In this document: positions 1-64,000 of the stretch, one piece after another
Layout: every line of letters starts with the position of its first letter
How positions within the stretch are numbered: position 1 is the first letter of the stretch
From: an uncultured Gammaproteobacteria bacterium
GTDB taxonomy: Bacteria; Pseudomonadota; Gammaproteobacteria; Nitrosococcales; Methylophagaceae
Assembly: GCA_905181885.1 (NCBI GenBank)
Contig: CAJIZI010000003.1
Coordinates: 62,001-126,000 of the forward strand
Length of the DNA: 64,000 nt
Direction: 5' to 3'
The notes under the pieces: generated by a model
Told to the model about the DNA's origin: nothing
Databases searched by the model: none
The model's input: the letters and a program-made list of their open reading frames with translations, nothing else
Position numbers and translations under genes: made by a program

Positions 1-1259
1 TTTATGGGCTCTAATTCATCTATTATTTCCATAGCACGAACCTTAGCTGCACCGCTAACAGTACCAGCAGGAAAGGTTGCTCGTAAAGCATCAATACAAG
101 TCATATTGGGTATGACTTTACCAGTAACATTGGAAACAATATGCATGACATGAGAATAACGCTCTATGACCATATTTGCAGTGAGCTTAACTGTTCCTAT
201 TTGGCTTACCCGCCCAGCGTCATTTCTACCAAGGTCTATAAGCATAAGGTGCTCGGCCAATTCTTTTGGGTCTGAAAGTAATTCTTGTTCTAAGGCTTTA
301 TCTTCTTCGACAGTTTGACCTCGAGGACGTGTACCGGCAATTGGACGAACGGTTATTTCATCTTCTTCCATACGCACTAATATCTCTGGTGAAGAGCCGA
401 CAATATGAAAGTTTTCCAAGTTTAGGTAATACATATAGGGCGAGGGGTTAAGGGTTCTCAAAGAGCGGTATAAGTCTACTGCTTTAGCTGAAAAGGGCAC
501 AGAAAGTCGCTGTGAAAGGACGACCTGCATGATATCGCCCTCTGTAATGTATTGCTTTGCTTTTTCGACAGCTTTAATAAAGCCATCATGAGTAAACCCG
601 GAAACAAAATCTTCTTCATTAACTGTCTTGCTGATATGACTTGTTTGTTTGTTTGGTGTTGCGGTACGCAGACGATTTGTTAAGTCATCCAGGTTTTGTT
701 GAGCAATGTCGTATGCATTAGGTTTTTCAGGGTCAGCATGAACAATTAAAAACAACCGTCCGGACAAGTTATCAAAAACGATAAGATCGTTAGAGACCAT
801 TAGCAATATATCTGGGCATTCTAGCGGATCCGGGTTAGGACTATCTCCAAGACGGGGTTCGATATAACGCACGGTGTCATAGCCGAAATAGCCGACTAAA
901 CCACCATTAAAACGTGGAAGGTTACTTATGTCTGGAACTTTGTATTGGTTTTTATAGTTTTCTATCCATGACAAGGGGTCATCAGAAATAGCTTGGTCAA
1001 TAACTTTGCCTCTGTGACTTGTAACAATCTGTTGACCTGTAACCCGTATTATTGTTTCACAAGGGAGGCCTATAATTGAGTAACGCCCCCACTTTTCACC
1101 ACCATGTACGGATTCAAATAAGTAAGAATAGCCTGTGTCTGCCAACTTTAGATAGGTGCTAAGTGGAGTATCAAGGTCAGCTAGTATTTCTCTGGCAACC
1201 GGAATTCGGTTATAGCCTTGCTTTGCATAAAGGTCAAATTCTACTTGTGTCATTGGCAT
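1..1259 (-). CDS. trpE: Anthranilate synthase component I, 3' end outside window
   Basis: TrpE converts chorismate to anthranilate with glutamine-derived ammonia from TrpG, the first step of tryptophan synthesis. About 419 codons are open from the ATG at 1259 to the window edge, so the last roughly 70 residues are missing. Visible family motifs include [40 protein letters not shown] and [20 protein letters not shown], which form the chorismate-binding domain. The alternative start at 1253 (MTQVEF) would shorten it by two residues. It lies downstream of rpe in the same direction, an arrangement that normally has gph in between. No Trp-rich leader peptide is visible upstream, so attenuation of the trpL type is not supported. 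Confidence 0.96.
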
Positions 1260-1262
1260 GAT

Positions 1263-1346
1263 CTAAAAAAGCCTAGTTAATTCTGCAAAGCTATCAATGT
1301 TGGCATCGTGGTCTTTGGTCTCTATTTTGGCTTTGGTTAGTGGCAT
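1263..1346 (-). pseudogene. Possible C-terminal remnant of phosphoglycolate phosphatase (gph)
   Basis: A 27-codon ORF sits exactly between rpe and trpE, begins 3 nt after the rpe stop and ends 3 nt before the trpE ATG, all in one reading frame. Its C-terminus IDSFAELTRLF resembles the last residues of bacterial Gph proteins (a VIDSLAEL-like end), and gph is the gene normally found between rpe and trpE in many gammaproteobacteria. My reading is an in-frame deletion that removed nearly all of gph and left a translated tail. The match is short, so chance or a coupling peptide remains possible. Confidence 0.4.
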
Positions 1347-1349
1347 TGT

Positions 1350-2042
1350 TTAGATTTTAGCTAGTGCAAGTTCTGCACGTAAAGCAGCAATAATAGTTTG
1401 GTAGTGATTAGCATCACTAGCTTGGGCCGCTCCGAATACAGCTGAGCCAGCAACGAAAGTGCGCGCACCAGCTTCTGCCACTTCACGGATATTTTTAATA
1501 TTCACACCACCATCGACTTCTAAGTCGATATCATAACCGCTTTCATCAATCATTTTTCGTGCTTGACGTAACTTCTCTAGCGTATGAGGAATAAAAGACT
1601 GGCCACCGAAACCAGGGTTAACTGACATAAGTAAAATACGGTCAACTTTATCCATTACATGCTCAGCTAACGATAGTGGAGTAGCTGGGTTAAATACTAA
1701 ACCTGTTTTACAGCCTTCCGCTTTTACAAGCTGTAAGCTTCGATCTATATGGTCTGACGCTTCAGGGTGAAAGGTAATGTAACTTGCGCCAGCTTTTGCA
1801 AAATCAGGAATAATACGATCAACGGGCTTGACCATCAAGTGCACGTCAATTTCAGCTGTAACACCGTGTTTTCTGAGCGCTTCACAAACCAGGGGTCCTA
1901 TGGTTAGATTAGGCACGTAGTGGTTATCCATTACATCAAAGTGAACAATATCAGCACCCGAAGCAAGTACGTTGTCTACTTCTTCACCCAAGCGAGCGAA
2001 GTCTGCAGATAGGATAGATGGAGCAATTTTAAAATCAGCCAT
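1350..2042 (-). CDS. rpe: Ribulose-phosphate 3-epimerase
   Basis: Interconverts ribulose 5-phosphate and xylulose 5-phosphate in the pentose phosphate pathway (also used in formaldehyde or CO2 fixation cycles). The 230-residue protein is full length. It starts with the family N-terminus ([18 protein letters not shown]), and shows the metal-binding [30 protein letters not shown] and the phosphate-binding DGG and VAGSAVF motifs of the TIM barrel. First gene of a minus-strand unit with trpE. Confidence 0.97.
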
Positions 2043-2280
2043 AGTGTTATTCTCTTAGAGTTATTGGTATTGCAATGTCAAAACAAATTATTTTAACTTA
2101 ACTAGTGGTTTTTTTCAGCTTTTGTAAAACGACATAACTGATTATACTAAAGACTGAATTAAATATATGACAGATAGAGAGTTGTATTTTGAGAAAGTTT
2201 TATATCTTCATATTCTAAAACTTATTAAAATTACCGCTTTGTTGCCGTTAAATATCAAAGGATTGGAGGAGAGTGATAAA

Positions 2281-2445
2281 ATGTCAGAGCAAATAAGCAA
2301 GGTCTCTATCGCTGTCAGAAAAACACCTATTATAAGTATACTCAAAGATGAAATCTCAGTGACCGATTTTCATACGCTACAAGTTATGGTCGTAACGAGA
2401 GCTAGGTCACATATTAAAAAACAATTCAAACGAGCCATTTTTTAA
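2281..2445 (+). CDS. Small hypothetical protein, 54 aa, coupled to the next gene
   Basis: I do not recognise this protein. The start at 2281 is chosen because a strong Shine-Dalgarno (GGAGGAG) lies about 9 nt upstream; the longer reading from 2167 has none. The product is basic (ends RARSHIKKQFKRAIF) with a beta-rich middle. Its TAA is immediately followed by the ATG of the spermidine-synthase-like gene, which lacks its own ribosome-binding site, so the two are probably translationally coupled. It could be a true small protein or mainly a device for translating the next gene. Confidence 0.45.
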   Translation: MSEQISKVSIAVRKTPIISILKDEISVTDFHTLQVMVVTRARSHIKKQFKRAIF

Positions 2446-3252
2446 ATGCGACTATACTATGATGGCTTGGTGGTGCATCAATCGCAGTCTGACGATGGCG
2501 TAATTGAGGTGGTGGACGATGGCGATATACGGTCACTACATTTTGGCACTTTTCCTCGCCAAAGTTGTATGTCTATACAAACCCCACATACCTTAGAGTT
2601 AACTTACACACAAGCGATGATGGCTGCGTTGCTACTCAACCCGGAGCCAGAGCGCGTATTAATTGTAGGTTTGGGTGGAGGTTCATTGGTTAAATTTATT
2701 TTGCATCACTTTCCAAACTGTCAGATTGATGTGGTGGAGTACCGTCAGGATGTCTTAAAAGTCGCTTATGACTACTTTCAACTTCCTGAAAATGACAGCC
2801 GTGTGAATGTACATATTGGTGATGGTTATTTGTTTGTGCAAAAATGTTTTTGTGAGGGTGCGACTCCATACGATATGGTACTTGTTGATGCTTATGACCA
2901 CACTGGAATGTCGACAAGTGTTGGAATACAAGCTTTTTTTGACGCTTGTGCGAGCTTATTAACACCCGATGGCGTGATGAGTATCAATTTATGGGGTACA
3001 AATCGACCAGTTTTCAAGCAAACAATGGCACGGATTAACGAAAGTTTTGATGGGAAGAGCTTGGTATTACCTGTTGAAGATAAGGGAAATGTGATAGTTT
3101 TAGCGACCATACGGCTAGTTACACAGGCAAATTTAAAAAAATTGAAGTTATCTGTAGCATTACAAGAAGAAAAGCTTCAAATCAAGTTAGCTAAGCTATT
3201 GTATGAATTAATACGACGTAATCGACCATACATTGGTAAGTTATTTTTTTGA
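2446..3252 (+). CDS. Spermidine synthase-like (aminopropyltransferase family) protein
   Basis: The 268-residue protein has the spermine/spermidine synthase fold: a short N-terminal beta domain (residues 1-45), then a Rossmann core with VLIVGLGGGSLVKF at about residues 71-84, an acidic residue after the second strand (VVEYR), an IGDGYLF loop, and VLVDAYD where family members place the catalytic aspartate. Family members transfer aminopropyl from decarboxylated AdoMet to putrescine, but many such stand-alone homologues have no proven substrate. No speD is adjacent, so polyamine synthesis is not shown by context. Starts directly on the stop of the upstream small ORF. Confidence 0.8.
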   Translation: MRLYYDGLVVHQSQSDDGVIEVVDDGDIRSLHFGTFPRQSCMSIQTPHTLELTYTQAMMAALLLNPEPERVLIVGLGGGSLVKFILHHFPNCQIDVVEYRQDVLKVAYDYFQLPENDSRVNVHIGDGYLFVQKCFCEGATPYDMVLVDAYDHTGMSTSVGIQAFFDACASLLTPDGVMSINLWGTNRPVFKQTMARINESFDGKSLVLPVEDKGNVIVLATIRLVTQANLKKLKLSVALQEEKLQIKLAKLLYELIRRNRPYIGKLFF

Positions 3253-3288
3253 TTATTTTCACCTGCTGGGTTTAAATTGTATTCAACC

Positions 3289-3861
3289 ATGAAAAGATTA
3301 TTAATTTTATTTGTTTCTCTGACGATGCTATTGGCCTGGAATACTCAGGCAAGGATGAATTATGATGATGATAAAATTTCTTTATTATTGTCACATTCCG
3401 AGCATATGCTTTACGTTAAGAAAGGTGACTTTATTCTTAAAAGCTATAAGGTAGCTCTTGGCAGTGGAGGTGGTGGTGGGAAAATACAAGAAGGTGATAG
3501 CCGCACACCTCTAGGACAATATCTCATTACAGAAGTAAGGGATAGCGAACGTTTTCATCTTTTTATGGGCCTTAATTACCCAAATATAAAAGATGCTAAA
3601 CGTGCCTTAACAAGTAAGCTTATCACCCGTAGGGACTATCGTGCGGTATTAGATGCCCATATTTTTGGCCGTAACCCCCCACAGAATCTAATTTTGGGAG
3701 GGGCTATAGGTATTCATGGTATCGGGACTGAGACAAAGAAAAAAATTAATATTCATCAGAATATTGATTGGACTGAAGGCTGTATTGCATTACGAAATGA
3801 TGAGGTTGATGAACTTAGCAGCTATGTTTCAGTCGGAACTGAAATTAATATCATCGAGTAG
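3289..3861 (+). CDS. L,D-transpeptidase (YkuD domain), exported
   Basis: Expected to act on periplasmic peptidoglycan, forming 3-3 cross-links or attaching proteins. I use the ATG at 3289 (MKRLLILFVSLTMLLAW) because it begins a normal signal peptide, with cleavage likely near TQA; a TTG at 3277 would add four residues. The YkuD domain shows the conserved HGIG and TEGCIALRN motifs, the latter holding the nucleophilic cysteine, at about residues 147 and 168-176. The family's usual SxGC is TEGC here. Monocistronic by spacing. Confidence 0.9.
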   Translation: MKRLLILFVSLTMLLAWNTQARMNYDDDKISLLLSHSEHMLYVKKGDFILKSYKVALGSGGGGGKIQEGDSRTPLGQYLITEVRDSERFHLFMGLNYPNIKDAKRALTSKLITRRDYRAVLDAHIFGRNPPQNLILGGAIGIHGIGTETKKKINIHQNIDWTEGCIALRNDEVDELSSYVSVGTEINIIE

Positions 3862-4024
3862 TAACCAAAGCTCCATCTGACATTAAAAGCGATCCCCAAT
3901 TTTTTAGCATAGATGAGCAGTATTAAGGCATCGAATGTTAAAGATTTAAAATCAGGCTGTAATTGCGTGATTCGACTATAATAATCCTTCTTGTTCTAGC
4001 TAACAGTCTGTCTTATCACATATT

Positions 4025-4717
4025 ATGAATATTCTCGCACTCGATACTTGTTCTGAATGTTGCTCGGCAGCATTATTCTTTGATGGTCGCTTGTACGAAG
4101 TGAGCGAGTTAACAAAACGCGGTCACTCGGAGCTCATTTTAGGAATGATGGATGTATTATTCGAGCAAGCCAACACAACAATTAATTCAGTTGGTGTGGT
4201 AGCTTTCGGACGCGGGCCGGGTTCTTTTACGGGAGTTCGTGTAGGAGTGAGTGTTGCTCAAGGTATTGCATTTGCACGTGATATTCCGGTAATTCCCATT
4301 TCATCTTTGGCAGCGATAGCTCAACAAGGAATAAAACTTGTCGATATTGAACGTTTTGCAGTAGCAATAGATGCTCGAATGGGTGAAATTTATTGTGCTC
4401 ATTATAAGCGTGTTGAAAAAGTAGCCGTTTTATTGGGCGAAGAGCGTGTTTGTTCTCCTGATAGCTTCCTTCCTATGGATGAAAAAAAGTCCGTCGGAAT
4501 GGGTACTGGCTGGAGAACCTATGCGACTGAACTATCTCAACAGTTCTCGGCGCAACTCACTGATATAAAGCCTGAGTTTTACCCTATGGCAAGCGGAATC
4601 GTTGAACTTGCACAAGTTGAGATAGCAGCAGGAAGGTTACTACCGGCTGAAGATGCCCTGCCGGTGTATCTAAGAGACAATGTGGCGAAAAAGAAAGTAG
4701 AGCAGACTCATGGCTAA
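4025..4717 (+). CDS. tsaB: tRNA threonylcarbamoyladenosine synthesis protein TsaB
   Basis: TsaB is the scaffold partner of TsaD and TsaE in making t6A37 on ANN-decoding tRNAs. The 230-residue protein matches the family length. The N-terminal ASKHA motif ILALDTCSECCSAAL and the conserved GRGPGSFTGVRVG loop (about residues 66-78) are present. It is first in a tight unit with cmoA (8-nt overlap) and cmoB, so the unit groups tRNA anticodon-loop modification. Confidence 0.95.
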   Translation: MNILALDTCSECCSAALFFDGRLYEVSELTKRGHSELILGMMDVLFEQANTTINSVGVVAFGRGPGSFTGVRVGVSVAQGIAFARDIPVIPISSLAAIAQQGIKLVDIERFAVAIDARMGEIYCAHYKRVEKVAVLLGEERVCSPDSFLPMDEKKSVGMGTGWRTYATELSQQFSAQLTDIKPEFYPMASGIVELAQVEIAAGRLLPAEDALPVYLRDNVAKKKVEQTHG

Positions 4718-5450
4718 AAAACAAGATGAAATTTATGCGTCTACACTTAAAGAGGTCATTGATTTTAAATTTGATGAGCGGGTAGTATCTGTATTTCCTG
4801 ACATGATACAGCGCTCAGTGCCAGGTTATAAGACTTTGATATCTTCGATTGGCATACTAGCAGGCCGTTATGCCCAAGATAATACCCATTGCTATGATCT
4901 AGGCTGCTCCTTAGGGGCCGTAAGTTTATCAATGAGACAGCGGTTAGGAACTATTGGTTGTGAAATTATTGCAGTTGATAACTCCCCTGAAATGATTGCG
5001 CAGGGCCAGTTACTACTCGAAGCAGAGTCAAAGCAGGGCGAAGCTGTACCCATCAAGATGGTTTGTTCAGACATTGATAAGGTTGAAATTTATAATGCTT
5101 CGGTTGTTGTTTTGAATTTTACATTGCAGTTTATTGCTGTTGAAGAGCGTTTAGCGCTTGTTGAGCGAATTTATAATGGTCTGGTGCCCGGCGGTGTTTT
5201 GATATTGTCTGAAAAGTTAGCATTTGATGAACAGACACAGTCTGATTTTATGATAGATGCACACCACGATTTCAAAAGAGATAATGGTTATAGTAACTTG
5301 GAGATCAGCCAAAAAAGAACGGCGTTAGAGAAAGTAATGGTCCCCGAGACTTTGACTTGTCACAAACAACGTCTATCAGATGCCGGTTTTGGTTTTAATA
5401 GTGTTTGGTTTCAATGTTTTAATTTTACATCGATAATTGCTATTAAATGA
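4710..5450 (+). CDS. cmoA: Carboxy-S-adenosyl-L-methionine synthase
   Basis: CmoA converts AdoMet plus prephenate to carboxy-AdoMet, the donor CmoB uses to make cmo5U34 in tRNA. The 246 residues match the family length. Visible are the N-terminal DFKFDERVVSVFPDMIQRSVPGY block, YDLGCSLGAVSLS (AdoMet loop), AVDNSPEMI, VVLNFTLQFI and the C-terminal WFQCFNF. Overlaps tsaB by 8 nt and cmoB by 4 nt. Confidence 0.97.
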   Translation: MAKKQDEIYASTLKEVIDFKFDERVVSVFPDMIQRSVPGYKTLISSIGILAGRYAQDNTHCYDLGCSLGAVSLSMRQRLGTIGCEIIAVDNSPEMIAQGQLLLEAESKQGEAVPIKMVCSDIDKVEIYNASVVVLNFTLQFIAVEERLALVERIYNGLVPGGVLILSEKLAFDEQTQSDFMIDAHHDFKRDNGYSNLEISQKRTALEKVMVPETLTCHKQRLSDAGFGFNSVWFQCFNFTSIIAIK

Positions 5451-6418
5451 ACTCATACAATGCTTTATACCCTCAGCTTGAGGATATGGGACAACATGCT
5501 TGGTCTAAACAGTTAAAGCAACAATTGGTCGAGCGCTTTGCTATCGATGCCCATGGAAAAATGCCTGCATGGCAAACTGCTTTAGCAGCATTGCCTGATA
5601 TCGAATCTTGTCAAGTTGAGCTTCAAGGTGGGATTGTTATAACTACAGATACTGACCTTTCTGAAGAGGATCTTACTGCTATGACGGAGGAGTTAAAGCA
5701 TTTTCATCCTTGGCGAAAAGGACCGTACCAACTGTTTGGGGTTAACATTAATACGGAATGGCGTTCCGATTGGAAATGGGAACGTGTTTCATCTCATATT
5801 ACTTCATTAGTAGGTAGGAAAGTATTAGATGTCGGAGGGGGTAATGGTTACCATGGTTGGCGTATGCAAGGAGATGGTGCAGAATTAGTTGTCGGTATTG
5901 ACCCAACACGCGTCTTTGCAATGCAATATCTTGTGATGCAGCGTTATATTAAGTCGACACGTCATTTCGTACTGCCTGTTGGGATAGAAGATCTGCCTGC
6001 TAAATTATCGTGCTTTGACACTGTTTTTTCGATGGGTGTTTTGTACCATCGTCGTTCACCACTAGACCATTTATTTGAATTACGTAGTTGTCTCAGATCC
6101 GGTGGCGAATTAGTACTAGAAACACTTATAGTTGAGGGAGATGTTGACCGAGTATTAATGCCTTCAGGACGCTATGCCAAGATGCGAAACGTGTGGTTCA
6201 TTCCTTCAATAGACACAATGTGTCTTTGGTTAGAGCGTTGTGGTTTCAAAAACACTCGTTGCGTTGATGTTAATACAACAAGTCTTGATGAACAGCGCCA
6301 AACAGAATGGATGACTTTTGAGTCGTTAGCTGATTTTTTAGATCCAAATGATAGGTCAAAGACGATAGAAGGTTACGCTGCACCAACCAGAGCTACCTTT
6401 ATTGCTAATGCGCCTTAA
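5447..6418 (+). CDS. cmoB: tRNA U34 carboxymethyltransferase
   Basis: CmoB transfers the carboxymethyl group of carboxy-AdoMet to ho5U34, allowing wobble-U tRNAs to read extra codons. The 323-residue protein is full length, with an N-terminal substrate domain ending in the RKGPYQLFGVNINTEWRSDWKW block and a methyltransferase domain with VLDVGGGNGYHGWRM, VGIDPT and VFSMGVLYHRRSPLDHL. Its ATG overlaps the cmoA stop (ATGA), which indicates translational coupling. Confidence 0.97.
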   Translation: MNSYNALYPQLEDMGQHAWSKQLKQQLVERFAIDAHGKMPAWQTALAALPDIESCQVELQGGIVITTDTDLSEEDLTAMTEELKHFHPWRKGPYQLFGVNINTEWRSDWKWERVSSHITSLVGRKVLDVGGGNGYHGWRMQGDGAELVVGIDPTRVFAMQYLVMQRYIKSTRHFVLPVGIEDLPAKLSCFDTVFSMGVLYHRRSPLDHLFELRSCLRSGGELVLETLIVEGDVDRVLMPSGRYAKMRNVWFIPSIDTMCLWLERCGFKNTRCVDVNTTSLDEQRQTEWMTFESLADFLDPNDRSKTIEGYAAPTRATFIANAP

Positions 6419-6602
6419 ACTATTTAGGTCGTTTCCACCACTTGCTTTAAGGACTATTATTGTTATGACCAAGGAAGACAATCTCTAGGGTTTCTTTTTG
6501 AAAGGTTTAATAACTACACTTATGTTCAATTTTAAGATGTAGAAAGAAGAAAAAGGGAATTGCCCTTATCATCGAGATCTCGAACGTAAGGAAGAAAGAG
6601 TC

Positions 6603-6932
6603 ATGAATATATCAACGTTGATTATTAGTTTATTTTTTTTAGGAATAGCTTCTGGACCTTCTTACGGCTATGATTCCTACGGCGCAGGCTCTGCTTCATG
6701 TCGAGTTTGGGTGAAAGAACAAGCTGGAGAAGAAAAAAACCCGCTTTACTGGCTTCTCCACGGATGGGTGGCGGGTTTTGTCTCTGGTGCAGGATATGCT
6801 GATACTGAACTAACTAAGGCTGACGCTGATGAGATGCGAAAGTATGTAACTCTCTACTGTCAGCGTCAACCCTCAAAAAGATTAAGTGACGTTGCCGAAA
6901 GCCTTGTTGAGGAACTGGAAAAAGATAATTAA
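6603..6932 (+). CDS. Small exported protein, HdeA/Rap1a-like
   Basis: 109 residues with a signal peptide (hydrophobic 5-17; cleavage probably near YGY at 21-23). The mature part has two cysteines, C33 and C86, separated by a WLLHGWVAGFVSGAGY helix, an arrangement like small periplasmic HdeA- or Rap1a/Tai-type proteins held by one disulfide. In those families the C-terminal helix follows a YC...P motif, seen here as YCQRQP then LSDVAESLVEEL. Function is not determinable: HdeA-like chaperone and type VI immunity-like roles are both possible, and no effector gene is adjacent. A purine-rich stretch (AAGGAAGAAAG) just before the ATG can serve as ribosome-binding site. Confidence 0.65.
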   Translation: MNISTLIISLFFLGIASGPSYGYDSYGAGSASCRVWVKEQAGEEKNPLYWLLHGWVAGFVSGAGYADTELTKADADEMRKYVTLYCQRQPSKRLSDVAESLVEELEKDN

Positions 6933-6983
6933 AAATGTAGCTTCTTTTATGATCTTCAATCTTATCAAACTTTGTATTTAAGT

Positions 6984-8618
6984 TTAAATTAGAGTGAGAC
7001 CTATATCATAATGCTCATGATTAGCATTACCCCCTATTAGCTCGATAAGGCCACCTTCATTTGCAGTTCTTTCCTCAAAGTAGGTGAATAGTTCATCTCG
7101 AGTAACTGTCCCTGCATCTAAATGACCGAGCAAAAAAGCAAAATCACCACTATGAGCATCATGGTCTGAAATATTGTTATAAAGTGATTTTAGGTAATCA
7201 TTATTCGTATTCTCTACTTCATAAAAGCTTGTAGAGTCGGTAGTCAATACAAATGATGAAGCATCAGCAGCAATGTTTGCTTTAGCCGTCGTCACAGATG
7301 TTGTTGTATTATCAACATTTGAGATGTATGCCGTGAATTCAGACGTGTTAGTAAATACTGCAACATGAGCTGCTACATAATTAGAGACTAGGACTTTATT
7401 ATTGAAAGTATCTTGGGCTATACCGGCGTTTGCAGTGTTATTTGCAGCTAAAATCAGATCTGATACTACTTCACCGATCGATTTATCAGATGAGACTGCC
7501 GCTACCCAGTAGTTAATGCCAGCAGAGTCAGTGGCATTAGTTTTACCTAAAGAGTTCAAATAAATTGTTTCTATTACTGTCCTAACATTTTCTGTGGAAG
7601 TGAATTCAGGCACATTAAAGTATTCTGTTACTGCGCTGGCAAGAAACATTGCATTAGCTGCACTTTCTGTAGAGCTGTGGCCTGCTGCCCAGTAGGCATT
7701 ACCATCACCTTCTGATGCACGCCCAAAAATTGCAACGTATAGTTTTGAAACTTCTTCTGTTGATAGGGCGAGATTAATATCTTCACTTACAGATGTTGAT
7801 AGAACTGTATTGAGAGGTGATAAAAAGTCATATGGAGTCTCTCTTGAATAGACAGACTGAATTAATGTTTTGTCTGGTACTGAAAAAACTTTAGCAAAAG
7901 TATCTAAATAAAGCTGGTGACCTAAAGGAAGATGATTGGCAATATCAGAAGCGGTCCTAAGAGTAAACTCTTCATTGTTAATAGCCTTACCCACGAAGTC
8001 CACATAGTCCCATTCCGCAAGAACTAGCCAATAAGCAAATTCTGTTACTACTGTTTTCATGTGCCCTTCTGGCTCAGAAAGAAGGTCCGCATAAGATGAA
8101 ATATTATAATAGCCGCCATCAATTGCTTGCTGCATTGCTAAGTATAGTGACGATGTGGAGTCGGCCCATTGCCATTCGGGGTATAGAATGTTAAATCCGA
8201 CAGTGGTTATAGTGTGCAGCAGGTGTTCTATGACTTCATTTGTTTGGGATGCCGCTGTTCTTTCAGTTCCCTCCCAAATAAAATCCGTGTGGTTGTGAAG
8301 ATAATTTCCTCTTTGAATGTCAACCCCTCTAACATAGCCAGGGTGAGGTACAAGTTGATCGCCCCCTCCATAATAGTCTGGACTACCTATCCCAATTTTC
8401 TGGAATACATAGTTATCTTCTAAAGCTGCTTTAAATGTTGCCCTCAATTTAGTGTTGATCTGGCTATTTGAGGCATGCATGGCATCATACGTGACAGCTA
8501 CTTTTTTTATGAAAGACTCAGAGACACCATCTAATGAGAAAATTCGGAGACCATGGCTGTCGACATATCGATCATAAGGCTGATATGTTGCGTTGTTAAT
8601 AACTGTGGGTTCGGGCAT
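6984..8618 (-). CDS. DUF4214-domain protein, probable type I secretion substrate
   Basis: 544 residues, acidic, one cysteine-poor chain and no signal peptide. Residues 1-270 form an unassigned N-terminal domain with a histidine-rich stretch (HNHTDF at 108-113 and EHLLH at 131-135) that could bind a metal. Residues about 285-395 carry two DUF4214-like repeats with the signature LYxxxxGRxxExxGxxYW (LYVAIFGRASEGDGNAYWA and a weaker IYLNSLGK..INYWV). The C-terminus ends DIGLTLI, an acidic residue followed by hydrophobic residues, as in RTX-type C-terminal secretion signals. DUF4214 is common in large surface and secreted proteins. No T1SS transporter is in the window. The catalytic role is unknown. 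Confidence 0.7.
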   Translation of the reverse strand: MPEPTVINNATYQPYDRYVDSHGLRIFSLDGVSESFIKKVAVTYDAMHASNSQINTKLRATFKAALEDNYVFQKIGIGSPDYYGGGDQLVPHPGYVRGVDIQRGNYLHNHTDFIWEGTERTAASQTNEVIEHLLHTITTVGFNILYPEWQWADSTSSLYLAMQQAIDGGYYNISSYADLLSEPEGHMKTVVTEFAYWLVLAEWDYVDFVGKAINNEEFTLRTASDIANHLPLGHQLYLDTFAKVFSVPDKTLIQSVYSRETPYDFLSPLNTVLSTSVSEDINLALSTEEVSKLYVAIFGRASEGDGNAYWAAGHSSTESAANAMFLASAVTEYFNVPEFTSTENVRTVIETIYLNSLGKTNATDSAGINYWVAAVSSDKSIGEVVSDLILAANNTANAGIAQDTFNNKVLVSNYVAAHVAVFTNTSEFTAYISNVDNTTTSVTTAKANIAADASSFVLTTDSTSFYEVENTNNDYLKSLYNNISDHDAHSGDFAFLLGHLDAGTVTRDELFTYFEERTANEGGLIELIGGNANHEHYDIGLTLI

Positions 8619-8744
8619 ACAATTATTCCAAATAAATAATCAAATCTATAGCTGCCATTAGGTATTCAATTGAAAACTATGTAACTAGAAAAAAGCTTGT
8701 TAAAATTGCAATAGCGTAACAGGTTAATAATGAGAATGTAGGGT

Positions 8745-8962
8745 ATGGATCAATTATCAGTAAAGATATATGTCATCGCTTTCATAATAGTGTCTATAAC
8801 TATGTGGTTGAAACATCGCGGTGGTTTATAAGATTCACTCGTGCTTCCCGCATCAATAAATACCAGAGATAAAATCAAGAATAAAGAATACTTTTTTTAT
8901 TATTTTAATCTGCCTTTATACAAGTACGCTAAGCGCCTTGTTGAAGAAATAGAAAATAGAAA
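8745..8962 (+). pseudogene. Two short same-frame ORFs split by TAA; possible decayed small membrane protein
   Basis: An ATG at 8745 opens 28 codons encoding one hydrophobic segment (IYVIAFIIVSITMWL) followed by KHRGG, and stops at TAA 8829-8831. The same frame stays open for a further 43 codons ending YAKRLVEEIENRK and stops at TAG inside the heptamer repeat. Either this is a small one-pass membrane protein of 28 residues, or a roughly 70-residue gene broken by a nonsense codon. No family is recognised and no strong ribosome-binding site is present. Confidence 0.25.
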
Positions 8963-8988
8963 ATAGCAAATAGCAAATAGCAAATAGC
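8947..8988. repeat. Six tandem copies of a 7-bp repeat (AAATAGM)
   Basis: Units at 8947, 8954, 8961, 8968, 8975 and 8982 read AAATAGA twice and then AAATAGC four times, directly head to tail. The array lies between the DUF4214 gene and the 3' end of the acyltransferase gene, and provides the stop codon of the short upstream ORF. Such arrays change length by slippage; each unit step shifts a reading frame by one base. Confidence 0.9.
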
Positions 8989-9060
8989 AAAGAAATAAGC
9001 TGCGAACCGTTTTTTTATTGAACTGATACTCAATAATGCCTGTTCGAGGTTAAACGAGCG

Positions 9061-10050
9061 TTAAGATGTTACCTGTTTGGTTGCCTGCATTCGAGCTTTA
9101 GATACTCGTCTTTCTATTAAACTTATGCCGGGCTTTGAAATTAACACTGCTAGTGCAAACACAGCCAAGTAATATGTCAAACCAGAGGGAATCATTAACT
9201 CGCAGTAGTCAATGAACCAAATTGCTAAAAAGTGTGTTAGAAATATCCCGTATGACAATATACCTACTTGTTTATTATAAGGAATTTTTATATTAATGTC
9301 ATTTGCAACGGTCAATAAAGGAATACCAATTATGAGACCTATTAATGTTTCCTGGGCGTACGCTTGTGGAAGCACTTGCTGATACATGATACCCAAGTAG
9401 GTGATAGATGCTATAACGAATGAACCTATGGAAAACCAGTATGATTTATTCTTGTTGTACTCTCTGAGGCTAGCCCCAAGTATAAATATAAATAACACGC
9501 CTGGTAACAACCGATAACCAAAATAGTCAGTGTGAATGTAAGAAAGGTTTGCAGCCATGTAGATGAGCAAACTGACCATCACAATCGTAATCCGAAACCT
9601 TCTATATTTCAACGCGAACGGTAATAAAATATAAGCTTGCAGTTCGGTTCCCAGTGACCATGCGGGAGGTATTAAATTCCAAGAGGGCTGAGTAAGAATT
9701 GTACTTTCAATAACCATGTAATAATTGAGCGGGATGATAAGTGCGTTGTGCAACAATGCTGATAGACTGTAGCTAGGAGTACCGTAGGAGCTAATAAGTA
9801 AAAAAGTGAGAGTTAAAAAGACAGTATAAAAATAAAGAGGGAAAATCCTAAGGCAGCGGTCTTTATAAAAGCGGAATAATTTATCTCTTCCTTCAGGCAA
9901 CACGTCATTGTAGATGTGGGCAACAACACCTCCAGCCAGCATATAGAAAATAACTACTGAGATTACACCCGGATTGAGGCCATTGACTGTTACCCCCACA
10001 TGTGACAGCAAAACAGCTATAGCTAACGACAGCCTAATGTAACCAATCAT
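9061..10050 (-). CDS. Acyltransferase 3 family membrane protein
   Basis: 329 residues with about ten hydrophobic segments, in the acyltransferase-3 (OafA/YrhL/NodX) family that O-acylates surface polysaccharides, lipids or peptides at the inner membrane. The N-terminus IRLSLAIAVLLSHVGVT holds the conserved catalytic-type histidine (H17), and FYKDRCLRIFPLYFYTVFL the conserved arginine-rich loop RxxRIxPxY. WSLGTELQAYILLPF is the family SLxxExxFY-like motif. No sugar-biosynthesis genes are adjacent, so the acceptor is unknown. Confidence 0.85.
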   Translation of the reverse strand: MIGYIRLSLAIAVLLSHVGVTVNGLNPGVISVVIFYMLAGGVVAHIYNDVLPEGRDKLFRFYKDRCLRIFPLYFYTVFLTLTFLLISSYGTPSYSLSALLHNALIIPLNYYMVIESTILTQPSWNLIPPAWSLGTELQAYILLPFALKYRRFRITIVMVSLLIYMAANLSYIHTDYFGYRLLPGVLFIFILGASLREYNKNKSYWFSIGSFVIASITYLGIMYQQVLPQAYAQETLIGLIIGIPLLTVANDINIKIPYNKQVGILSYGIFLTHFLAIWFIDYCELMIPSGLTYYLAVFALAVLISKPGISLIERRVSKARMQATKQVTS

Positions 10051-10648
10051 GCATCTAATTCTTTTGCTATGTTGTTCAAAATGCCTCTTATTGTCTCAGC
10101 TAACAATTACGGGTGGCTAAATTAGCCCAGTTTAATTTCCTAGATAAAAAGCTTTTGTTTTTTATATTTATGCAAAATAAATACTAGAATCAAGCCAGTC
10201 TAGCCTATATGTTTTATAACTTCAAAGGTTGCTGGAGCTTTAACTTAAAAGCTATTGATTCTTTGAAAAGGGAGGAGCTTTCTTGGCTTGTCCTCTTGTT
10301 AATTTTATACGATAGATATTGAGCATGTGATGCTCAGCTGAAGGGTTTTGCCACTTCAGCTCACTTCAAGTTTAAAAGTCTAACTTACACACGCGAAGTA
10401 TTATTCCGGCTGGATAAAGTATCGGAGACTGAAATCTTCAAGGGGTCTCTAATTTTTGGAATATGACTTACTCGAGAGGGGGTCTAGTAATATTTGTTGA
10501 TGTAGAGCATACATCACAAGCCTGTATCTTCGTTTAATAGAACAATACTCATTCCAATCTTTTGATGATGATTGAACATGAACGTGGGATATAATCTAAA
10601 GGTATTAAAACCAAAATCTTAATATTTTAGATTTTTAACATAGTGTAA
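10051..10648. other. Long intergenic region with two adjacent hairpins, no gene recognised
   Basis: About 600 bp without a convincing ORF. At 10321-10335 GAGCAT-GTG-ATGCTC forms a short hairpin, directly followed at 10336-10361 by AGCTGAAG-N10-CTTCAGCT, a perfect 8-bp stem. Neither is followed by a T tract, so they are not normal terminators. A structured RNA or decayed sequence are both possible. No tmRNA, 6S or RNase P core is evident. Confidence 0.4.
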
Positions 10649-10738
10649 TGGAGGAGGGTGTGGGATTCGAACCCACGGTAGGGATAAACCTACGCTGGTT
10701 TTCAAGACCAGTACATTCGACCACTCTGTCAACCCTCC
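10649..10738 (-). tRNA. tRNA-Ser (anticodon UGA)
   Basis: Ninety nucleotides on the minus strand fold as a class II tRNA. The 7-bp acceptor stem is GGAGGGT/ACCCTCC. The anticodon arm is CTGGT-CTTGAAA-ACCAG with anticodon TGA, followed by a long variable arm (GTAGG..CCTAC) and a T arm with GTTCGAATC. The CCA end is encoded. The long variable arm with UGA anticodon identifies serine. The discriminator base reads as U (T at position 73), whereas bacterial tRNA-Ser normally has G there. Confidence 0.95.
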
Positions 10739-10748
10739 AAGACGCGAA

Positions 10749-10777
10749 ATAATACTAGTATTGTGGATACAAAACAA
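10749..10777 (-). promoter_or_regulatory. Likely sigma-70 promoter of the tRNA-Ser gene
   Basis: On the minus strand, TTGTTT (10777-10772), 17 bp, then TATTAT (10754-10749), 10 bp before the mature tRNA 5' end. The -10 matches consensus at five of six positions and the -35 at three. The GC-rich stretch CGCGTC right after the -10 resembles the discriminator of stringently controlled stable-RNA promoters. Confidence 0.5.
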
Positions 10778-10900
10778 TAGTAAAGTTGAAACTAAGCTGT
10801 TTTTTTCCTACTAGGGCTTGCACTTCTGAACTTATAGGGTAGGATCATGTCTGTATTAATATGTACAACAAAAAAGAAATATTCAAATAGGGGATTAACA

Positions 10901-11570
10901 ATGAATTATGATGCACAATCAACAGTAGTACGTTCTAAGAGCTCAGTCCTAGCAACGAACAAACTATTACGTAATACCTACGTCTTGTTAGCAATGACCT
11001 TAGCATTTAGTGCTTTGACTGCAGGATTGTCGATGGCAATGAATTTTCCACATTTAGGTTTACTTACGCTAGTTGGTTATTTCGGATTATTATTTCTAAC
11101 CACTAAATTACGTAATAGCGTATGGGGCATAGTTTCCGTGTTTGCTCTAACAGGCTTTATGGGACTTACCTTAGGCCCAATGGTTAATTACTATCTAAGC
11201 ATGCCAAATGGTGGCCAAATAGTGATGCAAGCTTTGGGAGGCACTGGTGTTATATTTTTAGCCTTGTCGGCTTATGCGATTAAAAGCGAGAAAGACTTCA
11301 GCTTTATGGGTGGCTTTTTAATGGTAGGTATCTTAGTTGGCTTTTTAGCTGCCTTGGGTGCTTTCTTTTTTGAAATGCCAGGGCTCGCTCTAGCTGTTTC
11401 AGCAATGTTTGTTCTGCTTATGTCAGGATTGATTTTGTACCAAACAAGTGAAATTATTCATGGCGGTGAAACGAACTACATTATGGCTACAGTTACATTG
11501 TACGTATCTATCTACAATTTATTTACTAGCCTACTACACTCTACTGGGTGCTTTTTCCGGTAATGACTAA
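10901..11570 (+). CDS. Bax inhibitor-1/YccA family membrane protein, +1 frameshift near 3' end
   Basis: A seven-helix inner-membrane protein of the BI-1 family (YccA modulates FtsH in E. coli). The start is ATG 10901 with a GGGG ribosome-binding site, not the GTG/ATG-rich stretch from 10847. Reading frame 1 follows the family to TSLLH, then ends abnormally as STGCFFR. Skipping one base near 11540 (CAC-T-CTA-CTG) restores the expected LLGAFSGND ending with stop at 11568-11570 and a family-like length of 222 residues. So the last ten or so residues are displaced by one extra base. The error may be in the sequence, a mutation, or programmed. Confidence 0.88.
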
Positions 11571-11596
11571 CGCATAGTATTGTGCGATTTAGTTTG

Positions 11597-11627
11597 AAAA
11601 AGCCTCATTATTTAGTGAGGCTTTTTT
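11597..11627 (+). terminator. Rho-independent terminator after the BI-1 gene
   Basis: AAAAAGCCTCA and TGAGGCTTTTTT pair as an 8- to 11-bp stem around an 8-nt loop, followed by a T run. It lies 27 bp past the frameshift-corrected stop codon. Confidence 0.9.
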
Positions 11628-11709
11628 AATTATGACAAAGGTAAGTATCAAAAAACTTGCGGTAGGGTGTGTTATCGTTTTAGTTTGTTAATTTAAAATA
11701 GAGACTCTC

Positions 11710-12723
11710 ATGACTGAAGTAGCAACACAAACACAACTAATTGACCGTTTTGGTAGGCGAGTTAATTACGTACGGATGTCTATTACAGATCGCTGCGACT
11801 TTCGCTGTGTTTATTGCATGGATGAGGAAATGGTGTTCATGCCACGTCAGCAGCTATTGAGTCTTGAAGAGATCGTATCGTTGGTAGGGGCTTTCGCTGA
11901 ACTGGGTGTTGAAAAGGTTAGGGTGACGGGTGGCGAGCCATTAGTAAGGAAAAATGTAGACTGGCTATTTAAAGAGTTAGGTGATTTAAAACAAACCACA
12001 GCACTCAAAGAGCTCACTATAACGACCAATGGTTCTCAACTGCCAAAATATGCAGAGAGCCTTGTAGAATCGGGTGTTGACCGTATTAACATAAGCTTAG
12101 ACTCATTGAAAGCTGATCGTTTCAAGGCCTTGACTCGGACGGGTGATCTAAATGGTGTTTTGAATGGTATTAGATCTGCAAAAAAAGCAGGGTTTAAAAG
12201 GATAAAGCTCAACGCTGTGATCATGAAAGGGCGTAATGAGGATGAGATAGTTGATTTAGCTCGCTTTGCCATCAAAAATGACTTAGATATATCCTATATT
12301 GAAGAAATGCCCCTAGGTCATGTCACTCATGACAGAAGTGAAAGTTATTGCTCAAGTGATGAAGTGAAGGCAGTTCTTGAGTCAGTATTTGCACTTAACG
12401 CATCAGATGCAAATACGGGTGGCCCGTCTCGTTACTATCAACTCGAAGGTACAGGAAGTAAAGTTGGATTTATTTCTCCTCATAGCCATAATTTTTGTGA
12501 AAGCTGTAATCGAGTTAGGGTTACAACAGAAGGCCGCTTACTTCTGTGCTTAGGACAAGAACACTCAGTAGACTTACGCGATATTTTAAGACGTTACCCT
12601 GGGGATAAGACACGTTTAAAACAAGTTATTATTAATTCAATGGAGATCAAACCTAAAGGTCATGATTTCAATGTGCGCGAGCAGCCTGTTATTTTCAGGC
12701 ATATGAGTGTTACAGGTGGCTAA
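11710..12723 (+). CDS. moaA: GTP 3',8-cyclase, molybdopterin biosynthesis
   Basis: Radical SAM enzyme that turns GTP into 3',8-cyclo-GTP, the first step of molybdenum cofactor synthesis. The N-terminal cluster motif is CDFRCVYC (about residues 29-36); the second cluster is the CESCNRVRVTTEGRLLLC block near residues 262-279. The protein ends in the Gly-Gly pair that MoaA needs for activity. 337 residues, full length. fdhD follows in an overlapping or abutting frame, tying it to formate dehydrogenase maturation. Confidence 0.96.
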   Translation: MTEVATQTQLIDRFGRRVNYVRMSITDRCDFRCVYCMDEEMVFMPRQQLLSLEEIVSLVGAFAELGVEKVRVTGGEPLVRKNVDWLFKELGDLKQTTALKELTITTNGSQLPKYAESLVESGVDRINISLDSLKADRFKALTRTGDLNGVLNGIRSAKKAGFKRIKLNAVIMKGRNEDEIVDLARFAIKNDLDISYIEEMPLGHVTHDRSESYCSSDEVKAVLESVFALNASDANTGGPSRYYQLEGTGSKVGFISPHSHNFCESCNRVRVTTEGRLLLCLGQEHSVDLRDILRRYPGDKTRLKQVIINSMEIKPKGHDFNVREQPVIFRHMSVTGG

Positions 12724-12736
12724 ACACCAAATTAAA

Positions 12737-13528
12737 ATGACCAATGAGGGCATTGATTTATTACATACTTTTTCTGCTTTTGACGAGCTAGGTAAGCAAA
12801 GGGATGTTTCACTAACAGGTGAGCGTCCGTTAACGATATATTTAGATAAACAAGAAATAGTGACATTGATGACAATGGGGGCTCAACCTGAGCTTCTTAC
12901 GCTTGGTTATTTACGCAATCAAGGTTTGGTATCTTCAATTGATCATGTACTAGCAGTACAAGTTGACTGGGAGGTTGAGGCTGTCGCTGTCACAACATCG
13001 CAAAAAGTAGCTAATATAGAGCAGTTGCTTTCTAAACGCACGGTGACTAGTGGTTGCGGTCAAGGCACTATGTTTGGTGATGTAATGACATCTTTGGATA
13101 CTTTGAGTGTCCACTGTCCTGACTTTTCAGCTGAAACTATTTATCAAGTTTTAGATGGTTTAAGAGACTACAACCAGATGTATAAAACTGCTGGTGCAGT
13201 TCATGGTTGTGCGCTGTGTTCAATGTCTGGTGATGTTGAAATTTTCGTTGAGGATGTCGGCCGTCACAATGCTGTCGATGCTATTTCTGGCTGGATGTGG
13301 CTAGAAGATATTTCAGGTAAAGATAAAATATTTTACACGACCGGCAGGTTAACATCTGAAATGGTGATAAAAGTAGCACAGATGGAAGTGCCGTTGTTAT
13401 TGTCAAGATCGGGGGCTACAGAAATGGGTTTGAGTATTGCCCGTAAAGTTGGTATTGGGATGATTGCTAGGGCTAAGGGTAAACACTTTTTGGTTTTTAA
13501 TGGGTTTGACAGTTTTATCCGTTCTTAA
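12737..13528 (+). CDS. fdhD: Formate dehydrogenase accessory sulfurtransferase FdhD
   Basis: FdhD passes sulfur from IscS to the molybdenum cofactor of formate dehydrogenase. ATG 12737 is preferred; an in-frame GTG at 12707 would overlap moaA. Family blocks are VTSGCGQG (about 104-110), TAGAVHGCALCSMSG, FVEDVGRHNAVDAI, YTTGRLTSEMVIK and LLSRSGATEMG. The E. coli protein has CxxC in the first block; here only the first cysteine (C107) remains, while a CxxC (C158, C161) occurs in the AVHGCALC block. Adjacent to moaA; the formate dehydrogenase itself is outside the window. Confidence 0.92.
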   Translation: MTNEGIDLLHTFSAFDELGKQRDVSLTGERPLTIYLDKQEIVTLMTMGAQPELLTLGYLRNQGLVSSIDHVLAVQVDWEVEAVAVTTSQKVANIEQLLSKRTVTSGCGQGTMFGDVMTSLDTLSVHCPDFSAETIYQVLDGLRDYNQMYKTAGAVHGCALCSMSGDVEIFVEDVGRHNAVDAISGWMWLEDISGKDKIFYTTGRLTSEMVIKVAQMEVPLLLSRSGATEMGLSIARKVGIGMIARAKGKHFLVFNGFDSFIRS

Positions 13529-13571
13529 AATATGACGAATCGGGTTGATAAAGTGTGACTAAGGCTAGTTT

Positions 13572-13994
13572 TTAATTCTTATGTTCTTGTTTAACTCTTT
13601 GCCACAGCTGTTCTAATTGTACTAAGCTGCGATCGTCAATATTTTTCCCTTCAGCACCCACGATCTGTTCCAGCCTCGTAAACCGATCACAAAACTTCTT
13701 ATTTCCGCTTTGTAGTGCTTGCTCAGGATCTATATTCAAGTGTCTCGCCAAGTTAATGCAAGCAAACAGCAAGTCACCTATTTCGTCTTTTAATCGCACT
13801 TCATTGTTTTGAATGTTTATTTCAGCAATAACTTCACTCAATTCTTCATTTATTTTATCAACTACACCACTAATGTCTGGCCAATCAAAGCCAGCTTGGG
13901 CTGCAAGAGTTTGAAGCTCGAATGCATAACTAAGAGAAGAGGAAGTTAGTTCTGCTTTAGCAAGTATCGGTTTTTTTTGAGAAGGATCTGACAT
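13572..13994 (-). CDS. MazG-family nucleotide pyrophosphohydrolase, single-domain
   Basis: 140 residues from the ATG at 13994. It corresponds to the C-terminal half of classical two-domain MazG (about 265 residues): the QAGFDWPD block, an EELSEVIAEI metal-binding helix, DEIGDLLFACINLARHL with the second acidic pair, and NKKFCDRF. MazG hydrolyses NTPs and dampens (p)ppGpp signalling in E. coli. The N-terminal half is absent and the upstream sequence is the hslR tail, so the half-size form is not a visible frameshift. A true domain-reduced MazG or a 5'-truncated gene are both possible. Confidence 0.85.
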   Translation of the reverse strand: MSDPSQKKPILAKAELTSSSLSYAFELQTLAAQAGFDWPDISGVVDKINEELSEVIAEINIQNNEVRLKDEIGDLLFACINLARHLNIDPEQALQSGNKKFCDRFTRLEQIVGAEGKNIDDRSLVQLEQLWQRVKQEHKN

Positions 13995-13997
13995 CAA

Positions 13998-14400
13998 CTA
14001 TCCACGGGTGAATTTAATGATATGGCGACGCTCGCGTTTATTGGGCTTACTTTGATCATGTCGAAAGCCAAGAGGCTGGTTTTTTATTTCTTGTTGTAGT
14101 TTGTCACGTTTTTGCAATGCTTGCTTCACTTTCGATATAGAGCAGCTGAGCTTCGGATGCTGGCCTACGATGCGATGCTAACCTCAATATAGTAATGCCC
14201 TGTTCATAGGGTGGTTTAGTAATAGTTAATACATCGCTCTCTTTAATGGTACGGCTGGGTTTGACTCGGTTACCGTTAAGGTGAACTTTACCACCGTTAA
14301 TAGCCTCAACAGCAAGGCTACGAGTTTTATAAAAACGTGCGGCCCATAACCATTTGTCCAAACGCTGATTATTTTCAACAGGAGGCTGTTTTTTAGCCAA
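13998..14400 (-). CDS. hslR: Heat-shock protein 15 (S4 domain), +1 frameshift near middle of 3' half
   Basis: Hsp15 binds 50S subunits carrying a stalled nascent chain. The S4 RNA-binding domain is intact ([32 protein letters not shown]). The frame then stops at TGA 14104-14106 after SIAKT. In the next frame the family C-terminus continues ([10 protein letters not shown], then [16 protein letters not shown]) to TAG at 13998. One extra A in a run of five A (14109-14113 on the plus strand shown as T) explains the break. From the TTG at 14400, two bases after the acs stop, the restored length is 133 residues, as in E. coli. An ATG at 14439 inside acs is the alternative start. Confidence 0.85.
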
Positions 14401-14401
14401 C

Positions 14402-16366
14402 TTACGCTTTTCCTTGGAGTTGGGGAAGGATATCCTCATTTTCTAGTGTTGATGTGTCTTGGGTAATAGCCTCACCTTTGGCTATTGTTCGAAGTAGTCT
14501 ACGCATGATCTTACCTGACCGCGTTTTAGGTAAATTATCTGCGTAACGAATATCGTCTGGCTTAGCAATAGGGCCAATTTGAGTGGCAACCCACTTACGT
14601 AATTCATCAGTGAGCTGGTCATCAATACCATTAGTCGGCCTTTCTCCTTTTAATACTACATAGGCAAAGATCGACTCACCTTTGATATCGTGTGGTCGAC
14701 CCACGACAGCAGCTTCAGAAACATTGTCATGGGCCACGAGTGCTGATTCTATTTCCATTGTACCCAAGCGGTGCCCAGACACATTAAGCACATCATCAAT
14801 ACGGCCCATGATCCAGAAGTAACCATCTTTGTCGCGACGGGCACTGTCTCCAGCAAGGTAATAACGGCCATTGAAATGATCCCAATATGTATCAAGGTAG
14901 CGTTGGTCATCACCCCAGACAGTTTGCATCATTGATGGCCAAGGTTTTCTTATAACTAAAAAGCCACCTTCGTCCGCCACTGTTATTTCTTGACCTTGTT
15001 CATTAACTATAGCGGCATCTATACCGGGTAGCGCCTTAGTGCAAGATCCGGGCTTAGTGATTGTGAATGAGGGTACTGGTGCAATCATGTGGGCCCCCGT
15101 TTCTGTTTGCCACCATGTATCAACGATAGGACAACGCTGTTGGCCAATAATATTGTGATACCAGATCCAGGCTTTTGGGTTAATTGGTTCGCCGACAGTA
15201 CCTAATAATCTTAGACTTGAAAGGTCATAGCCATTGGGAATTTCATCGCCGATCTTCATTAACGCTCTAATGGCGGTCGGTGCAGTATAGAAAGTTGTGA
15301 CCTTATGACGCTGGCAAATATCCCAAAAACGACCAGCATCAGGAATTGTGGGCACACCTTCATAGATAACGATGGTGGCACCAGTCGCTAAGGGTCCATA
15401 GGCAACATATGTATGGCCTGTTATCCAACCCACGTCGGCTGTACACCAAAAAATATCACTGGCTTGTATATCAAACACCCAACGCATGCTTGTTATAGCA
15501 TTGAGTAAATAACCGCCAGTAGAGTGTTGTATGCCTTTAGGTTTACCTGTCGAGCCCGAGGTATATAATAAAAAAAGTGGGTGATCAGCAGGAAGCCATT
15601 CTGGTTCACAATCGGTTGTCTGTCCTTGTTCAGCATCAGACCACCATATATCACGACCGGGTTTAAGAGTCACTTCATGGCCTGTTCGTTTGAAGATAAT
15701 TACAGTTTTAACGTTATCACAGCCTTCCACAAGTGCGAGGTCGGTAGTGGCTTTTAGTTCTATTATTTTTCCGCCTCGGTGACCACCATCTGCTGTAATT
15801 ACAACTTTTGCTCCAGTATCTTCAATACGGTCTTTTAGTGACTGTGCAGAAAAACCACCAAAGACAACTGAGTGAATAGCACCAATACGAGCACAGGCTT
15901 GCATTGCAATGACTGCCTCAGCAATCATTGGCATGTAGATAATGACACGGTCCCCAACCTTAACGTCTTGGTTTTTTAGGGCATTAGCAAATCGACATAC
16001 TCGTTGATGTAGAACTCGGTAACTAATATGTTCGATATCACCTGGCTCACCTTCAAATATAATGGCAGTTTTATCTGCATGATCTTTCAGTTGGCGATCT
16101 AGGCAGTTGTATGAAACGTTTAATTTCCCATCATGGAACCAGCGATAAAAAGGCGCCTTTGAATCATCTAATGTTGTTGTAAAAAGATGTTGCCAATCTA
16201 ATTCCTGGCGGGCTTGCTCAGCCCAAAATAATTCATTGTCTTGTTTTGCGCTTGCATAGAGGGTCTCTAAGCTAGTGACTGATAGGGCAGCCGTATTAAC
16301 AAAATTGTGTTTTGGGGGAAAAGTTCGATCCTCTTGTAGGGTCGATTGAATATTATCTTGTGACAT
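14402..16366 (-). CDS. acs: Acetyl-CoA synthetase
   Basis: Activates acetate to acetyl-CoA through acetyl-adenylate. 654 residues from the ATG at 16366 (MSQDNIQ); a TTG at 16399 would add eleven. Motifs: [12 protein letters not shown] (P loop), [28 protein letters not shown], the [35 protein letters not shown] hinge and the [14 protein letters not shown] block with the acetylatable lysine. hslR starts immediately downstream. Confidence 0.97.
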
Positions 16367-16475
16367 TCTACGTAACCTAAAATATTGAAGTTTTTTCAAA
16401 GTATAACTTGTTAAGGCTTATCAAAACGAAAATTTTGATTGGCGTGTCGTTGATTATTCTGAGAATTTTAGATAC

Positions 16476-16502
16476 AAAAATGCCCCGTCTAGACAGGGCA
16501 TT
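16476..16502 (-). terminator. Rho-independent terminator of dksA
   Basis: On the minus strand AATGCCC-(loop)-GGGGCATTTTTG forms a GC-rich hairpin followed by five T. It lies about 50 bp past the dksA stop. Confidence 0.85.
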
Positions 16503-16548
16503 AATTTACTCTACGGACTACAGAGTATGAATTGTGTGTGGTATGTAT

Positions 16549-16971
16549 TTAAACGCGATTTTTTTCGCGGATTTCTGCGAGAGTTTTACAGTCGATACAA
16601 AGTGTAGCTGTTGGCCTTGCCTCAAGGCGGCGTATCCCTATATCAGTACCACAAGATTCACAATAGCCATAATCTCCTTTATCAAGATCCTGAAGAGACT
16701 CTTCAATTTTTTTAATAAGTTTACGTTCACGGTCACGTGTACGGAGTTCGAGCGTGAACTCTTCTTCTTGAGTGGCTCTATCATTGGGGTCAGGGAAGTT
16801 TGCTGCATCATCCTGCATATGGTGGACTGTGCGATCGACTTCTTCCATTAGCTGTTTACGCCAATTTCCCAAAATGTCGCGAAAATGTCCGACTTGTTCA
16901 CCATTCATATAATCTTCCCCCGATACTTCATCGTAAGGAATGAATTTTGCATCTAATTGTGTCGAATCCAT
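16549..16971 (-). CDS. dksA: RNA polymerase-binding transcription factor DksA
   Basis: DksA enters the RNA polymerase secondary channel and works with ppGpp to control rRNA, tRNA and amino-acid promoters. 140 residues. The coiled-coil region (about 30-100) ends in the conserved [12 protein letters not shown] with the acidic tip (D..D), and the zinc finger is [25 protein letters not shown]. Followed by its own terminator. Confidence 0.96.
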
Positions 16972-17515
16972 TATGTAAGCCTCTTATCATTTCCAATTCA
17001 AGGGCGGATATATACCAGAGCAAACCCTATTGTGCAAAACTTGCTAGCATCTTATCTCAATTTTAAAGTTAAGAAGCAAGTAATTTATAAAATAGGAACA
17101 TTCAATTTTGATGCTAAATTTTGATTGGCTCGAATTATAGAGTAGAGGGGGGGATTACTTTTAATTGAATTTAATATCTAGTTCTTTTGTGGTGGAAAGC
17201 AGGGAAGTGTTTAGGCTGGTTTTTACTAGCTGTGACGGGTGATAAGAGGCGGTAACTTATTACTTGTTTATTCTATTCTAGTTGCTTTATTTAAAAGAAT
17301 TATTTTGCATTACGTGTGAGTAAATAGCTTGCTTTCAAGGTGTAATTGCAGCCAGTTAAATCAGCCTTTTAATCCAGTATTTTCAGGTTGGAGTTCGGAA
17401 GTCTAAAGAACTCATATTTATACGCTCGTTTGCGCATGGAAATTGTGAGATGTTCCTTGCATAAAATGTCCAGAAGCATTGCTTTTCAACTACTGTGAAA
17501 AAGGAATTATAAATT
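16972..17515. other. 545-bp gene-poor region between dksA and cysZ
   Basis: Upstream of dksA on the minus strand, so its promoter must lie in the low-numbered part. No ORF longer than about 20 codons with a ribosome-binding site, no tRNA and no convincing hairpin terminator are visible. Confidence 0.5.
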
Positions 17516-18247
17516 TTAAACTTTGAGTTTTTCTAAATAGAGGGCAGTTGCACCACAGATAGCGGCGGGTATAACAATGAAATTTAAAATAGGTACCATT
17601 GTTATAGCTAGGGTTGCGAGACCAAAACCTAATGTTAACCCAGGCTCTGTTTTAAGTGCCTTGTGTTGCTCGGTGATTTCTAGGTGATGGTTACTCATGG
17701 GGTAATTATGATACTCGAGAGATAGAATCCAGCCAGAAAAAAGGATCCAGAGTATCGGGGAGAGGATATTTAAAATAGGGATCAACGACAAAATAAAGAG
17801 CGGAATAAGTAAGCCCATAAAATACTTTATTTTTTTCAATTCATTCCATAGTGCTGATGGGGTGTCTTTGATGAGATCCTGCCAAGACAAGCTAGTTGGT
17901 GGCAAACCAGTTAACTTTTTTTCCACAGCTTCAGCCAAAGGCCCGTTAAAAGGTGAAGCCAAAAAATTGGCGAAGATGGAGAAAGAGAAAAAAACAATAA
18001 TGACAATAAGTGCAGTAAAAATGGGAATAATTAACCACATGATGGCGGTTATTATCCAGTCTGGTAACCATATGGGAATTAAACTATTAAACCAAACATC
18101 AAACTGACTGTAACCTATCCAAATGGCAACACTAAATAAAAGGGTGTTAATGGCCATAGGAAAATAAGAAAGGTGGCGAATTCCTTTTTGATTCATTAAT
18201 TGAAAGCCGGTGAGGAGGTAGCCTGCACCTTTTAATAAGTTTTTCAT
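17516..18247 (-). CDS. cysZ: CysZ-type (EI24 domain) membrane protein
   Basis: Sulfate-transport family membrane protein. ATG 18247 begins MKNLLKGAGYLLTGFQLMNQKGIRHLSYFPM, which matches the CysZ N-terminus; the longer frame from 18343 only overlaps the kinase gene. Four to six hydrophobic segments and the conserved ASPFNGPLAE loop (about residue 100) are present. 243 residues, close to the family. Whether it truly carries sulfate is inferred from family. The FGGY kinase gene ends 26 bp upstream. Confidence 0.88.
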   Translation of the reverse strand: MKNLLKGAGYLLTGFQLMNQKGIRHLSYFPMAINTLLFSVAIWIGYSQFDVWFNSLIPIWLPDWIITAIMWLIIPIFTALIVIIVFFSFSIFANFLASPFNGPLAEAVEKKLTGLPPTSLSWQDLIKDTPSALWNELKKIKYFMGLLIPLFILSLIPILNILSPILWILFSGWILSLEYHNYPMSNHHLEITEQHKALKTEPGLTLGFGLATLAITMVPILNFIVIPAAICGATALYLEKLKV

Positions 18248-18272
18248 AAAATACAGTTTGTCCAGCGATAGT

Positions 18273-19541
18273 TCATAAGCTACTAATGTGGCCCATTGCA
18301 ATGAGAGCGCTACCGTATGCAGCTTGAGTGTGCTTTGGAACAAGCACAGGTATTTTCAAAGTTTGTTGACGGATTTTTTGCCAGACTGTGTTTGATGAAC
18401 CGCCACCGGTTGTATAGATAACATTGGCGGGCTGAGCTCCAGACACAAGTAAGCGTTCGTATGCAAGGTGCTCAATATTAGCAATACTTTGTAAAAGGCT
18501 ATGCAAAAAGGTGACATCAGATTTAGGACGAGGAGTCATCTTTGGCTTTAACTGTGGATCATTGATAGGAAAGCGCTCACCGGCACTTAGAAGTGGGTAA
18601 TAATCAACTGTTGGAGCTGTTATATCTATTTCTTTACTAAGCTGCCTAAGTTTTTTATCCTCAAAAAAATGCCGTAATACTTGCCCCCCAGTATTTGAAG
18701 CTCCGCCTACTAACCATAGCTTAGCAAGACGGTGACTATAAATGCCTTGTGCAGGCACAAAGATAGGTTGTTCGCTAATCAGTTTAACGACTAAAGTCGA
18801 ACCTAGAGATGTGACTGCTTGGCCCACTTGAGTGATCCCGGTTGAGATTAGAGCTGCAATACTATCCGTTGTACCAGCAATAATGTCAGGTTGATTGTCG
18901 AGCTTTAGTTGTATACAAAGCTCTTTAGATAATTGGCCTATTTTTTCCCCGACAGGCACAACCTTAGGTAGGTACTTAGTATTTGTAACCTGAGTAATCC
19001 AATCAGGCCAAGAGCGCTCAATTGGATCATATCCTGACTTAAGAGCATTATTCTCATCTGTAATGCCAAGTGGAGCGCCTAAATTAAAATTTATCCAATC
19101 AGCTTGATGAACTAATAGAGATTCAACCTGCAAGCCCTGTTGTTGAAAGTAACAGAGCTTCGCTAGCCCGCTTGTTGAACCATGGCATCCAGACTGAATT
19201 GGAGCGTATTGGCTTATTTTATTACTTTGCTCTAGCGAACGGTCGTCATCATACATGAGCATAGGAGTGATCGGACGGCCATATTGATTGGTCATCATTA
19301 CAGAACCTGATGATGCATCTACTGATACTGCCTTGATAGTTTTGCCATTACATCTTTTAATGATTTGGCTGATTACTTGCTTAACTGTATGCCATTGAGC
19401 TTCAGCAGACTGTTCTTTACCTGTCTCGGTTGAAGCCTGCTGGTAGCTTGCTACGATGTGTTGATGTTGATCAATGGCAACAGCGCGGTAAGCCGATGTA
19501 CCAAGATCAATGCCAATATATATTTTTGGTTCTTCAGTCAC
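18273..19541 (-). CDS. Short FGGY-family carbohydrate kinase, D-ribulose kinase-like
   Basis: 422 residues, shorter than bacterial xylulokinases (about 480-500) and close to the cyanobacterial/plant XK-1 type that phosphorylates D-ribulose. ATPase motifs are IGIDLGTSAYRAVAI at the N-terminus, VSVDASSGSVM, GTTDSIAALI, GGASNTGGQVL and YTTGGGSSN, with AYGSALIA near the end. Adjacent to cysZ, which gives no pathway hint. D-ribulose kinase is the best guess; xylulokinase is the alternative. Confidence 0.8.
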   Translation of the reverse strand: MTEEPKIYIGIDLGTSAYRAVAIDQHQHIVASYQQASTETGKEQSAEAQWHTVKQVISQIIKRCNGKTIKAVSVDASSGSVMMTNQYGRPITPMLMYDDDRSLEQSNKISQYAPIQSGCHGSTSGLAKLCYFQQQGLQVESLLVHQADWINFNLGAPLGITDENNALKSGYDPIERSWPDWITQVTNTKYLPKVVPVGEKIGQLSKELCIQLKLDNQPDIIAGTTDSIAALISTGITQVGQAVTSLGSTLVVKLISEQPIFVPAQGIYSHRLAKLWLVGGASNTGGQVLRHFFEDKKLRQLSKEIDITAPTVDYYPLLSAGERFPINDPQLKPKMTPRPKSDVTFLHSLLQSIANIEHLAYERLLVSGAQPANVIYTTGGGSSNTVWQKIRQQTLKIPVLVPKHTQAAYGSALIAMGHISSL

Positions 19542-19592
19542 ATTAATCTACTTATACGGGACCGAAAAGATGAACAGTTATGCCACAGAAAA

Positions 19593-19982
19593 TTATGGTA
19601 ACTGAACTAGTTCTGGGGCTACCCAACCGTCTTGACGATATTCAGCAACGACATTGGTGTAAACACCTCCACGGACATTAAAAATTCCAGTAACGCGCAT
19701 AAACTTAGGGTTGGTTGCCGCAACAATATCATCTAATATTTGATTAGTAACAACCTCATGAAAATTACCTTCTTCACGATAGGTCCACATATAGAGCTTA
19801 AAAGACTTTAATTCAACGCATTTCAAGTCTGGGACATAGTCAAGTTTAATGGTAGCAAAGTCAGGCTGGCCAGTCTTTGGGCAGAGACAAGTAAACTCAG
19901 CGGTCTCAATGTGAATGGTATAATCACGGTCTGGTCGTGCATTGTCGAAAGTTTCTAGTTCTCTTTTAGGTAAAGTGGACAT
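19593..19982 (-). CDS. queF: NADPH-dependent 7-cyano-7-deazaguanine reductase (short type)
   Basis: Reduces preQ0 to preQ1 in queuosine synthesis. 129 residues, the single-domain type I form. The catalytic cysteine lies in [13 protein letters not shown] (about residues 31-43), and the diagnostic motif is [20 protein letters not shown]. Divergent from zipA. Confidence 0.96.
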
Positions 19983-20042
19983 GATTTCTCAGTGTAACGT
20001 TATAAGAATATGCATTATCCCTGAATTGGAAGATTTATTTAA

Positions 20043-22848
<2,806 letters not shown>

Positions 22849-22861
22849 ATAGGATTTATTA

Positions 22862-23278
22862 ATGGTTTATCAACAACAGCTTGATTTTCATACTCAGCCG
22901 AGGAGTACAGAAAACATTACGGAGAAAATACAGAATATTGTAGCCGCCTCGGGTATTGAGCTTGGTAGCTGTCATGTGTTTGTTAAACATACCAGTGCGT
23001 CTTTAATGTTGTGTGAAAATGCAGATCCTGATGTCAGGCGAGACTTAGAAACGTATATGCAACATATCGTACCGGATGGTGACCCGATGTTTTTGCATCA
23101 AGATGAAGGACCTGACGATATGAGTGCCCATATTAGAACTGTGTTGACTAATCCTGACCTTACGATACCTGTTACTAGTCGACATTGCGACCTAGGAACT
23201 TGGCAAGGGATATATTTATGGGAGCATCGTACTCAGCGCCACAATAGAAAAGTGATTGTAACGGTGATAGGAGAGTAG
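22862..23278 (+). CDS. YjbQ family protein (UPF0047)
   Basis: 138 residues with the family blocks CHVFVKHTSASLMLCEN, DGDPMFLHQDEGPDDMSAHI and LGTWQGIYLWEHR. Homologues have weak thiamine-phosphate synthase activity in vitro, but the true role is unsettled. Starts 13 bp after ligA and probably belongs to the zipA-ligA transcript. Confidence 0.92.
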   Translation: MVYQQQLDFHTQPRSTENITEKIQNIVAASGIELGSCHVFVKHTSASLMLCENADPDVRRDLETYMQHIVPDGDPMFLHQDEGPDDMSAHIRTVLTNPDLTIPVTSRHCDLGTWQGIYLWEHRTQRHNRKVIVTVIGE

Positions 23279-23410
23279 ATGACTATGAATTTAAAAGAAA
23301 TATTTTTGAAAAGTGTTGTCAACACTAAAAATAGAAAGGAATTAGACAATCTCTTTCAAAGCCATGAATATAATGGAATAGTATTTTTAATACTAGAAGA
23401 TGTTTTCTAG
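23279..23410 (+). CDS. Small hypothetical protein, 43 aa
   Basis: ATG 23279 overlaps the end of the yjbQ gene's stop region (GTAG ATG) and sits behind GGAGAG, a usable ribosome-binding site. The next gene starts 2 bp after its stop. The product ends in an NGIVFLILEDVF stretch. I do not recognise it. Tight spacing on both sides is the main support for it being translated. Confidence 0.4.
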   Translation: MTMNLKEIFLKSVVNTKNRKELDNLFQSHEYNGIVFLILEDVF

Positions 23411-23412
23411 TT

Positions 23413-23757
23413 ATGTCATTAGCCCTTAAATTATCAGAAGAGTACTTTGTATACTCAAACCAGTCTAATTTAACTTCGATTGCCAAATTATTGAGCATTG
23501 ATAGTACCTACTACTCTGCAAGCCTTGGTTTTTTTATTGGTAAAGAAAATATTATTGCGATGCAAACTGATTTTCATAGCCAATATAAAAAACTGCATTG
23601 GGGAGTGGATAAAGTCACTGAAATAAAGCCAAACGTAATTGAAATAGAGTTTAGCTTCAAAGGTACTTCACTAGACGGCTTATGCTCTAACCGGCAAGGT
23701 CGGGAACATATTCTGGTCATTGATGGGTTGATCCAGCATATTGCCGTTGGATTATAA
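23413..23757 (+). CDS. SnoaL/NTF2-like protein
   Basis: 114 residues. An amphipathic N-terminal helix (LALKLSEEYFVYSNQSNLTSIAKLLS) precedes four strands around ASLGFFIGKENI, which is the general layout of the NTF2-like alpha+beta barrel; members range from enzymes to binding proteins. Ligand unknown. Third in a tight run after yjbQ and the 43-residue ORF. Confidence 0.6.
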   Translation: MSLALKLSEEYFVYSNQSNLTSIAKLLSIDSTYYSASLGFFIGKENIIAMQTDFHSQYKKLHWGVDKVTEIKPNVIEIEFSFKGTSLDGLCSNRQGREHILVIDGLIQHIAVGL

Positions 23758-23825
23758 TAATTTAAATTAGGAACTATGACTTTAACGTTAAAAAAAACAT
23801 ATAGTTTAAAGCTAGGTTAAAAAGA

Positions 23826-24567
23826 GTGCATAAGGTAGCCTTTTCAGCTTTTTTGCTCCTTATTTTTTTATTTAGTGGGATTACCGCGTGTCATATACGC
23901 GGTTCAAATTGAAGCTCCATCACGATTTATATCATATGTAGTCGACCCAAGTAAAAAGCAGCTAGCCTTTTATTGGCGTGATAAAGAAGAACAGCCTTAC
24001 CAAAGTTTTAAAAACTTAAAATCTATATTAGAAAAACAGAATAAAACACTGGTATTTGCCATGAACGGTGGTATTTTCCAGGAAGACTACACACCGCTGG
24101 GGTTATTTATTGAAAAGGGTATTGTTAAACGTCGTTTAAATAGCCGCCAAGATGCTTATGGTAATTTTTATATTCAGCCAAATGGGGTATTTTATATAGA
24201 TAAAACAGGCCGCGCTCTCATTGTAGCAGCAGAAAATTTTAGGCATAATGCCTCGATTGAATACGCCACCCAGTCTGGTCCAATGCTGCTAGTTGATGGC
24301 AATATCAACCCTAAGTTAAGAAAAGGCTCAACTAATTTCCGTATTCGTAACGGTGTGGGTCTGTTACCAGATGGTCGATTACTGTTTGCAATCTCCAAAG
24401 GTTTTATAAACTTTTATGATTTTGCTGATTATTTTAAGAGAAAAGGTTGTTTGAACTCTTTGTATTTAGATGGGACAGTTTCCCAAATTTATTTAGCGAG
24501 CAGTAAGCGGCGAATTCCTGCTGGGTCAGTTGGAGTTATTATTGCTGAAACACTGGGTGTTAAATAA
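23826..24567 (+). CDS. Phosphodiester glycosidase-family (NAGPA/DUF2233) lipoprotein, +1 frameshift
   Basis: The long frame from 23875 encodes the DUF2233/NAGPA domain: VFAMNGGIFQEDYTPLGLFIEKG, QSGPMLLVDGN, RIRNGVGLLPDGRL and LYLDGTVSQIYL, like exopolysaccharide-linked phosphodiester glycosidases. It has no export signal. Directly upstream in the neighbouring frame, GTG 23826 begins a lipoprotein signal (VHKVAFSAFLLLIFLFSGITAC, with lipobox SGITAC) that stops at TGA 23913. Skipping one base between about 23874 and 23912 fuses the two into a 246-residue lipoprotein. So the real gene likely starts at 23826 and carries one extra base. Confidence 0.7.
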
Positions 24568-24581
24568 TAATTTATCTTATC

Positions 24582-25613
24582 TTATTTTATTACTTTACCT
24601 TGCTCTATAAGCATTGACCAAAGCTTAGTAATATTTTTTCGTTTGTCTTGCTTATTCGGGTTATGTGACCATTTAACATAGCTGGTTTTATCAGCAGCCG
24701 GATCTAATATTATCCCCCATAAACCATCCATTCTATTTGGTAACATCGAATAGCGGATGTCAATAATACGATTAGGATCATTAGGATCAATTGCGAGGTT
24801 ATTTGCTGAAAACCAGCGGAAACGCTCTATATCTCTGGCTTGTTGACTGGATCCGTCTAACCAATGAAGGTCTCGAGCAATGTTTAATACAGGTGTCGAA
24901 CTGCCCTCAAAGTAGCTATTGGTATTTAATACACGAATAGCATCAACATAGTAACGGCCACTATGCTCATAAACACTTTTCCATATAACAAGGTTCATAA
25001 AACTAGGTTTAACAGTGATATTGATGGGCTGGTGACCGCGATTACTTGCAAGGAGATGTGCTGCAGTGTTAGCTCGGTTTTCTTGAACGAAGCCTAAAGT
25101 AAGGTAAAGGAGACCATAGCTAGCAGCGATGATAGCTATGTTACGAGATCGTCGAAAGGTGGCGACGGCAAGAATCAAAATTAACGGGATAGTGAATAGT
25201 GGGTCAATGATTGAAATAGTATTCCAAGCAACACGTTCATTACTAAAAGGCCAGTATAGCTGAGTGCCATAACTGGTACAGGAGTCCAATAGGGCATGAG
25301 ATGCGTAACCTGCAAAGCTATATAAATAAATGCGTTTATAAGGCAGTGTTTGTTTTTTAGAAAGACTTTTGAAGAAAAACCAAAAGAAGGTGGTACAAAT
25401 CAAGGCTCCAAAAGGTATAAAAATAATTGAGTGAGTAAACTGTCGATGAAACTCTAAAAACAATAGAGGATCTTCCGTTGAGTGAATGAAGATATCAAGG
25501 TCGGCTGCCATCCCTGATAAAAAGCCAAGGAGACTAGCAACCAAAACCTCTTTTCGTGTAGCTACGACTTGGGAGGCCGTCATACCAACGACGCCCTGAC
25601 TTATTGGGTCCAT
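24582..25613 (-). CDS. Metal-dependent hydrolase-like membrane protein (YdjM/PF04307 family)
   Basis: 343 residues. N-terminal half has four to five membrane segments with the family's buried acidic and histidine residues: MDPISQGVVG at the start, SGMAADLD, FHRQFTHSIIF and GYASHALLDSCTSYGTQLYWPFS. The C-terminal 170 residues are soluble. Family members are annotated as membrane-bound metal-dependent hydrolases with unproven substrates. Divergent from the upstream MBL gene region. Confidence 0.85.
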   Translation of the reverse strand: MDPISQGVVGMTASQVVATRKEVLVASLLGFLSGMAADLDIFIHSTEDPLLFLEFHRQFTHSIIFIPFGALICTTFFWFFFKSLSKKQTLPYKRIYLYSFAGYASHALLDSCTSYGTQLYWPFSNERVAWNTISIIDPLFTIPLILILAVATFRRSRNIAIIAASYGLLYLTLGFVQENRANTAAHLLASNRGHQPINITVKPSFMNLVIWKSVYEHSGRYYVDAIRVLNTNSYFEGSSTPVLNIARDLHWLDGSSQQARDIERFRWFSANNLAIDPNDPNRIIDIRYSMLPNRMDGLWGIILDPAADKTSYVKWSHNPNKQDKRKNITKLWSMLIEQGKVIK

Positions 25614-25867
25614 ATCTATTTATACTCAGTCAATTGTTATTGCATAAAAGAAATCATAACAAACATACGTATGGTAAAAATAGCAGAAACAAAATTCATA
25701 GCTTATAGTGATAATAAGATTAATAATCTACTAAAGATAAGGCATGTATTGTAAGCCTACATAATGGGTATGTAACAAGAGGCGCTATGATTTAAACGAA
25801 TGAGCAATTTTTTATCATTTAATAGTGCAACAATTTAATTTTTTTTCAAGATAATGGCGAGTTCACA

Positions 25868-26779
25868 ATGAAATTATTAATACCTAGTTTAGTAATATTT
25901 CTAATATCGACTAATTTATTTGCTTACGGTGCTGATACGTCACACCAGGTACCCGGGAAGTTTTTTAAATCGACAATAATAAGTGAAAATGTTTTCTTGT
26001 TACAAGGTGAAGGAGGCAACATTGCCTTATTAAGAGGTAACGAAGGTTTAGTCCTAATTGACGCGGGTTATGCAAAAATGTCCAAAGCTTTGGAGTACGA
26101 ATTGGCAAAACATGGGGGCGTAGAAGAAGTTGTTTACCTCATTAACACTCATTGGCATGCTGACCATACAGAGGGAAATGCATTCATTGGAGATCATGCA
26201 CCTATTATCGCTCATAAGAATGTCCGTAGCCGGCTATTAACGAGACAGGAAGTTAAGTTTTTTAATATGGTATCAGAGCCTTATGCTTCTCATGCAATTC
26301 CTTCTATTACATTTGATAAAGCTATAGGGCTCTCTATCAATGGTGAAACACTTGAAGTTATCCATTTTGCAAATGGTCATACGGATGGTGATTCTGTAGT
26401 ATTTTTAAAGTCAGCTAATATTGTTCATATGGGAGACCATTTTTTCTCGGGTTTTTACCCCTTCATTGATGTTGACACAGGCGGAAATGTTCGTAATATG
26501 GCAAATAATATCAAATCTATCCTAGCAAGAATTGATGATGAAACGATAGTTATTCCAGGCCATGGGCCATTATCTTCAAAAGCCGATCTTGAGGAGTTTC
26601 ATCAAATGTTAGTGGAGACAACAGCCGAAGTGGAAGCTATGCTTATTAAAGGTATGACTGCTGAGGAAATACAGGCTGAAGGCTTATCTTTGGAGTGGGA
26701 AGATTGGTCTGCCGGCTATTTGTCGACCGATGCATGGATAAAGATAGTTATAAGGTGTTTAAATACTCCTATGCCCTAA
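25868..26779 (+). CDS. Exported MBL-fold metallohydrolase
   Basis: 303 residues with a signal peptide (MKLLIPSLVIFLISTNLFAYG). The beta-lactamase-fold metal ligands are visible as NTHWHADHTEGN (HxHxDH), HTDGDSVV, GDHFFSG and PGHGPLS. Members of this exported subgroup include quinoprotein-relay-associated hydrolases (SoxH-like) and others with unknown substrate. No beta-lactamase role is implied. The frame remains open for 40 codons past the stop, probably by chance. Confidence 0.88.
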   Translation: MKLLIPSLVIFLISTNLFAYGADTSHQVPGKFFKSTIISENVFLLQGEGGNIALLRGNEGLVLIDAGYAKMSKALEYELAKHGGVEEVVYLINTHWHADHTEGNAFIGDHAPIIAHKNVRSRLLTRQEVKFFNMVSEPYASHAIPSITFDKAIGLSINGETLEVIHFANGHTDGDSVVFLKSANIVHMGDHFFSGFYPFIDVDTGGNVRNMANNIKSILARIDDETIVIPGHGPLSSKADLEEFHQMLVETTAEVEAMLIKGMTAEEIQAEGLSLEWEDWSAGYLSTDAWIKIVIRCLNTPMP

Positions 26780-26935
26780 CTACCCTTATCTAATTATCAC
26801 TTGTTGCATAATGCAAATAGTCGAGTAAGAGGTGGTCGTACGCAATATGAAGAAGTATTAACGACTGTTCTAACTCTAGATGCTAATTTTACAAAAAATA
26901 GTAACTAGTCTTTTACTGTATACTTTCTCGCCTAA

Positions 26936-26951
26936 TTTACTCCCGAGTAAA
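26936..26951. promoter_or_regulatory. Palindrome in the SulP leader, possible operator
   Basis: TTTACTC-CC-GAGTAAA is a perfect 7-bp inverted repeat 75 bp upstream of the SulP start codon. No T tract follows, so it is not a terminator. An operator is possible but the binding protein is unknown. Confidence 0.3.
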
Positions 26952-27026
26952 ATTGTACCTACTGCCTATATTTTTAGGACAAAAAGTTAATTTAAACTCA
27001 ACCAGGTTAAGAAGGAACACAATATT

Positions 27027-28518
27027 ATGCTGCTATCAGCTAAACAAGATTGGCTAGGTAATGTACGTAACGATATTTTAGCTGGGATTGTAGTTGCGTT
27101 AGCGTTAATACCTGAAGCAATTGCTTTCTCAATCATTGCAGGTGTCGATCCGAAAGTGGGCTTGTATGCATCATTTGCCATTGCAGTCATTATTGCGATT
27201 GTTGGTGGTCGTGCGGGTATGATTTCTGCAGCCACAGCAGCCACAGCGCTCTTGATGGTAACGTTGGTTAAGGACCATGGCCTACAATATCTATTAGTGG
27301 CAACGATTTTAGCCGGTGTCCTTCAAGTTGTGGCTGGCTTTCTTAACCTACATAAATTTATGAGCTTTATTTCAAAGTCTGTCATGACTGGCTTCTTGAA
27401 TGCCCTAGCCATACTTATTTTCATGGCGCAGCTCCCTGAGTTAACAAACGTAAGTTGGCATGTCTATGCCCTAACAGCCGTTGGCTTGGGCATTATTTAT
27501 TTGTTTCCTTATGTGCCTAAAGTTGGAAAGTTATTACCTTCACCACTGGTGAATATTGTTGTTTTGACAATAATTGTGTATGTATTCGACATACAAGTTC
27601 GTACTATTGGTGACATGGGTGACTCTGCCTGATACCTTGCCAATTTTCTTATGGCCGGATGTAGCCTTTAACTTTGAAACTTTAGGGATTGTATTTCCTT
27701 ACTCCATGTCAATTGCAATTGTTGGGTTACTTGAATCTCTAATGACAGCAAATGTTATTGACGAACTAACAGATACAGAAAGTGATAAAAAACGAGAGTG
27801 TAAAGGTCAAGGTATTGCTAATATAGGTTCTGGCCTAATTGGTGGTATGGCAGGATGCGCGATGATCGGTCAGTCCATTATTAATGTTAAGTCTGGCGGT
27901 AGAGGGCGACTATCAACAATGACTGCGGGTGTTTTATTGCTTATTTTAGTAGTTTTTCTCAATGATATTTTATCGATTGTTCCAATGGCAGCGTTAGTAG
28001 CCGTTATGATTATGGTTTCAGTAGGTACCTTCAATTGGACCTCAATTAAAGAATTGAAAACTAACCCAGTGAGTGCATCAAGTGTCATGGTGGCAACAGT
28101 GATTGTCGTGGTATGGACACATAATTTGGCCTTCGGTGTGTTTACGGGGATCTTGATTGGATCATTGTTTATGGCACAACGCCTTAGTCAGTTCTTGATA
28201 GTGGAAAGTGATTATCATGATAAGACGGATACACGTACTTACCAGGTTATTGGACAAGTTTTCTTTAACTCCTCGGATAGGTTTATTGGCTTTTTTGATT
28301 TTAAAGAAGCTGTTGATAAGGTAGTTATTGATGTGCACCGTGCTCATTTTTGGGATATCACTGGCGTTGCGGCACTAGATAAGGTAGTTATTAAATTAAG
28401 GCGTGAAGGTGCAGATGTCAGTATTATTGGTTTAAATGAAGCAAGTGAAACTTTATTAGATAAATTTGCAATTCATGACAAGCCTGAAGAAGTAGAAAAA
28501 ATGATGGGAGGTCATTAA
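27027..28518 (+). CDS. SulP-family anion transporter with STAS domain, +1 frameshift
   Basis: Inner-membrane transporter of the SulP family (sulfate, bicarbonate or dicarboxylate). The first frame (27027-27632) has the family start ([27 protein letters not shown]) and ends at TGA just after GDMGD. The next frame resumes [27 protein letters not shown] and [21 protein letters not shown], and ends in a STAS domain. Removing one T near 27624 (GAC-T-CTG-CCT) yields one 496-residue protein. A UspA gene follows 2 bp later, a pairing seen with bicarbonate-type SulP proteins; the substrate cannot be told from sequence. Confidence 0.87.
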
Positions 28519-28520
28519 AT

Positions 28521-29390
28521 ATGTCAATGACAAAAAATAAGTGGGTTCTAGCTGGAATTGATGGTTCTGAATTAAGCAATTCGGTGATCGATTATGCTAT
28601 TTGGCTTACTAAAAAAGGTCCCACACCTTTAAACTTACTTCATACTATTGAGCATTCTCATCACAGTGAACATGTCCATCACGAAGGTAATTTAACGCCT
28701 AACATTAAAGAACATTTACTAGATGAACTGTCTGATGAAGAACGGATGGAGAGTAAGCAGTTAATTGCTGATGGTAAAAAGATCCTTAATGACGCCAGGA
28801 ACAAAGCAGAAAGTGCTGGCGTTGTTGATCTTATTGCTAAACAACGACATGGTACCTTGCCAGAAGCGTTGATTGATTTGCAGTCACAGGTCGCAATAAT
28901 TGTCATTGGTTCTAAGGGTCAAGATCATACTGGCGAGGAAAAGGGCTTAGGGACCCAATTGGAAGATGCAATTCGTGTTGCGACTAAACCGATTTTTATT
29001 GCCAAGTCCCGCTTTAAAAAGCCCAAGAAATTGATGTTTGCCTATAATGGAAGTCCGACTTCGCTTAAAGCGCTCAACTTATTGAAGCGGGAAGCCTTAA
29101 TTCATAAAGGATTAGAGATCCACGTAGTTAGCGTATCAAAAAACCTTCAGCAAGCGAGGAATTTAATAGAAGACGCTGAAGAAGTTTTAAAAGAGGCTGG
29201 TATTGCATCAACTGTTCAAGCTCTCAGTGGTGATACTCTATCATTACTGACTCAATATCAGAAAGTGAATAACATTGATATCACAATGATGGGAGCCTTT
29301 AGTCACAGTAAGTTGCATGGGTTTATTTTTGGCAGTTTTACGACACGTATGTTGTTAGAAAGTGAAACCCAATTTTTATTAGTAAGGTAA
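28521..29390 (+). CDS. Universal stress protein, two UspA domains
   Basis: 289 residues. Domain 1 (about 1-155) starts KWVLAGIDGSELS and has the histidine-rich loop HSHHSEHVHHEG; domain 2 (about 165-289) starts KKLMFAYNGSPTSLKAL and ends in MGAFSHSKLHGFIFGSFT. The GxxxxG-S ATP loop appears as GSKGQD in domain 1 and GAFSHSKLHG in domain 2. Cotranscribed with SulP, and probably a cytoplasmic regulator or partner of it. Confidence 0.9.
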   Translation: MSMTKNKWVLAGIDGSELSNSVIDYAIWLTKKGPTPLNLLHTIEHSHHSEHVHHEGNLTPNIKEHLLDELSDEERMESKQLIADGKKILNDARNKAESAGVVDLIAKQRHGTLPEALIDLQSQVAIIVIGSKGQDHTGEEKGLGTQLEDAIRVATKPIFIAKSRFKKPKKLMFAYNGSPTSLKALNLLKREALIHKGLEIHVVSVSKNLQQARNLIEDAEEVLKEAGIASTVQALSGDTLSLLTQYQKVNNIDITMMGAFSHSKLHGFIFGSFTTRMLLESETQFLLVR

Positions 29391-29522
29391 TAGAAACGTA
29401 AAGAAAAGCTAGAAGTCCGTATTAAATCCTCTTCGGAAGGGGTTATGTTAATGGCGGGAAATAAATGAATTTTTTTATGGTTTTATTTGTTAAGTTCTCA
29501 TGTAGTGGGGAAGACACTTTCA

Positions 29523-30950
29523 ATGTCACGAGAAAAAGACTATGACCTTTGTATTATTGGCGGGGGTGCTGCAGGTCTAGTTACAGCAGCTGGAGCGGCT
29601 ACACTTGGCGCAAAAGTAATTCTTATTGAGAAAAATAAATTAGGTGGTGAGTGCCTTTATACTGGCTGTGTGCCAAGTAAAGCACTAATTCATTCTGCTA
29701 ATACTGCCTATAGTATAAATACGGCAAAACAAGTGGGCCTATCAGTAAATTTAAATGTAGTAGATCAGAGTGCCGTGATGCAGCATGTAGACGATGTAAT
29801 CAAACGTATTGAACCTAATGACAGCCCTGAACGTTTTCAGAAACTAGGAGTTGAAATTCTATTTTCAAAAGCGAAATTTGTAAATGCTGAAACTTTATCA
29901 GTAGGTCAGCAAACCATTACGGCCAAAAACTTTGTATTAGCAACGGGATCAAGGCCAGCAATTCCTAGTATCAAAGGTATTGATACAATTGACTACCATA
30001 CCCATGAAACGATTTTTAATCTGCAAGAGAACATAAAACATTTAATCATAATAGGGGGCGGCGCAATTGGCTGTGAGTTAGGACAAAGTTTCTCTAGACT
30101 AGGCTCTGATGTTTCAATTGTTACTCGTTCTGGCTTAATGCCAAGAGAAGATCAAGATATGAGCGAGGTCATACAGCAGCAATTTGAAGTAGAAGGGATC
30201 GAACTGTATTTAAAAAATCAGGTAAGAGAAGTAGTTAAAACAAAGCAAGGCATCGCTGTGCATCTCGATGACCCTCAGATGACAGTGATTGAAGGGAGTC
30301 ATTTGTTGATAGCTACTGGGCGCCAATCTAATATTGATAACTTGGGGTTAGAAGCCGCTAAAGTTGATACTGAAAATGGATTCTTAATTCTGGATAGCCG
30401 GTTAAGAACAACAAATCGACATATTTTTGCTTGTGGTGATGTAGCTGGACCATTTCTATTTACTCATATGGCTGAACATCAAGCGGGTATAGTATTAAGA
30501 AATACGTTATTTAAGCTACCTGTTAAGTCACAAACTAGCCGTATACCCTGGTGTACATTTACTGCACCAGAGCTTGCGAGGGTTGGTTTATCAGAAAGAG
30601 AGGCATTGGAGAAAGGGGTTAAACATAATGTATATACTTTCCCCTTTGATGAAATAGATCGTGCTATTACAGATGATCAAACGATTGGGAAGGCCAAAAT
30701 CATTACCAGTCCAAGAGGCAAAATATTAGGTGCCTGTATTGTCGGGCCTCAAGCAGGTGAGTTAATAGCCGAATACACTTTAGCAATGTCTGCTGGTTTA
30801 AGTTTGTCGGCGTTGAGTAAAGCTATTCATATTTACCCGACCTTAGCTCAAATCAACCGCCGTGTTGCGGATCAGCGATTGAAAGCAGGATTGACAGAAA
30901 ATAGGAAGAAATGGATAAAGCGCTTGTTTGGCTTGAGAGGCCGAGGTTAA
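29523..30950 (+). CDS. FAD-dependent disulfide oxidoreductase, mercuric reductase-like
   Basis: 475 residues from ATG 29523 (MSREKDYDL). FAD motif CIIGGGAAGLVTAAGA, redox pair GGECLYTGCVPSKALIH, second nucleotide fold IIIGGGAIGCELGQSFSRLG, CGDVAGPFLFTHMAEHQ and C-terminal HIYPTLAQINRRVADQRL. It lacks the N-terminal HMA domain and C-terminal vicinal cysteines of true MerA. One base separates it from the TVP38 gene, so it heads the arsenosugar operon. In that setting it may reduce an arsenic or dithiol intermediate; this is inference. Confidence 0.88.
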   Translation: MSREKDYDLCIIGGGAAGLVTAAGAATLGAKVILIEKNKLGGECLYTGCVPSKALIHSANTAYSINTAKQVGLSVNLNVVDQSAVMQHVDDVIKRIEPNDSPERFQKLGVEILFSKAKFVNAETLSVGQQTITAKNFVLATGSRPAIPSIKGIDTIDYHTHETIFNLQENIKHLIIIGGGAIGCELGQSFSRLGSDVSIVTRSGLMPREDQDMSEVIQQQFEVEGIELYLKNQVREVVKTKQGIAVHLDDPQMTVIEGSHLLIATGRQSNIDNLGLEAAKVDTENGFLILDSRLRTTNRHIFACGDVAGPFLFTHMAEHQAGIVLRNTLFKLPVKSQTSRIPWCTFTAPELARVGLSEREALEKGVKHNVYTFPFDEIDRAITDDQTIGKAKIITSPRGKILGACIVGPQAGELIAEYTLAMSAGLSLSALSKAIHIYPTLAQINRRVADQRLKAGLTENRKKWIKRLFGLRGRG

Positions 30951-30951
30951 G

Positions 30952-31638
30952 ATGTCAGTTAAACTAGTTACTTTAGTTGTTTTATCATTTTTCATAGCTA
31001 TGTTCTTTGTATTTAGTGGGCCTGACTACTTGACAATATCGGCTTTACAATCGAATAAAGCACTACTACTAGAAACAGTAGAGCAACACTATGGCTTATC
31101 TATTGTAGTGGCTATGATGATTTATATACTTGTTGTAGCTTTAAGTTTACCAGGTGCATCTGTTTTATCTTTAGCAGTAGGCTTTGTTTTTGGTCTTTGG
31201 TTGGGATGGTTACTATTGTTAGTTTCAGCAACTGTCGGAGCAGTATTAGTCTTTTGGTTAGTTCGTTATTTTTTTTATGACTGGGCAAAAGCTAAAATTG
31301 ATGTGATAACGGTGGCGCAAAAAATAACTACAGAATTTGAACAACATTCTTTTAATTACTTGTTATTTCTACGTTTGGTACCGTTGTTTCCATTTTGGCT
31401 CGTCAATTTGACAATGGCATTTACCAGTATTAAAACAAGCCAGTATGCTCTAGGTACATTTTTGGGTATTATGCCTGGTAGCTTTGTATTTGCTAATCTA
31501 GGTCGCTCTCTGGCTGATATTAAGAGCCTTGACCAGATTTTTTCACCACAGATGTTACTTGCATTAGTTTTGCTGGGTTTCTTAATGTTGTCGCCGATTT
31601 TCATTAGTCATTTCAGGCGTTATAGGAGTAGGGAATGA
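30952..31638 (+). CDS. TVP38/TMEM64 (DedA-like) membrane protein
   Basis: 228 residues, about five membrane segments. The SNARE-associated/VTT domain is visible as SLPGASVLSLAVGFVFGLWLGWLL and the FLRLVPLFPFWLVNLTMAFT block, where family members have a G/RLxPxxPxxxxN motif. Such proteins act as lipid scramblases or undecaprenyl/phospholipid-handling factors. Its place one base after the flavoprotein and 7 bp before arsS is a recurrent arrangement for arsenosugar or mer-like loci. Confidence 0.88.
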   Translation: MSVKLVTLVVLSFFIAMFFVFSGPDYLTISALQSNKALLLETVEQHYGLSIVVAMMIYILVVALSLPGASVLSLAVGFVFGLWLGWLLLLVSATVGAVLVFWLVRYFFYDWAKAKIDVITVAQKITTEFEQHSFNYLLFLRLVPLFPFWLVNLTMAFTSIKTSQYALGTFLGIMPGSFVFANLGRSLADIKSLDQIFSPQMLLALVLLGFLMLSPIFISHFRRYRSRE

Positions 31639-31645
31639 TTAATTT

Positions 31646-32602
31646 ATGTTAAATTCTAAACCTCTACTAGAGCTTAGTGATTTTCCAGCAATAGTCCGCT
31701 CTACCCTGACAACGATACAGGTTAATTTGGGATATTTATGTAATTTAAGCTGTGTGCACTGTCATGTTAATGCAGGACCAAAGCGAACAGAGTTAATGTC
31801 AAAGGAGACGATTGATCAGGTTTTGGCTTTTATAGAGCAATTGGATGTAACAACGCTCGACTTGACTGGTGGTGCTCCAGAAATGAATCCACATTTTAAA
31901 TACTTTGTAATAAAAGCTCGTGCTAAGGGCCTACGTGTTATAGATCGTTGTAATTTGGTGATATTAGAAGAGCCAGGTTATGAAAATTTAGCATTGTTTT
32001 TAGCTGAACAGGGCGTTGATATCGTAGCCTCATTGCCCTGTTACCTTGAGGATAATGTAGATAAGCAACGTGGTAACGGAGTATTTCAGTCGAGTTTAGC
32101 TGCATTAAAGCGATTGAATATCTTAGGCTACGGACTACCGGGGACAAATCTCATACTGGATTTAGTATTTAACCCACAAGGGATTAATTTGCCACCCGAA
32201 CAGAAAGCGTTGGAGGTAAGTTATAAGACCCATTTAGCTGCAGAATATGATGTGTTTTTTAATAAACTTTATACCTTAGCTAATATGCCCATAAAGCGCT
32301 TTGGTAGCATGTTAATGAGTAAGGGACTATTTAATGAGTATATGGCATTACTTGTTGCAAGTTATAACCCCGATACAGTTAACGATGTAATGTGTAGAGA
32401 GTTAATTAGCATTGATTGGCAAGGTTACGTCTATGATTGTGATTTTAATCAGATGTTAGATTTACCGATAGCAGACAAAGCTAAAGTTCATATTTCAGAA
32501 CTGGATGGTAAAGTACTTGCAAATCAGGAAATTGCAACTCGACAACATTGCTATGGCTGCACTGCTGGTCAGGGCAGTAGCTGTGGCGGAGCCTTATCAT
32601 GA
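31646..32602 (+). CDS. arsS: Arsenosugar biosynthesis radical SAM protein ArsS
   Basis: Radical SAM enzyme of the TIGR04167 (rSAM/Cys-rich) family that attaches the 5'-deoxyadenosyl group to methylated arsenic. CNLSCVHCHVNAGPKR is the cluster motif (about residues 28-43). TLDLTGGAPEMNPHF, IDRCNLVILEEPG and a C-terminal cysteine-rich segment (CYGCTAGQGSSCGGAL) are diagnostic. 318 residues. Upstream TVP38 gene is 7 bp away, downstream ArsM gene 25 bp away. Confidence 0.93.
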   Translation: MLNSKPLLELSDFPAIVRSTLTTIQVNLGYLCNLSCVHCHVNAGPKRTELMSKETIDQVLAFIEQLDVTTLDLTGGAPEMNPHFKYFVIKARAKGLRVIDRCNLVILEEPGYENLALFLAEQGVDIVASLPCYLEDNVDKQRGNGVFQSSLAALKRLNILGYGLPGTNLILDLVFNPQGINLPPEQKALEVSYKTHLAAEYDVFFNKLYTLANMPIKRFGSMLMSKGLFNEYMALLVASYNPDTVNDVMCRELISIDWQGYVYDCDFNQMLDLPIADKAKVHISELDGKVLANQEIATRQHCYGCTAGQGSSCGGALS

Positions 32603-32627
32603 ACAGATTATTATTTAGGAAAACGTA

Positions 32628-33746
32628 ATGGCTTCAAAGCATAGTGTATTAGAAAGATATTCGGAAGGGGCTCAAGATCGTCAGCCTGATTTATGCTGTC
32701 CAGTTGATTATGATTCTTCATTACTAGCGTTATTACCACAAGAAATTATCGATAAGGATTATGGCTGTGGAGATCCTTCTCGCTATGTCCGTAAAGGAGA
32801 TATTGTTCTCGATTTAGGTGCTGGTTCTGGAAAAATTTGCTATATGGCAGCTCAAATTGTTGGTAAAAATGGCCAGGTAATTGGCCTTGATATGAACGAT
32901 GATATGTTGACTTTAGCTCGAAAATATCAGCCTGAAATGGAGAGCAAGTTAGGTGATGATCGAGTTAAGTTTGTCAAAGGCTTAATTCAGGATCTTACTG
33001 TTGATTTAGAAGCGATGGATAAGCATCTTGCTGAACATCCAGTGACCGATAGCGCATCGTTAACTCACTTACAATCATGGCAAGTAAATCAATCAAAGCA
33101 AATGCCATTAATAAAAGATAACTCAATTGATCTGGTGGTGTCTAATTGTGTACTTAACTTAGTACAAGATAGCGAAAAAAACAAGATGATTAATGAGATA
33201 TTCCGAGTCGTAAAACCTGGGGGCCGTGTAGCCATCTCAGATATCATCAGTGATGAGCATGTTCCAGATCACCTTAAAGCCGATCCGACTTTATGGAGTG
33301 GTTGCATTTCTGGTGCTTTGCAAGAAGAAGAAATGTTAATTGCATTTGTAGAGGCCGGGTTTGTGGCGGTATCTTATGACAAGTGGGAAAGTGAACCTTG
33401 GCAAGTAGTAGAAGGTATTGAGTTTCGCTCTGCCACTATTACTGGGATAAAACCTAAAGAAGATCCTTGTTTAGATGTTGGTCATGCAGTAATTTATCGT
33501 GGTCCTTACTCTAAAGTGTACGATGATGAAGGCCATGTTTATCCTCGCGGTCAGCGTATTGCAACCTGCCAACGGTCCTATGAACTATTAATTGAAAGTG
33601 TATACCGTGAGGATTTTATTGGTATTACGCCAAGAAAATTAAAACCAGAAGTAAACTGGTGCTCGCCCGCTGGGACATTACGTCCGGCTTCGGAAACGAA
33701 AGGTGCAATACATAAGGGTGATGCATCAAATACTACATGTTGTTAG
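32628..33746 (+). CDS. ArsM-type arsenic methyltransferase for arsenosugar synthesis
   Basis: Methylates arsenite or methylarsenite with AdoMet; here probably feeding ArsS. 372 residues. VLDLGAGSGKICYMAAQIVG is the AdoMet loop. Cysteines fit arsenic binding: DLCCPVDY near residue 22, CVLNLV near 170, PTLWSGCISGAL near 220, and a Cys-Cys C-terminus (TTCC). The ArsM-like fold ends near 280 and the rest is an extension (about 90 residues) found in this ArsS-linked subtype. Stop at 33746, 19 bp before the glycosyltransferase start. Confidence 0.9.
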   Translation: MASKHSVLERYSEGAQDRQPDLCCPVDYDSSLLALLPQEIIDKDYGCGDPSRYVRKGDIVLDLGAGSGKICYMAAQIVGKNGQVIGLDMNDDMLTLARKYQPEMESKLGDDRVKFVKGLIQDLTVDLEAMDKHLAEHPVTDSASLTHLQSWQVNQSKQMPLIKDNSIDLVVSNCVLNLVQDSEKNKMINEIFRVVKPGGRVAISDIISDEHVPDHLKADPTLWSGCISGALQEEEMLIAFVEAGFVAVSYDKWESEPWQVVEGIEFRSATITGIKPKEDPCLDVGHAVIYRGPYSKVYDDEGHVYPRGQRIATCQRSYELLIESVYREDFIGITPRKLKPEVNWCSPAGTLRPASETKGAIHKGDASNTTCC

Positions 33747-33765
33747 TGATATACAGTGGGGTTCC

Positions 33766-34458
33766 ATGCCGGAATTAAGCATTATCATTCCTTGTTTTAA
33801 TGAACAAAAAGGTATTGCTCTTTTTATACATAAGCTTCAAAAGCTTAGGCCTCAGTGTGAAGTTATTTTAGTCGATGGCGGGAGTGATGATAAGACTGTC
33901 CAGATAGCCGAACCATTTGTCGATCTTCTTATACATTCACCTTGTGGCCGAGCACAACAAATGAATGCTGGAGCTGAAAAGGCTTGTAGTAATGTTTTGA
34001 TTTTTTTACATGCAGATACTTTTTTACCCGACGATGCTGTGAGTCAAATTCAACAAGCTTTGCAAGAAGGTTATCGTTGGGGCCGATTCGACATTCGTTT
34101 GACAGGTGGACATTGGTTTTTACCTGTAATTAGTTATTTTATGAATATTCGTTCGGCAATAAGTGGCATTATCACGGGTGATCAGGCACTGTTTATTGAT
34201 AAAAGTTTATTTAAGGAGGTTGGTTGTTATCCCAATATTGCTATTATGGAAGATATAGCTCTGGCTAAAAACCTTAAAAAATATGGAAAACCTTTTCGTG
34301 TTTATAGTTGTGTCCACAGTTCAGCCAGACGTTGGCTGCAATATGGAGTTTATAAAACTATATTGCTGATGTGGTGTCTAAGATTAGAGTATTTTTTGGG
34401 TATTGATCCCAAACAACTAGCCCAACAATATCAAGGAGGGCAATTTTGGAAGTCATAA
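33766..34458 (+). CDS. Arsenosugar-associated family 2 glycosyltransferase (TIGR04283)
   Basis: 230 residues of the GT-A type. MPELSIIIPCFNEQKGI starts the NDP-sugar fold; VDGGSDDKT follows, LHADTFLP is the DxD-like site and GDQALFIDKSLFKEVGCYP the acceptor loop. ATG 33766 follows the arsM stop; the longer frame inside arsM has no ribosome-binding site. This family was originally named rSAM/selenodomain-associated transferase 2 and is now linked to arsenosugar loci. Confidence 0.88.
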   Translation: MPELSIIIPCFNEQKGIALFIHKLQKLRPQCEVILVDGGSDDKTVQIAEPFVDLLIHSPCGRAQQMNAGAEKACSNVLIFLHADTFLPDDAVSQIQQALQEGYRWGRFDIRLTGGHWFLPVISYFMNIRSAISGIITGDQALFIDKSLFKEVGCYPNIAIMEDIALAKNLKKYGKPFRVYSCVHSSARRWLQYGVYKTILLMWCLRLEYFLGIDPKQLAQQYQGGQFWKS

Positions 34459-35231
34459 TTCGCCTATCCGCTTTTATCGGTATTTTATGCCTAATGATGC
34501 TTTGGGAAGTATACGCCCCAAGGCGTAAATCGCGATACTCACGTCTACAGCGGTGGCCTACCAACTTTTCTATATCCATTATAGGCATGATTATCGTTCG
34601 CTTTACAGTCGGAGGCATTGCTTATGTTTCAGCGTTATATGCAATGGATAACCAAATTGGTTTATTAAACCAATTTTTAATACCAGACTGGTTTTCAATT
34701 GTAATAACATTATTGCTTCTGGACTTGGCTATTTATGGCCAACATAGGGCATCTCATCGTTGGCAATGGCTGTGGCGTTTTCATAAGGTTCACCATTCAG
34801 ATTTAGATTTTGATGTCACTACGGGAATAAGATTTCATCCCATAGAAATAATAATATCAATGTGTTACAAGGTTATTATTATCTATATTATAGGCTGTAA
34901 TCCGTTGGCAGTTGTTGTCTTTGAAGTGGTTTTAAGTGGCGCGTCACTATTCAACCATAGTAATATTTTTATTCCGCTTAAACTAGAACGACGTATTCGA
35001 CTATGGATCGTTACACCTGACATGCACCGTGTCCATCACTCAAGTAAAGATAAAGAAATAGATAGTAACTTTGGCTTTTCTATTAGTATTTGGGACCGAT
35101 TGTTTAGTTCTTATATAGATCAGCCACAATTAGGACACGATAAAATGGTCATAGGTTTAAATAGTTATCGTCACAGCCCAGATGTAGGTATTAAGAAATT
35201 ACTATTAATGCCTTTTAAATCTTTGAAATGA
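34446..35231 (+). CDS. Sterol desaturase/fatty acid hydroxylase family membrane protein
   Basis: 261 residues, four to five membrane segments. Di-iron histidine clusters: HRASH (about 101-105), HKVHHSD (about 115-121) and HRVHHSS (about 196-202), the standard fatty-acid-hydroxylase set. TTG start with a strong GGAGGG site 7 bp upstream; it overlaps the preceding glycosyltransferase by 13 nt and the next gene by 4 nt, so all three are translationally coupled. Family members hydroxylate or desaturate lipids. A role on the lipid part of an arsenolipid, or on the sugar-linked chain, is inference. Confidence 0.88.
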   Translation: MEVIIRLSAFIGILCLMMLWEVYAPRRKSRYSRLQRWPTNFSISIIGMIIVRFTVGGIAYVSALYAMDNQIGLLNQFLIPDWFSIVITLLLLDLAIYGQHRASHRWQWLWRFHKVHHSDLDFDVTTGIRFHPIEIIISMCYKVIIIYIIGCNPLAVVVFEVVLSGASLFNHSNIFIPLKLERRIRLWIVTPDMHRVHHSSKDKEIDSNFGFSISIWDRLFSSYIDQPQLGHDKMVIGLNSYRHSPDVGIKKLLLMPFKSLK

Positions 35232-35848
35232 CATATCTTTACCCGCAAGCGAGTCTTGCGGTTTTCTGCAAGGCACCGATACCGGGACAGGTCAAAACAC
35301 GCTTGATACCCGATATGACTCAACAGCAAGCAGCTGATGTACATATGTTATTAACAAACCGACTGTTAAGTTGGCTTGATAAAGCACAGCTCTGTCCAAT
35401 CACACTCTGGTGTTCACCTGATACATCACATCCATTTTTTCAAGCCTGTGCCGCTAAATATTGTATGTCTTTAGAGGAACAAAAGGGCACTGATTTAGGT
35501 GATAAAATGCAATATACGATAGCCCGTCATTTGAAAAGTTCAAGCCAAGCATTATTAATAGGTTGTGACTCACCTTCTGTCAGGCAATGTGATGTATCAA
35601 ACATGATAGAACGCTTACAAAGTAACGATGATGTAGTACTTGCACCTGCTGAAGATGGGGGTTATGTAATGATAGGGTGTAGAGAAGATTACCCCATACT
35701 GTTTTCTGACATGGAATGGGGTATCGATAACGTCTCAGATAAGACCCGTCTACGTGCTATTGAGTCTGGAATCCGTTTATCTAGCCTAAGGATCCATTGG
35801 GATGTCGATAATTATAGTGATTGGCAACGCTTTTGTGCCCTTGAATAA
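35228..35848 (+). CDS. Arsenosugar-associated glycosyltransferase-like (TIGR04282, DUF2064)
   Basis: 206 residues with the CofC-like nucleotidyl/glycosyl transferase fold: AVFCKAPIPGQVKTRLIPDMT, the KGTDLGDKM loop, LLIGCDSPSV and VLAPAEDGGYVMIG. Formerly rSAM/selenodomain-associated transferase 1. Last gene of the cassette; ATG overlaps the hydroxylase stop (ATGA). Confidence 0.88.
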   Translation: MTYLYPQASLAVFCKAPIPGQVKTRLIPDMTQQQAADVHMLLTNRLLSWLDKAQLCPITLWCSPDTSHPFFQACAAKYCMSLEEQKGTDLGDKMQYTIARHLKSSSQALLIGCDSPSVRQCDVSNMIERLQSNDDVVLAPAEDGGYVMIGCREDYPILFSDMEWGIDNVSDKTRLRAIESGIRLSSLRIHWDVDNYSDWQRFCALE

Positions 35849-35909
35849 CGTAAAATAACTAGTAACACTTAAATTAATAACACTAATGCTGCGAGTAGAC
35901 GATAAAACA

Positions 35910-36428
35910 ATGACTGAGTTTGAAAATAAACATGATGGTGAAAAAAGTAAGTCACAGGTTAAACGTGAGTTACAAGCCTTAAAAGACCTAGGTAAGTCAT
36001 TGATCTCATTGCCACTTAAAGATTTGAACAAGCTTGCCCTGCCTGAAAAGCTATATGATGCAGTTATTAAAGCACAAACACTTACCCACGGAGCTTTTAA
36101 ACGTGAGGTAGGTTACATCGGGGCAATTATTGCAGATGAAGATTACGATGTTATTGCATCTGAGCTAGATAAATTGAAACAAGTTCACCATGGTGAAGTG
36201 AAACAATTCCACCAACATGAACGATGGCGCGATGACTTATTAGCTGGTAATAATGTTGTTATGACATTGTTGCATCAGCAATTTAAAAACTTTGATAGCC
36301 AGTATGTACGGCAGTTAGTCAGAAATGCTAAGAAAGAAGCTGAAAATAATAAACCGCCAAAATCAGGTAGATTATTATTTAAGTATCTCCAACAATGCGA
36401 AGCTAAAGATAATGATAATGATATTTAA
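35910..36428 (+). CDS. darP: Ribosome biogenesis factor DarP (YjgA, DUF615)
   Basis: 172 residues from ATG 35910; ATG 35886 would add eight. SKSQVKRELQALKDLGKSL, LPEKLYDAV, RREVGYIG-like block, a helical middle and the C-terminal RNAKKEAENNKPPKSGRLLFKYL, which is nearly universal in the family. DarP helps late 50S assembly. Stands alone after the arsenosugar run, 60-odd bp away and possibly read from it. Confidence 0.93.
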   Translation: MTEFENKHDGEKSKSQVKRELQALKDLGKSLISLPLKDLNKLALPEKLYDAVIKAQTLTHGAFKREVGYIGAIIADEDYDVIASELDKLKQVHHGEVKQFHQHERWRDDLLAGNNVVMTLLHQQFKNFDSQYVRQLVRNAKKEAENNKPPKSGRLLFKYLQQCEAKDNDNDI

Positions 36429-36479
36429 CTATATGTTAAGAAGAACATAGCTAGTTTTCCCAGCCTGACCTAGATAGGG

Positions 36480-39400
36480 TTAATTACATAGCTTCCATTG
36501 TTTCTCTAGACGCTTAGCTGATATAGGGTAAGCAGTCTTAATTCCTTGAGCAAATAAAGACACTCTGAATTCTTCAATCATCCATCGATAATGTTGCAAT
36601 TCTTGAGATGTATGATCACTGGCATGAGAATGATAGCGCTGCCAGTGTGGTTGGACTTCAGCCATCCATTGTCGATCTCTCATAGGATCACTAAGTAACT
36701 TATCTAAGCGTTGGCCCATCGCTTGCAGGTACAAGGGTAGACGTTTTAAAGCTTCGTCAGGAGTCTGGTGAGTAAAGCCGTGGTAAATTAATGATGATAG
36801 CTGAGATTTTATATCCTTCACGGCATTGATGGATGTTAGTGGGATATTTGATGACAGCCTTTTAGCAATTGCATGGTATTCGCTCAAAGCCTTCGCTATT
36901 TGTTGTGCTAAGTTGTTGGCAGTGTTGATAAGTTCACTTCTATTAGCTTGTAGTCGTTGTTCGAATTCTTTTTGAGAAGATATAGTAGGATAACCTTTAA
37001 TAAAACAATGATCGAAGGCTAAATGAATTAGATCTGTCTTAAGTTGCTCACATGGTGATTTTTGGCTATTAATTGGATAAAGAGGGTTGGAAGGGACGCT
37101 GACATAGTGCATACACATTTGTTGAATGTTAGGAAGTTGCTTGCGTAGATATTTCACAATATCTGCTTCTGATAACAGAAAGAGCTTTCTAAGCCCTAAG
37201 TGGGTTTGTTGTTGGGCTTGTTTAGCGGTGTCTAATAATGTGAGATCGACATGTTCGCCTTGATCTATTAAAGCGGGGTAAGCGGTTATCTCGAGTCCAT
37301 TTTGTTGTAATGAGATCTGAGCTGGCAAATCACCAAAAGTCCATCGGGTTATGCCTTGTTGTTCATATTCACTATCAGGAATTGATTGAAAACTACTAGC
37401 TGCTTCTTCTGCCCAGTGTTTCTTTAAATGATCTAAGTCTCGACTTTGCTCTAATAACTGACCCTTATCATCAACTAATTTAAAATTCATTTTCAGGTGA
37501 TCGGGTAAGTCGTTAAGTCTCCATTCTGATGGGACAATTTCAATACCAGTAAGGCGGCGTAGCTGACTTGATAGAGCTGTAAGCAAATCACCATCATCTG
37601 CCGACATATTGTTTAAACACTGATCGGCATAGTTAGGAACAGGAATAAAGTGTCGTCGTTGAGTTTTTGGTAAGCTTTTAATCAAAAATATTACTTTGTC
37701 ACGTAATAATCCGGGTACTAACCATTGGTATAGTGAAGAGTTAGTTTGATTTAGTAATGACAGAGGAATGGTTTGGGTAATGCCATCTTCGGTTTTACCA
37801 GGCTCAAATTGATATTCTAACGTTAAGGGAACACGATTCACCAGTAATTGGTCAGGGAAATTTACTGATGTTATTTTCTCAGCTTCATGTTGCATTAAAT
37901 CATTACGACTTAAGAAGAGTAATTTTTTATTCTCCTTATCAGCTTGTTTTCGCCATTCTTCAAAACCGGCACCATTAACTATTTTATCGGGTATTTTTTC
38001 TTTATAAAATGCAAACAACACATCATCATCAACTAAGACATCACGTCTTCGTGATTTCTGTTCAAGTAATTCAATGTCTTGGATAAGGCTTAAATTGTGT
38101 TTAAAAAAAGCAGCATTGCAATGCCAGTCACCTTGCACTAGGGCATCACGGATGAAAATCTCATTAGAGAGGATGGGGTCGATGCTTCCGAAATGGATGC
38201 GACGGCGCGCCACAATGGGAAGAGAGAATAGTGAAACCTGCTCAAAGGCGATAACTTGAGCCGGCTTTTTTTCCCAATGTGGCTCAGCATATTGTGTGTG
38301 AACTAAATCACCGGCAATAGATTCGATCCATTCAGGTTCTATTTTGGCGACGATTCGGGCATAGAGTCTACCCGTTTCTACTAATTCAGCAGCCATAATC
38401 CACTTAGGACTTTTTTTATGTAATGCTGATCCAGGAAAAATATGTAGTTTTAGGTTCCGAGTACCAGTGTATTCAGACTTATCTGTTTTGATTGCAATAT
38501 TACTTAAAAGGCCCGACAACAGTGCTTGGTGAATTGTTTTATAGTCCGCAACTTGGGAGCTTGGCTTAAATCCCATTTGAGTGACCTGGATATGTAATTG
38601 TTGATGAATATCATGCCATTCTCTTAATCTTAAATAGGATAAGAAGTTTTCTTTACAATGTTTCCGTAATTTGTTTTGGCTAAGGTGTTTTTTCTTGTCG
38701 TGATAATGTGCCCAGAGTTTAAGGTAAGCCAAAAAGTCTGAACGCTCATCTTTAAATTGAATATGCGCTTGATCGGCAGCTTGTTGTTTATCCATTGGTC
38801 TTTCACGAGGGTCTTGAATACTTAATGCACTTGCAATTACAAGCACATCTGTTAGGCAATTTAATGTATCTGCAGCTAAGATCATTCTTGCTATTCGTGG
38901 GTCGATAGGCAGTTTAGCCAGCTGTTGTCCTAACTTGGTGAGATTATGTTGCTTATTTACCGCACCGAGCTCTTCTAATGATCTAAACCCATCATTGATG
39001 ACTTTTTGAGGTGGTGGATTAATAAATGGGAATTGAGCCGGATCTCCTAAACGTAATGCAGCCATTCGTAATATCACAGAGGCTAAATTGGTTCTCAATA
39101 CCTCAGGATCAGTAAAAGCTGGCCTGTTTTTAAAGTCATTTTCATCATAAAGGCGAATAGCCACGCCCGCAGCGACTCGCCCACAACGTCCAGAGCGCTG
39201 ATTAGCACTAGACTGTGATACTTTCTCTATAGGCAACCGTTGTACCTTATTACGTACACTGTAACGACTAACTCGTGCGTAACCAGGATCTATAACATAA
39301 CGGATCCCTGGTACGGTTAAAGAGGTTTCAGCGACGTTGGTTGCCAATACAATACGACGATGGCCACCTGTTTTAAAAATACGGTTTTGTTCAGCAGCAG

Positions 39401-40370
39401 ACTGTCTTGCAAACAAGGGTAATACATCAGTTTGAGGGGGGTGGTGTTTGCGTAAAGCTTCTGAAACTTCTCTAATATCACGTTCGCCGGACAAAAAGAC
39501 CAGGATATCACCTTGGCCTTCGCGACATAGCTCGTCTGTAGCCTCAATAATGCCACGAATCATATCGTAATCCTGTTGATCTTCCTCATCATTCATTGGA
39601 GGGCGATAACGAATTTCGACAGGAAATGTTCGACCACTAACCTCGATCACAGGGGCATTATTAAAATGGCTAGAAAAGCGTTTAGTGTCTATGGTTGCTG
39701 AGGTAATAATAACTTTTAGATCTGGGCGCTTAGGCAAAAGTTGTTTTAAATATCCTAATAGGAAGTCAATATTCAGGCTACGTTCATGGGCTTCATCTAT
39801 GATTAAAGTGTCATATTGATTAAGGAACTTGTCATTCTGTGTTTCTGCTAATAAAATCCCATCTGTCATTAACTTAATGTAACTTTTATCCGCCTTTACT
39901 TGGTCGTGAAAGCGGACTTTATATCCGACAATATCACCCAATTCGCTGTTGAGTTCTTCGGCAATACGAGTTGCGACAGTCCTTGCTGCAATACGCCTAG
40001 GCTGAGTGTGTCCAATCAAGCCATATACACCACGGCCAAGTTCGAGACATATTTTTGGAAGTTGAGTTGTCTTTCCAGAGCCAGTTTCGCCACTCAATAT
40101 AATAACTTGGTTAGCTTGAATGGCCTTGGCTATGTCTGCTCGGCGTTCAATGACAGGCAGGTCTGCCTTAAAGGATGGTTTTGGTAGATGTTGTTGACGA
40201 TAAGTACGACGATTAACTGAAGCGGTTAATTTACTTTCAATTGAGTTTATTTGTTCCTGCGATATCTCAGTTTTCTTGCGTAAATTTTTGATACTTCGCC
40301 GCAGGGAAAACTGGTCTATTAGCATAGCGAGACTCAGTGAGTTTTCGAGTTGTATAAGCTTGTTTTTCAA
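36480..40370 (-). CDS. hrpA: ATP-dependent RNA helicase HrpA
   Basis: 1296 residues, the usual HrpA length. Walker A SGETGSGKTTQLPKICLELG, DEAH box IIDEAHERSLNIDFLLGYL, SATIDTKRF, QRSGRCGRVAAG, an OB-fold region and the long C-terminal DUF3418 domain typical of HrpA. HrpA rescues stalled and collided ribosomes in E. coli. Convergent with darP. Confidence 0.96.
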   Translation of the reverse strand: MKNKLIQLENSLSLAMLIDQFSLRRSIKNLRKKTEISQEQINSIESKLTASVNRRTYRQQHLPKPSFKADLPVIERRADIAKAIQANQVIILSGETGSGKTTQLPKICLELGRGVYGLIGHTQPRRIAARTVATRIAEELNSELGDIVGYKVRFHDQVKADKSYIKLMTDGILLAETQNDKFLNQYDTLIIDEAHERSLNIDFLLGYLKQLLPKRPDLKVIITSATIDTKRFSSHFNNAPVIEVSGRTFPVEIRYRPPMNDEEDQQDYDMIRGIIEATDELCREGQGDILVFLSGERDIREVSEALRKHHPPQTDVLPLFARQSAAEQNRIFKTGGHRRIVLATNVAETSLTVPGIRYVIDPGYARVSRYSVRNKVQRLPIEKVSQSSANQRSGRCGRVAAGVAIRLYDENDFKNRPAFTDPEVLRTNLASVILRMAALRLGDPAQFPFINPPPQKVINDGFRSLEELGAVNKQHNLTKLGQQLAKLPIDPRIARMILAADTLNCLTDVLVIASALSIQDPRERPMDKQQAADQAHIQFKDERSDFLAYLKLWAHYHDKKKHLSQNKLRKHCKENFLSYLRLREWHDIHQQLHIQVTQMGFKPSSQVADYKTIHQALLSGLLSNIAIKTDKSEYTGTRNLKLHIFPGSALHKKSPKWIMAAELVETGRLYARIVAKIEPEWIESIAGDLVHTQYAEPHWEKKPAQVIAFEQVSLFSLPIVARRRIHFGSIDPILSNEIFIRDALVQGDWHCNAAFFKHNLSLIQDIELLEQKSRRRDVLVDDDVLFAFYKEKIPDKIVNGAGFEEWRKQADKENKKLLFLSRNDLMQHEAEKITSVNFPDQLLVNRVPLTLEYQFEPGKTEDGITQTIPLSLLNQTNSSLYQWLVPGLLRDKVIFLIKSLPKTQRRHFIPVPNYADQCLNNMSADDGDLLTALSSQLRRLTGIEIVPSEWRLNDLPDHLKMNFKLVDDKGQLLEQSRDLDHLKKHWAEEAASSFQSIPDSEYEQQGITRWTFGDLPAQISLQQNGLEITAYPALIDQGEHVDLTLLDTAKQAQQQTHLGLRKLFLLSEADIVKYLRKQLPNIQQMCMHYVSVPSNPLYPINSQKSPCEQLKTDLIHLAFDHCFIKGYPTISSQKEFEQRLQANRSELINTANNLAQQIAKALSEYHAIAKRLSSNIPLTSINAVKDIKSQLSSLIYHGFTHQTPDEALKRLPLYLQAMGQRLDKLLSDPMRDRQWMAEVQPHWQRYHSHASDHTSQELQHYRWMIEEFRVSLFAQGIKTAYPISAKRLEKQWKLCN

Positions 40371-40502
40371 TGCGTAGGATTTATGGTCTATTAATTAGGC
40401 TATTTATTGTAAGGTTAATGACAATGAACGGTGACTTTTTTGGTTTAGTTATCATTCCTTTTATGAGCCTTTATCAAGAGATATTCTTTGATAACTTAAG
40501 TT

Positions 40503-40796
40503 CTATTTCGGGATCTTGATTTTAGCTTCTTTAGACATTCTATAAAAGACTGATATATGGCCGATAGTAGTGATCAACTGAGCGCTTGTTGAATCAGATA
40601 TAGTGCTGACTAGCTTTAATCGATCATCCTTTTCTGCGCCACTGACTTTGACTTTGATAAGCTCGTGATGATTAAGAGCATTTTCTACTTCAGCTAAAAC
40701 AGTGTCTGTTAAGCCTTTATTGCCGACCATTACAACTGGTTTCAAGGCATGCGCCAAGCCACGTAAATAGCTTTTTTGCTTATCATTGACTGCCAT
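40503..40796 (-). CDS. yhbY: Ribosome assembly RNA-binding protein YhbY (CRM domain)
   Basis: 97 residues. LTD-type CRM core with KSYLRGLAHALKPVVMVGNKGLTDTVLAEVENALNHHELIKVKVSG, including the conserved VGNKGLT loop. It binds pre-50S particles. Divergent from rlmKL, 48 bp apart. Confidence 0.95.
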   Translation of the reverse strand: MAVNDKQKSYLRGLAHALKPVVMVGNKGLTDTVLAEVENALNHHELIKVKVSGAEKDDRLKLVSTISDSTSAQLITTIGHISVFYRMSKEAKIKIPK

Positions 40797-40844
40797 GGAG
40801 AGTGTACCTGTATTAAAATAGATTAATTATACAGGAAGCCACTC

Positions 40845-43044
40845 ATGACCCTAAACAAGTTTACCGTTACTGCAGCAAGAGGTATGTTGCCATTGTTGGC
40901 AAAAGAGCTCGCGGAGATGGGCATTAAAGATACAAAGCAAGAACAAGGAAATATCCGATTTAGCGGAAATTTAGAGGATGCCTATAGAGTTTGTTTGTGG
41001 TCTCGTGTTGCTATTAGGGTGTTATTGCCAATTGCTCAATTTAGTGCAGAGACAACCGATGCACTTTATGCTGGCATCACAGCTTTACCATGGGAAGATC
41101 ATATTGATGCTGAAGGTACGACAATTGCAGTTGATTTTAATAGCTTCCGCTCAAAAATTCACCATACACAGTATGGTGCACAGCGAGTCAAGGATGGGAT
41201 CGTTGATAGGTTTAGGGAACAAAGTGGTGTTCGACCCTCAGTAGAATTACATCAGCCGGACTTGAGAGTTAATGTTTATGTTAAACACAACCAAGCAATA
41301 GTGAGTATTGATTTAGCTGGCGAAAGTTTACATAAACGAGGTTATCGTCTAGCTTCAACAGTGGCACCTTTGAAAGAACATTTGGCTGCAGCTATCTTAA
41401 TGACCGCAGATTGGAAACAACTTTCAAAACAAGGCTGGGGCTTATTAGATCCGATGTGTGGCTCTGGGACGTTCTTAATTGAAGCCGCAATGATAGCTGC
41501 TGATATAGCCCCAGGCAGTCATCGAGATTACTTTGGGTTTCTATACTGGAAAAAACACGACAAGGGAGTATGGAAACAGCTTAAAGCAGAAGCAGAAAGA
41601 CGTCGGCATAGTGGTTTAGCTCGTCTACCACCTATCAGAGGTGGAGATACAGATGCCTCTGCTGTTAAAGCAGCACAAGATAATATTGCAGAAATAGGTC
41701 TAGCAGAGCGTATTGTCGTAGAACAGCGTGATTTGCTTGGATGGCCGTCTCAATCTAAGCAATTACCTAATAGTGGATTAATCGTATGTAACCCTCCATA
41801 CGGTGAAAGGATGGGTAATGTAGCTGAACTTCATCATCTCTATGAAAGTCTCGGTAATATTGCCAGTGAGTCATTACCTGCTTGGCGAACAACTTTGATT
41901 ACGGATAATGCTGATTTAGGTAAGTTCACGGGATTGACACTGTTTGATAAAGTACCTTTTGATAACGGTCCAATCGCATGCCAAGTAATGCACTACCGGG
42001 CAGTCAGGGCACTCTCAGCTCAGTCTCAAAAACAAGAGCCAGAGAGAGATATAGCAACAGCTACCCCTGAGAATGACTCAAACTATGTTTTGTCCGATCA
42101 GGGTGAGATGTTTGCTAACCGTTTTAAAAAGAACTTAAAGCACCTAGCAAAATGGGCCAAGAAAAACGGGTTTGACTGCTACCGAGTTTATGATGCTGAT
42201 CTCCCTGATTATGCTGTTGCAGTGGATATTTATGGTGAGTATATTCATGTACAAGAATATGCACCACCTAAAGATATTGATCCAGACAAAGCATTACAGC
42301 GGCTTAATGATGTGATGTACTTAATTCCCAATATATTAAATATTCCCTCATCACAAGTTGTGTTGAAGCTCCGTCAAAAACAACGAGGTACTAAGCAATA
42401 CGAAGCTCAAGCTTCTCAAAAGCAAAGATTAAAAGTTAATGAATCCGGCTTAAATTTTTGGGTTAACTTAACAGATTATCTCGACACAGGTTTATTTCTC
42501 GATCATCGAATTACTAGACAAAAAATTGCTAGCCTCGCGGCAGGTGAAAACTTCCTTAATCCTATTTGCGTATACCGGTTCTGCAACTGTTTATGCTGCG
42601 ATGGGAGGAGCTGTTTCCACTACGACAGTGGATATGTCCAACACTTATTTATCATGGGCACAGGACAACCTATCCTTAAATGGTTTTAAAGGTGAGCAGC
42701 ATCAGTTCATTCGGGCAAATTGTTTGGAATGGCTACAATCAGCACAAGAAGAAAAACAACGTTATGGCCTGATCTTTTTAGACCCACCCACTTTTTCCAA
42801 CTCAAGTCGTATGGAGGGAGTCTTTGAGATACAGCGAGATCATGTCACGCTGATCAACTCATCAGTTAAATTATTGAAAAAGGGCGGGCAGTTAGTTTTT
42901 TCAACGAACCGCCGTGACTTTAAAATGGATAAAGGTTTACTAAAATCACTTGTTATGTTTGATATTAGTCATGAAACCTTACCAACAGACTTTAAACGTA
43001 ATACTAAGATCCATGCTTGCTGGATAATTAAAACTAGTGGTTAA
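40845..43044 (+). CDS. rlmL: 23S rRNA G2445/G2069 methyltransferase RlmKL, +1 frameshift in RlmK domain
   Basis: Fused bifunctional enzyme. The RlmL half shows THUMP and [16 protein letters not shown] with [10 protein letters not shown]; the RlmK half shows LNLFAYTGS-like AdoMet site and [12 protein letters not shown]. Frame 1 (40845-) goes off family at [10 protein letters not shown] and runs on to a stop at 42689. The second frame resumes [16 protein letters not shown] and continues to 43044. One extra C at about 42561-42562 (AAT-C-CTA-TTT) explains it; repaired length is 732 residues (E. coli 702). This is a large conserved gene broken in the middle of the catalytic site. Confidence 0.9.
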
Positions 43045-45140
43045 AACTTTTTTGCCAGCTTAGATAATAAGAAGGTTTGAGCTGATATTAGATCGCTCTG
43101 TTCAGGTTTTTCGATTCGGTGATACCGTCCATTTGCTGACAATATCCATGCTTGATTATTATCCGTCAGATAAGTGTTGAGATCTTCAATAAGGGTATTT
43201 TTAAGTTTTTTCTGCTCAATAGGGAATGCGGTTTCAACCCGTCGTAATAGGTTGCGTTTCATTAAGTCTGCGCTGGCAGCCCATACTTCGACACTGTCAT
43301 TGTTAGCAAAATAAAAGACTCGGGTGTGCTCTAAGAAGCGACCGATAATGCTTCTCACTTGAATGTTTTCAGAAATACCGGCGATACCAGGCTTAAGAGA
43401 ACAAATACCTCTTACAATAAGATCAACTTTGACTCCAGCCATTGATGCGCGATAAAAAGCCTGAATAATTTCAGGCTCAACAATAGCATTTACTTTGATA
43501 ATTATATGGGCTTGATGGCCAGCTTGAGCATGTGTTATTTCTCTATCAATTCTAGTCAATAAACCATCATGCAGTGTAAAAGGTGCATGCAAGAGTTTAT
43601 GCATCTTTGGGATTTTACCGACGCTAGTCAATTGTACAAAGAGGTTACTAACATCCTCACCCAGTTGTTTGTCATTACTCATAAGGCCGTAATCGGTATA
43701 CAGTCTCGAAGTACTCGGGTGGTAATTTCCTGTTCCTAAGTGGACATAATGACGCAATTTATTTTTTTCACGGCGAAGTATAAGTAACATTTTGGCATGT
43801 GTTTTATAGCCTACAACGCCATATACAACATGGACCGCTGCTTGTTGTAATTTTGCAGCCAATGCAACATTGGCTTCTTCGTCAAACCTTGCACGTAATT
43901 CGATAACAACAGTTACCTCTTTACCTGCACGGGCAGCAGCAACTAAGGCATCTACAATAGGTGATTTCGTGCCTGTGCGATATAGGGTTTGTTTGATAGC
44001 GAGAACAGAAGTATCTGATGATGCCTGTTTAAGTAAATCAACAACAGGTGAAAAAGATTGATATGGATGATGTAAAAGTACATCTTGTTTTCTGATCACA
44101 GCAAACATATCAGTATTACTAACTAGTTCTTCAGGACGGCCTTGCGTAAAAGGTTTGAATTTTAAGTCAGGGCGTTTGACTAAGGCATAAATCGCCTGAA
44201 TACGACTCAAGTTAACAGGACCGTTGGTCAGATAGATATTATCTTTCTCCATACCACATTGTTTTCGCAAGAATTCAACCATTTCCAATGGACAATTATG
44301 AGCAATTTCAAGTCTGACTTCGTCACCGTAATGACGATGTGTTAGTTCGTCTGAAATCGCAACTAGTAGGTCACTAGTTTCCTCAGTATCGATAGCTAAA
44401 TCACTATTTCGAGTAATCCGAAACTGATAAAATCCTTTGACTTGCATGCCATAGAATAAGTCATCGGCAAAAGCATGAATAATAGATGATAAAAAGACAA
44501 AATTATAACTACCACTAGGGCATACTTCCTCAGGCAAAGGGATCACTCGTGCTAGTGAACGAGGGGCTTGTATAATCGCCGAGCTACGGTTTCGGCCAAA
44601 AGAATCCTTTCCGACTAAAGAGATTATAAAGTTTAAACTTTTATTGAGTATGCGAGGGAATGGGTGTGCAGAATCTAAGCCCATTGGACTTAAAATAGGG
44701 GATATTTCATCAAGGAAATAGTTGTAAAGCCAACCTTTCTGCTGGTCTGTCCAATCTAGGCGAGGTAAAATTTTAATATCTGCTTCTGCCAAGGCTGGAA
44801 GTAAGACTTCATTTAAAACATGATACTGCTCTTCTACTAACTCATGTGCTCTAACAGAAAGGTTTTTTAATGATTCGGAAGCAGGAACCTGATCTGCTTC
44901 AAGATACGGATCGCTAATTTCAACTTGTTGAATTAACCCTGCTACACGAACTTCAAAAAATTCATCTAAGTTAGTACAGGAAATACAAAGGTAGTTCAGC
45001 CTCTCTAAGAGAGGAACGGATGGATCAAGTGCCTGCTGTAAAACCCTCCAATTAAACTCAAGAATACTAAGATCCCTGTTGAGATATAAATCTGGATTAT
45101 GAAGGTCCAGTGATGGTTTCTTTTTTTCTTCAGTTATCAT
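43041..45140 (-). CDS. ppk1: Polyphosphate kinase 1
   Basis: Makes polyphosphate from ATP. 699 residues. [17 protein letters not shown] and [17 protein letters not shown] at the N-terminus; catalytic region with [18 protein letters not shown], the autophosphorylated histidine in [29 protein letters not shown], and the second histidine in [12 protein letters not shown]. Converges with rlmKL with a 4-bp overlap. Confidence 0.96.
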
Positions 45141-45268
45141 AATCAGCTCGTATGAATCAATTGTATCTAAAACAAAGGGTAGTGTTAGCTTGGCGAGTAT
45201 TCAGATTGTATGGCTTTATATCTAGGGTCAGAAAAAATATTGTTCACTCCTAGTCGATATTAGAATGT

Positions 45269-45748
45269 TTACCAATGATATTTATTAAAATTTTCTGGGT
45301 TAGCCCAATAACGGCTATTGAGCCAATCTTTTGCAAATTGATAGTTTTCTATTTCATAGGTATAAAGGGTGTAGGCGTCGACATGGCCTCGCTTTTTTAG
45401 CCCAAGCGCTAAATAATCAGTTAACTCCCAGCCCTGCTCTGTACTTTTAAGCTCATCAACAATGATTAGAATGTGGGGTGAATATTGGTTACGCAGTCTA
45501 CTTAACCATTGAATAGCCTGTTGTTGTGGCAAATTTTCAACGATGTCGCTAATAATTGCCACGTCCAAACTAGATGGCAATGTATCAAACTGGCTGAGTG
45601 AAAACGGTGTCGTCAATGTCTCAGATCTGTTATCTTGCAAGCTTTGACATACCGCCTTAGCTATTTCTCCGACAATAAGCTGCTTCTGGCCCTTAAATTG
45701 ATCGATAAAAGGTAATACAATTTTTGATAAATCTGATGATATCGTCAT
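45269..45748 (-). CDS. DUF6231 family protein, unknown function
   Basis: 159 residues with a Rossmann-like layout: an early [11 protein letters not shown], then [38 protein letters not shown]. It resembles a methyltransferase core without an intact AdoMet loop. Homologues next to ycgN occur in Pseudomonas. Its ATG shares two bases with the ycgN ATG on the other strand (45746-45749), leaving no room for a separate leader. Confidence 0.7.
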
Positions 45749-46226
45749 GACTAAACAGGATAAAACATCTAATCCATTCTGGAAACAGAAACGTCTAAGC
45801 CAAATGGATCATAATGAGTGGGAAAGTCTATGTGATGGCTGTGGTCGATGTTGTTTGCATAAGCTAGAGGACGTCGATAATGGTGATATTTACTACACTC
45901 GCGGGGCATGCGAGCTCTTAGATATTGATGCGTGTCGTTGTTTAGATTATGACAACAGGCAAAAACAGGTTCCTAATTGTGTACAACTGAGTGTAAAAGA
46001 AGCACAATATTTTGATTGGTTGCCATCAACTTGCGCATATCGCTTGTTAGCAGAAGGTGAAGACTTACCATTATGGCACCCCTTAATTACTGGAAATTCA
46101 GAGAGTGTGGTCAAGGCTGGGGTTTCTGTTAAAGATATTGCTAAACCTTTATCCGACATTACTGACTTAAGCGATGAAATTATTTTATTGCGTGATGCCC
46201 TAAAAGTCGCTGTAGATGAAGCCTGA
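45747..46226 (+). CDS. ycgN: YcgN family cysteine cluster protein (YkgJ type)
   Basis: 159 residues. [16 protein letters not shown] and [27 protein letters not shown] form the CxxCxxCC and C(x)nC cluster, then [26 protein letters not shown]. Probably binds metal; function unproven. The start agrees with E. coli YcgN (PFWxxKxLxxM). No Shine-Dalgarno is seen upstream, where the opposite-strand gene begins. Confidence 0.93.
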
Positions 46227-46623
46227 AGAAAGTAAAATTTTTACAGCTAGTTTAGAAAAAGCAGCGTTGTCTTTGTTGAAGTTAGAAGTCTTTCGTAAAC
46301 CTGACGATTTAGCACGAAGGTTTGGTCTACCACTCCCTGTTGTGCGTTATTGGTGGCGTAATAGTGACCAAAAAAGAACACCCTATGAAGCTACTTCTCC
46401 CAGTCCAAAACAAGCTAAAATAATTCGTAGAGCCACACAAGTTTTAGAGGGTTGGGAAAAAGCAAAACGTTATAGGCCTGATTGTGGGGCTTCATTAAAC
46501 AATGGAAAGCGCTGTAAAAACTCGGTTGCAATCCGGCCACCGGAAGGGTGGGATAGGGGATGTTTAGCCGATCGTTGTCGAATGCATGGTGGGCTGGCAC
46601 GTACTATCCGGCGCAGAAAGTAA
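46216..46623 (+). CDS. Small HTH plus CRMHGG-type zinc-motif protein
   Basis: 135 residues, basic. Residues about 24-50 ([24 protein letters not shown]) look like a helix-turn-helix; the C-terminal half has [14 protein letters not shown], then [11 protein letters not shown] and RTIRRRK. This Cx(8-9)C...CRMHGG arrangement occurs in phage-linked HGGxTG-type proteins, but here it sits in a housekeeping run and overlaps ycgN by 11 nt. DNA binding is inferred; function unknown. Confidence 0.65.
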
Positions 46624-46703
46624 TCGACACCGATGAATAAAATAAAAATTGCTGACTTAATTTCGGTATCATTAGGCTTTTAAATAGCCAATCACTTAAC
46701 ACT

Positions 46704-48011
46704 ATGATGACTGATACAGATAAAACCACCATTTTTAATGCGGCCTTGTGTGACTTCCTAGATGCTTCACCGACACCATTTCACGTAGTATCAGCCATGA
46801 GTGCTAGACTTGAAGAAACTGGATTTAAACGCTTGGATGAAAGCGAGAGTTGGCGTGCTCTAAAACCCGGTCGTTATTTTGTAACAAGGAATGATTCATC
46901 CTTGATCGCTTTTACTTTACCCAAAAAAGACTTAGCTGAGACGGGCTTTAAAATGATGGGGGCTCATACTGACAGCCCTTGTTTAAAAGTGAAGCCTCAA
47001 CCTGAAAAATTTACGCAAGGTTTACTGCAACTTGGAGTTGAAGTCTATGGGGGAGCCTTGTTGAATCCTTGGTTTGATCGTGACCTTTCAATGGCTGGAC
47101 GGGTTAGTTACCTAGATAGTAAAGAGGTTTTACAACATGCCTTGGTCGACTTTAAAAAGGCTATTGCATCGATTCCTAGCTTAGCGATTCATTTAGATAG
47201 GGAAGCGAATAAAAATAAAACAATCAACGCACAGAATCATCTACCACCGATCTTAATGCATGCGCTCGAGACCTCACAAATCGACTTCAGAGACCTACTA
47301 AAAAAAGAACTATTAAAACAAACAGCAACCATAGATGTTGCTAGCGTATTGGATTACGAGATTAGTCTATATGACACCCAAGGAGCTGCGATAATAGGAT
47401 TTGATGATGATTTTATAAGTAGCGCACGATTAGATAATTTGTTGAGCTGTTTTGTCGGTTTAGAATCAATAGTAAACAGTAACATTGAACAAGCTAATTT
47501 ATTAGTTTGCAGTGATCATGAAGAGGTAGGTAGTCAATCAACATCGGGAGCCCAAGGCTCTTTTCTAGAATCAGTCCTTTTGCGTTTATGTAAGGACAAT
47601 GAACATTATTTTAGAACTGTTGAACAATCACTTATGATTTCTGTTGATAATGCCCATGCTATTCATCCTAACTTCGCTGACAAACACGATGCTGAACATG
47701 GGCCAAGACTCAATCAAGGTCCTGTTATTAAGAGCAATGCCAATCAGCGCTATGCAACAAATAGCGAAACTAGCGCTACATTTCGTCTGTTATGCAGCCA
47801 GGTTAACGTTCCTGTACAGGACTTTGTCGTACGAAGTGACATGGCCTGTGGAAGCACAATTGGCCCAATCATAGCTGGGGGGATTGGTGTTCGAACACTT
47901 GATATCGGCTTACCCAGTTATGCAATGCACTCCATTCGAGAACTAGCTGGCAGCAAAGATGCCTATCAACTTAGCTTGGTAATGACACAGTTTTATACTC
48001 ATTCAATTTAA
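46704..48011 (+). CDS. apeB: M18 family aminopeptidase
   Basis: 435 residues. Metal and catalytic blocks: MMGAHTDSPCLKVKPQP, GGALLNPWFDRDLSMAGR, SARLDNLLSCFVGL, LLVCSDHEEVGSQSTSGAQGSFLESVL and MACGSTIGPIIAGGIGVRTLDIG..YAMHSIRE. Removes N-terminal residues (often acidic) from peptides in the cytoplasm. Two consecutive ATG codons begin the frame at 46704. Confidence 0.95.
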   Translation: MMTDTDKTTIFNAALCDFLDASPTPFHVVSAMSARLEETGFKRLDESESWRALKPGRYFVTRNDSSLIAFTLPKKDLAETGFKMMGAHTDSPCLKVKPQPEKFTQGLLQLGVEVYGGALLNPWFDRDLSMAGRVSYLDSKEVLQHALVDFKKAIASIPSLAIHLDREANKNKTINAQNHLPPILMHALETSQIDFRDLLKKELLKQTATIDVASVLDYEISLYDTQGAAIIGFDDDFISSARLDNLLSCFVGLESIVNSNIEQANLLVCSDHEEVGSQSTSGAQGSFLESVLLRLCKDNEHYFRTVEQSLMISVDNAHAIHPNFADKHDAEHGPRLNQGPVIKSNANQRYATNSETSATFRLLCSQVNVPVQDFVVRSDMACGSTIGPIIAGGIGVRTLDIGLPSYAMHSIRELAGSKDAYQLSLVMTQFYTHSI

Positions 48012-48026
48012 TATTAAGGATTTATC

Positions 48027-48311
48027 ATGGCAGAAACAGTAGATGAATTAACCGTAGAATATCTTGAAGGTGAAGAAATGACGGTAAAAGAATTAGATAA
48101 AGTCGTACTGACCAAAGGTGCATGGGCGACCTTAATGTATAGGTATCAGGATCTCGACCGTAAAACTGGTGATTTCGGTCCAGAAAAATACACTATTCGC
48201 CGTTATCAGAAACGCAATGGGGAATACAGCCAACGTTCGAAATTTAATATTTCTAGTAAAGATCAAGCTAAGTCGATTATTCAAACGTTAACTAAGTGGA
48301 CGAGTGAATAA
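48027..48311 (+). CDS. Conserved hypothetical protein, possibly PC4/p15-like
   Basis: 94 residues: acidic N-terminus (VDELTVEYLEGEEM) then KGAWATLMYRYQDLDRKTGDFGPEKYTIRRYQKRNGEYSQRSKFNISSKDQAKSIIQTLTKW, a four-strand-plus-helix pattern like PC4-type single-strand nucleic-acid binders. That resemblance is from memory of the fold and not verified. ATTAAGGA is a good ribosome-binding site. Lies between apeB and the DUF445 gene, overlapping the latter by 8 nt. Confidence 0.55.
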   Translation: MAETVDELTVEYLEGEEMTVKELDKVVLTKGAWATLMYRYQDLDRKTGDFGPEKYTIRRYQKRNGEYSQRSKFNISSKDQAKSIIQTLTKWTSE

Positions 48312-49026
48312 AAGCCTTCTCACTAATGCTATTGCAACAAGCTTAATATTGGCGGGAACAATAGTAGAAGGAGAATTAAAAAACATACTATTAACTTCTG
48401 GGCAATTTGCGCTAGCGGGTGGAATGACTAATTGGTTGGCAATCCATATGCTGTTTGAAAAAGTCCCCGGTTTGTATGGGTCAGGCGTAATTAGTGCTCG
48501 TTTTGAAGAATTTAAGAGCGGGCTTTACAGTCTAGTTATGGAAGAGTTTTTTAATCAAACGACTTTAGACCGTTTCTTTAGTCAGATCATGACGGAAAAT
48601 GAGCAACACTTGCTAGACTTTAGTGAGACTATTGACAAGACTGATCTAAGTCCAGCATTTGAGGGCTTAATTGCGGCGATTATGGACTCCTCTTTAGGAA
48701 ATATGCTTTTAATGGTGGGTGGTGAAGCAGCCATTAGACCCCTTAAAGACCCTTTCACTCTTAAAATGAAAGTAGCATTGAAAGAAATAGCCCATAGCCC
48801 TTCATTTCAGAGGACAGTAAAGGTAAAGTTAAGTGAGTCGAGTGACAGGCAAGTTATTTTTTCTCATGTAGAACAGATAGTAACAACAAGACTTGAAGAA
48901 CTAACTCCACAGATGGTGAAACAGATCATACAAACTATGATCCGCGAACATTTAGGTTGGTTAGTCGTCTGGGGAGGAGTTTTTGGAGGCTTAATAGGAT
49001 TGATAACAAGCCAGCTAACTTTATAA
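48304..49026 (+). CDS. DUF445 family membrane protein
   Basis: 240 residues. GTG start at 48304 overlaps the preceding gene's stop. N-terminal membrane segment with AGGMTNWLAIHMLFEKVPGLYGSGVI, the family signature, and a C-terminal membrane segment (WLVVWGGVFGGLIGLITS). Between them is a soluble helical domain. Function of DUF445 proteins is unknown. Confidence 0.88.
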   Translation: MNKSLLTNAIATSLILAGTIVEGELKNILLTSGQFALAGGMTNWLAIHMLFEKVPGLYGSGVISARFEEFKSGLYSLVMEEFFNQTTLDRFFSQIMTENEQHLLDFSETIDKTDLSPAFEGLIAAIMDSSLGNMLLMVGGEAAIRPLKDPFTLKMKVALKEIAHSPSFQRTVKVKLSESSDRQVIFSHVEQIVTTRLEELTPQMVKQIIQTMIREHLGWLVVWGGVFGGLIGLITSQLTL

Positions 49027-49165
49027 CAATACTACTTTAACTTAACAATTTAAGTAACTGTAACTGATAAATTTAATCTAAAATCAACTCAGGGCTAAGA
49101 TGATCTCTTCTTCTTTTAAGATACTTTCCTGCAACGGTAAATAAAGTAGGCTTTTGTCACATTAT

Positions 49166-49747
49166 TTAATAATGTACAAACAGCTGCTTCAATTGTTTTT
49201 TTTCTGATAATGGTAATAAAACACATACTTTAACCTTATCACCAAATTTTTGTTCTATGATCTGTCCCTCACATTTATTGAGTTGATATTCCAAACTTTG
49301 AAGGTCACTGTATTCAATCACCATTTCGATCTCTGTCATCTCAACCCAAGGAACTAATTGGGCAGCGTCAATTGTCATCTTAGCTGCATTTCCATACGCA
49401 CGAGTTAAGCCACCTGTACCAAGTTTTACCCCACCAAAATAGCGTATGACACCGACCACTACATTGATTATATTCTGACCCTGAAGGGGAGCCAGAATGG
49501 GTCTACCTGCTGTGCCTGAGGGCTCTCCGGCATCATGACAGCGCTCACTAATAAAACCATCCGGCAGACGAGTACGCCAAGCAAAAGCTAAATGATTAGC
49601 ATTAGGATGATGCTGTGCTAATTTATTTAACTGTTGAAGAGCTTGTTTTTGACTGTTGCAGGGGTATATAGCGCCAATAAAACGTGATTTCTTTATTTCA
49701 AATTCTGCTAATTGATGATCTTTTGGTATCTGCTGCTCATTATTCAT
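49166..49747 (-). CDS. YigZ/IMPACT family protein
   Basis: 193 residues from ATG 49747; a further ATG at 49756 is possible. IKKSRFIGAIYP, HLAFAWR, DDGEPSGTAGRPIL-like DAGEPSGTAGRPIL, VVVGVIRYFGGVKLGTGGLTRAYG and a C-terminal UPF0029 subdomain. Homologues of IMPACT have been linked to ribosome or GCN-type translational control. Divergent from the rhodanese-like gene. Confidence 0.92.
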   Translation of the reverse strand: MNNEQQIPKDHQLAEFEIKKSRFIGAIYPCNSQKQALQQLNKLAQHHPNANHLAFAWRTRLPDGFISERCHDAGEPSGTAGRPILAPLQGQNIINVVVGVIRYFGGVKLGTGGLTRAYGNAAKMTIDAAQLVPWVEMTEIEMVIEYSDLQSLEYQLNKCEGQIIEQKFGDKVKVCVLLPLSEKKQLKQLFVHY

Positions 49748-49988
49748 AATAATCATTTTATAAGCTTAAGAAGAAATTTAATACCTTACTATTGAATATG
49801 AGGTTTATTGATCAAGTTGGCCCTCGAAAGTATTGCGGCTATGGGATTTTAAGTTGATGAAGTTCTACAAATAACTGAGTATTCTTACTGTTTTTTATTC
49901 TCCCTAAAGAAAAGGGCTCATTAAGTCATAGCATCCTGTAACATGATGTCTGTGATAATTTTTTAAAACAAATATTTGAAGGTACGAT

Positions 49989-50408
49989 ATGGAAAATATT
50001 TCTCAGTTATTGATTAACTACTGGTGGTTAGGGCTACTTTTACTTGGTTTAGTTATGTTTTTATCTTTTAAAAAAATGGCTAAAACTTTTGGTGGCGATG
50101 CAATCGAGATCAAGGCTGACCAAGTGGTCAAGCTTATCGAAGAGAATCAGGTAACCATGATTGATCTTGCTGAAAAAACAACCTTTGAAAAAGGGCATAT
50201 TCCTGGTGCAGTGAATATGCCAGGAATAACTTTTATTGATGGTTCGGTTGGGGAACTTGACGATAAAACAAAACCTGTTATTTTGATTCCCATGAAAGGA
50301 CTGATTCCTATGCCAGTTATTGAATATTTAAACAACGCAGGTGTTACAGAAGTTTATATATTTAAAGGTGGGCTCAAAGAGTGGAAGGATACTGGTCTGC
50401 CTCTGTAG
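49989..50408 (+). CDS. Membrane-anchored rhodanese-like protein without catalytic cysteine
   Basis: 139 residues: a transmembrane helix (about 11-28) followed by a rhodanese domain. The family's D-R loop appears as DLAEKTTFEKGHIPGAVNMPG, but the active-site loop that should be C-x(4)-R reads KPVILIPMKGLIP, with no cysteine anywhere in the domain. So it cannot act as a sulfurtransferase by the usual mechanism and is likely a binding or regulatory domain. Confidence 0.85.
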   Translation: MENISQLLINYWWLGLLLLGLVMFLSFKKMAKTFGGDAIEIKADQVVKLIEENQVTMIDLAEKTTFEKGHIPGAVNMPGITFIDGSVGELDDKTKPVILIPMKGLIPMPVIEYLNNAGVTEVYIFKGGLKEWKDTGLPL

Positions 50409-50551
50409 CAATAACGAAGCTCAAAGGAATAAACACCTTAACGTTAAAGTTTTTTCATTATTATCAATTGAGAGTTAGACAGTTTATTTTTTTCATTATT
50501 AAACTGCCTGCTCTGCTATGATCATGGCTTTTTCTACCGCGACTTTTCTTC

Positions 50552-51934
50552 ATGGCACAAGCCTTATTTTCTTCCCTTTCACTTTCTAAAGCCCAACTCG
50601 CTAATTTAACCTCGTTGGGTTATCACAGCATGACGCCTATTCAAGCGCAGAGTTTACCTGCCATTCTTCAAGGGAAAGATGTTATTGCCAAAGCCAAGAC
50701 CGGCAGTGGTAAGACGGCAGCCTTTGGTTTGGGACTTTTGAATAAGCTTAACCCTCGTTTCTTTGGTGTACAGGTTTTAGTACTTTGCCCAACACGTGAA
50801 TTAGCAGATCAAGTTGGTAAAGAAATTCGCCGTTTAGCACGAGCAACCTCTAACATTAAGTTAGTTCTTTTGTGTGGGGGAAAGCCTTTTGGGCCTCAAG
50901 TTGGATCCTTAGCGCATGGTGCACACATTGTTGTTGGCACACCGGGTAGGATCCAAGATCATCTTCGTAAATCGACATTAAAGTTAGATGGCTTAACAAC
51001 TCTAGTATTAGATGAAGCTGATCGGATGTTGGACATGGGGTTTATTGATGTGATGCAGGACATTATTGATCAAACGCCATCATCACGACAGACCTTATTA
51101 TTCTCTGCTACATACCCTGATACGATCCAACAAATAAGTCGCCGTTTTCAAAAAAAACCGCTAATGGTTACGGTAGAGTCTGGTCACCAGCCCAGTGTTA
51201 TTGAACAGTTATTTTATGAGGTCAAAAAACATGAGCGTAATGATAGTTTATTAGCCTTATTTGAACATTATAAGCCTGAGTCAACGGTTGTCTTTTGTCA
51301 TACCAAGAAACAATGTGATGAAGTTGCTGTGTGGTTACGTGATCATGACATCGAAGCCCTCGCCATTCATGGTGATTTAGAACAGCGTGAACGCGATCAA
51401 GTTTTGGTTAGATTCGCTAATAATAGCTGTTCAGTATTAGTAGCTACTGATGTGGCATCTCGTGGTCTAGATATTAAATTACTACAAGCAGTAATTAATT
51501 ATGAGCTACCACGTGATCCGGATACCTATGTGCATAGGATCGGTCGTACTGGGCGTGCTGGTGAAAAGGGCATTGCACTTAGCTTATTTACAGAAGCTGA
51601 ACAGATTAGAGTTAAAGCTATTGCTAGCTATCAAAAGAAGCCTAGTATTATTGACGTGCCCGAGTCATTAGATCGTGATTTGAGTTTCAAGTTGCAACCT
51701 AAAATGGTCACTGTTCAACTGGATTCTGGCCGTAAAGATAAATTGAGGCCAGGTGATATTCTAGGTGCATTGACGGGTGAGGCTGGGTTGATAGGAAGTC
51801 AAATAGGAAAAATTGATATTTTCGATATGTCGAGTTATGTCGCTATCGAACGGTCAGCTTTGAGACAAGCGATGAATTATTTGTCGGAAGGTAAAGTAAA
51901 AGGGCGGTCTATACGCGCTCGTAAAGTTAGTTAA
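50552..51934 (+). CDS. dbpA: ATP-dependent RNA helicase DbpA
   Basis: 460 residues. DEAD-box motifs: FSSLSLSKAQLANLTSLGY with MTPIQAQSLP, AKAKTGSGKTAAF, PTRELADQ, TPGRIQDHL, VLDEADRMLDMGF, SATYPD, and HRIGRTGRAG. The C-terminal RNA-recognition domain (LRPGDILGALTGEAGLIGSQIGKIDIFD) marks DbpA, which acts on 23S rRNA helix 92. rapA follows 16 bp later. Confidence 0.95.
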   Translation: MAQALFSSLSLSKAQLANLTSLGYHSMTPIQAQSLPAILQGKDVIAKAKTGSGKTAAFGLGLLNKLNPRFFGVQVLVLCPTRELADQVGKEIRRLARATSNIKLVLLCGGKPFGPQVGSLAHGAHIVVGTPGRIQDHLRKSTLKLDGLTTLVLDEADRMLDMGFIDVMQDIIDQTPSSRQTLLFSATYPDTIQQISRRFQKKPLMVTVESGHQPSVIEQLFYEVKKHERNDSLLALFEHYKPESTVVFCHTKKQCDEVAVWLRDHDIEALAIHGDLEQRERDQVLVRFANNSCSVLVATDVASRGLDIKLLQAVINYELPRDPDTYVHRIGRTGRAGEKGIALSLFTEAEQIRVKAIASYQKKPSIIDVPESLDRDLSFKLQPKMVTVQLDSGRKDKLRPGDILGALTGEAGLIGSQIGKIDIFDMSSYVAIERSALRQAMNYLSEGKVKGRSIRARKVS

Positions 51935-51950
51935 GATTCGAGGTAGTCAT

Positions 51951-54803
51951 TTGTCAGAGTCAACATTTTCAATCGGGCAGCGCTGGATTAGTAACAGTGA
52001 GGCAGAGTTAGGACTTGGTATTGTTAAAGAAGAGTTGGGTAGAAGAGTGCTCATTAGTTTTCCAGCTGCCGAGGAAGAACGAACTTATGCTGCAGACAAT
52101 GCGCCATTAAGTCGTGTTATCTACCCCATAGGCGACACGGTTAGTACTGAGGAAGCACTGAAATTCACTATTACTGCACAGCACGAATTAAATAGTTGCA
52201 TTATCTATCATGGAAAAGATGAAGAGGGACAAGAGGTCAGTATTCATGAACTTGATTTAAGTAGTAGAGTTCAATTTAGTAAACCCCAAGATCGTTTATT
52301 CGCTGGCCAGATCGATAAAAACCGTCAATTTGAGCTACGGACAGAAGCTCTATCGCATCAACATCGTTTAGCGCAATCTTCAGTTTTTGGCTTAATGGGA
52401 CCACGAGTACAGTTATTACCACATCAAATTTATATTGCCCATCAAGTCGCACAGCGCCATGCTCCACGAGTTTTATTAGCAGATGAAGTGGGCTTGGGGA
52501 AAACTATTGAGGCAGGCTTGATTGCCCATCATCAATTACTGACTGGTAGAGCAGAAAGAATATTTATCATTGTCCCTGATAGTCTGGTGCATCAGTGGTT
52601 GATAGAATTATTACGTCGATTTAATTTGCACTTTTCAATTATGGATCATGAACGTTTTGATGCAATAACTGAAGCTAATGAAGGTAATCCTTTTGACACT
52701 GAACAGTTGGTGTTGTGCCACTTATCAATGTTAGTAGATAGCCCTGATATTTATAAGCAAGCTTGTGCTTCTAAGTGGGATCTAATGATTGTCGATGAAG
52801 CGCATCATTTACAATGGTCGGAGAAAGATACTAGTGCAGAATATCTTTGTATTGAAGGTTTAGCAGCTGAAGTTGCTGGTTTATTATTATTGACAGCAAC
52901 GCCTGAACAATTAGGTGTTGAAAGTCATTTTGCACGATTACGTTTATTGGATCCTGAACGCTATTATGATCTAGCTGAGTTTCGACGTCAGGAAAAAGCT
53001 TATCAGCCAGTTAGTGAATTAGTGACATCACTATTAAACTTTAATTCTGCTTCTGATATGACCGGGGTTACAAAAGATATAACAAATTATCTTGGTACAA
53101 AAGCCTTATCTTCTTTGATAGAAACAGATCAATTTAAAGAGGAAAGAGATCGTGTAGTTCATACTTTATTGGACCTGCATGGTACTGGTCGTCTTTTATT
53201 TAGGAATACACGTGAAGTTGTAAGCGGTTTTCCTTCAAGACTTTTGCATACACATGCATTAAGTGAAACAGTAAAGACTGATATTGAAGCTAGTAATGAT
53301 AATTTATTATCTTTACTACAGCCTGAAAGGTTATTAGGTGATAACTGGTTCGAATCAGACAGTCGTGTTGCTTGGCTCGTGAGTTGGTTAACCGATAATA
53401 GACAAGAGAAAGTGTTAGTAATTTGTGCTGAATCTTCAACAGCTCAAGATTTAGAGCAGTACATACGTATGCAGCATGGTAAACGTAGTGCAGTATTTCA
53501 CGAGGGCTTATCACTAATCAATCGTGATCGAGCTGCCGCATATTTTGCTGACGAAGAAGAGGGCGCTCAAGTCCTTATCTGCTCTGAAATTGGTAGTGAA
53601 GGTCGTAATTTCCAGTTTTCACATCAATTGGTGCTATTTGACTTACCGTTAAATCCTGACTTACTAGAACAGCGTATAGGCCGGTTAGATAGAATTGGTC
53701 AACAACAAGATGTAAATATTCATGTTCCCTATTATAAGAATTCAGCTCAGGCTGTTTTATTACGCTGGTTTCACGAAGGTATAAATTCTTTTGAACGTGT
53801 TTTTTCAGCAGGTGGAACTATATACAATCAAGTTGAGAAAGATCTGGAGATCTGTTTGAGAGATCCTACTAACGATGAGTTATCATCGGTTTTGATTATT
53901 AAAACAGCTCAATTGGCAGAGTTAGCAAGAGTTACTCTTGAAAACGGTCGTAATCGCTTATTAGAATTAAATTCTTGCCAACACCCCGTTGCTAATGAAT
54001 TGATAGCAGACTTAGAAAGTGAGAGCCAAAGCAACGAGCTGGCATCCTTTATGGATAAGATCTTTGATGAATACGGAATAGAACAAGAAGTGCATAGCAC
54101 TGATAGCGTCATTTTAAGACCCGGTGTTGAAATGCTTGACCACCATTTCCCAAGCTTGCCTGAAGAGGGGATAACAGCCACTTATAAACGACACCGTGGC
54201 CTGTATAGAGAAGACATGGCCTTTTTAACTTGGGAACATCCGATGGTCATCGGCTGTCTTGATATGATAACAAGCAGTAATCTTGGTAACACCGCATTCT
54301 GTACACTCGACTTTGGAGAGCTTGATGAGGGAAGTTTATTGCTTGAAGCTATTTTCAAAATTAGCGTGCCGGCTCCTAAAGTTTTGCAAGTAGGACGTTA
54401 CATATCGACATCGTATATTCGTGTTGTTGCTGATACTGAGGGTCATGATCTCAACACAATATTGAACGAGGAGACATTTAATCAATGTGTGGGACGCATA
54501 CCAAAAATCACTAAACAAGCATTAGTGAAACAAGCTCGTCCGATCATCACAAAACTTGTATCACATGCAATAGCATTAGCTGGGAAGCAACAAGAAACAA
54601 TAATTACTGATGCGCTTGCCAGCATGAACGAGTCCATTATTCCGGAACATGAAAGGTTAAAGAAGTTATCTAGAGTAAATAAAGCTATTAGGCCTGAAGA
54701 ACTCGAGCACTTTAGTGTCACGCATGCATCGCTTGTAGAGTCATTATCATCGGCACAACTCGTGCTTGATGCTGTCCGCGTTGCTATAGTGTCCAAAGCT
54801 TAA
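51951..54803 (+). CDS. rapA: RNA polymerase-associated protein RapA
   Basis: 950 residues, Swi2/Snf2-type ATPase that recycles RNA polymerase after transcription. Tandem Tudor-like N-terminal domain, LLADEVGLGKTIEAGLIAHHQ, IVDEAHHL, TATPEQLGVESHFARL, SEIGSEGRNFQFS and LNPDLLEQRIGRLDRIGQ. TTG start at 51951 with GAGG ribosome-binding site. Cotranscribed with dbpA. Confidence 0.96.
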   Translation: MSESTFSIGQRWISNSEAELGLGIVKEELGRRVLISFPAAEEERTYAADNAPLSRVIYPIGDTVSTEEALKFTITAQHELNSCIIYHGKDEEGQEVSIHELDLSSRVQFSKPQDRLFAGQIDKNRQFELRTEALSHQHRLAQSSVFGLMGPRVQLLPHQIYIAHQVAQRHAPRVLLADEVGLGKTIEAGLIAHHQLLTGRAERIFIIVPDSLVHQWLIELLRRFNLHFSIMDHERFDAITEANEGNPFDTEQLVLCHLSMLVDSPDIYKQACASKWDLMIVDEAHHLQWSEKDTSAEYLCIEGLAAEVAGLLLLTATPEQLGVESHFARLRLLDPERYYDLAEFRRQEKAYQPVSELVTSLLNFNSASDMTGVTKDITNYLGTKALSSLIETDQFKEERDRVVHTLLDLHGTGRLLFRNTREVVSGFPSRLLHTHALSETVKTDIEASNDNLLSLLQPERLLGDNWFESDSRVAWLVSWLTDNRQEKVLVICAESSTAQDLEQYIRMQHGKRSAVFHEGLSLINRDRAAAYFADEEEGAQVLICSEIGSEGRNFQFSHQLVLFDLPLNPDLLEQRIGRLDRIGQQQDVNIHVPYYKNSAQAVLLRWFHEGINSFERVFSAGGTIYNQVEKDLEICLRDPTNDELSSVLIIKTAQLAELARVTLENGRNRLLELNSCQHPVANELIADLESESQSNELASFMDKIFDEYGIEQEVHSTDSVILRPGVEMLDHHFPSLPEEGITATYKRHRGLYREDMAFLTWEHPMVIGCLDMITSSNLGNTAFCTLDFGELDEGSLLLEAIFKISVPAPKVLQVGRYISTSYIRVVADTEGHDLNTILNEETFNQCVGRIPKITKQALVKQARPIITKLVSHAIALAGKQQETIITDALASMNESIIPEHERLKKLSRVNKAIRPEELEHFSVTHASLVESLSSAQLVLDAVRVAIVSKA

Positions 54804-54971
54804 GTTAGAAGCATTGTGAAAATTATTAAAGATAAACAATGTTGGTTATATTCATATATTGATGCGTTCTATATGAACCTGTGACTATGTTTTAGGTAAT
54901 AATTAAACCGTAAGCTGTTATTTGCAGTAGAATTTATTATATTGATCTGCTGTAATGTTAGGAGATAAAAG

Positions 54972-56207
54972 TTGTTGAAACGTTTGCTACTGCCCTTTGG
55001 TATTCTATCTGTTGCGATAGCAGTTTTTATGATGCTGAGTTTCTCGAAACCTGAAAAAATAACACTTGAGCGCCCAGAAAAAATTTGGCGTGTAAAAACT
55101 ATACCCGTAAAATTTGAACAGATATCTCCGGAAGTTACCGTATATGGACGTGTTGAAACACCTCGCAGGGCTTCATTAAATGCAGCAATCTCCGCTGATC
55201 TAACAAAAATTAATGTCCTTGAGGGAGCTAGTGTCTCCAAAGGTGACGTGTTGCTAACTCTAGATAGCAGCGATGCGGATTTATTACTAAATCAACGTGA
55301 AGCTGATTTAGCTGAGGTCAATGCACTTATTTCCAGTGAAGAGTCACGATATAAGCGTGATAAAAGTTTATTGTCTAATGAGAAATTGCTCTTAACACTC
55401 ACTGAAAAAGTAGTGACCAGAGCAAAAAAATTAGATGAAGCGCGCTTAGTAACTCGTTCATCTTTAGATGAGGCAGTAGCTAATCAACAACGCCAGCTCG
55501 TAACATTAAAACGTTTACAATATGATGTTGATGAACATACTACACGTCTAGAGGGCTTAAAAGCTCGCCAATCAGGTGCTGGAGCAATGTTACAACAAGC
55601 CAAGCTGGACGTGGGCCGAACTGTTATAAGGTCTCCTTTTAATGGACGCATAGCTAATTTGAATGTTTCTATCGGCGATAGGGTGCGTGTCGGTGACAGT
55701 TTGTTATCAGTATATGATCTTGACGAACTAGAAGTTAGAGCGCAAATTCCAGGCCGACATCTTAAACAGGTTCGTAATGGTTTGAGGCAGGGGCAGGCTG
55801 CTAAAGCAAAGGCTGTGCTTGATGGAAACTTATTATTATTTGAATTAACACGCTTGTCAGGAGAAACACGACAGGATAGTGGGGGTATTGATGGTTTATT
55901 TAGCTTAGCCGGGGATAACCATACATTAGCTCTAGGTACATTTTTAGAATTGTCTTTATCATTAGAAGCACAAAAGAATGTAATTGTTGTTCCCTTTAAT
56001 GCTTTGTATGGGCTAAATCGTGTTTATCGTATTAAAAATGGGTATTTAGAATCTGTCAAAATCTCTCGTGTTGGTGAATTTCAAGATAGTAATGGCCAAA
56101 CTCAGCTGTTAATACGAAGTGAAGTTTTACGTGAAAACGATGAAGTAGTGGTAACACAACTGCCTAATGCTATCACCGGATTACGTGTAAAGGCGCTAAA
56201 TGATTAA
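54972..56207 (+). CDS. RND efflux periplasmic adaptor (HlyD/MFP family)
   Basis: 411 residues. N-terminal anchor helix (about 5-21, FGILSVAIAVFMMLSF), lipoyl-like half (SADLTKINVLEGASVSKGDVLLTLDSSDADLLLNQREADLAEV), coiled coil about 95-180, and RSPFNGRIANLNVSIGDRVRVGDSLLSVYD. TTG start with GGAG upstream. Overlaps the pump gene by 8 nt. Confidence 0.9.
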   Translation: MLKRLLLPFGILSVAIAVFMMLSFSKPEKITLERPEKIWRVKTIPVKFEQISPEVTVYGRVETPRRASLNAAISADLTKINVLEGASVSKGDVLLTLDSSDADLLLNQREADLAEVNALISSEESRYKRDKSLLSNEKLLLTLTEKVVTRAKKLDEARLVTRSSLDEAVANQQRQLVTLKRLQYDVDEHTTRLEGLKARQSGAGAMLQQAKLDVGRTVIRSPFNGRIANLNVSIGDRVRVGDSLLSVYDLDELEVRAQIPGRHLKQVRNGLRQGQAAKAKAVLDGNLLLFELTRLSGETRQDSGGIDGLFSLAGDNHTLALGTFLELSLSLEAQKNVIVVPFNALYGLNRVYRIKNGYLESVKISRVGEFQDSNGQTQLLIRSEVLRENDEVVVTQLPNAITGLRVKALND

Positions 56208-59200
56208 GCATAAGTCTGATTTTATTGGCTTATTTGCTCAACATAAAGTTGCAGCTAACTTATTAATGTTGATGCTGTTATTGGCTGGTCTAGCCTCACT
56301 GACCAAGTTAAATACTCAGTTTTTCCCAAACTTTATCTTGGATAGAATTACAGTTCAAGTTGAATGGCGTGGTGCCAGTTCTGAGGATATTGAAGAGGCA
56401 ATTTCTTCTCGTATAGAACAAGAGTTGCGAACTATTGATTATGTGAAAAAAATGACCTCTACCTCATCTTCTGGTAGTTCTGTTGTCAGCCTTAAGTTTG
56501 AAGAGGGCACTGAGATGGGTGCTGCTTTAGATCAGGTTAAAGAGCAGATTTCCCAATTACGAAACTTACCTAGCGATGCAGAAATACCCAAGGTCAGCTT
56601 GGTTACTCGTTATGAACCTATCGCACGCTTACTAATTACCACTGAAGGCGATTTAGAGGAACTTCGATACTTTATTCATGAGGCAGAACAGCAATTATTA
56701 AACCGTGGCATTTCTCGTGTCTCTGTTACGGGTTTACCCGAAGAAGAGATGGCTATTCAATTGTCTACTCAAAAGCTCGAGTCACTTGGCCTAGACCTAA
56801 ATGATATCGGCGATCGGATTTCTGAATTGAGTAGGGATTTGCCTGCTGGTGAAGTTGGTAATGCCGATACCGCGCGAACATTACGAAGCCTTGACCAGCG
56901 CCGTGATGCTGATGCATTTTCTCAATTACCTCTGAAAATAGATTATTCTGGTCGTTTAGTACTGCTTGATGATGTGGCAGATATTGAACGAAGACCAATG
57001 AGTAACCAAGTTAGTTTACTTTATAAAAATAAACCTGCTGTTGAAATACGCTTACAAAGAACAGAAAGTGCAGACTCTCTTGAGTCTGCAAAGATCCTAG
57101 AGGACTGGGTCACCGCAACAACACCAAACCTACCAAAAGGGGTGACATTAGAAGTATATGATGCGAGTTGGAAACTAATTGCTGAAAGAATGAACTTGCT
57201 ACTCACCAATGGTCTTGGTGGCTTAATATTAGTTATCGGGATATTGTTTTTATTTTTGCATGGCAGGGTCGCAATTTGGGTTGCAGTAGGGATCCCTATT
57301 TCTTTTATGGCCACCTTATTCATAATGTACCTATTCGGCGGGTCAATTAATATGATCAGCCTGTTTGGTTTAATTATGGCATTGGGTATTATTGTTGATG
57401 ATGCCATTGTAGTTGGTGAAGATGCGCTTGCCCATTATCAGTTAGGAGAAAAGCCTTTGATGGCTGCAGAAGGGGGAGCAAGACGTATGTTAGCTCCTGT
57501 AATTGCTTCTTCTTTAACAACAATTTCCTCTTTTTTACCCTTGATGCTCATCGGCGGTACTATTGGAAATATTTTATTTGATATTCCCTTTGTTGTTGTC
57601 TGTGTAATTATAGCTTCTTTATTTGAGAGCTTTTTGATTCTTCCAGGACATTTACGCCAAGCTTTTCATAAGATTCACCACCAAAAACCATCGCCCCGAC
57701 GTCAACTACTAGATAGTAAATTTAGCACATTGAGGGATGATTATTTTCGACCCTTAGTTACTAAAGCAGTGGAGTATAGGGGTACGACTATTGCAGCAAC
57801 TTTGGGCTTATTAATTATTTGTATTGGCCTATTGGTTGGTGGTCGTATTTCCTTCACGTTCTTTCCCTCACCAGAAGGTCCAAAAATATACGCTAATGCA
57901 CGTTTTACAGCAGGAACACCCTCTGATGTTGTCGCTGATTTCTTAAAGGATCTAAATCGTTCACTGGATGAAACTGAAGACGCATTGGGGGGCGAACTCA
58001 TTGTTTTAGACGTGACACGCTTAGGTAGTGCAAGTACTTCGGGTGGGGCTTCAAATCAAACGGCAGAACGATACGGTTCTATTCAAGTAGAAATGATATC
58101 ACCTGATCTACGTGATGTGCGAAATAAAGAGTTTATGCGAGAGTGGAAGCAGCGTACTGTATTACCAGCAGGAATAGAAACCTTTACTATTTCTGAGTCA
58201 CGAACAGGCCCACCGGGTTCTGATTTAGATATACGTTTAACCGGTGCTTCAGCTGATATTTTAAAACAAGCTGGACAGGATGTGGCCGAGGCATTAAAGC
58301 AACTACCCGGCATAAATGCTATCGAAGATGACATGCCTTACGGGCAAGAACAATTAATTTATAAAGTTAAAGGGCAGGGTGAGGTCTTAGGTCTAACAGT
58401 TAATAATGTTGGGAGACAATTACGCGCTGCTTTTGACGGACGGTTAGTGCAAATTTTCCAAGATGGTGATGATGAGGTTGAAGTCCGTGTCATGTTACCG
58501 GATAGGGAGCGAAATACACTAGGCTCGTTAGAAAGCTTTATGATTCGATTACCACAAGGTGGAAGTGTCCCGTTGTCATCTGTTGTTGAGTTTGAAGCTC
58601 GCCGAGGTTTTGATGTATTACGGCATACTGATAGCCAATTAGCGATTCATATTACTGCAAATGTTGATCCGGAGTTAAATAACGCCAATGAAATTATTGC
58701 AGACTTCAAGAAGAATTTATTGCCAGAACTATCACAACGTTATGGTGTAAATGGAGGCTTCGAGGGTCGTGCAGAAGATCAGGCTGAGACAATTAGTGAA
58801 ATGAAACAAGGCTTAGTGTTAGCATTTGTTTTAATTTATTTGATTCTAACATGGGTTTTTTCATCCTACGGTTGGCCATTAGTAGTTATGGCCGCGATTC
58901 CATTTGGATTAATAGGTGCTTTATTCGGCCATGCGTTGATGGGTATTGATTTAACAATTTTATCTTTATTTGGTATTTTTGGCTTGTCAGGTATTGTCGT
59001 TAATGATTCGATAATTCTAGTAACATTTTTTAAACAGCAACGCGAAAAGGGCATCGAAACAACAGAGGCCATTATTACTGCTGCCACTCATCGCTTAAGG
59101 GCGGTATTATTAACTTCTATGACTACTATTGGTGGTTTAACACCTTTGTTATTTGAAACATCACGCCAAGCCCAATTTTTGATACCAATGGCAGTTTCCA

Positions 59201-59325
59201 TATCCTTTGGATTAATGTTTGCGACAGTTTTAGTTTTATTGGTTATTCCGGCCTTGTTGTCAGTACATGAAAGTATTGCTGGTAAATTTATGGATCGTAG
59301 TATGGTCAAGCGAGAAGTGTTGTGA
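56200..59325 (+). CDS. RND family efflux pump permease
   Basis: 1041 residues with twelve membrane helices and two large periplasmic loops. N-terminus FIGLFAQHKVAANLLMLMLLLAGLASL; GIIVDDAIVVGEDALAHY contains the TM4 aspartates of the proton relay; TM10 region LSGIVVNDSIILVTFF; ILGxxxP-like repeats (GGLTPLLFETS). Belongs to the AcrB/heavy-metal-type RND superfamily; substrate cannot be predicted. No outer-membrane TolC-type gene is adjacent. Confidence 0.93.
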   Translation: MIKHKSDFIGLFAQHKVAANLLMLMLLLAGLASLTKLNTQFFPNFILDRITVQVEWRGASSEDIEEAISSRIEQELRTIDYVKKMTSTSSSGSSVVSLKFEEGTEMGAALDQVKEQISQLRNLPSDAEIPKVSLVTRYEPIARLLITTEGDLEELRYFIHEAEQQLLNRGISRVSVTGLPEEEMAIQLSTQKLESLGLDLNDIGDRISELSRDLPAGEVGNADTARTLRSLDQRRDADAFSQLPLKIDYSGRLVLLDDVADIERRPMSNQVSLLYKNKPAVEIRLQRTESADSLESAKILEDWVTATTPNLPKGVTLEVYDASWKLIAERMNLLLTNGLGGLILVIGILFLFLHGRVAIWVAVGIPISFMATLFIMYLFGGSINMISLFGLIMALGIIVDDAIVVGEDALAHYQLGEKPLMAAEGGARRMLAPVIASSLTTISSFLPLMLIGGTIGNILFDIPFVVVCVIIASLFESFLILPGHLRQAFHKIHHQKPSPRRQLLDSKFSTLRDDYFRPLVTKAVEYRGTTIAATLGLLIICIGLLVGGRISFTFFPSPEGPKIYANARFTAGTPSDVVADFLKDLNRSLDETEDALGGELIVLDVTRLGSASTSGGASNQTAERYGSIQVEMISPDLRDVRNKEFMREWKQRTVLPAGIETFTISESRTGPPGSDLDIRLTGASADILKQAGQDVAEALKQLPGINAIEDDMPYGQEQLIYKVKGQGEVLGLTVNNVGRQLRAAFDGRLVQIFQDGDDEVEVRVMLPDRERNTLGSLESFMIRLPQGGSVPLSSVVEFEARRGFDVLRHTDSQLAIHITANVDPELNNANEIIADFKKNLLPELSQRYGVNGGFEGRAEDQAETISEMKQGLVLAFVLIYLILTWVFSSYGWPLVVMAAIPFGLIGALFGHALMGIDLTILSLFGIFGLSGIVVNDSIILVTFFKQQREKGIETTEAIITAATHRLRAVLLTSMTTIGGLTPLLFETSRQAQFLIPMAVSISFGLMFATVLVLLVIPALLSVHESIAGKFMDRSMVKREVL

Positions 59326-59440
59326 AATATTAAAACGATACTACAACAATGTTAATTTATTTTCTGAATAACATCGAGTTACACTTTTTAGCTAGGCTCT
59401 TGTTAGGACCTAGCATCATTATCAAACTGGTTTTTTGTAG

Positions 59441-60358
59441 ATGCTAACCGCCCTCATTCAAATGTCGCTGCTTATTGCCTGCGGTAGTTTATGGAAATAT
59501 TATGCGCCTTCGCATATTTCGCCATTAGCTCATCGGCGAGCACTAACTGATATTGTCTTTTATATCTTCTTACCTGCTATGGTTTTGAATGTTATTTGGG
59601 ATGCACCCCTAAATCAATCTTCATTATTTATTTCTTTCCTAGCGGCCTGTGGTGTTTTAAGTGGATTACTAGTTACTTGGTTTGTTTTAAAGGGACTAAA
59701 TTGTAGCAATGAACAGAGAGGTGTTTTGTTATTGGCCTCATCTTTTCCTAATGCTACTTACTTAGGTCTACCCGTATTAGAGCAAGTGATTGGCCCTAGC
59801 GCAAGAGCAACGGTATTGCAATATGATTTGTTCGCCTGTACTCCAATTTTATTATCCGTCGGTATGTTAATTGCCCGTTATTATGGTGATAATAAAACTG
59901 ATGTTCATCCTATTAAAGAATTAGTTAAAGTCGCGCCACTCTGGGCTGTAGCTTTAGGGGTTACTTTTAATCTTGGTGGGCTAGAGCAACCCAGTTTTAT
60001 TCACAATGGGCTGTCGACACTTTCTGGAGCTGTAGTACCTTTAATGCTAATCGTTTTAGGTATGAGTATTCAATGGAAAAGCATACACATTCGTTTCATT
60101 GCCTTGCTACTCCCCATTATTGCTACATCTCTACTTATTGTCCCTTTGGTGGTACTAGGCTTAAGTCATTCTATTGGGTTGGAAATTATTTTAATCAATC
60201 AAGTCGTTATCGTGGCTGCAATGCCTACTATGATTTTTGGTATTGTAATCAGTGAACGATATCATCTTGATACAGAGCTTTATGCGGCTGCTGTGACAGT
60301 CACTACTTTATTTAGTCTGATCACTTTACCAGTGTGGTTTTACTTTTTATCTAGATGA
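59441..60358 (+). CDS. AEC family (auxin efflux carrier-like) transporter
   Basis: 305 residues, ten hydrophobic segments. LTDIVFYIFLPAMVLNVIWD (helix 2) and LASSFPNATYLGLPVLEQVIG with the N..Y..GLP motif, plus the corresponding AAMPTMIFGIVISERYHLD in the second repeat. Family members export organic acids such as malonate or malate or amino acids. It converges on the CinA-like gene with a 19-bp overlap. Confidence 0.88.
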   Translation: MLTALIQMSLLIACGSLWKYYAPSHISPLAHRRALTDIVFYIFLPAMVLNVIWDAPLNQSSLFISFLAACGVLSGLLVTWFVLKGLNCSNEQRGVLLLASSFPNATYLGLPVLEQVIGPSARATVLQYDLFACTPILLSVGMLIARYYGDNKTDVHPIKELVKVAPLWAVALGVTFNLGGLEQPSFIHNGLSTLSGAVVPLMLIVLGMSIQWKSIHIRFIALLLPIIATSLLIVPLVVLGLSHSIGLEIILINQVVIVAAMPTMIFGIVISERYHLDTELYAAAVTVTTLFSLITLPVWFYFLSR

Positions 60359-61089
60359 TTGGACCAGGAAAGATTGTTTTTATTGATGGCGGTTTTCAAC
60401 AAAGACATAGCTTGTGCTATCTGATCGGTATCGCCACGAAGGCTAAACTCAATATGTGGAGTTTTACCGAGATGAGGCAAACTAGAAAGCCGTAATAATG
60501 GGTAATCTTTGTCTATTTTGGTCATGACGGGGAGCAGGTCGGATTCTCTGCCATTAAGAACATATATAATCTGTTCGTCTTGTGGTGCTGTATCTTTCAA
60601 GTTCGGATAATGATTGTCTAGTACCCACTGAATCATTGGCCAAGACATTTCTGGAAAACCAGGCATAAAGTGATGGTTGCTAAATGAAAACCCAGGAACT
60701 CGATTAATGGTGTTAGGAATAATACGACTACCGAAAGGCAAATATCCCATTAAGATACGGTTTGGATAGGCATGTTCACCAAACTGATTTTCAATTTCGG
60801 ATACGGCTTCCGGATGGGGGTATAAATCAACATCATTTACTTTAGCTACGGCTTGTCTTGTTCTATCATCTGGTGTTGCACCTATCCCACCAAAACTGAA
60901 GACCAGATCATCAGTAGCCAAACTAAAAGCTAGAAAACGTTCTAATTGTTCTTGTTCATCTCCCACTATAATAGTCCAGCTTAACTCAAGGCCTCGCTCG
61001 GCTAAAACAGATTGTAAATGATTGAAGTGTTGATCCTGGCGTTTACCTGACAATAATTCATCACCGATAATAAGTGCACCAATATTCAT
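60340..61089 (-). CDS. MoaB/CinA-like molybdopterin-binding domain protein
   Basis: 249 residues. GALIIGDELLSGKRQDQHFNHL begins the MoCF_biosynth fold, FSFGGIGATPDDRTRQAVAK is its TPD signature and NRILMGYLPFGSRIIPNTIN the CinA-type loop; FMPGFPEMSW follows. Resembles the N-terminal domain of CinA without the deamidase domain. Starts on the stop codon of the globin gene (1-nt overlap). Confidence 0.88.
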   Translation of the reverse strand: MNIGALIIGDELLSGKRQDQHFNHLQSVLAERGLELSWTIIVGDEQEQLERFLAFSLATDDLVFSFGGIGATPDDRTRQAVAKVNDVDLYPHPEAVSEIENQFGEHAYPNRILMGYLPFGSRIIPNTINRVPGFSFSNHHFMPGFPEMSWPMIQWVLDNHYPNLKDTAPQDEQIIYVLNGRESDLLPVMTKIDKDYPLLRLSSLPHLGKTPHIEFSLRGDTDQIAQAMSLLKTAINKNNLSWSNHLDKK

Positions 61090-61505
61090 TATGAAGCCTT
61101 AGGGTTTTTAGTTGTAACATCTACTCTATTTCGCATAAAGTCAGCAGTTTGGGAAAATGATGCCATCAATTGTTCAGCAAGCACTAAATCGAGATCCATT
61201 TTAGATAAAGCTTGCGCCATACAATATAGCCATTGAGCGCCTTCTTCTATACCAATTGAAAAAGGTAAGTAACGTTTTCGCAATTTAGGATGACCATGCT
61301 TGTCAGTATACAGTGATGGAGTTCTCAACCAACCAGTTAAAAACAAATAAAACTTCTCTTCACTTTCCGCAATATCTTGTGGGGGTATGTCTCTAATAAG
61401 TTGTGTCTGTATCCTTTCAGACATGATTTAGTGAAACGTCTTTGTTAAATGTCGAGCGGCCACTGCGCCGCCAGTCCTGACATAAGGAGTATCTATTTCT
61501 GACAT
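61089..61505 (-). pseudogene. Group II truncated haemoglobin with in-frame TAA
   Basis: From ATG 61505 the frame reads a normal globin N-terminus (TPYVRTGGAVAARHLTKTFH), meets TAA at 61428-61430, and continues in the same frame as IMSERIQTQLIRDIPPQDIAESEEKFYLFLTGWL, KHGHPKLRKRYLPF.IG and WLYCMAQAL..TADFMRNR. Total length with the stop is 138 codons, the family size. The stop is in helix B region, right after the position of the distal tyrosine (B10), which reads His. A point mutation, or a sequencing error, is the simplest cause. Translation from ATG 61424 alone would lack the first two helices and probably could not fold around heme. Confidence 0.8.
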
Positions 61506-61575
61506 TATGCTACTCAAATTTACAAATGTATTGATGATCTTAACGATGTTTAATCTGCCTACAAAGTAATGTTAC

Positions 61576-61604
61576 TTGCGACAAGTTAAGTAGACAAGGA
61601 TAAT
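61576..61604 (+). promoter_or_regulatory. Likely sigma-70 promoter of the Fae-like gene
   Basis: TTGCGA (61576-61581), 17-bp spacer, GATAAT (61599-61604). Four of six and five of six consensus matches, with ideal spacing. It lies 79 bp upstream of the Fae-like start. Confidence 0.55.
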
Positions 61605-61617
61605 TGGCATATTATCC
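61598..61617. promoter_or_regulatory. Perfect inverted repeat over the -10 element, possible operator
   Basis: GGATAAT-TGGCAT-ATTATCC is a perfect 7-bp dyad with a 6-bp centre. Its left arm is the -10 box of the promoter above, so a repressor bound here would block transcription of the Fae-like gene. The regulator is not known. Confidence 0.5.
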
Positions 61618-61682
61618 AAGTTGTTTTGTTCATAACGAGTAAAGAACTTGATTGTTTTATTAATTATTACTGGAGTAAACCT

Positions 61683-62225
61683 ATGAGTGAAAAAATTGTA
61701 ATGCGTGCTGGTGAATGTTTGTTAGCAGGTGGCCCACCATTTACTGCTGCTGAACCTGAAGTCCTCATCGGTGAGTTAGATGGACCATTCGGCAGTGCAT
61801 TTGCTAATTTGATGGGAGATCAAGTTAAAGGTCATTCACGAGTACTAGCATTAATGAACACTGATGTCATGGTTCGTCCTGCTACTTTAATGGTCAGTAA
61901 AGTCACAGTAAAAAGTAATGCATATACAACTATTTTATTGGGTACAGTTCAAGGCGCCATCGCTAATGGTGTACTAGATGCTGTTCGTAACGGGACAATT
62001 CCAAAAGAAAGAGCTAATGAGCTAGGAATTATAGTTTCTGTTTGGTTACACCCAGATATCATAACTGTTGAAGATTTAGATCATGAAGCTTTATTTAACA
62101 TTCATCGTGAAGCAACACGGAAAGCACTTGAAAAAGCAATGAATAATGAGCCCAGCATTGATTACTTATTGGAGAACCAAGATAAGTTAGTCCATAAATA
62201 TTATGAGAGAGCATTAGCAAAGTAA
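61683..62225 (+). CDS. Formaldehyde-activating enzyme homologue without the catalytic histidine
   Basis: 180 residues aligned end to end with Fae, which condenses formaldehyde with tetrahydromethanopterin in methylotrophs. Shared blocks: GECLLAG, IGELDGPFGSAFANLM, VRPATLMVSKVTVKS, LGTVQGAIANGVLDAVRNGTIPKE and NIHREATRKALEKAMNNEP. The histidine in the AHIDLIIG block of canonical Fae is a glutamate here (E24 in AEPEVLIG). ATG 61683 has the GGAGTAA ribosome-binding site. Followed by a terminator, so monocistronic. A diverged Fae2/Fae3-type paralogue with sensory or other binding role is my reading. Confidence 0.85.
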   Translation: MSEKIVMRAGECLLAGGPPFTAAEPEVLIGELDGPFGSAFANLMGDQVKGHSRVLALMNTDVMVRPATLMVSKVTVKSNAYTTILLGTVQGAIANGVLDAVRNGTIPKERANELGIIVSVWLHPDIITVEDLDHEALFNIHREATRKALEKAMNNEPSIDYLLENQDKLVHKYYERALAK

Positions 62226-62252
62226 ATACTTAATTATTTAGAGCATAAGAGC

Positions 62253-62291
62253 AACGGCCCGCATAGCATACTATCTGGGCCGTTATTTTAT
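62253..62291 (+). terminator. Rho-independent terminator after the Fae-like gene
   Basis: AACGGCCC (62253-62260) pairs with GGGCCGTT (62277-62284) as a perfect 8-bp GC-rich stem, followed by ATTTTATT. Confidence 0.9.
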
Positions 62292-62352
62292 TAATAACTT
62301 GATTTGTTGGGCGCTATCGAAAATGGTCATCAACGCCTTATGGATATAAAAG

Positions 62353-64000
62353 ATGCATGAAGAAATAGCACAAGTTTTTAGTGATGGGGGGTTGTTATCC
62401 CAGCATATTGATGGCTACGCTCCAAGACCACAGCAGCTAGAAATGGCAAATACTATTGCTGAAACCCTCTCAGATAGCACAGTTTTAATAGCGGAAGCAG
62501 GAACGGGGACAGGAAAAACTTTTGCTTATCTCGTTCCGGCAATTTTATCGGGTCAGAAAATCATTATTTCAACTGGTACCAAGAATTTACAAGACCAATT
62601 ATTTAGTCGTGACTTACCAACATTACGGAAAGCATTAGCCGTACCTTTCCAAGCTGCTTTGTTAAAAGGTCGGAGTAACTATCTTTGTCACTACCGGTTA
62701 GATTTGGCACAACATGATCCATTACAAGCTCAGTACTCCGACACTCTCTATGAGTTACAAGTCTGGTCAGGGCAGACGCGAACAGGAGATTTAAGCGAGG
62801 AAGATATACTTGAAGATGGGATGAGCTTATGGCCCAAAGTCACCTCGACGATTGATAACTGTCTAGGACAGTCATGCCCAAATAATACAGAATGCTTCAT
62901 AAATGAAGCGAGGAAAACTGCACAAGAAGCAGATATATTGGTTGTGAATCACCATTTATTAATGTCAGATATGTCGTTGAAGTCATCCGGTCAAGGTGAA
63001 GTTTTACCGAGTGCAGATGGGTATATCATTGATGAGGCCCACCAGTTACCTGACATAGCTACTCAATTTTTAGGGGACCGAATTAGTAGCCACCAAATTC
63101 AAGAGTTGTGCCGAGATACAATTAGGGAAATGGTTAAAGACGCAGCAGATATGGCATCTTTACAAGACCATGCCGATAAAACTGAAGCTTGTTTAAGAGC
63201 TTTCAGGCTGAGCCTGGGTGAAAAGGAACAACGGTTACCATGGAGGTCTTTGCTCGAAAAAATGGGAGTTGAGAACAAATTAGCAAGCTTATTGGAATGT
63301 ATAGAAGATCTGTCAGAACAATTAGCACAGGCTGCTGAAAGAGGAAAAGGCCTAGAACAGTGCCATACACGCTCTATTGGTATATTAAATATACTACGGT
63401 TATTTAACCAAGAACATGAAAATGACCTTTTGGTTTTATGGGCAGATATTCGCTCTGCAAGCATTACACTACATGCGACCCCACATAATATAAGTGACTA
63501 CTTTCATAAATGGATTGATCAAAAACGACAAGCTTGGGTGTTCACTTCTGCTACTTTAACAGTTGCAGGAAAGCTTAAAAACTTTAGTAGTCAATTAGGA
63601 ATCAGCAATGCTCAAAATGTAGTTTGGCCAAGCCCATTTGATTTTGAAAAACAAAGCCTCTTGTATATGCCTTCGATTCCTGTTGATCCAAATCATGTTG
63701 ATTATTTAAAACACATAATCGAGATAAGTAAAGAGATGATTGAATATAGTCAGGGTCGTACTTTCTTACTCTTTACTAGTTATCGAGCACTAAATATTGT
63801 TGCTGAAGCATTAGTAGATTCGGATTATCCATTGATGGTTCAAGGCAGGGCATCAAAAAGTCATTTGCTAACAGAATTCCGTTCTCATGGTAATGCAGTT
63901 TTATTAGGAACAAATAGCTTTTGGGAGGGTGTTGATGTGAGAGGGGAGGCATTATCTTGCGTTTTAATTGATAAAATTCCTTTTGCAGCACCTGATGACC
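62353..64000 (+). CDS. DinG/YoaA family ATP-dependent DNA helicase, 3' end outside window
   Basis: 549 codons are open to the window end. YAPRPQQLEMANTIA, Walker A LIAEAGTGTGKTFAYLVPAI, STGTKNLQDQLFSRDLP, the iron-sulfur cysteines CHYRLDL...CLGQSCPNNTECFINEARK, IIDEAHQLPDIAT, TSATLTVAGKL, LLFTSYRALNIVAE and ALLLGTNSFWEGVDVRGEALSC-type motif (VLLGTNSFWEGVDVRGE). 5'-3' XPD-like helicase for repair. Only the last motif and C-terminus are missing. YoaA versus DinG cannot be settled here. Confidence 0.93.
   Translation, partial: MHEEIAQVFSDGGLLSQHIDGYAPRPQQLEMANTIAETLSDSTVLIAEAGTGTGKTFAYLVPAILSGQKIIISTGTKNLQDQLFSRDLPTLRKALAVPFQAALLKGRSNYLCHYRLDLAQHDPLQAQYSDTLYELQVWSGQTRTGDLSEEDILEDGMSLWPKVTSTIDNCLGQSCPNNTECFINEARKTAQEADILVVNHHLLMSDMSLKSSGQGEVLPSADGYIIDEAHQLPDIATQFLGDRISSHQIQELCRDTIREMVKDAADMASLQDHADKTEACLRAFRLSLGEKEQRLPWRSLLEKMGVENKLASLLECIEDLSEQLAQAAERGKGLEQCHTRSIGILNILRLFNQEHENDLLVLWADIRSASITLHATPHNISDYFHKWIDQKRQAWVFTSATLTVAGKLKNFSSQLGISNAQNVVWPSPFDFEKQSLLYMPSIPVDPNHVDYLKHIIEISKEMIEYSQGRTFLLFTSYRALNIVAEALVDSDYPLMVQGRASKSHLLTEFRSHGNAVLLGTNSFWEGVDVRGEALSCVLIDKIPFAAPDD

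Follow-up and report, generated by a model that had tools for sequence, protein, structure and literature searches.

A PF04116 membrane hydroxylase as a probable partner of the arsenosugar synthase ArsS in Pseudomonadota

Introduction

Arsenosugars and arsenolipids are major organic arsenic compounds of marine environments. Diacyl arsenosugar phospholipids are among the arsenic lipids of algae, as are phytyl glycosides such as phytyl 2-O-methyl arsenosugar (excerpts of PMC7345539). Arsenic is adenosylated by ArsS in a radical SAM step (excerpts of PMC12159101), and ArsS works with ArsM (excerpts of PMC8552651). The closest described system is the ArsM-ArsS pathway of Synechocystis sp. PCC 6803. 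The locus described here is alike in that one operon holds an arsS gene above the TIGR04167 cut-off and an arsM-family gene, but it also encodes a PF04116 membrane hydroxylase (FAH), an enzyme not mentioned in the excerpts of PMC12159101 and PMC8552651. No arsenosugar-pathway enzyme past ArsM and ArsS is named in the portions of the literature examined. In the excerpts of open-access PMC papers, ArsS and the TIGR family names receive only passing mention, and no link of PF04116 or sterol desaturases with arsenosugars was found.

Two known enzymes come closest to FAH. OlsE (NF052566), its nearest named relative, which hydroxylates a lipid head group (excerpts of PMC3972451), is the same kind of enzyme, but FAH differs by its low score against the OlsE model, its OlsB-free genome and its arsenosugar context. 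The sphingolipid α-hydroxylase Scs7p (PDB 4zr0/4zr1) is the best solved structural match of FAH, although a weak one, and no sphingolipid context is known here. The place of FAH in an arsenosugar cluster and its recurrence with the key arsenosugar enzyme in many bacterial families suggest a step, so far unrecognised, in which arsenic-containing lipids may be made or decorated.

The FAH gene and its operon

The window, which is the whole 64,000-nucleotide stretch analysed (contig CAJIZI010000003.1), belongs to a member of the Methylophagaceae whose genome is 1.50 Mb in size and 99.7% complete. The operon runs PNDR, TVP38/VTT, arsS, arsM, GT83, FAH and GT82, and is followed by yjgA. Its features, in window positions, are as follows.

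29487..30950, plus strand: PNDR, a MerA/lipoamide-dehydrogenase-like FAD oxidoreductase by family matches, which recurs in arsS operons
30952..31638, plus strand: TVP38/VTT-domain membrane protein (PF09335, 86 bits)
31646..32602, plus strand: arsS, radical SAM arsenosugar synthase (TIGR04167, 460.9 bits against a cut-off of 300; C-x3-C-x2-C motif)
32628..33746, plus strand: arsM, arsenite methyltransferase family (best NCBIfam match NF040538, 349 bits, under the cut-off of 500)
33766..34458, plus strand: GT83, TIGR04283 family-2 glycosyltransferase (267 bits against a cut-off of 182)
34433..34440, plus strand: Shine-Dalgarno sequence of FAH, read from the sequence, lying within the 3' end of GT83
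34446..35231, plus strand: FAH, PF04116 membrane hydroxylase, 261 amino acids, TTG start (PF04116 match, conserved histidines, structural model)
34743..34757, plus strand: histidine box 1, HRASH (H100, H104), histidines invariant in 58/58
34782..34796, plus strand: histidine box 2, HKVHH (H113, H116, H117), histidines invariant in 58/58
35025..35039, plus strand: histidine box 3, HRVHH (H194, H197, H198), histidines invariant in 58/58
35228..35848, plus strand: GT82, TIGR04282/DUF2064 (172 bits against a cut-off of 134)

The arsM product scores 125 bits against the dedicated arsenosugar model NF038099 and does not reach its cut-off of 400. The reading frame of GT83 opens at a GTG (33703), but the likely start is the ATG at 33766, so that there is no overlap with arsM. 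The initial annotation described FAH as an intact enzyme overlapping both of its neighbours, and both points hold: the 261-residue open reading frame is free of internal stops and carries the PF04116 match (E 5e-30, 105.1 bits against a curated cut-off of 31) with the histidine boxes, and it overlaps GT83 (ending at 34458) by 13 nt and GT82 (starting at 35228) by 4 nt. A strong Shine-Dalgarno sequence within GT83 precedes the TTG start by five bases. The genome encodes no other PF04116 protein.

All 58 aligned relatives share ten histidines without exception, arranged as H-x3-H, H-x2-HH and H-x2-HH with the additional H131 and H171; three histidine boxes are the pattern of a di-metal site in PF04116. 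Enzymes of this family need O2. In comparison with a 96%-identical FAH (contig L037), the dN/dS is 0.065, the lowest among the five operon genes tested (arsS 0.093, GT83 0.138, arsM 0.177 and GT82 0.260). The AlphaFold2 model is all-helical and confident, with a pLDDT of 94.6 and a pTM of 0.91. Its match to Scs7p has a Foldseek E of 0.23, with Z 6.7 and an rmsd of 4.8 over 179 residues at 16% identity; no close structural relative beyond Scs7p stands among the matches listed (Foldseek, VIA), a listing that is uninformative about other families, and a sequence search of solved structures with FAH did not find relatives.

Linkage and co-occurrence of FAH and arsS

FAH is an intact, conserved member of its family that is genetically linked to and co-inherited with arsS. 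Within the class, arsS exceeded its cut-off in 180 of 369 genomes, and the best-scoring 149 were counted as carriers. A strong FAH, defined as at least 150 bits against a profile built from 16 relatives, was found in 121 of these 149. In 41 carriers, spread over 28 families, FAH lies at most 12.2 kb from arsS, and in all 41 the two genes share a strand; about 1.1 linked genomes would be expected by chance if genomes of 3 Mb are assumed. The next closest FAH and arsS genes that share a contig are separated by 38 kb, and the linkage limit of 12.5 kb was chosen after this gap had become apparent. None of the 48 weaker PF04116 paralogues kept from the 149 carriers is linked to arsS. Nine rows were left out of the linkage count, one being the second fragment of a split gene and eight scoring under 50 bits, none of the latter on an arsS contig. 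On the same-strand arrangement and the 28 linked families we reject accidental adjacency. The proximity of PF04116 genes to arsS is thus not confined to a single genome, the outcome that would have spoken against the initial annotation.

In most carriers FAH is unlinked to arsS, and co-occurrence extends to them. Across the class, a strong FAH occurs in 121/149 carriers versus 11/75 non-carriers, and in 80/108 versus 11/75 when linked genomes are removed; these genomes are related rather than independent, the Fisher test ignores kinship, and the 75 non-carriers were hand-picked in listing order, with several incomplete genomes skipped, all having a weak radical-SAM match. Counted by family, FAH is present in 73 of 84 families with a carrier and in 11 of 64 with a non-carrier. 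Fourteen families contain both kinds of genome: in 11 the carriers have FAH and the non-carriers lack it, in none is the reverse seen, and three are ties.

In the order, the FAH protein search matched 30 of 63 genomes, 22 of them with at least 150 bits. arsS was over its cut-off in 26 of the 63, and all 22 strong-FAH genomes are among these (22/26 carriers versus 0/37 non-carriers); the best score in a non-carrier is 128.7 bits (G380). One further carrier (G377) has an FAH fragment at a contig end beside a GT83 gene (contig L030), and three carriers have neither a strong FAH nor such a fragment (G392, which is 73% complete, G411 and G412). A more distant FAH (46% and 45%) lies away from arsS in G382 and G389. 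Within one genus, 18 of 20 arsS carriers have a strong FAH (19 with the contig-end fragment) versus none of nine genomes without arsS; the genes there are mostly linked, and the order arsM-GT83-FAH-GT82 recurs.

A draw across the phylum gave FAH in 59 of 74 carriers versus 13 of 64 non-carriers, and outside the class in 58 of 72 versus 8 of 45. Two carriers already counted (G000, G086) were left out; the 64 non-carriers are the genomes of the draw not listed as carriers, less 18 met earlier and two with a partial arsS (G536, G540). In one genome of the draw (G567) 71 bases separate FAH from the arsS gene that follows it on the same strand; in most other carriers the two genes are not on one stretch.

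From the linkage, together with co-occurrence even where the genes are unlinked, FAH very probably works together with ArsS in Pseudomonadota, and the view that the gene is coupled to its neighbours and unlikely to be a bystander is strongly supported. Counting against the partnership are the presence of FAH in 11/75 and 13/64 non-carriers and the lack of linkage in most carriers. FAH is not essential to ArsS, since no strong FAH was found in 28 of the 149 class carriers and 15 of the 74 phylum carriers, which include drafts but are not all drafts. As a companion of ArsS across many families, FAH is a concrete, knock-out-ready candidate for a later pathway step and a genomic marker of potential arsenic-lipid producers.

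Operon architecture and phylogeny

Forty of the 41 linked genomes were mapped (G187 was left out), and FAH was missed in three, giving 37 loci for comparison with 20 unlinked ones. The common operon consists, in this order, of FAH, TVP38, arsS, a glycosyltransferase, a nucleotidyltransferase and arsM, and is preceded by a divergent gene whose product combines an ArsR-type regulator with a rhodanese domain. A same-strand arsS, glycosyltransferase, TVP38, arsM or PNDR gene stands directly beside FAH in 33/37 linked and 5/20 unlinked loci, TVP38 is directly downstream of FAH in 23/37 and 5/20, and the ArsR-rhodanese gene is divergent from FAH in 16/37 and 3/20. The FAH-TVP38 pairs of five unlinked loci, where arsS is not nearby, suggest that the pair may have a broader role. 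An example of the regulator (L202:9246-9923) is divergent from an FAH-TVP38-arsS operon; one might guess that it senses sulfane sulfur or metalloids. Near arsS-FAH operons there also recurs a conserved protein of about 125-135 amino acids (L188:5661-6071 and relatives) that matched no Pfam family.

Other arrangements keep FAH among arsenic genes. In L182 the order is arsM, an arsenate-reductase-like phosphatase gene (arsC), FAH, arsS and PNDR. In L107, from a Burkholderiaceae MAG, it is TVP38-PNDR-arsS-FAH-MTAP-GT83-GT82, where the methylthioadenosine (MTA) phosphorylase between FAH and GT83 (L107:4411-5253) scores 278 bits against a cut-off of 274.85. The arsS-FAH locus of G356 has an MTA phosphorylase (L177:8045-8881) 68% identical to that of L107, and the genome of the window has a related gene elsewhere, at 262.8 bits under the cut-off.

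Species genomes were also scanned for FAH relatives, and the neighbourhoods of the best 80 of 585 were checked. Among these, a Ca. Thioglobus MAG carries FAH-TVP38-arsS-GT83-GT82, a Thioalkalivibrio MAG FAH-TVP38-GT83-GT82 and a Burkholderiaceae MAG TVP38-PNDR-arsS-FAH-x-GT83-GT82. GT83-FAH-GT82 occurs in Methylobacter luteus, Ca. Methylobacter favarea, Methyloglobulus and Methylomonas sp. LW13, the last of which has two FAH copies joined to GT83. For most of the best 80 of 585, arsS or a glycosyltransferase gene was not found near FAH in the stretch examined. In several methanotroph loci GT83-FAH stands without arsS in that stretch, which counts against the partnership with ArsS. A quick tree built from 99 FAHs places that of the window together with its own genus, family f66 and Methylococcaceae in a clade of 18 rows (support 96). 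Taking linked to include some methanotroph loci where FAH is joined to GT83 or GT82 but not to arsS, 17 of these 18 rows are linked, and the linked state requires 18 changes on the whole tree versus 33.2 in shuffles.

Proposed pathway

Both neighbours of FAH exceed the cut-offs of TIGR04282 and TIGR04283, the "arsenosugar biosynthesis glycosyltransferases". Their name comes from the library. The GT82 model (pLDDT 97.2) matches best the unassigned structure 3cgx, followed by guanylyltransferases acting on 3-phosphoglycerate and PEP (FbiD). The predicted fold is that of a CofC/FbiD-type nucleotidyltransferase, GT82 may be such an enzyme, and the label "glycosyltransferase" may be wrong for TIGR04282. 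With these matches, activation of a phosphorylated substrate fits better than glycosyl transfer. The product of ArsS resembles methylthioadenosine, so a phosphorylase from the operon would be expected to yield an arsenic ribose-1-phosphate. The operon MTA phosphorylase is a candidate enzyme for removing adenine during arsenosugar synthesis. With a nucleotidyltransferase step suggested by the same loci, the steps missing from the middle of the pathway become open to experiment.

As we infer the substrate of FAH, the order of the steps and the roles of GT82, GT83 and TVP38, the route would start with ArsM forming dimethylarsenite, which ArsS would join to the 5'-deoxyadenosyl group of SAM. Adenine would then be taken off by an MTA-phosphorylase-type enzyme, leaving 5-dimethylarsino-ribose-1-phosphate; GT82 would activate this compound with a nucleotide, and GT83 would transfer the arsenic sugar to a membrane lipid. 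Before or after this transfer FAH would hydroxylate the lipid partner, and the TVP38 protein would move the lipid across the membrane. A lipid acceptor is the economical reading, since FAH and TVP38 are membrane-acting by family. The likeliest role of FAH is either to hydroxylate the lipid moiety of an arsenosugar lipid or to create the hydroxyl that bears the arsenic sugar. A modified arsenosugar phospholipid, the end product raised in the initial annotation, is one possible outcome, but FAH could act on another membrane lipid.

Alternative explanations

The main rival is that FAH is a co-regulated general membrane hydroxylase. FAH and TVP38 would form a membrane-stress module induced through the ArsR-rhodanese regulator by metalloids or reactive sulfur, an ordinary phospholipid and never an arsenic compound would be hydroxylated, and co-regulation would explain the linkage. 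The divergent regulator and the downstream TVP38 gene, at the frequencies given above, and neighbouring DsrE and multihaem cytochrome genes agree with such a module. In the clade of the window, on the other hand, FAH overlaps between GT83 and GT82 and no ArsR-rhodanese gene adjoins; in L182 and L107 FAH likewise lies among arsenic genes without this adjoining regulator, and its co-occurrence tracks arsS even when the genes are unlinked. We regard this explanation as possible but on the doubtful side. A shared aerobic environmental lifestyle and genome size could also produce the association, with adjacency arising by hitchhiking, and the O2 requirement of FAH, the relatedness of the genomes and the lifestyles of the sampled non-carriers, which may differ, lend themselves to it; yet such a cause cannot produce 41 same-strand linkages in 41 genomes or overlapping genes, and the contrasts within families (11 to 0) and within one genus of mostly linked genes make it very improbable. 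That FAH hydroxylates ornithine lipids in the manner of OlsE and came to lie here by chance is hardly credible. NF052566 is the only NCBIfam match of the five FAHs scanned (74-98 bits), but the 80 bits of the window FAH are far under the OlsE cut-off of 475, and 28 linked families are hard to reconcile with a chance placement. The 99.7% complete genome gave no match to OlsB (PF13444), so an ornithine lipid is an unlikely substrate here, the OlsB route being the one tested.

That FAH is a di-metal, oxygen-dependent membrane hydroxylase of the ArsS pathway, acting along the proposed route, seems to us by a little the probable case. A narrower version of it, rather unlikely in our estimate, is that FAH makes an acceptor hydroxyl on a membrane lipid to which GT83 then attaches nucleotide-activated dimethylarsino-ribose. 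The phytyl 2-O-methyl arsenosugar of algae is a precedent for a linkage between sugar and lipid alcohol (excerpts of PMC7345539). If this were true, the arsenic-sugar lipid would be built differently from the algal arsenosugar phospholipids, and the pairing of ArsS with FAH would be the signature of a class of bacterial arsenolipids that is widespread and so far unrecognised.

Additional observations in the window

Two genes outside the operon are split between frames. A gene for a SulP-type transporter (27027-28518) lies in two frames with a break near 27600, an apparent frameshift that may be real or made by the assembly. A large RNA methyltransferase gene (40845-43044), presumably RlmL-like, occupies two overlapping frames and is a second possible frameshift.
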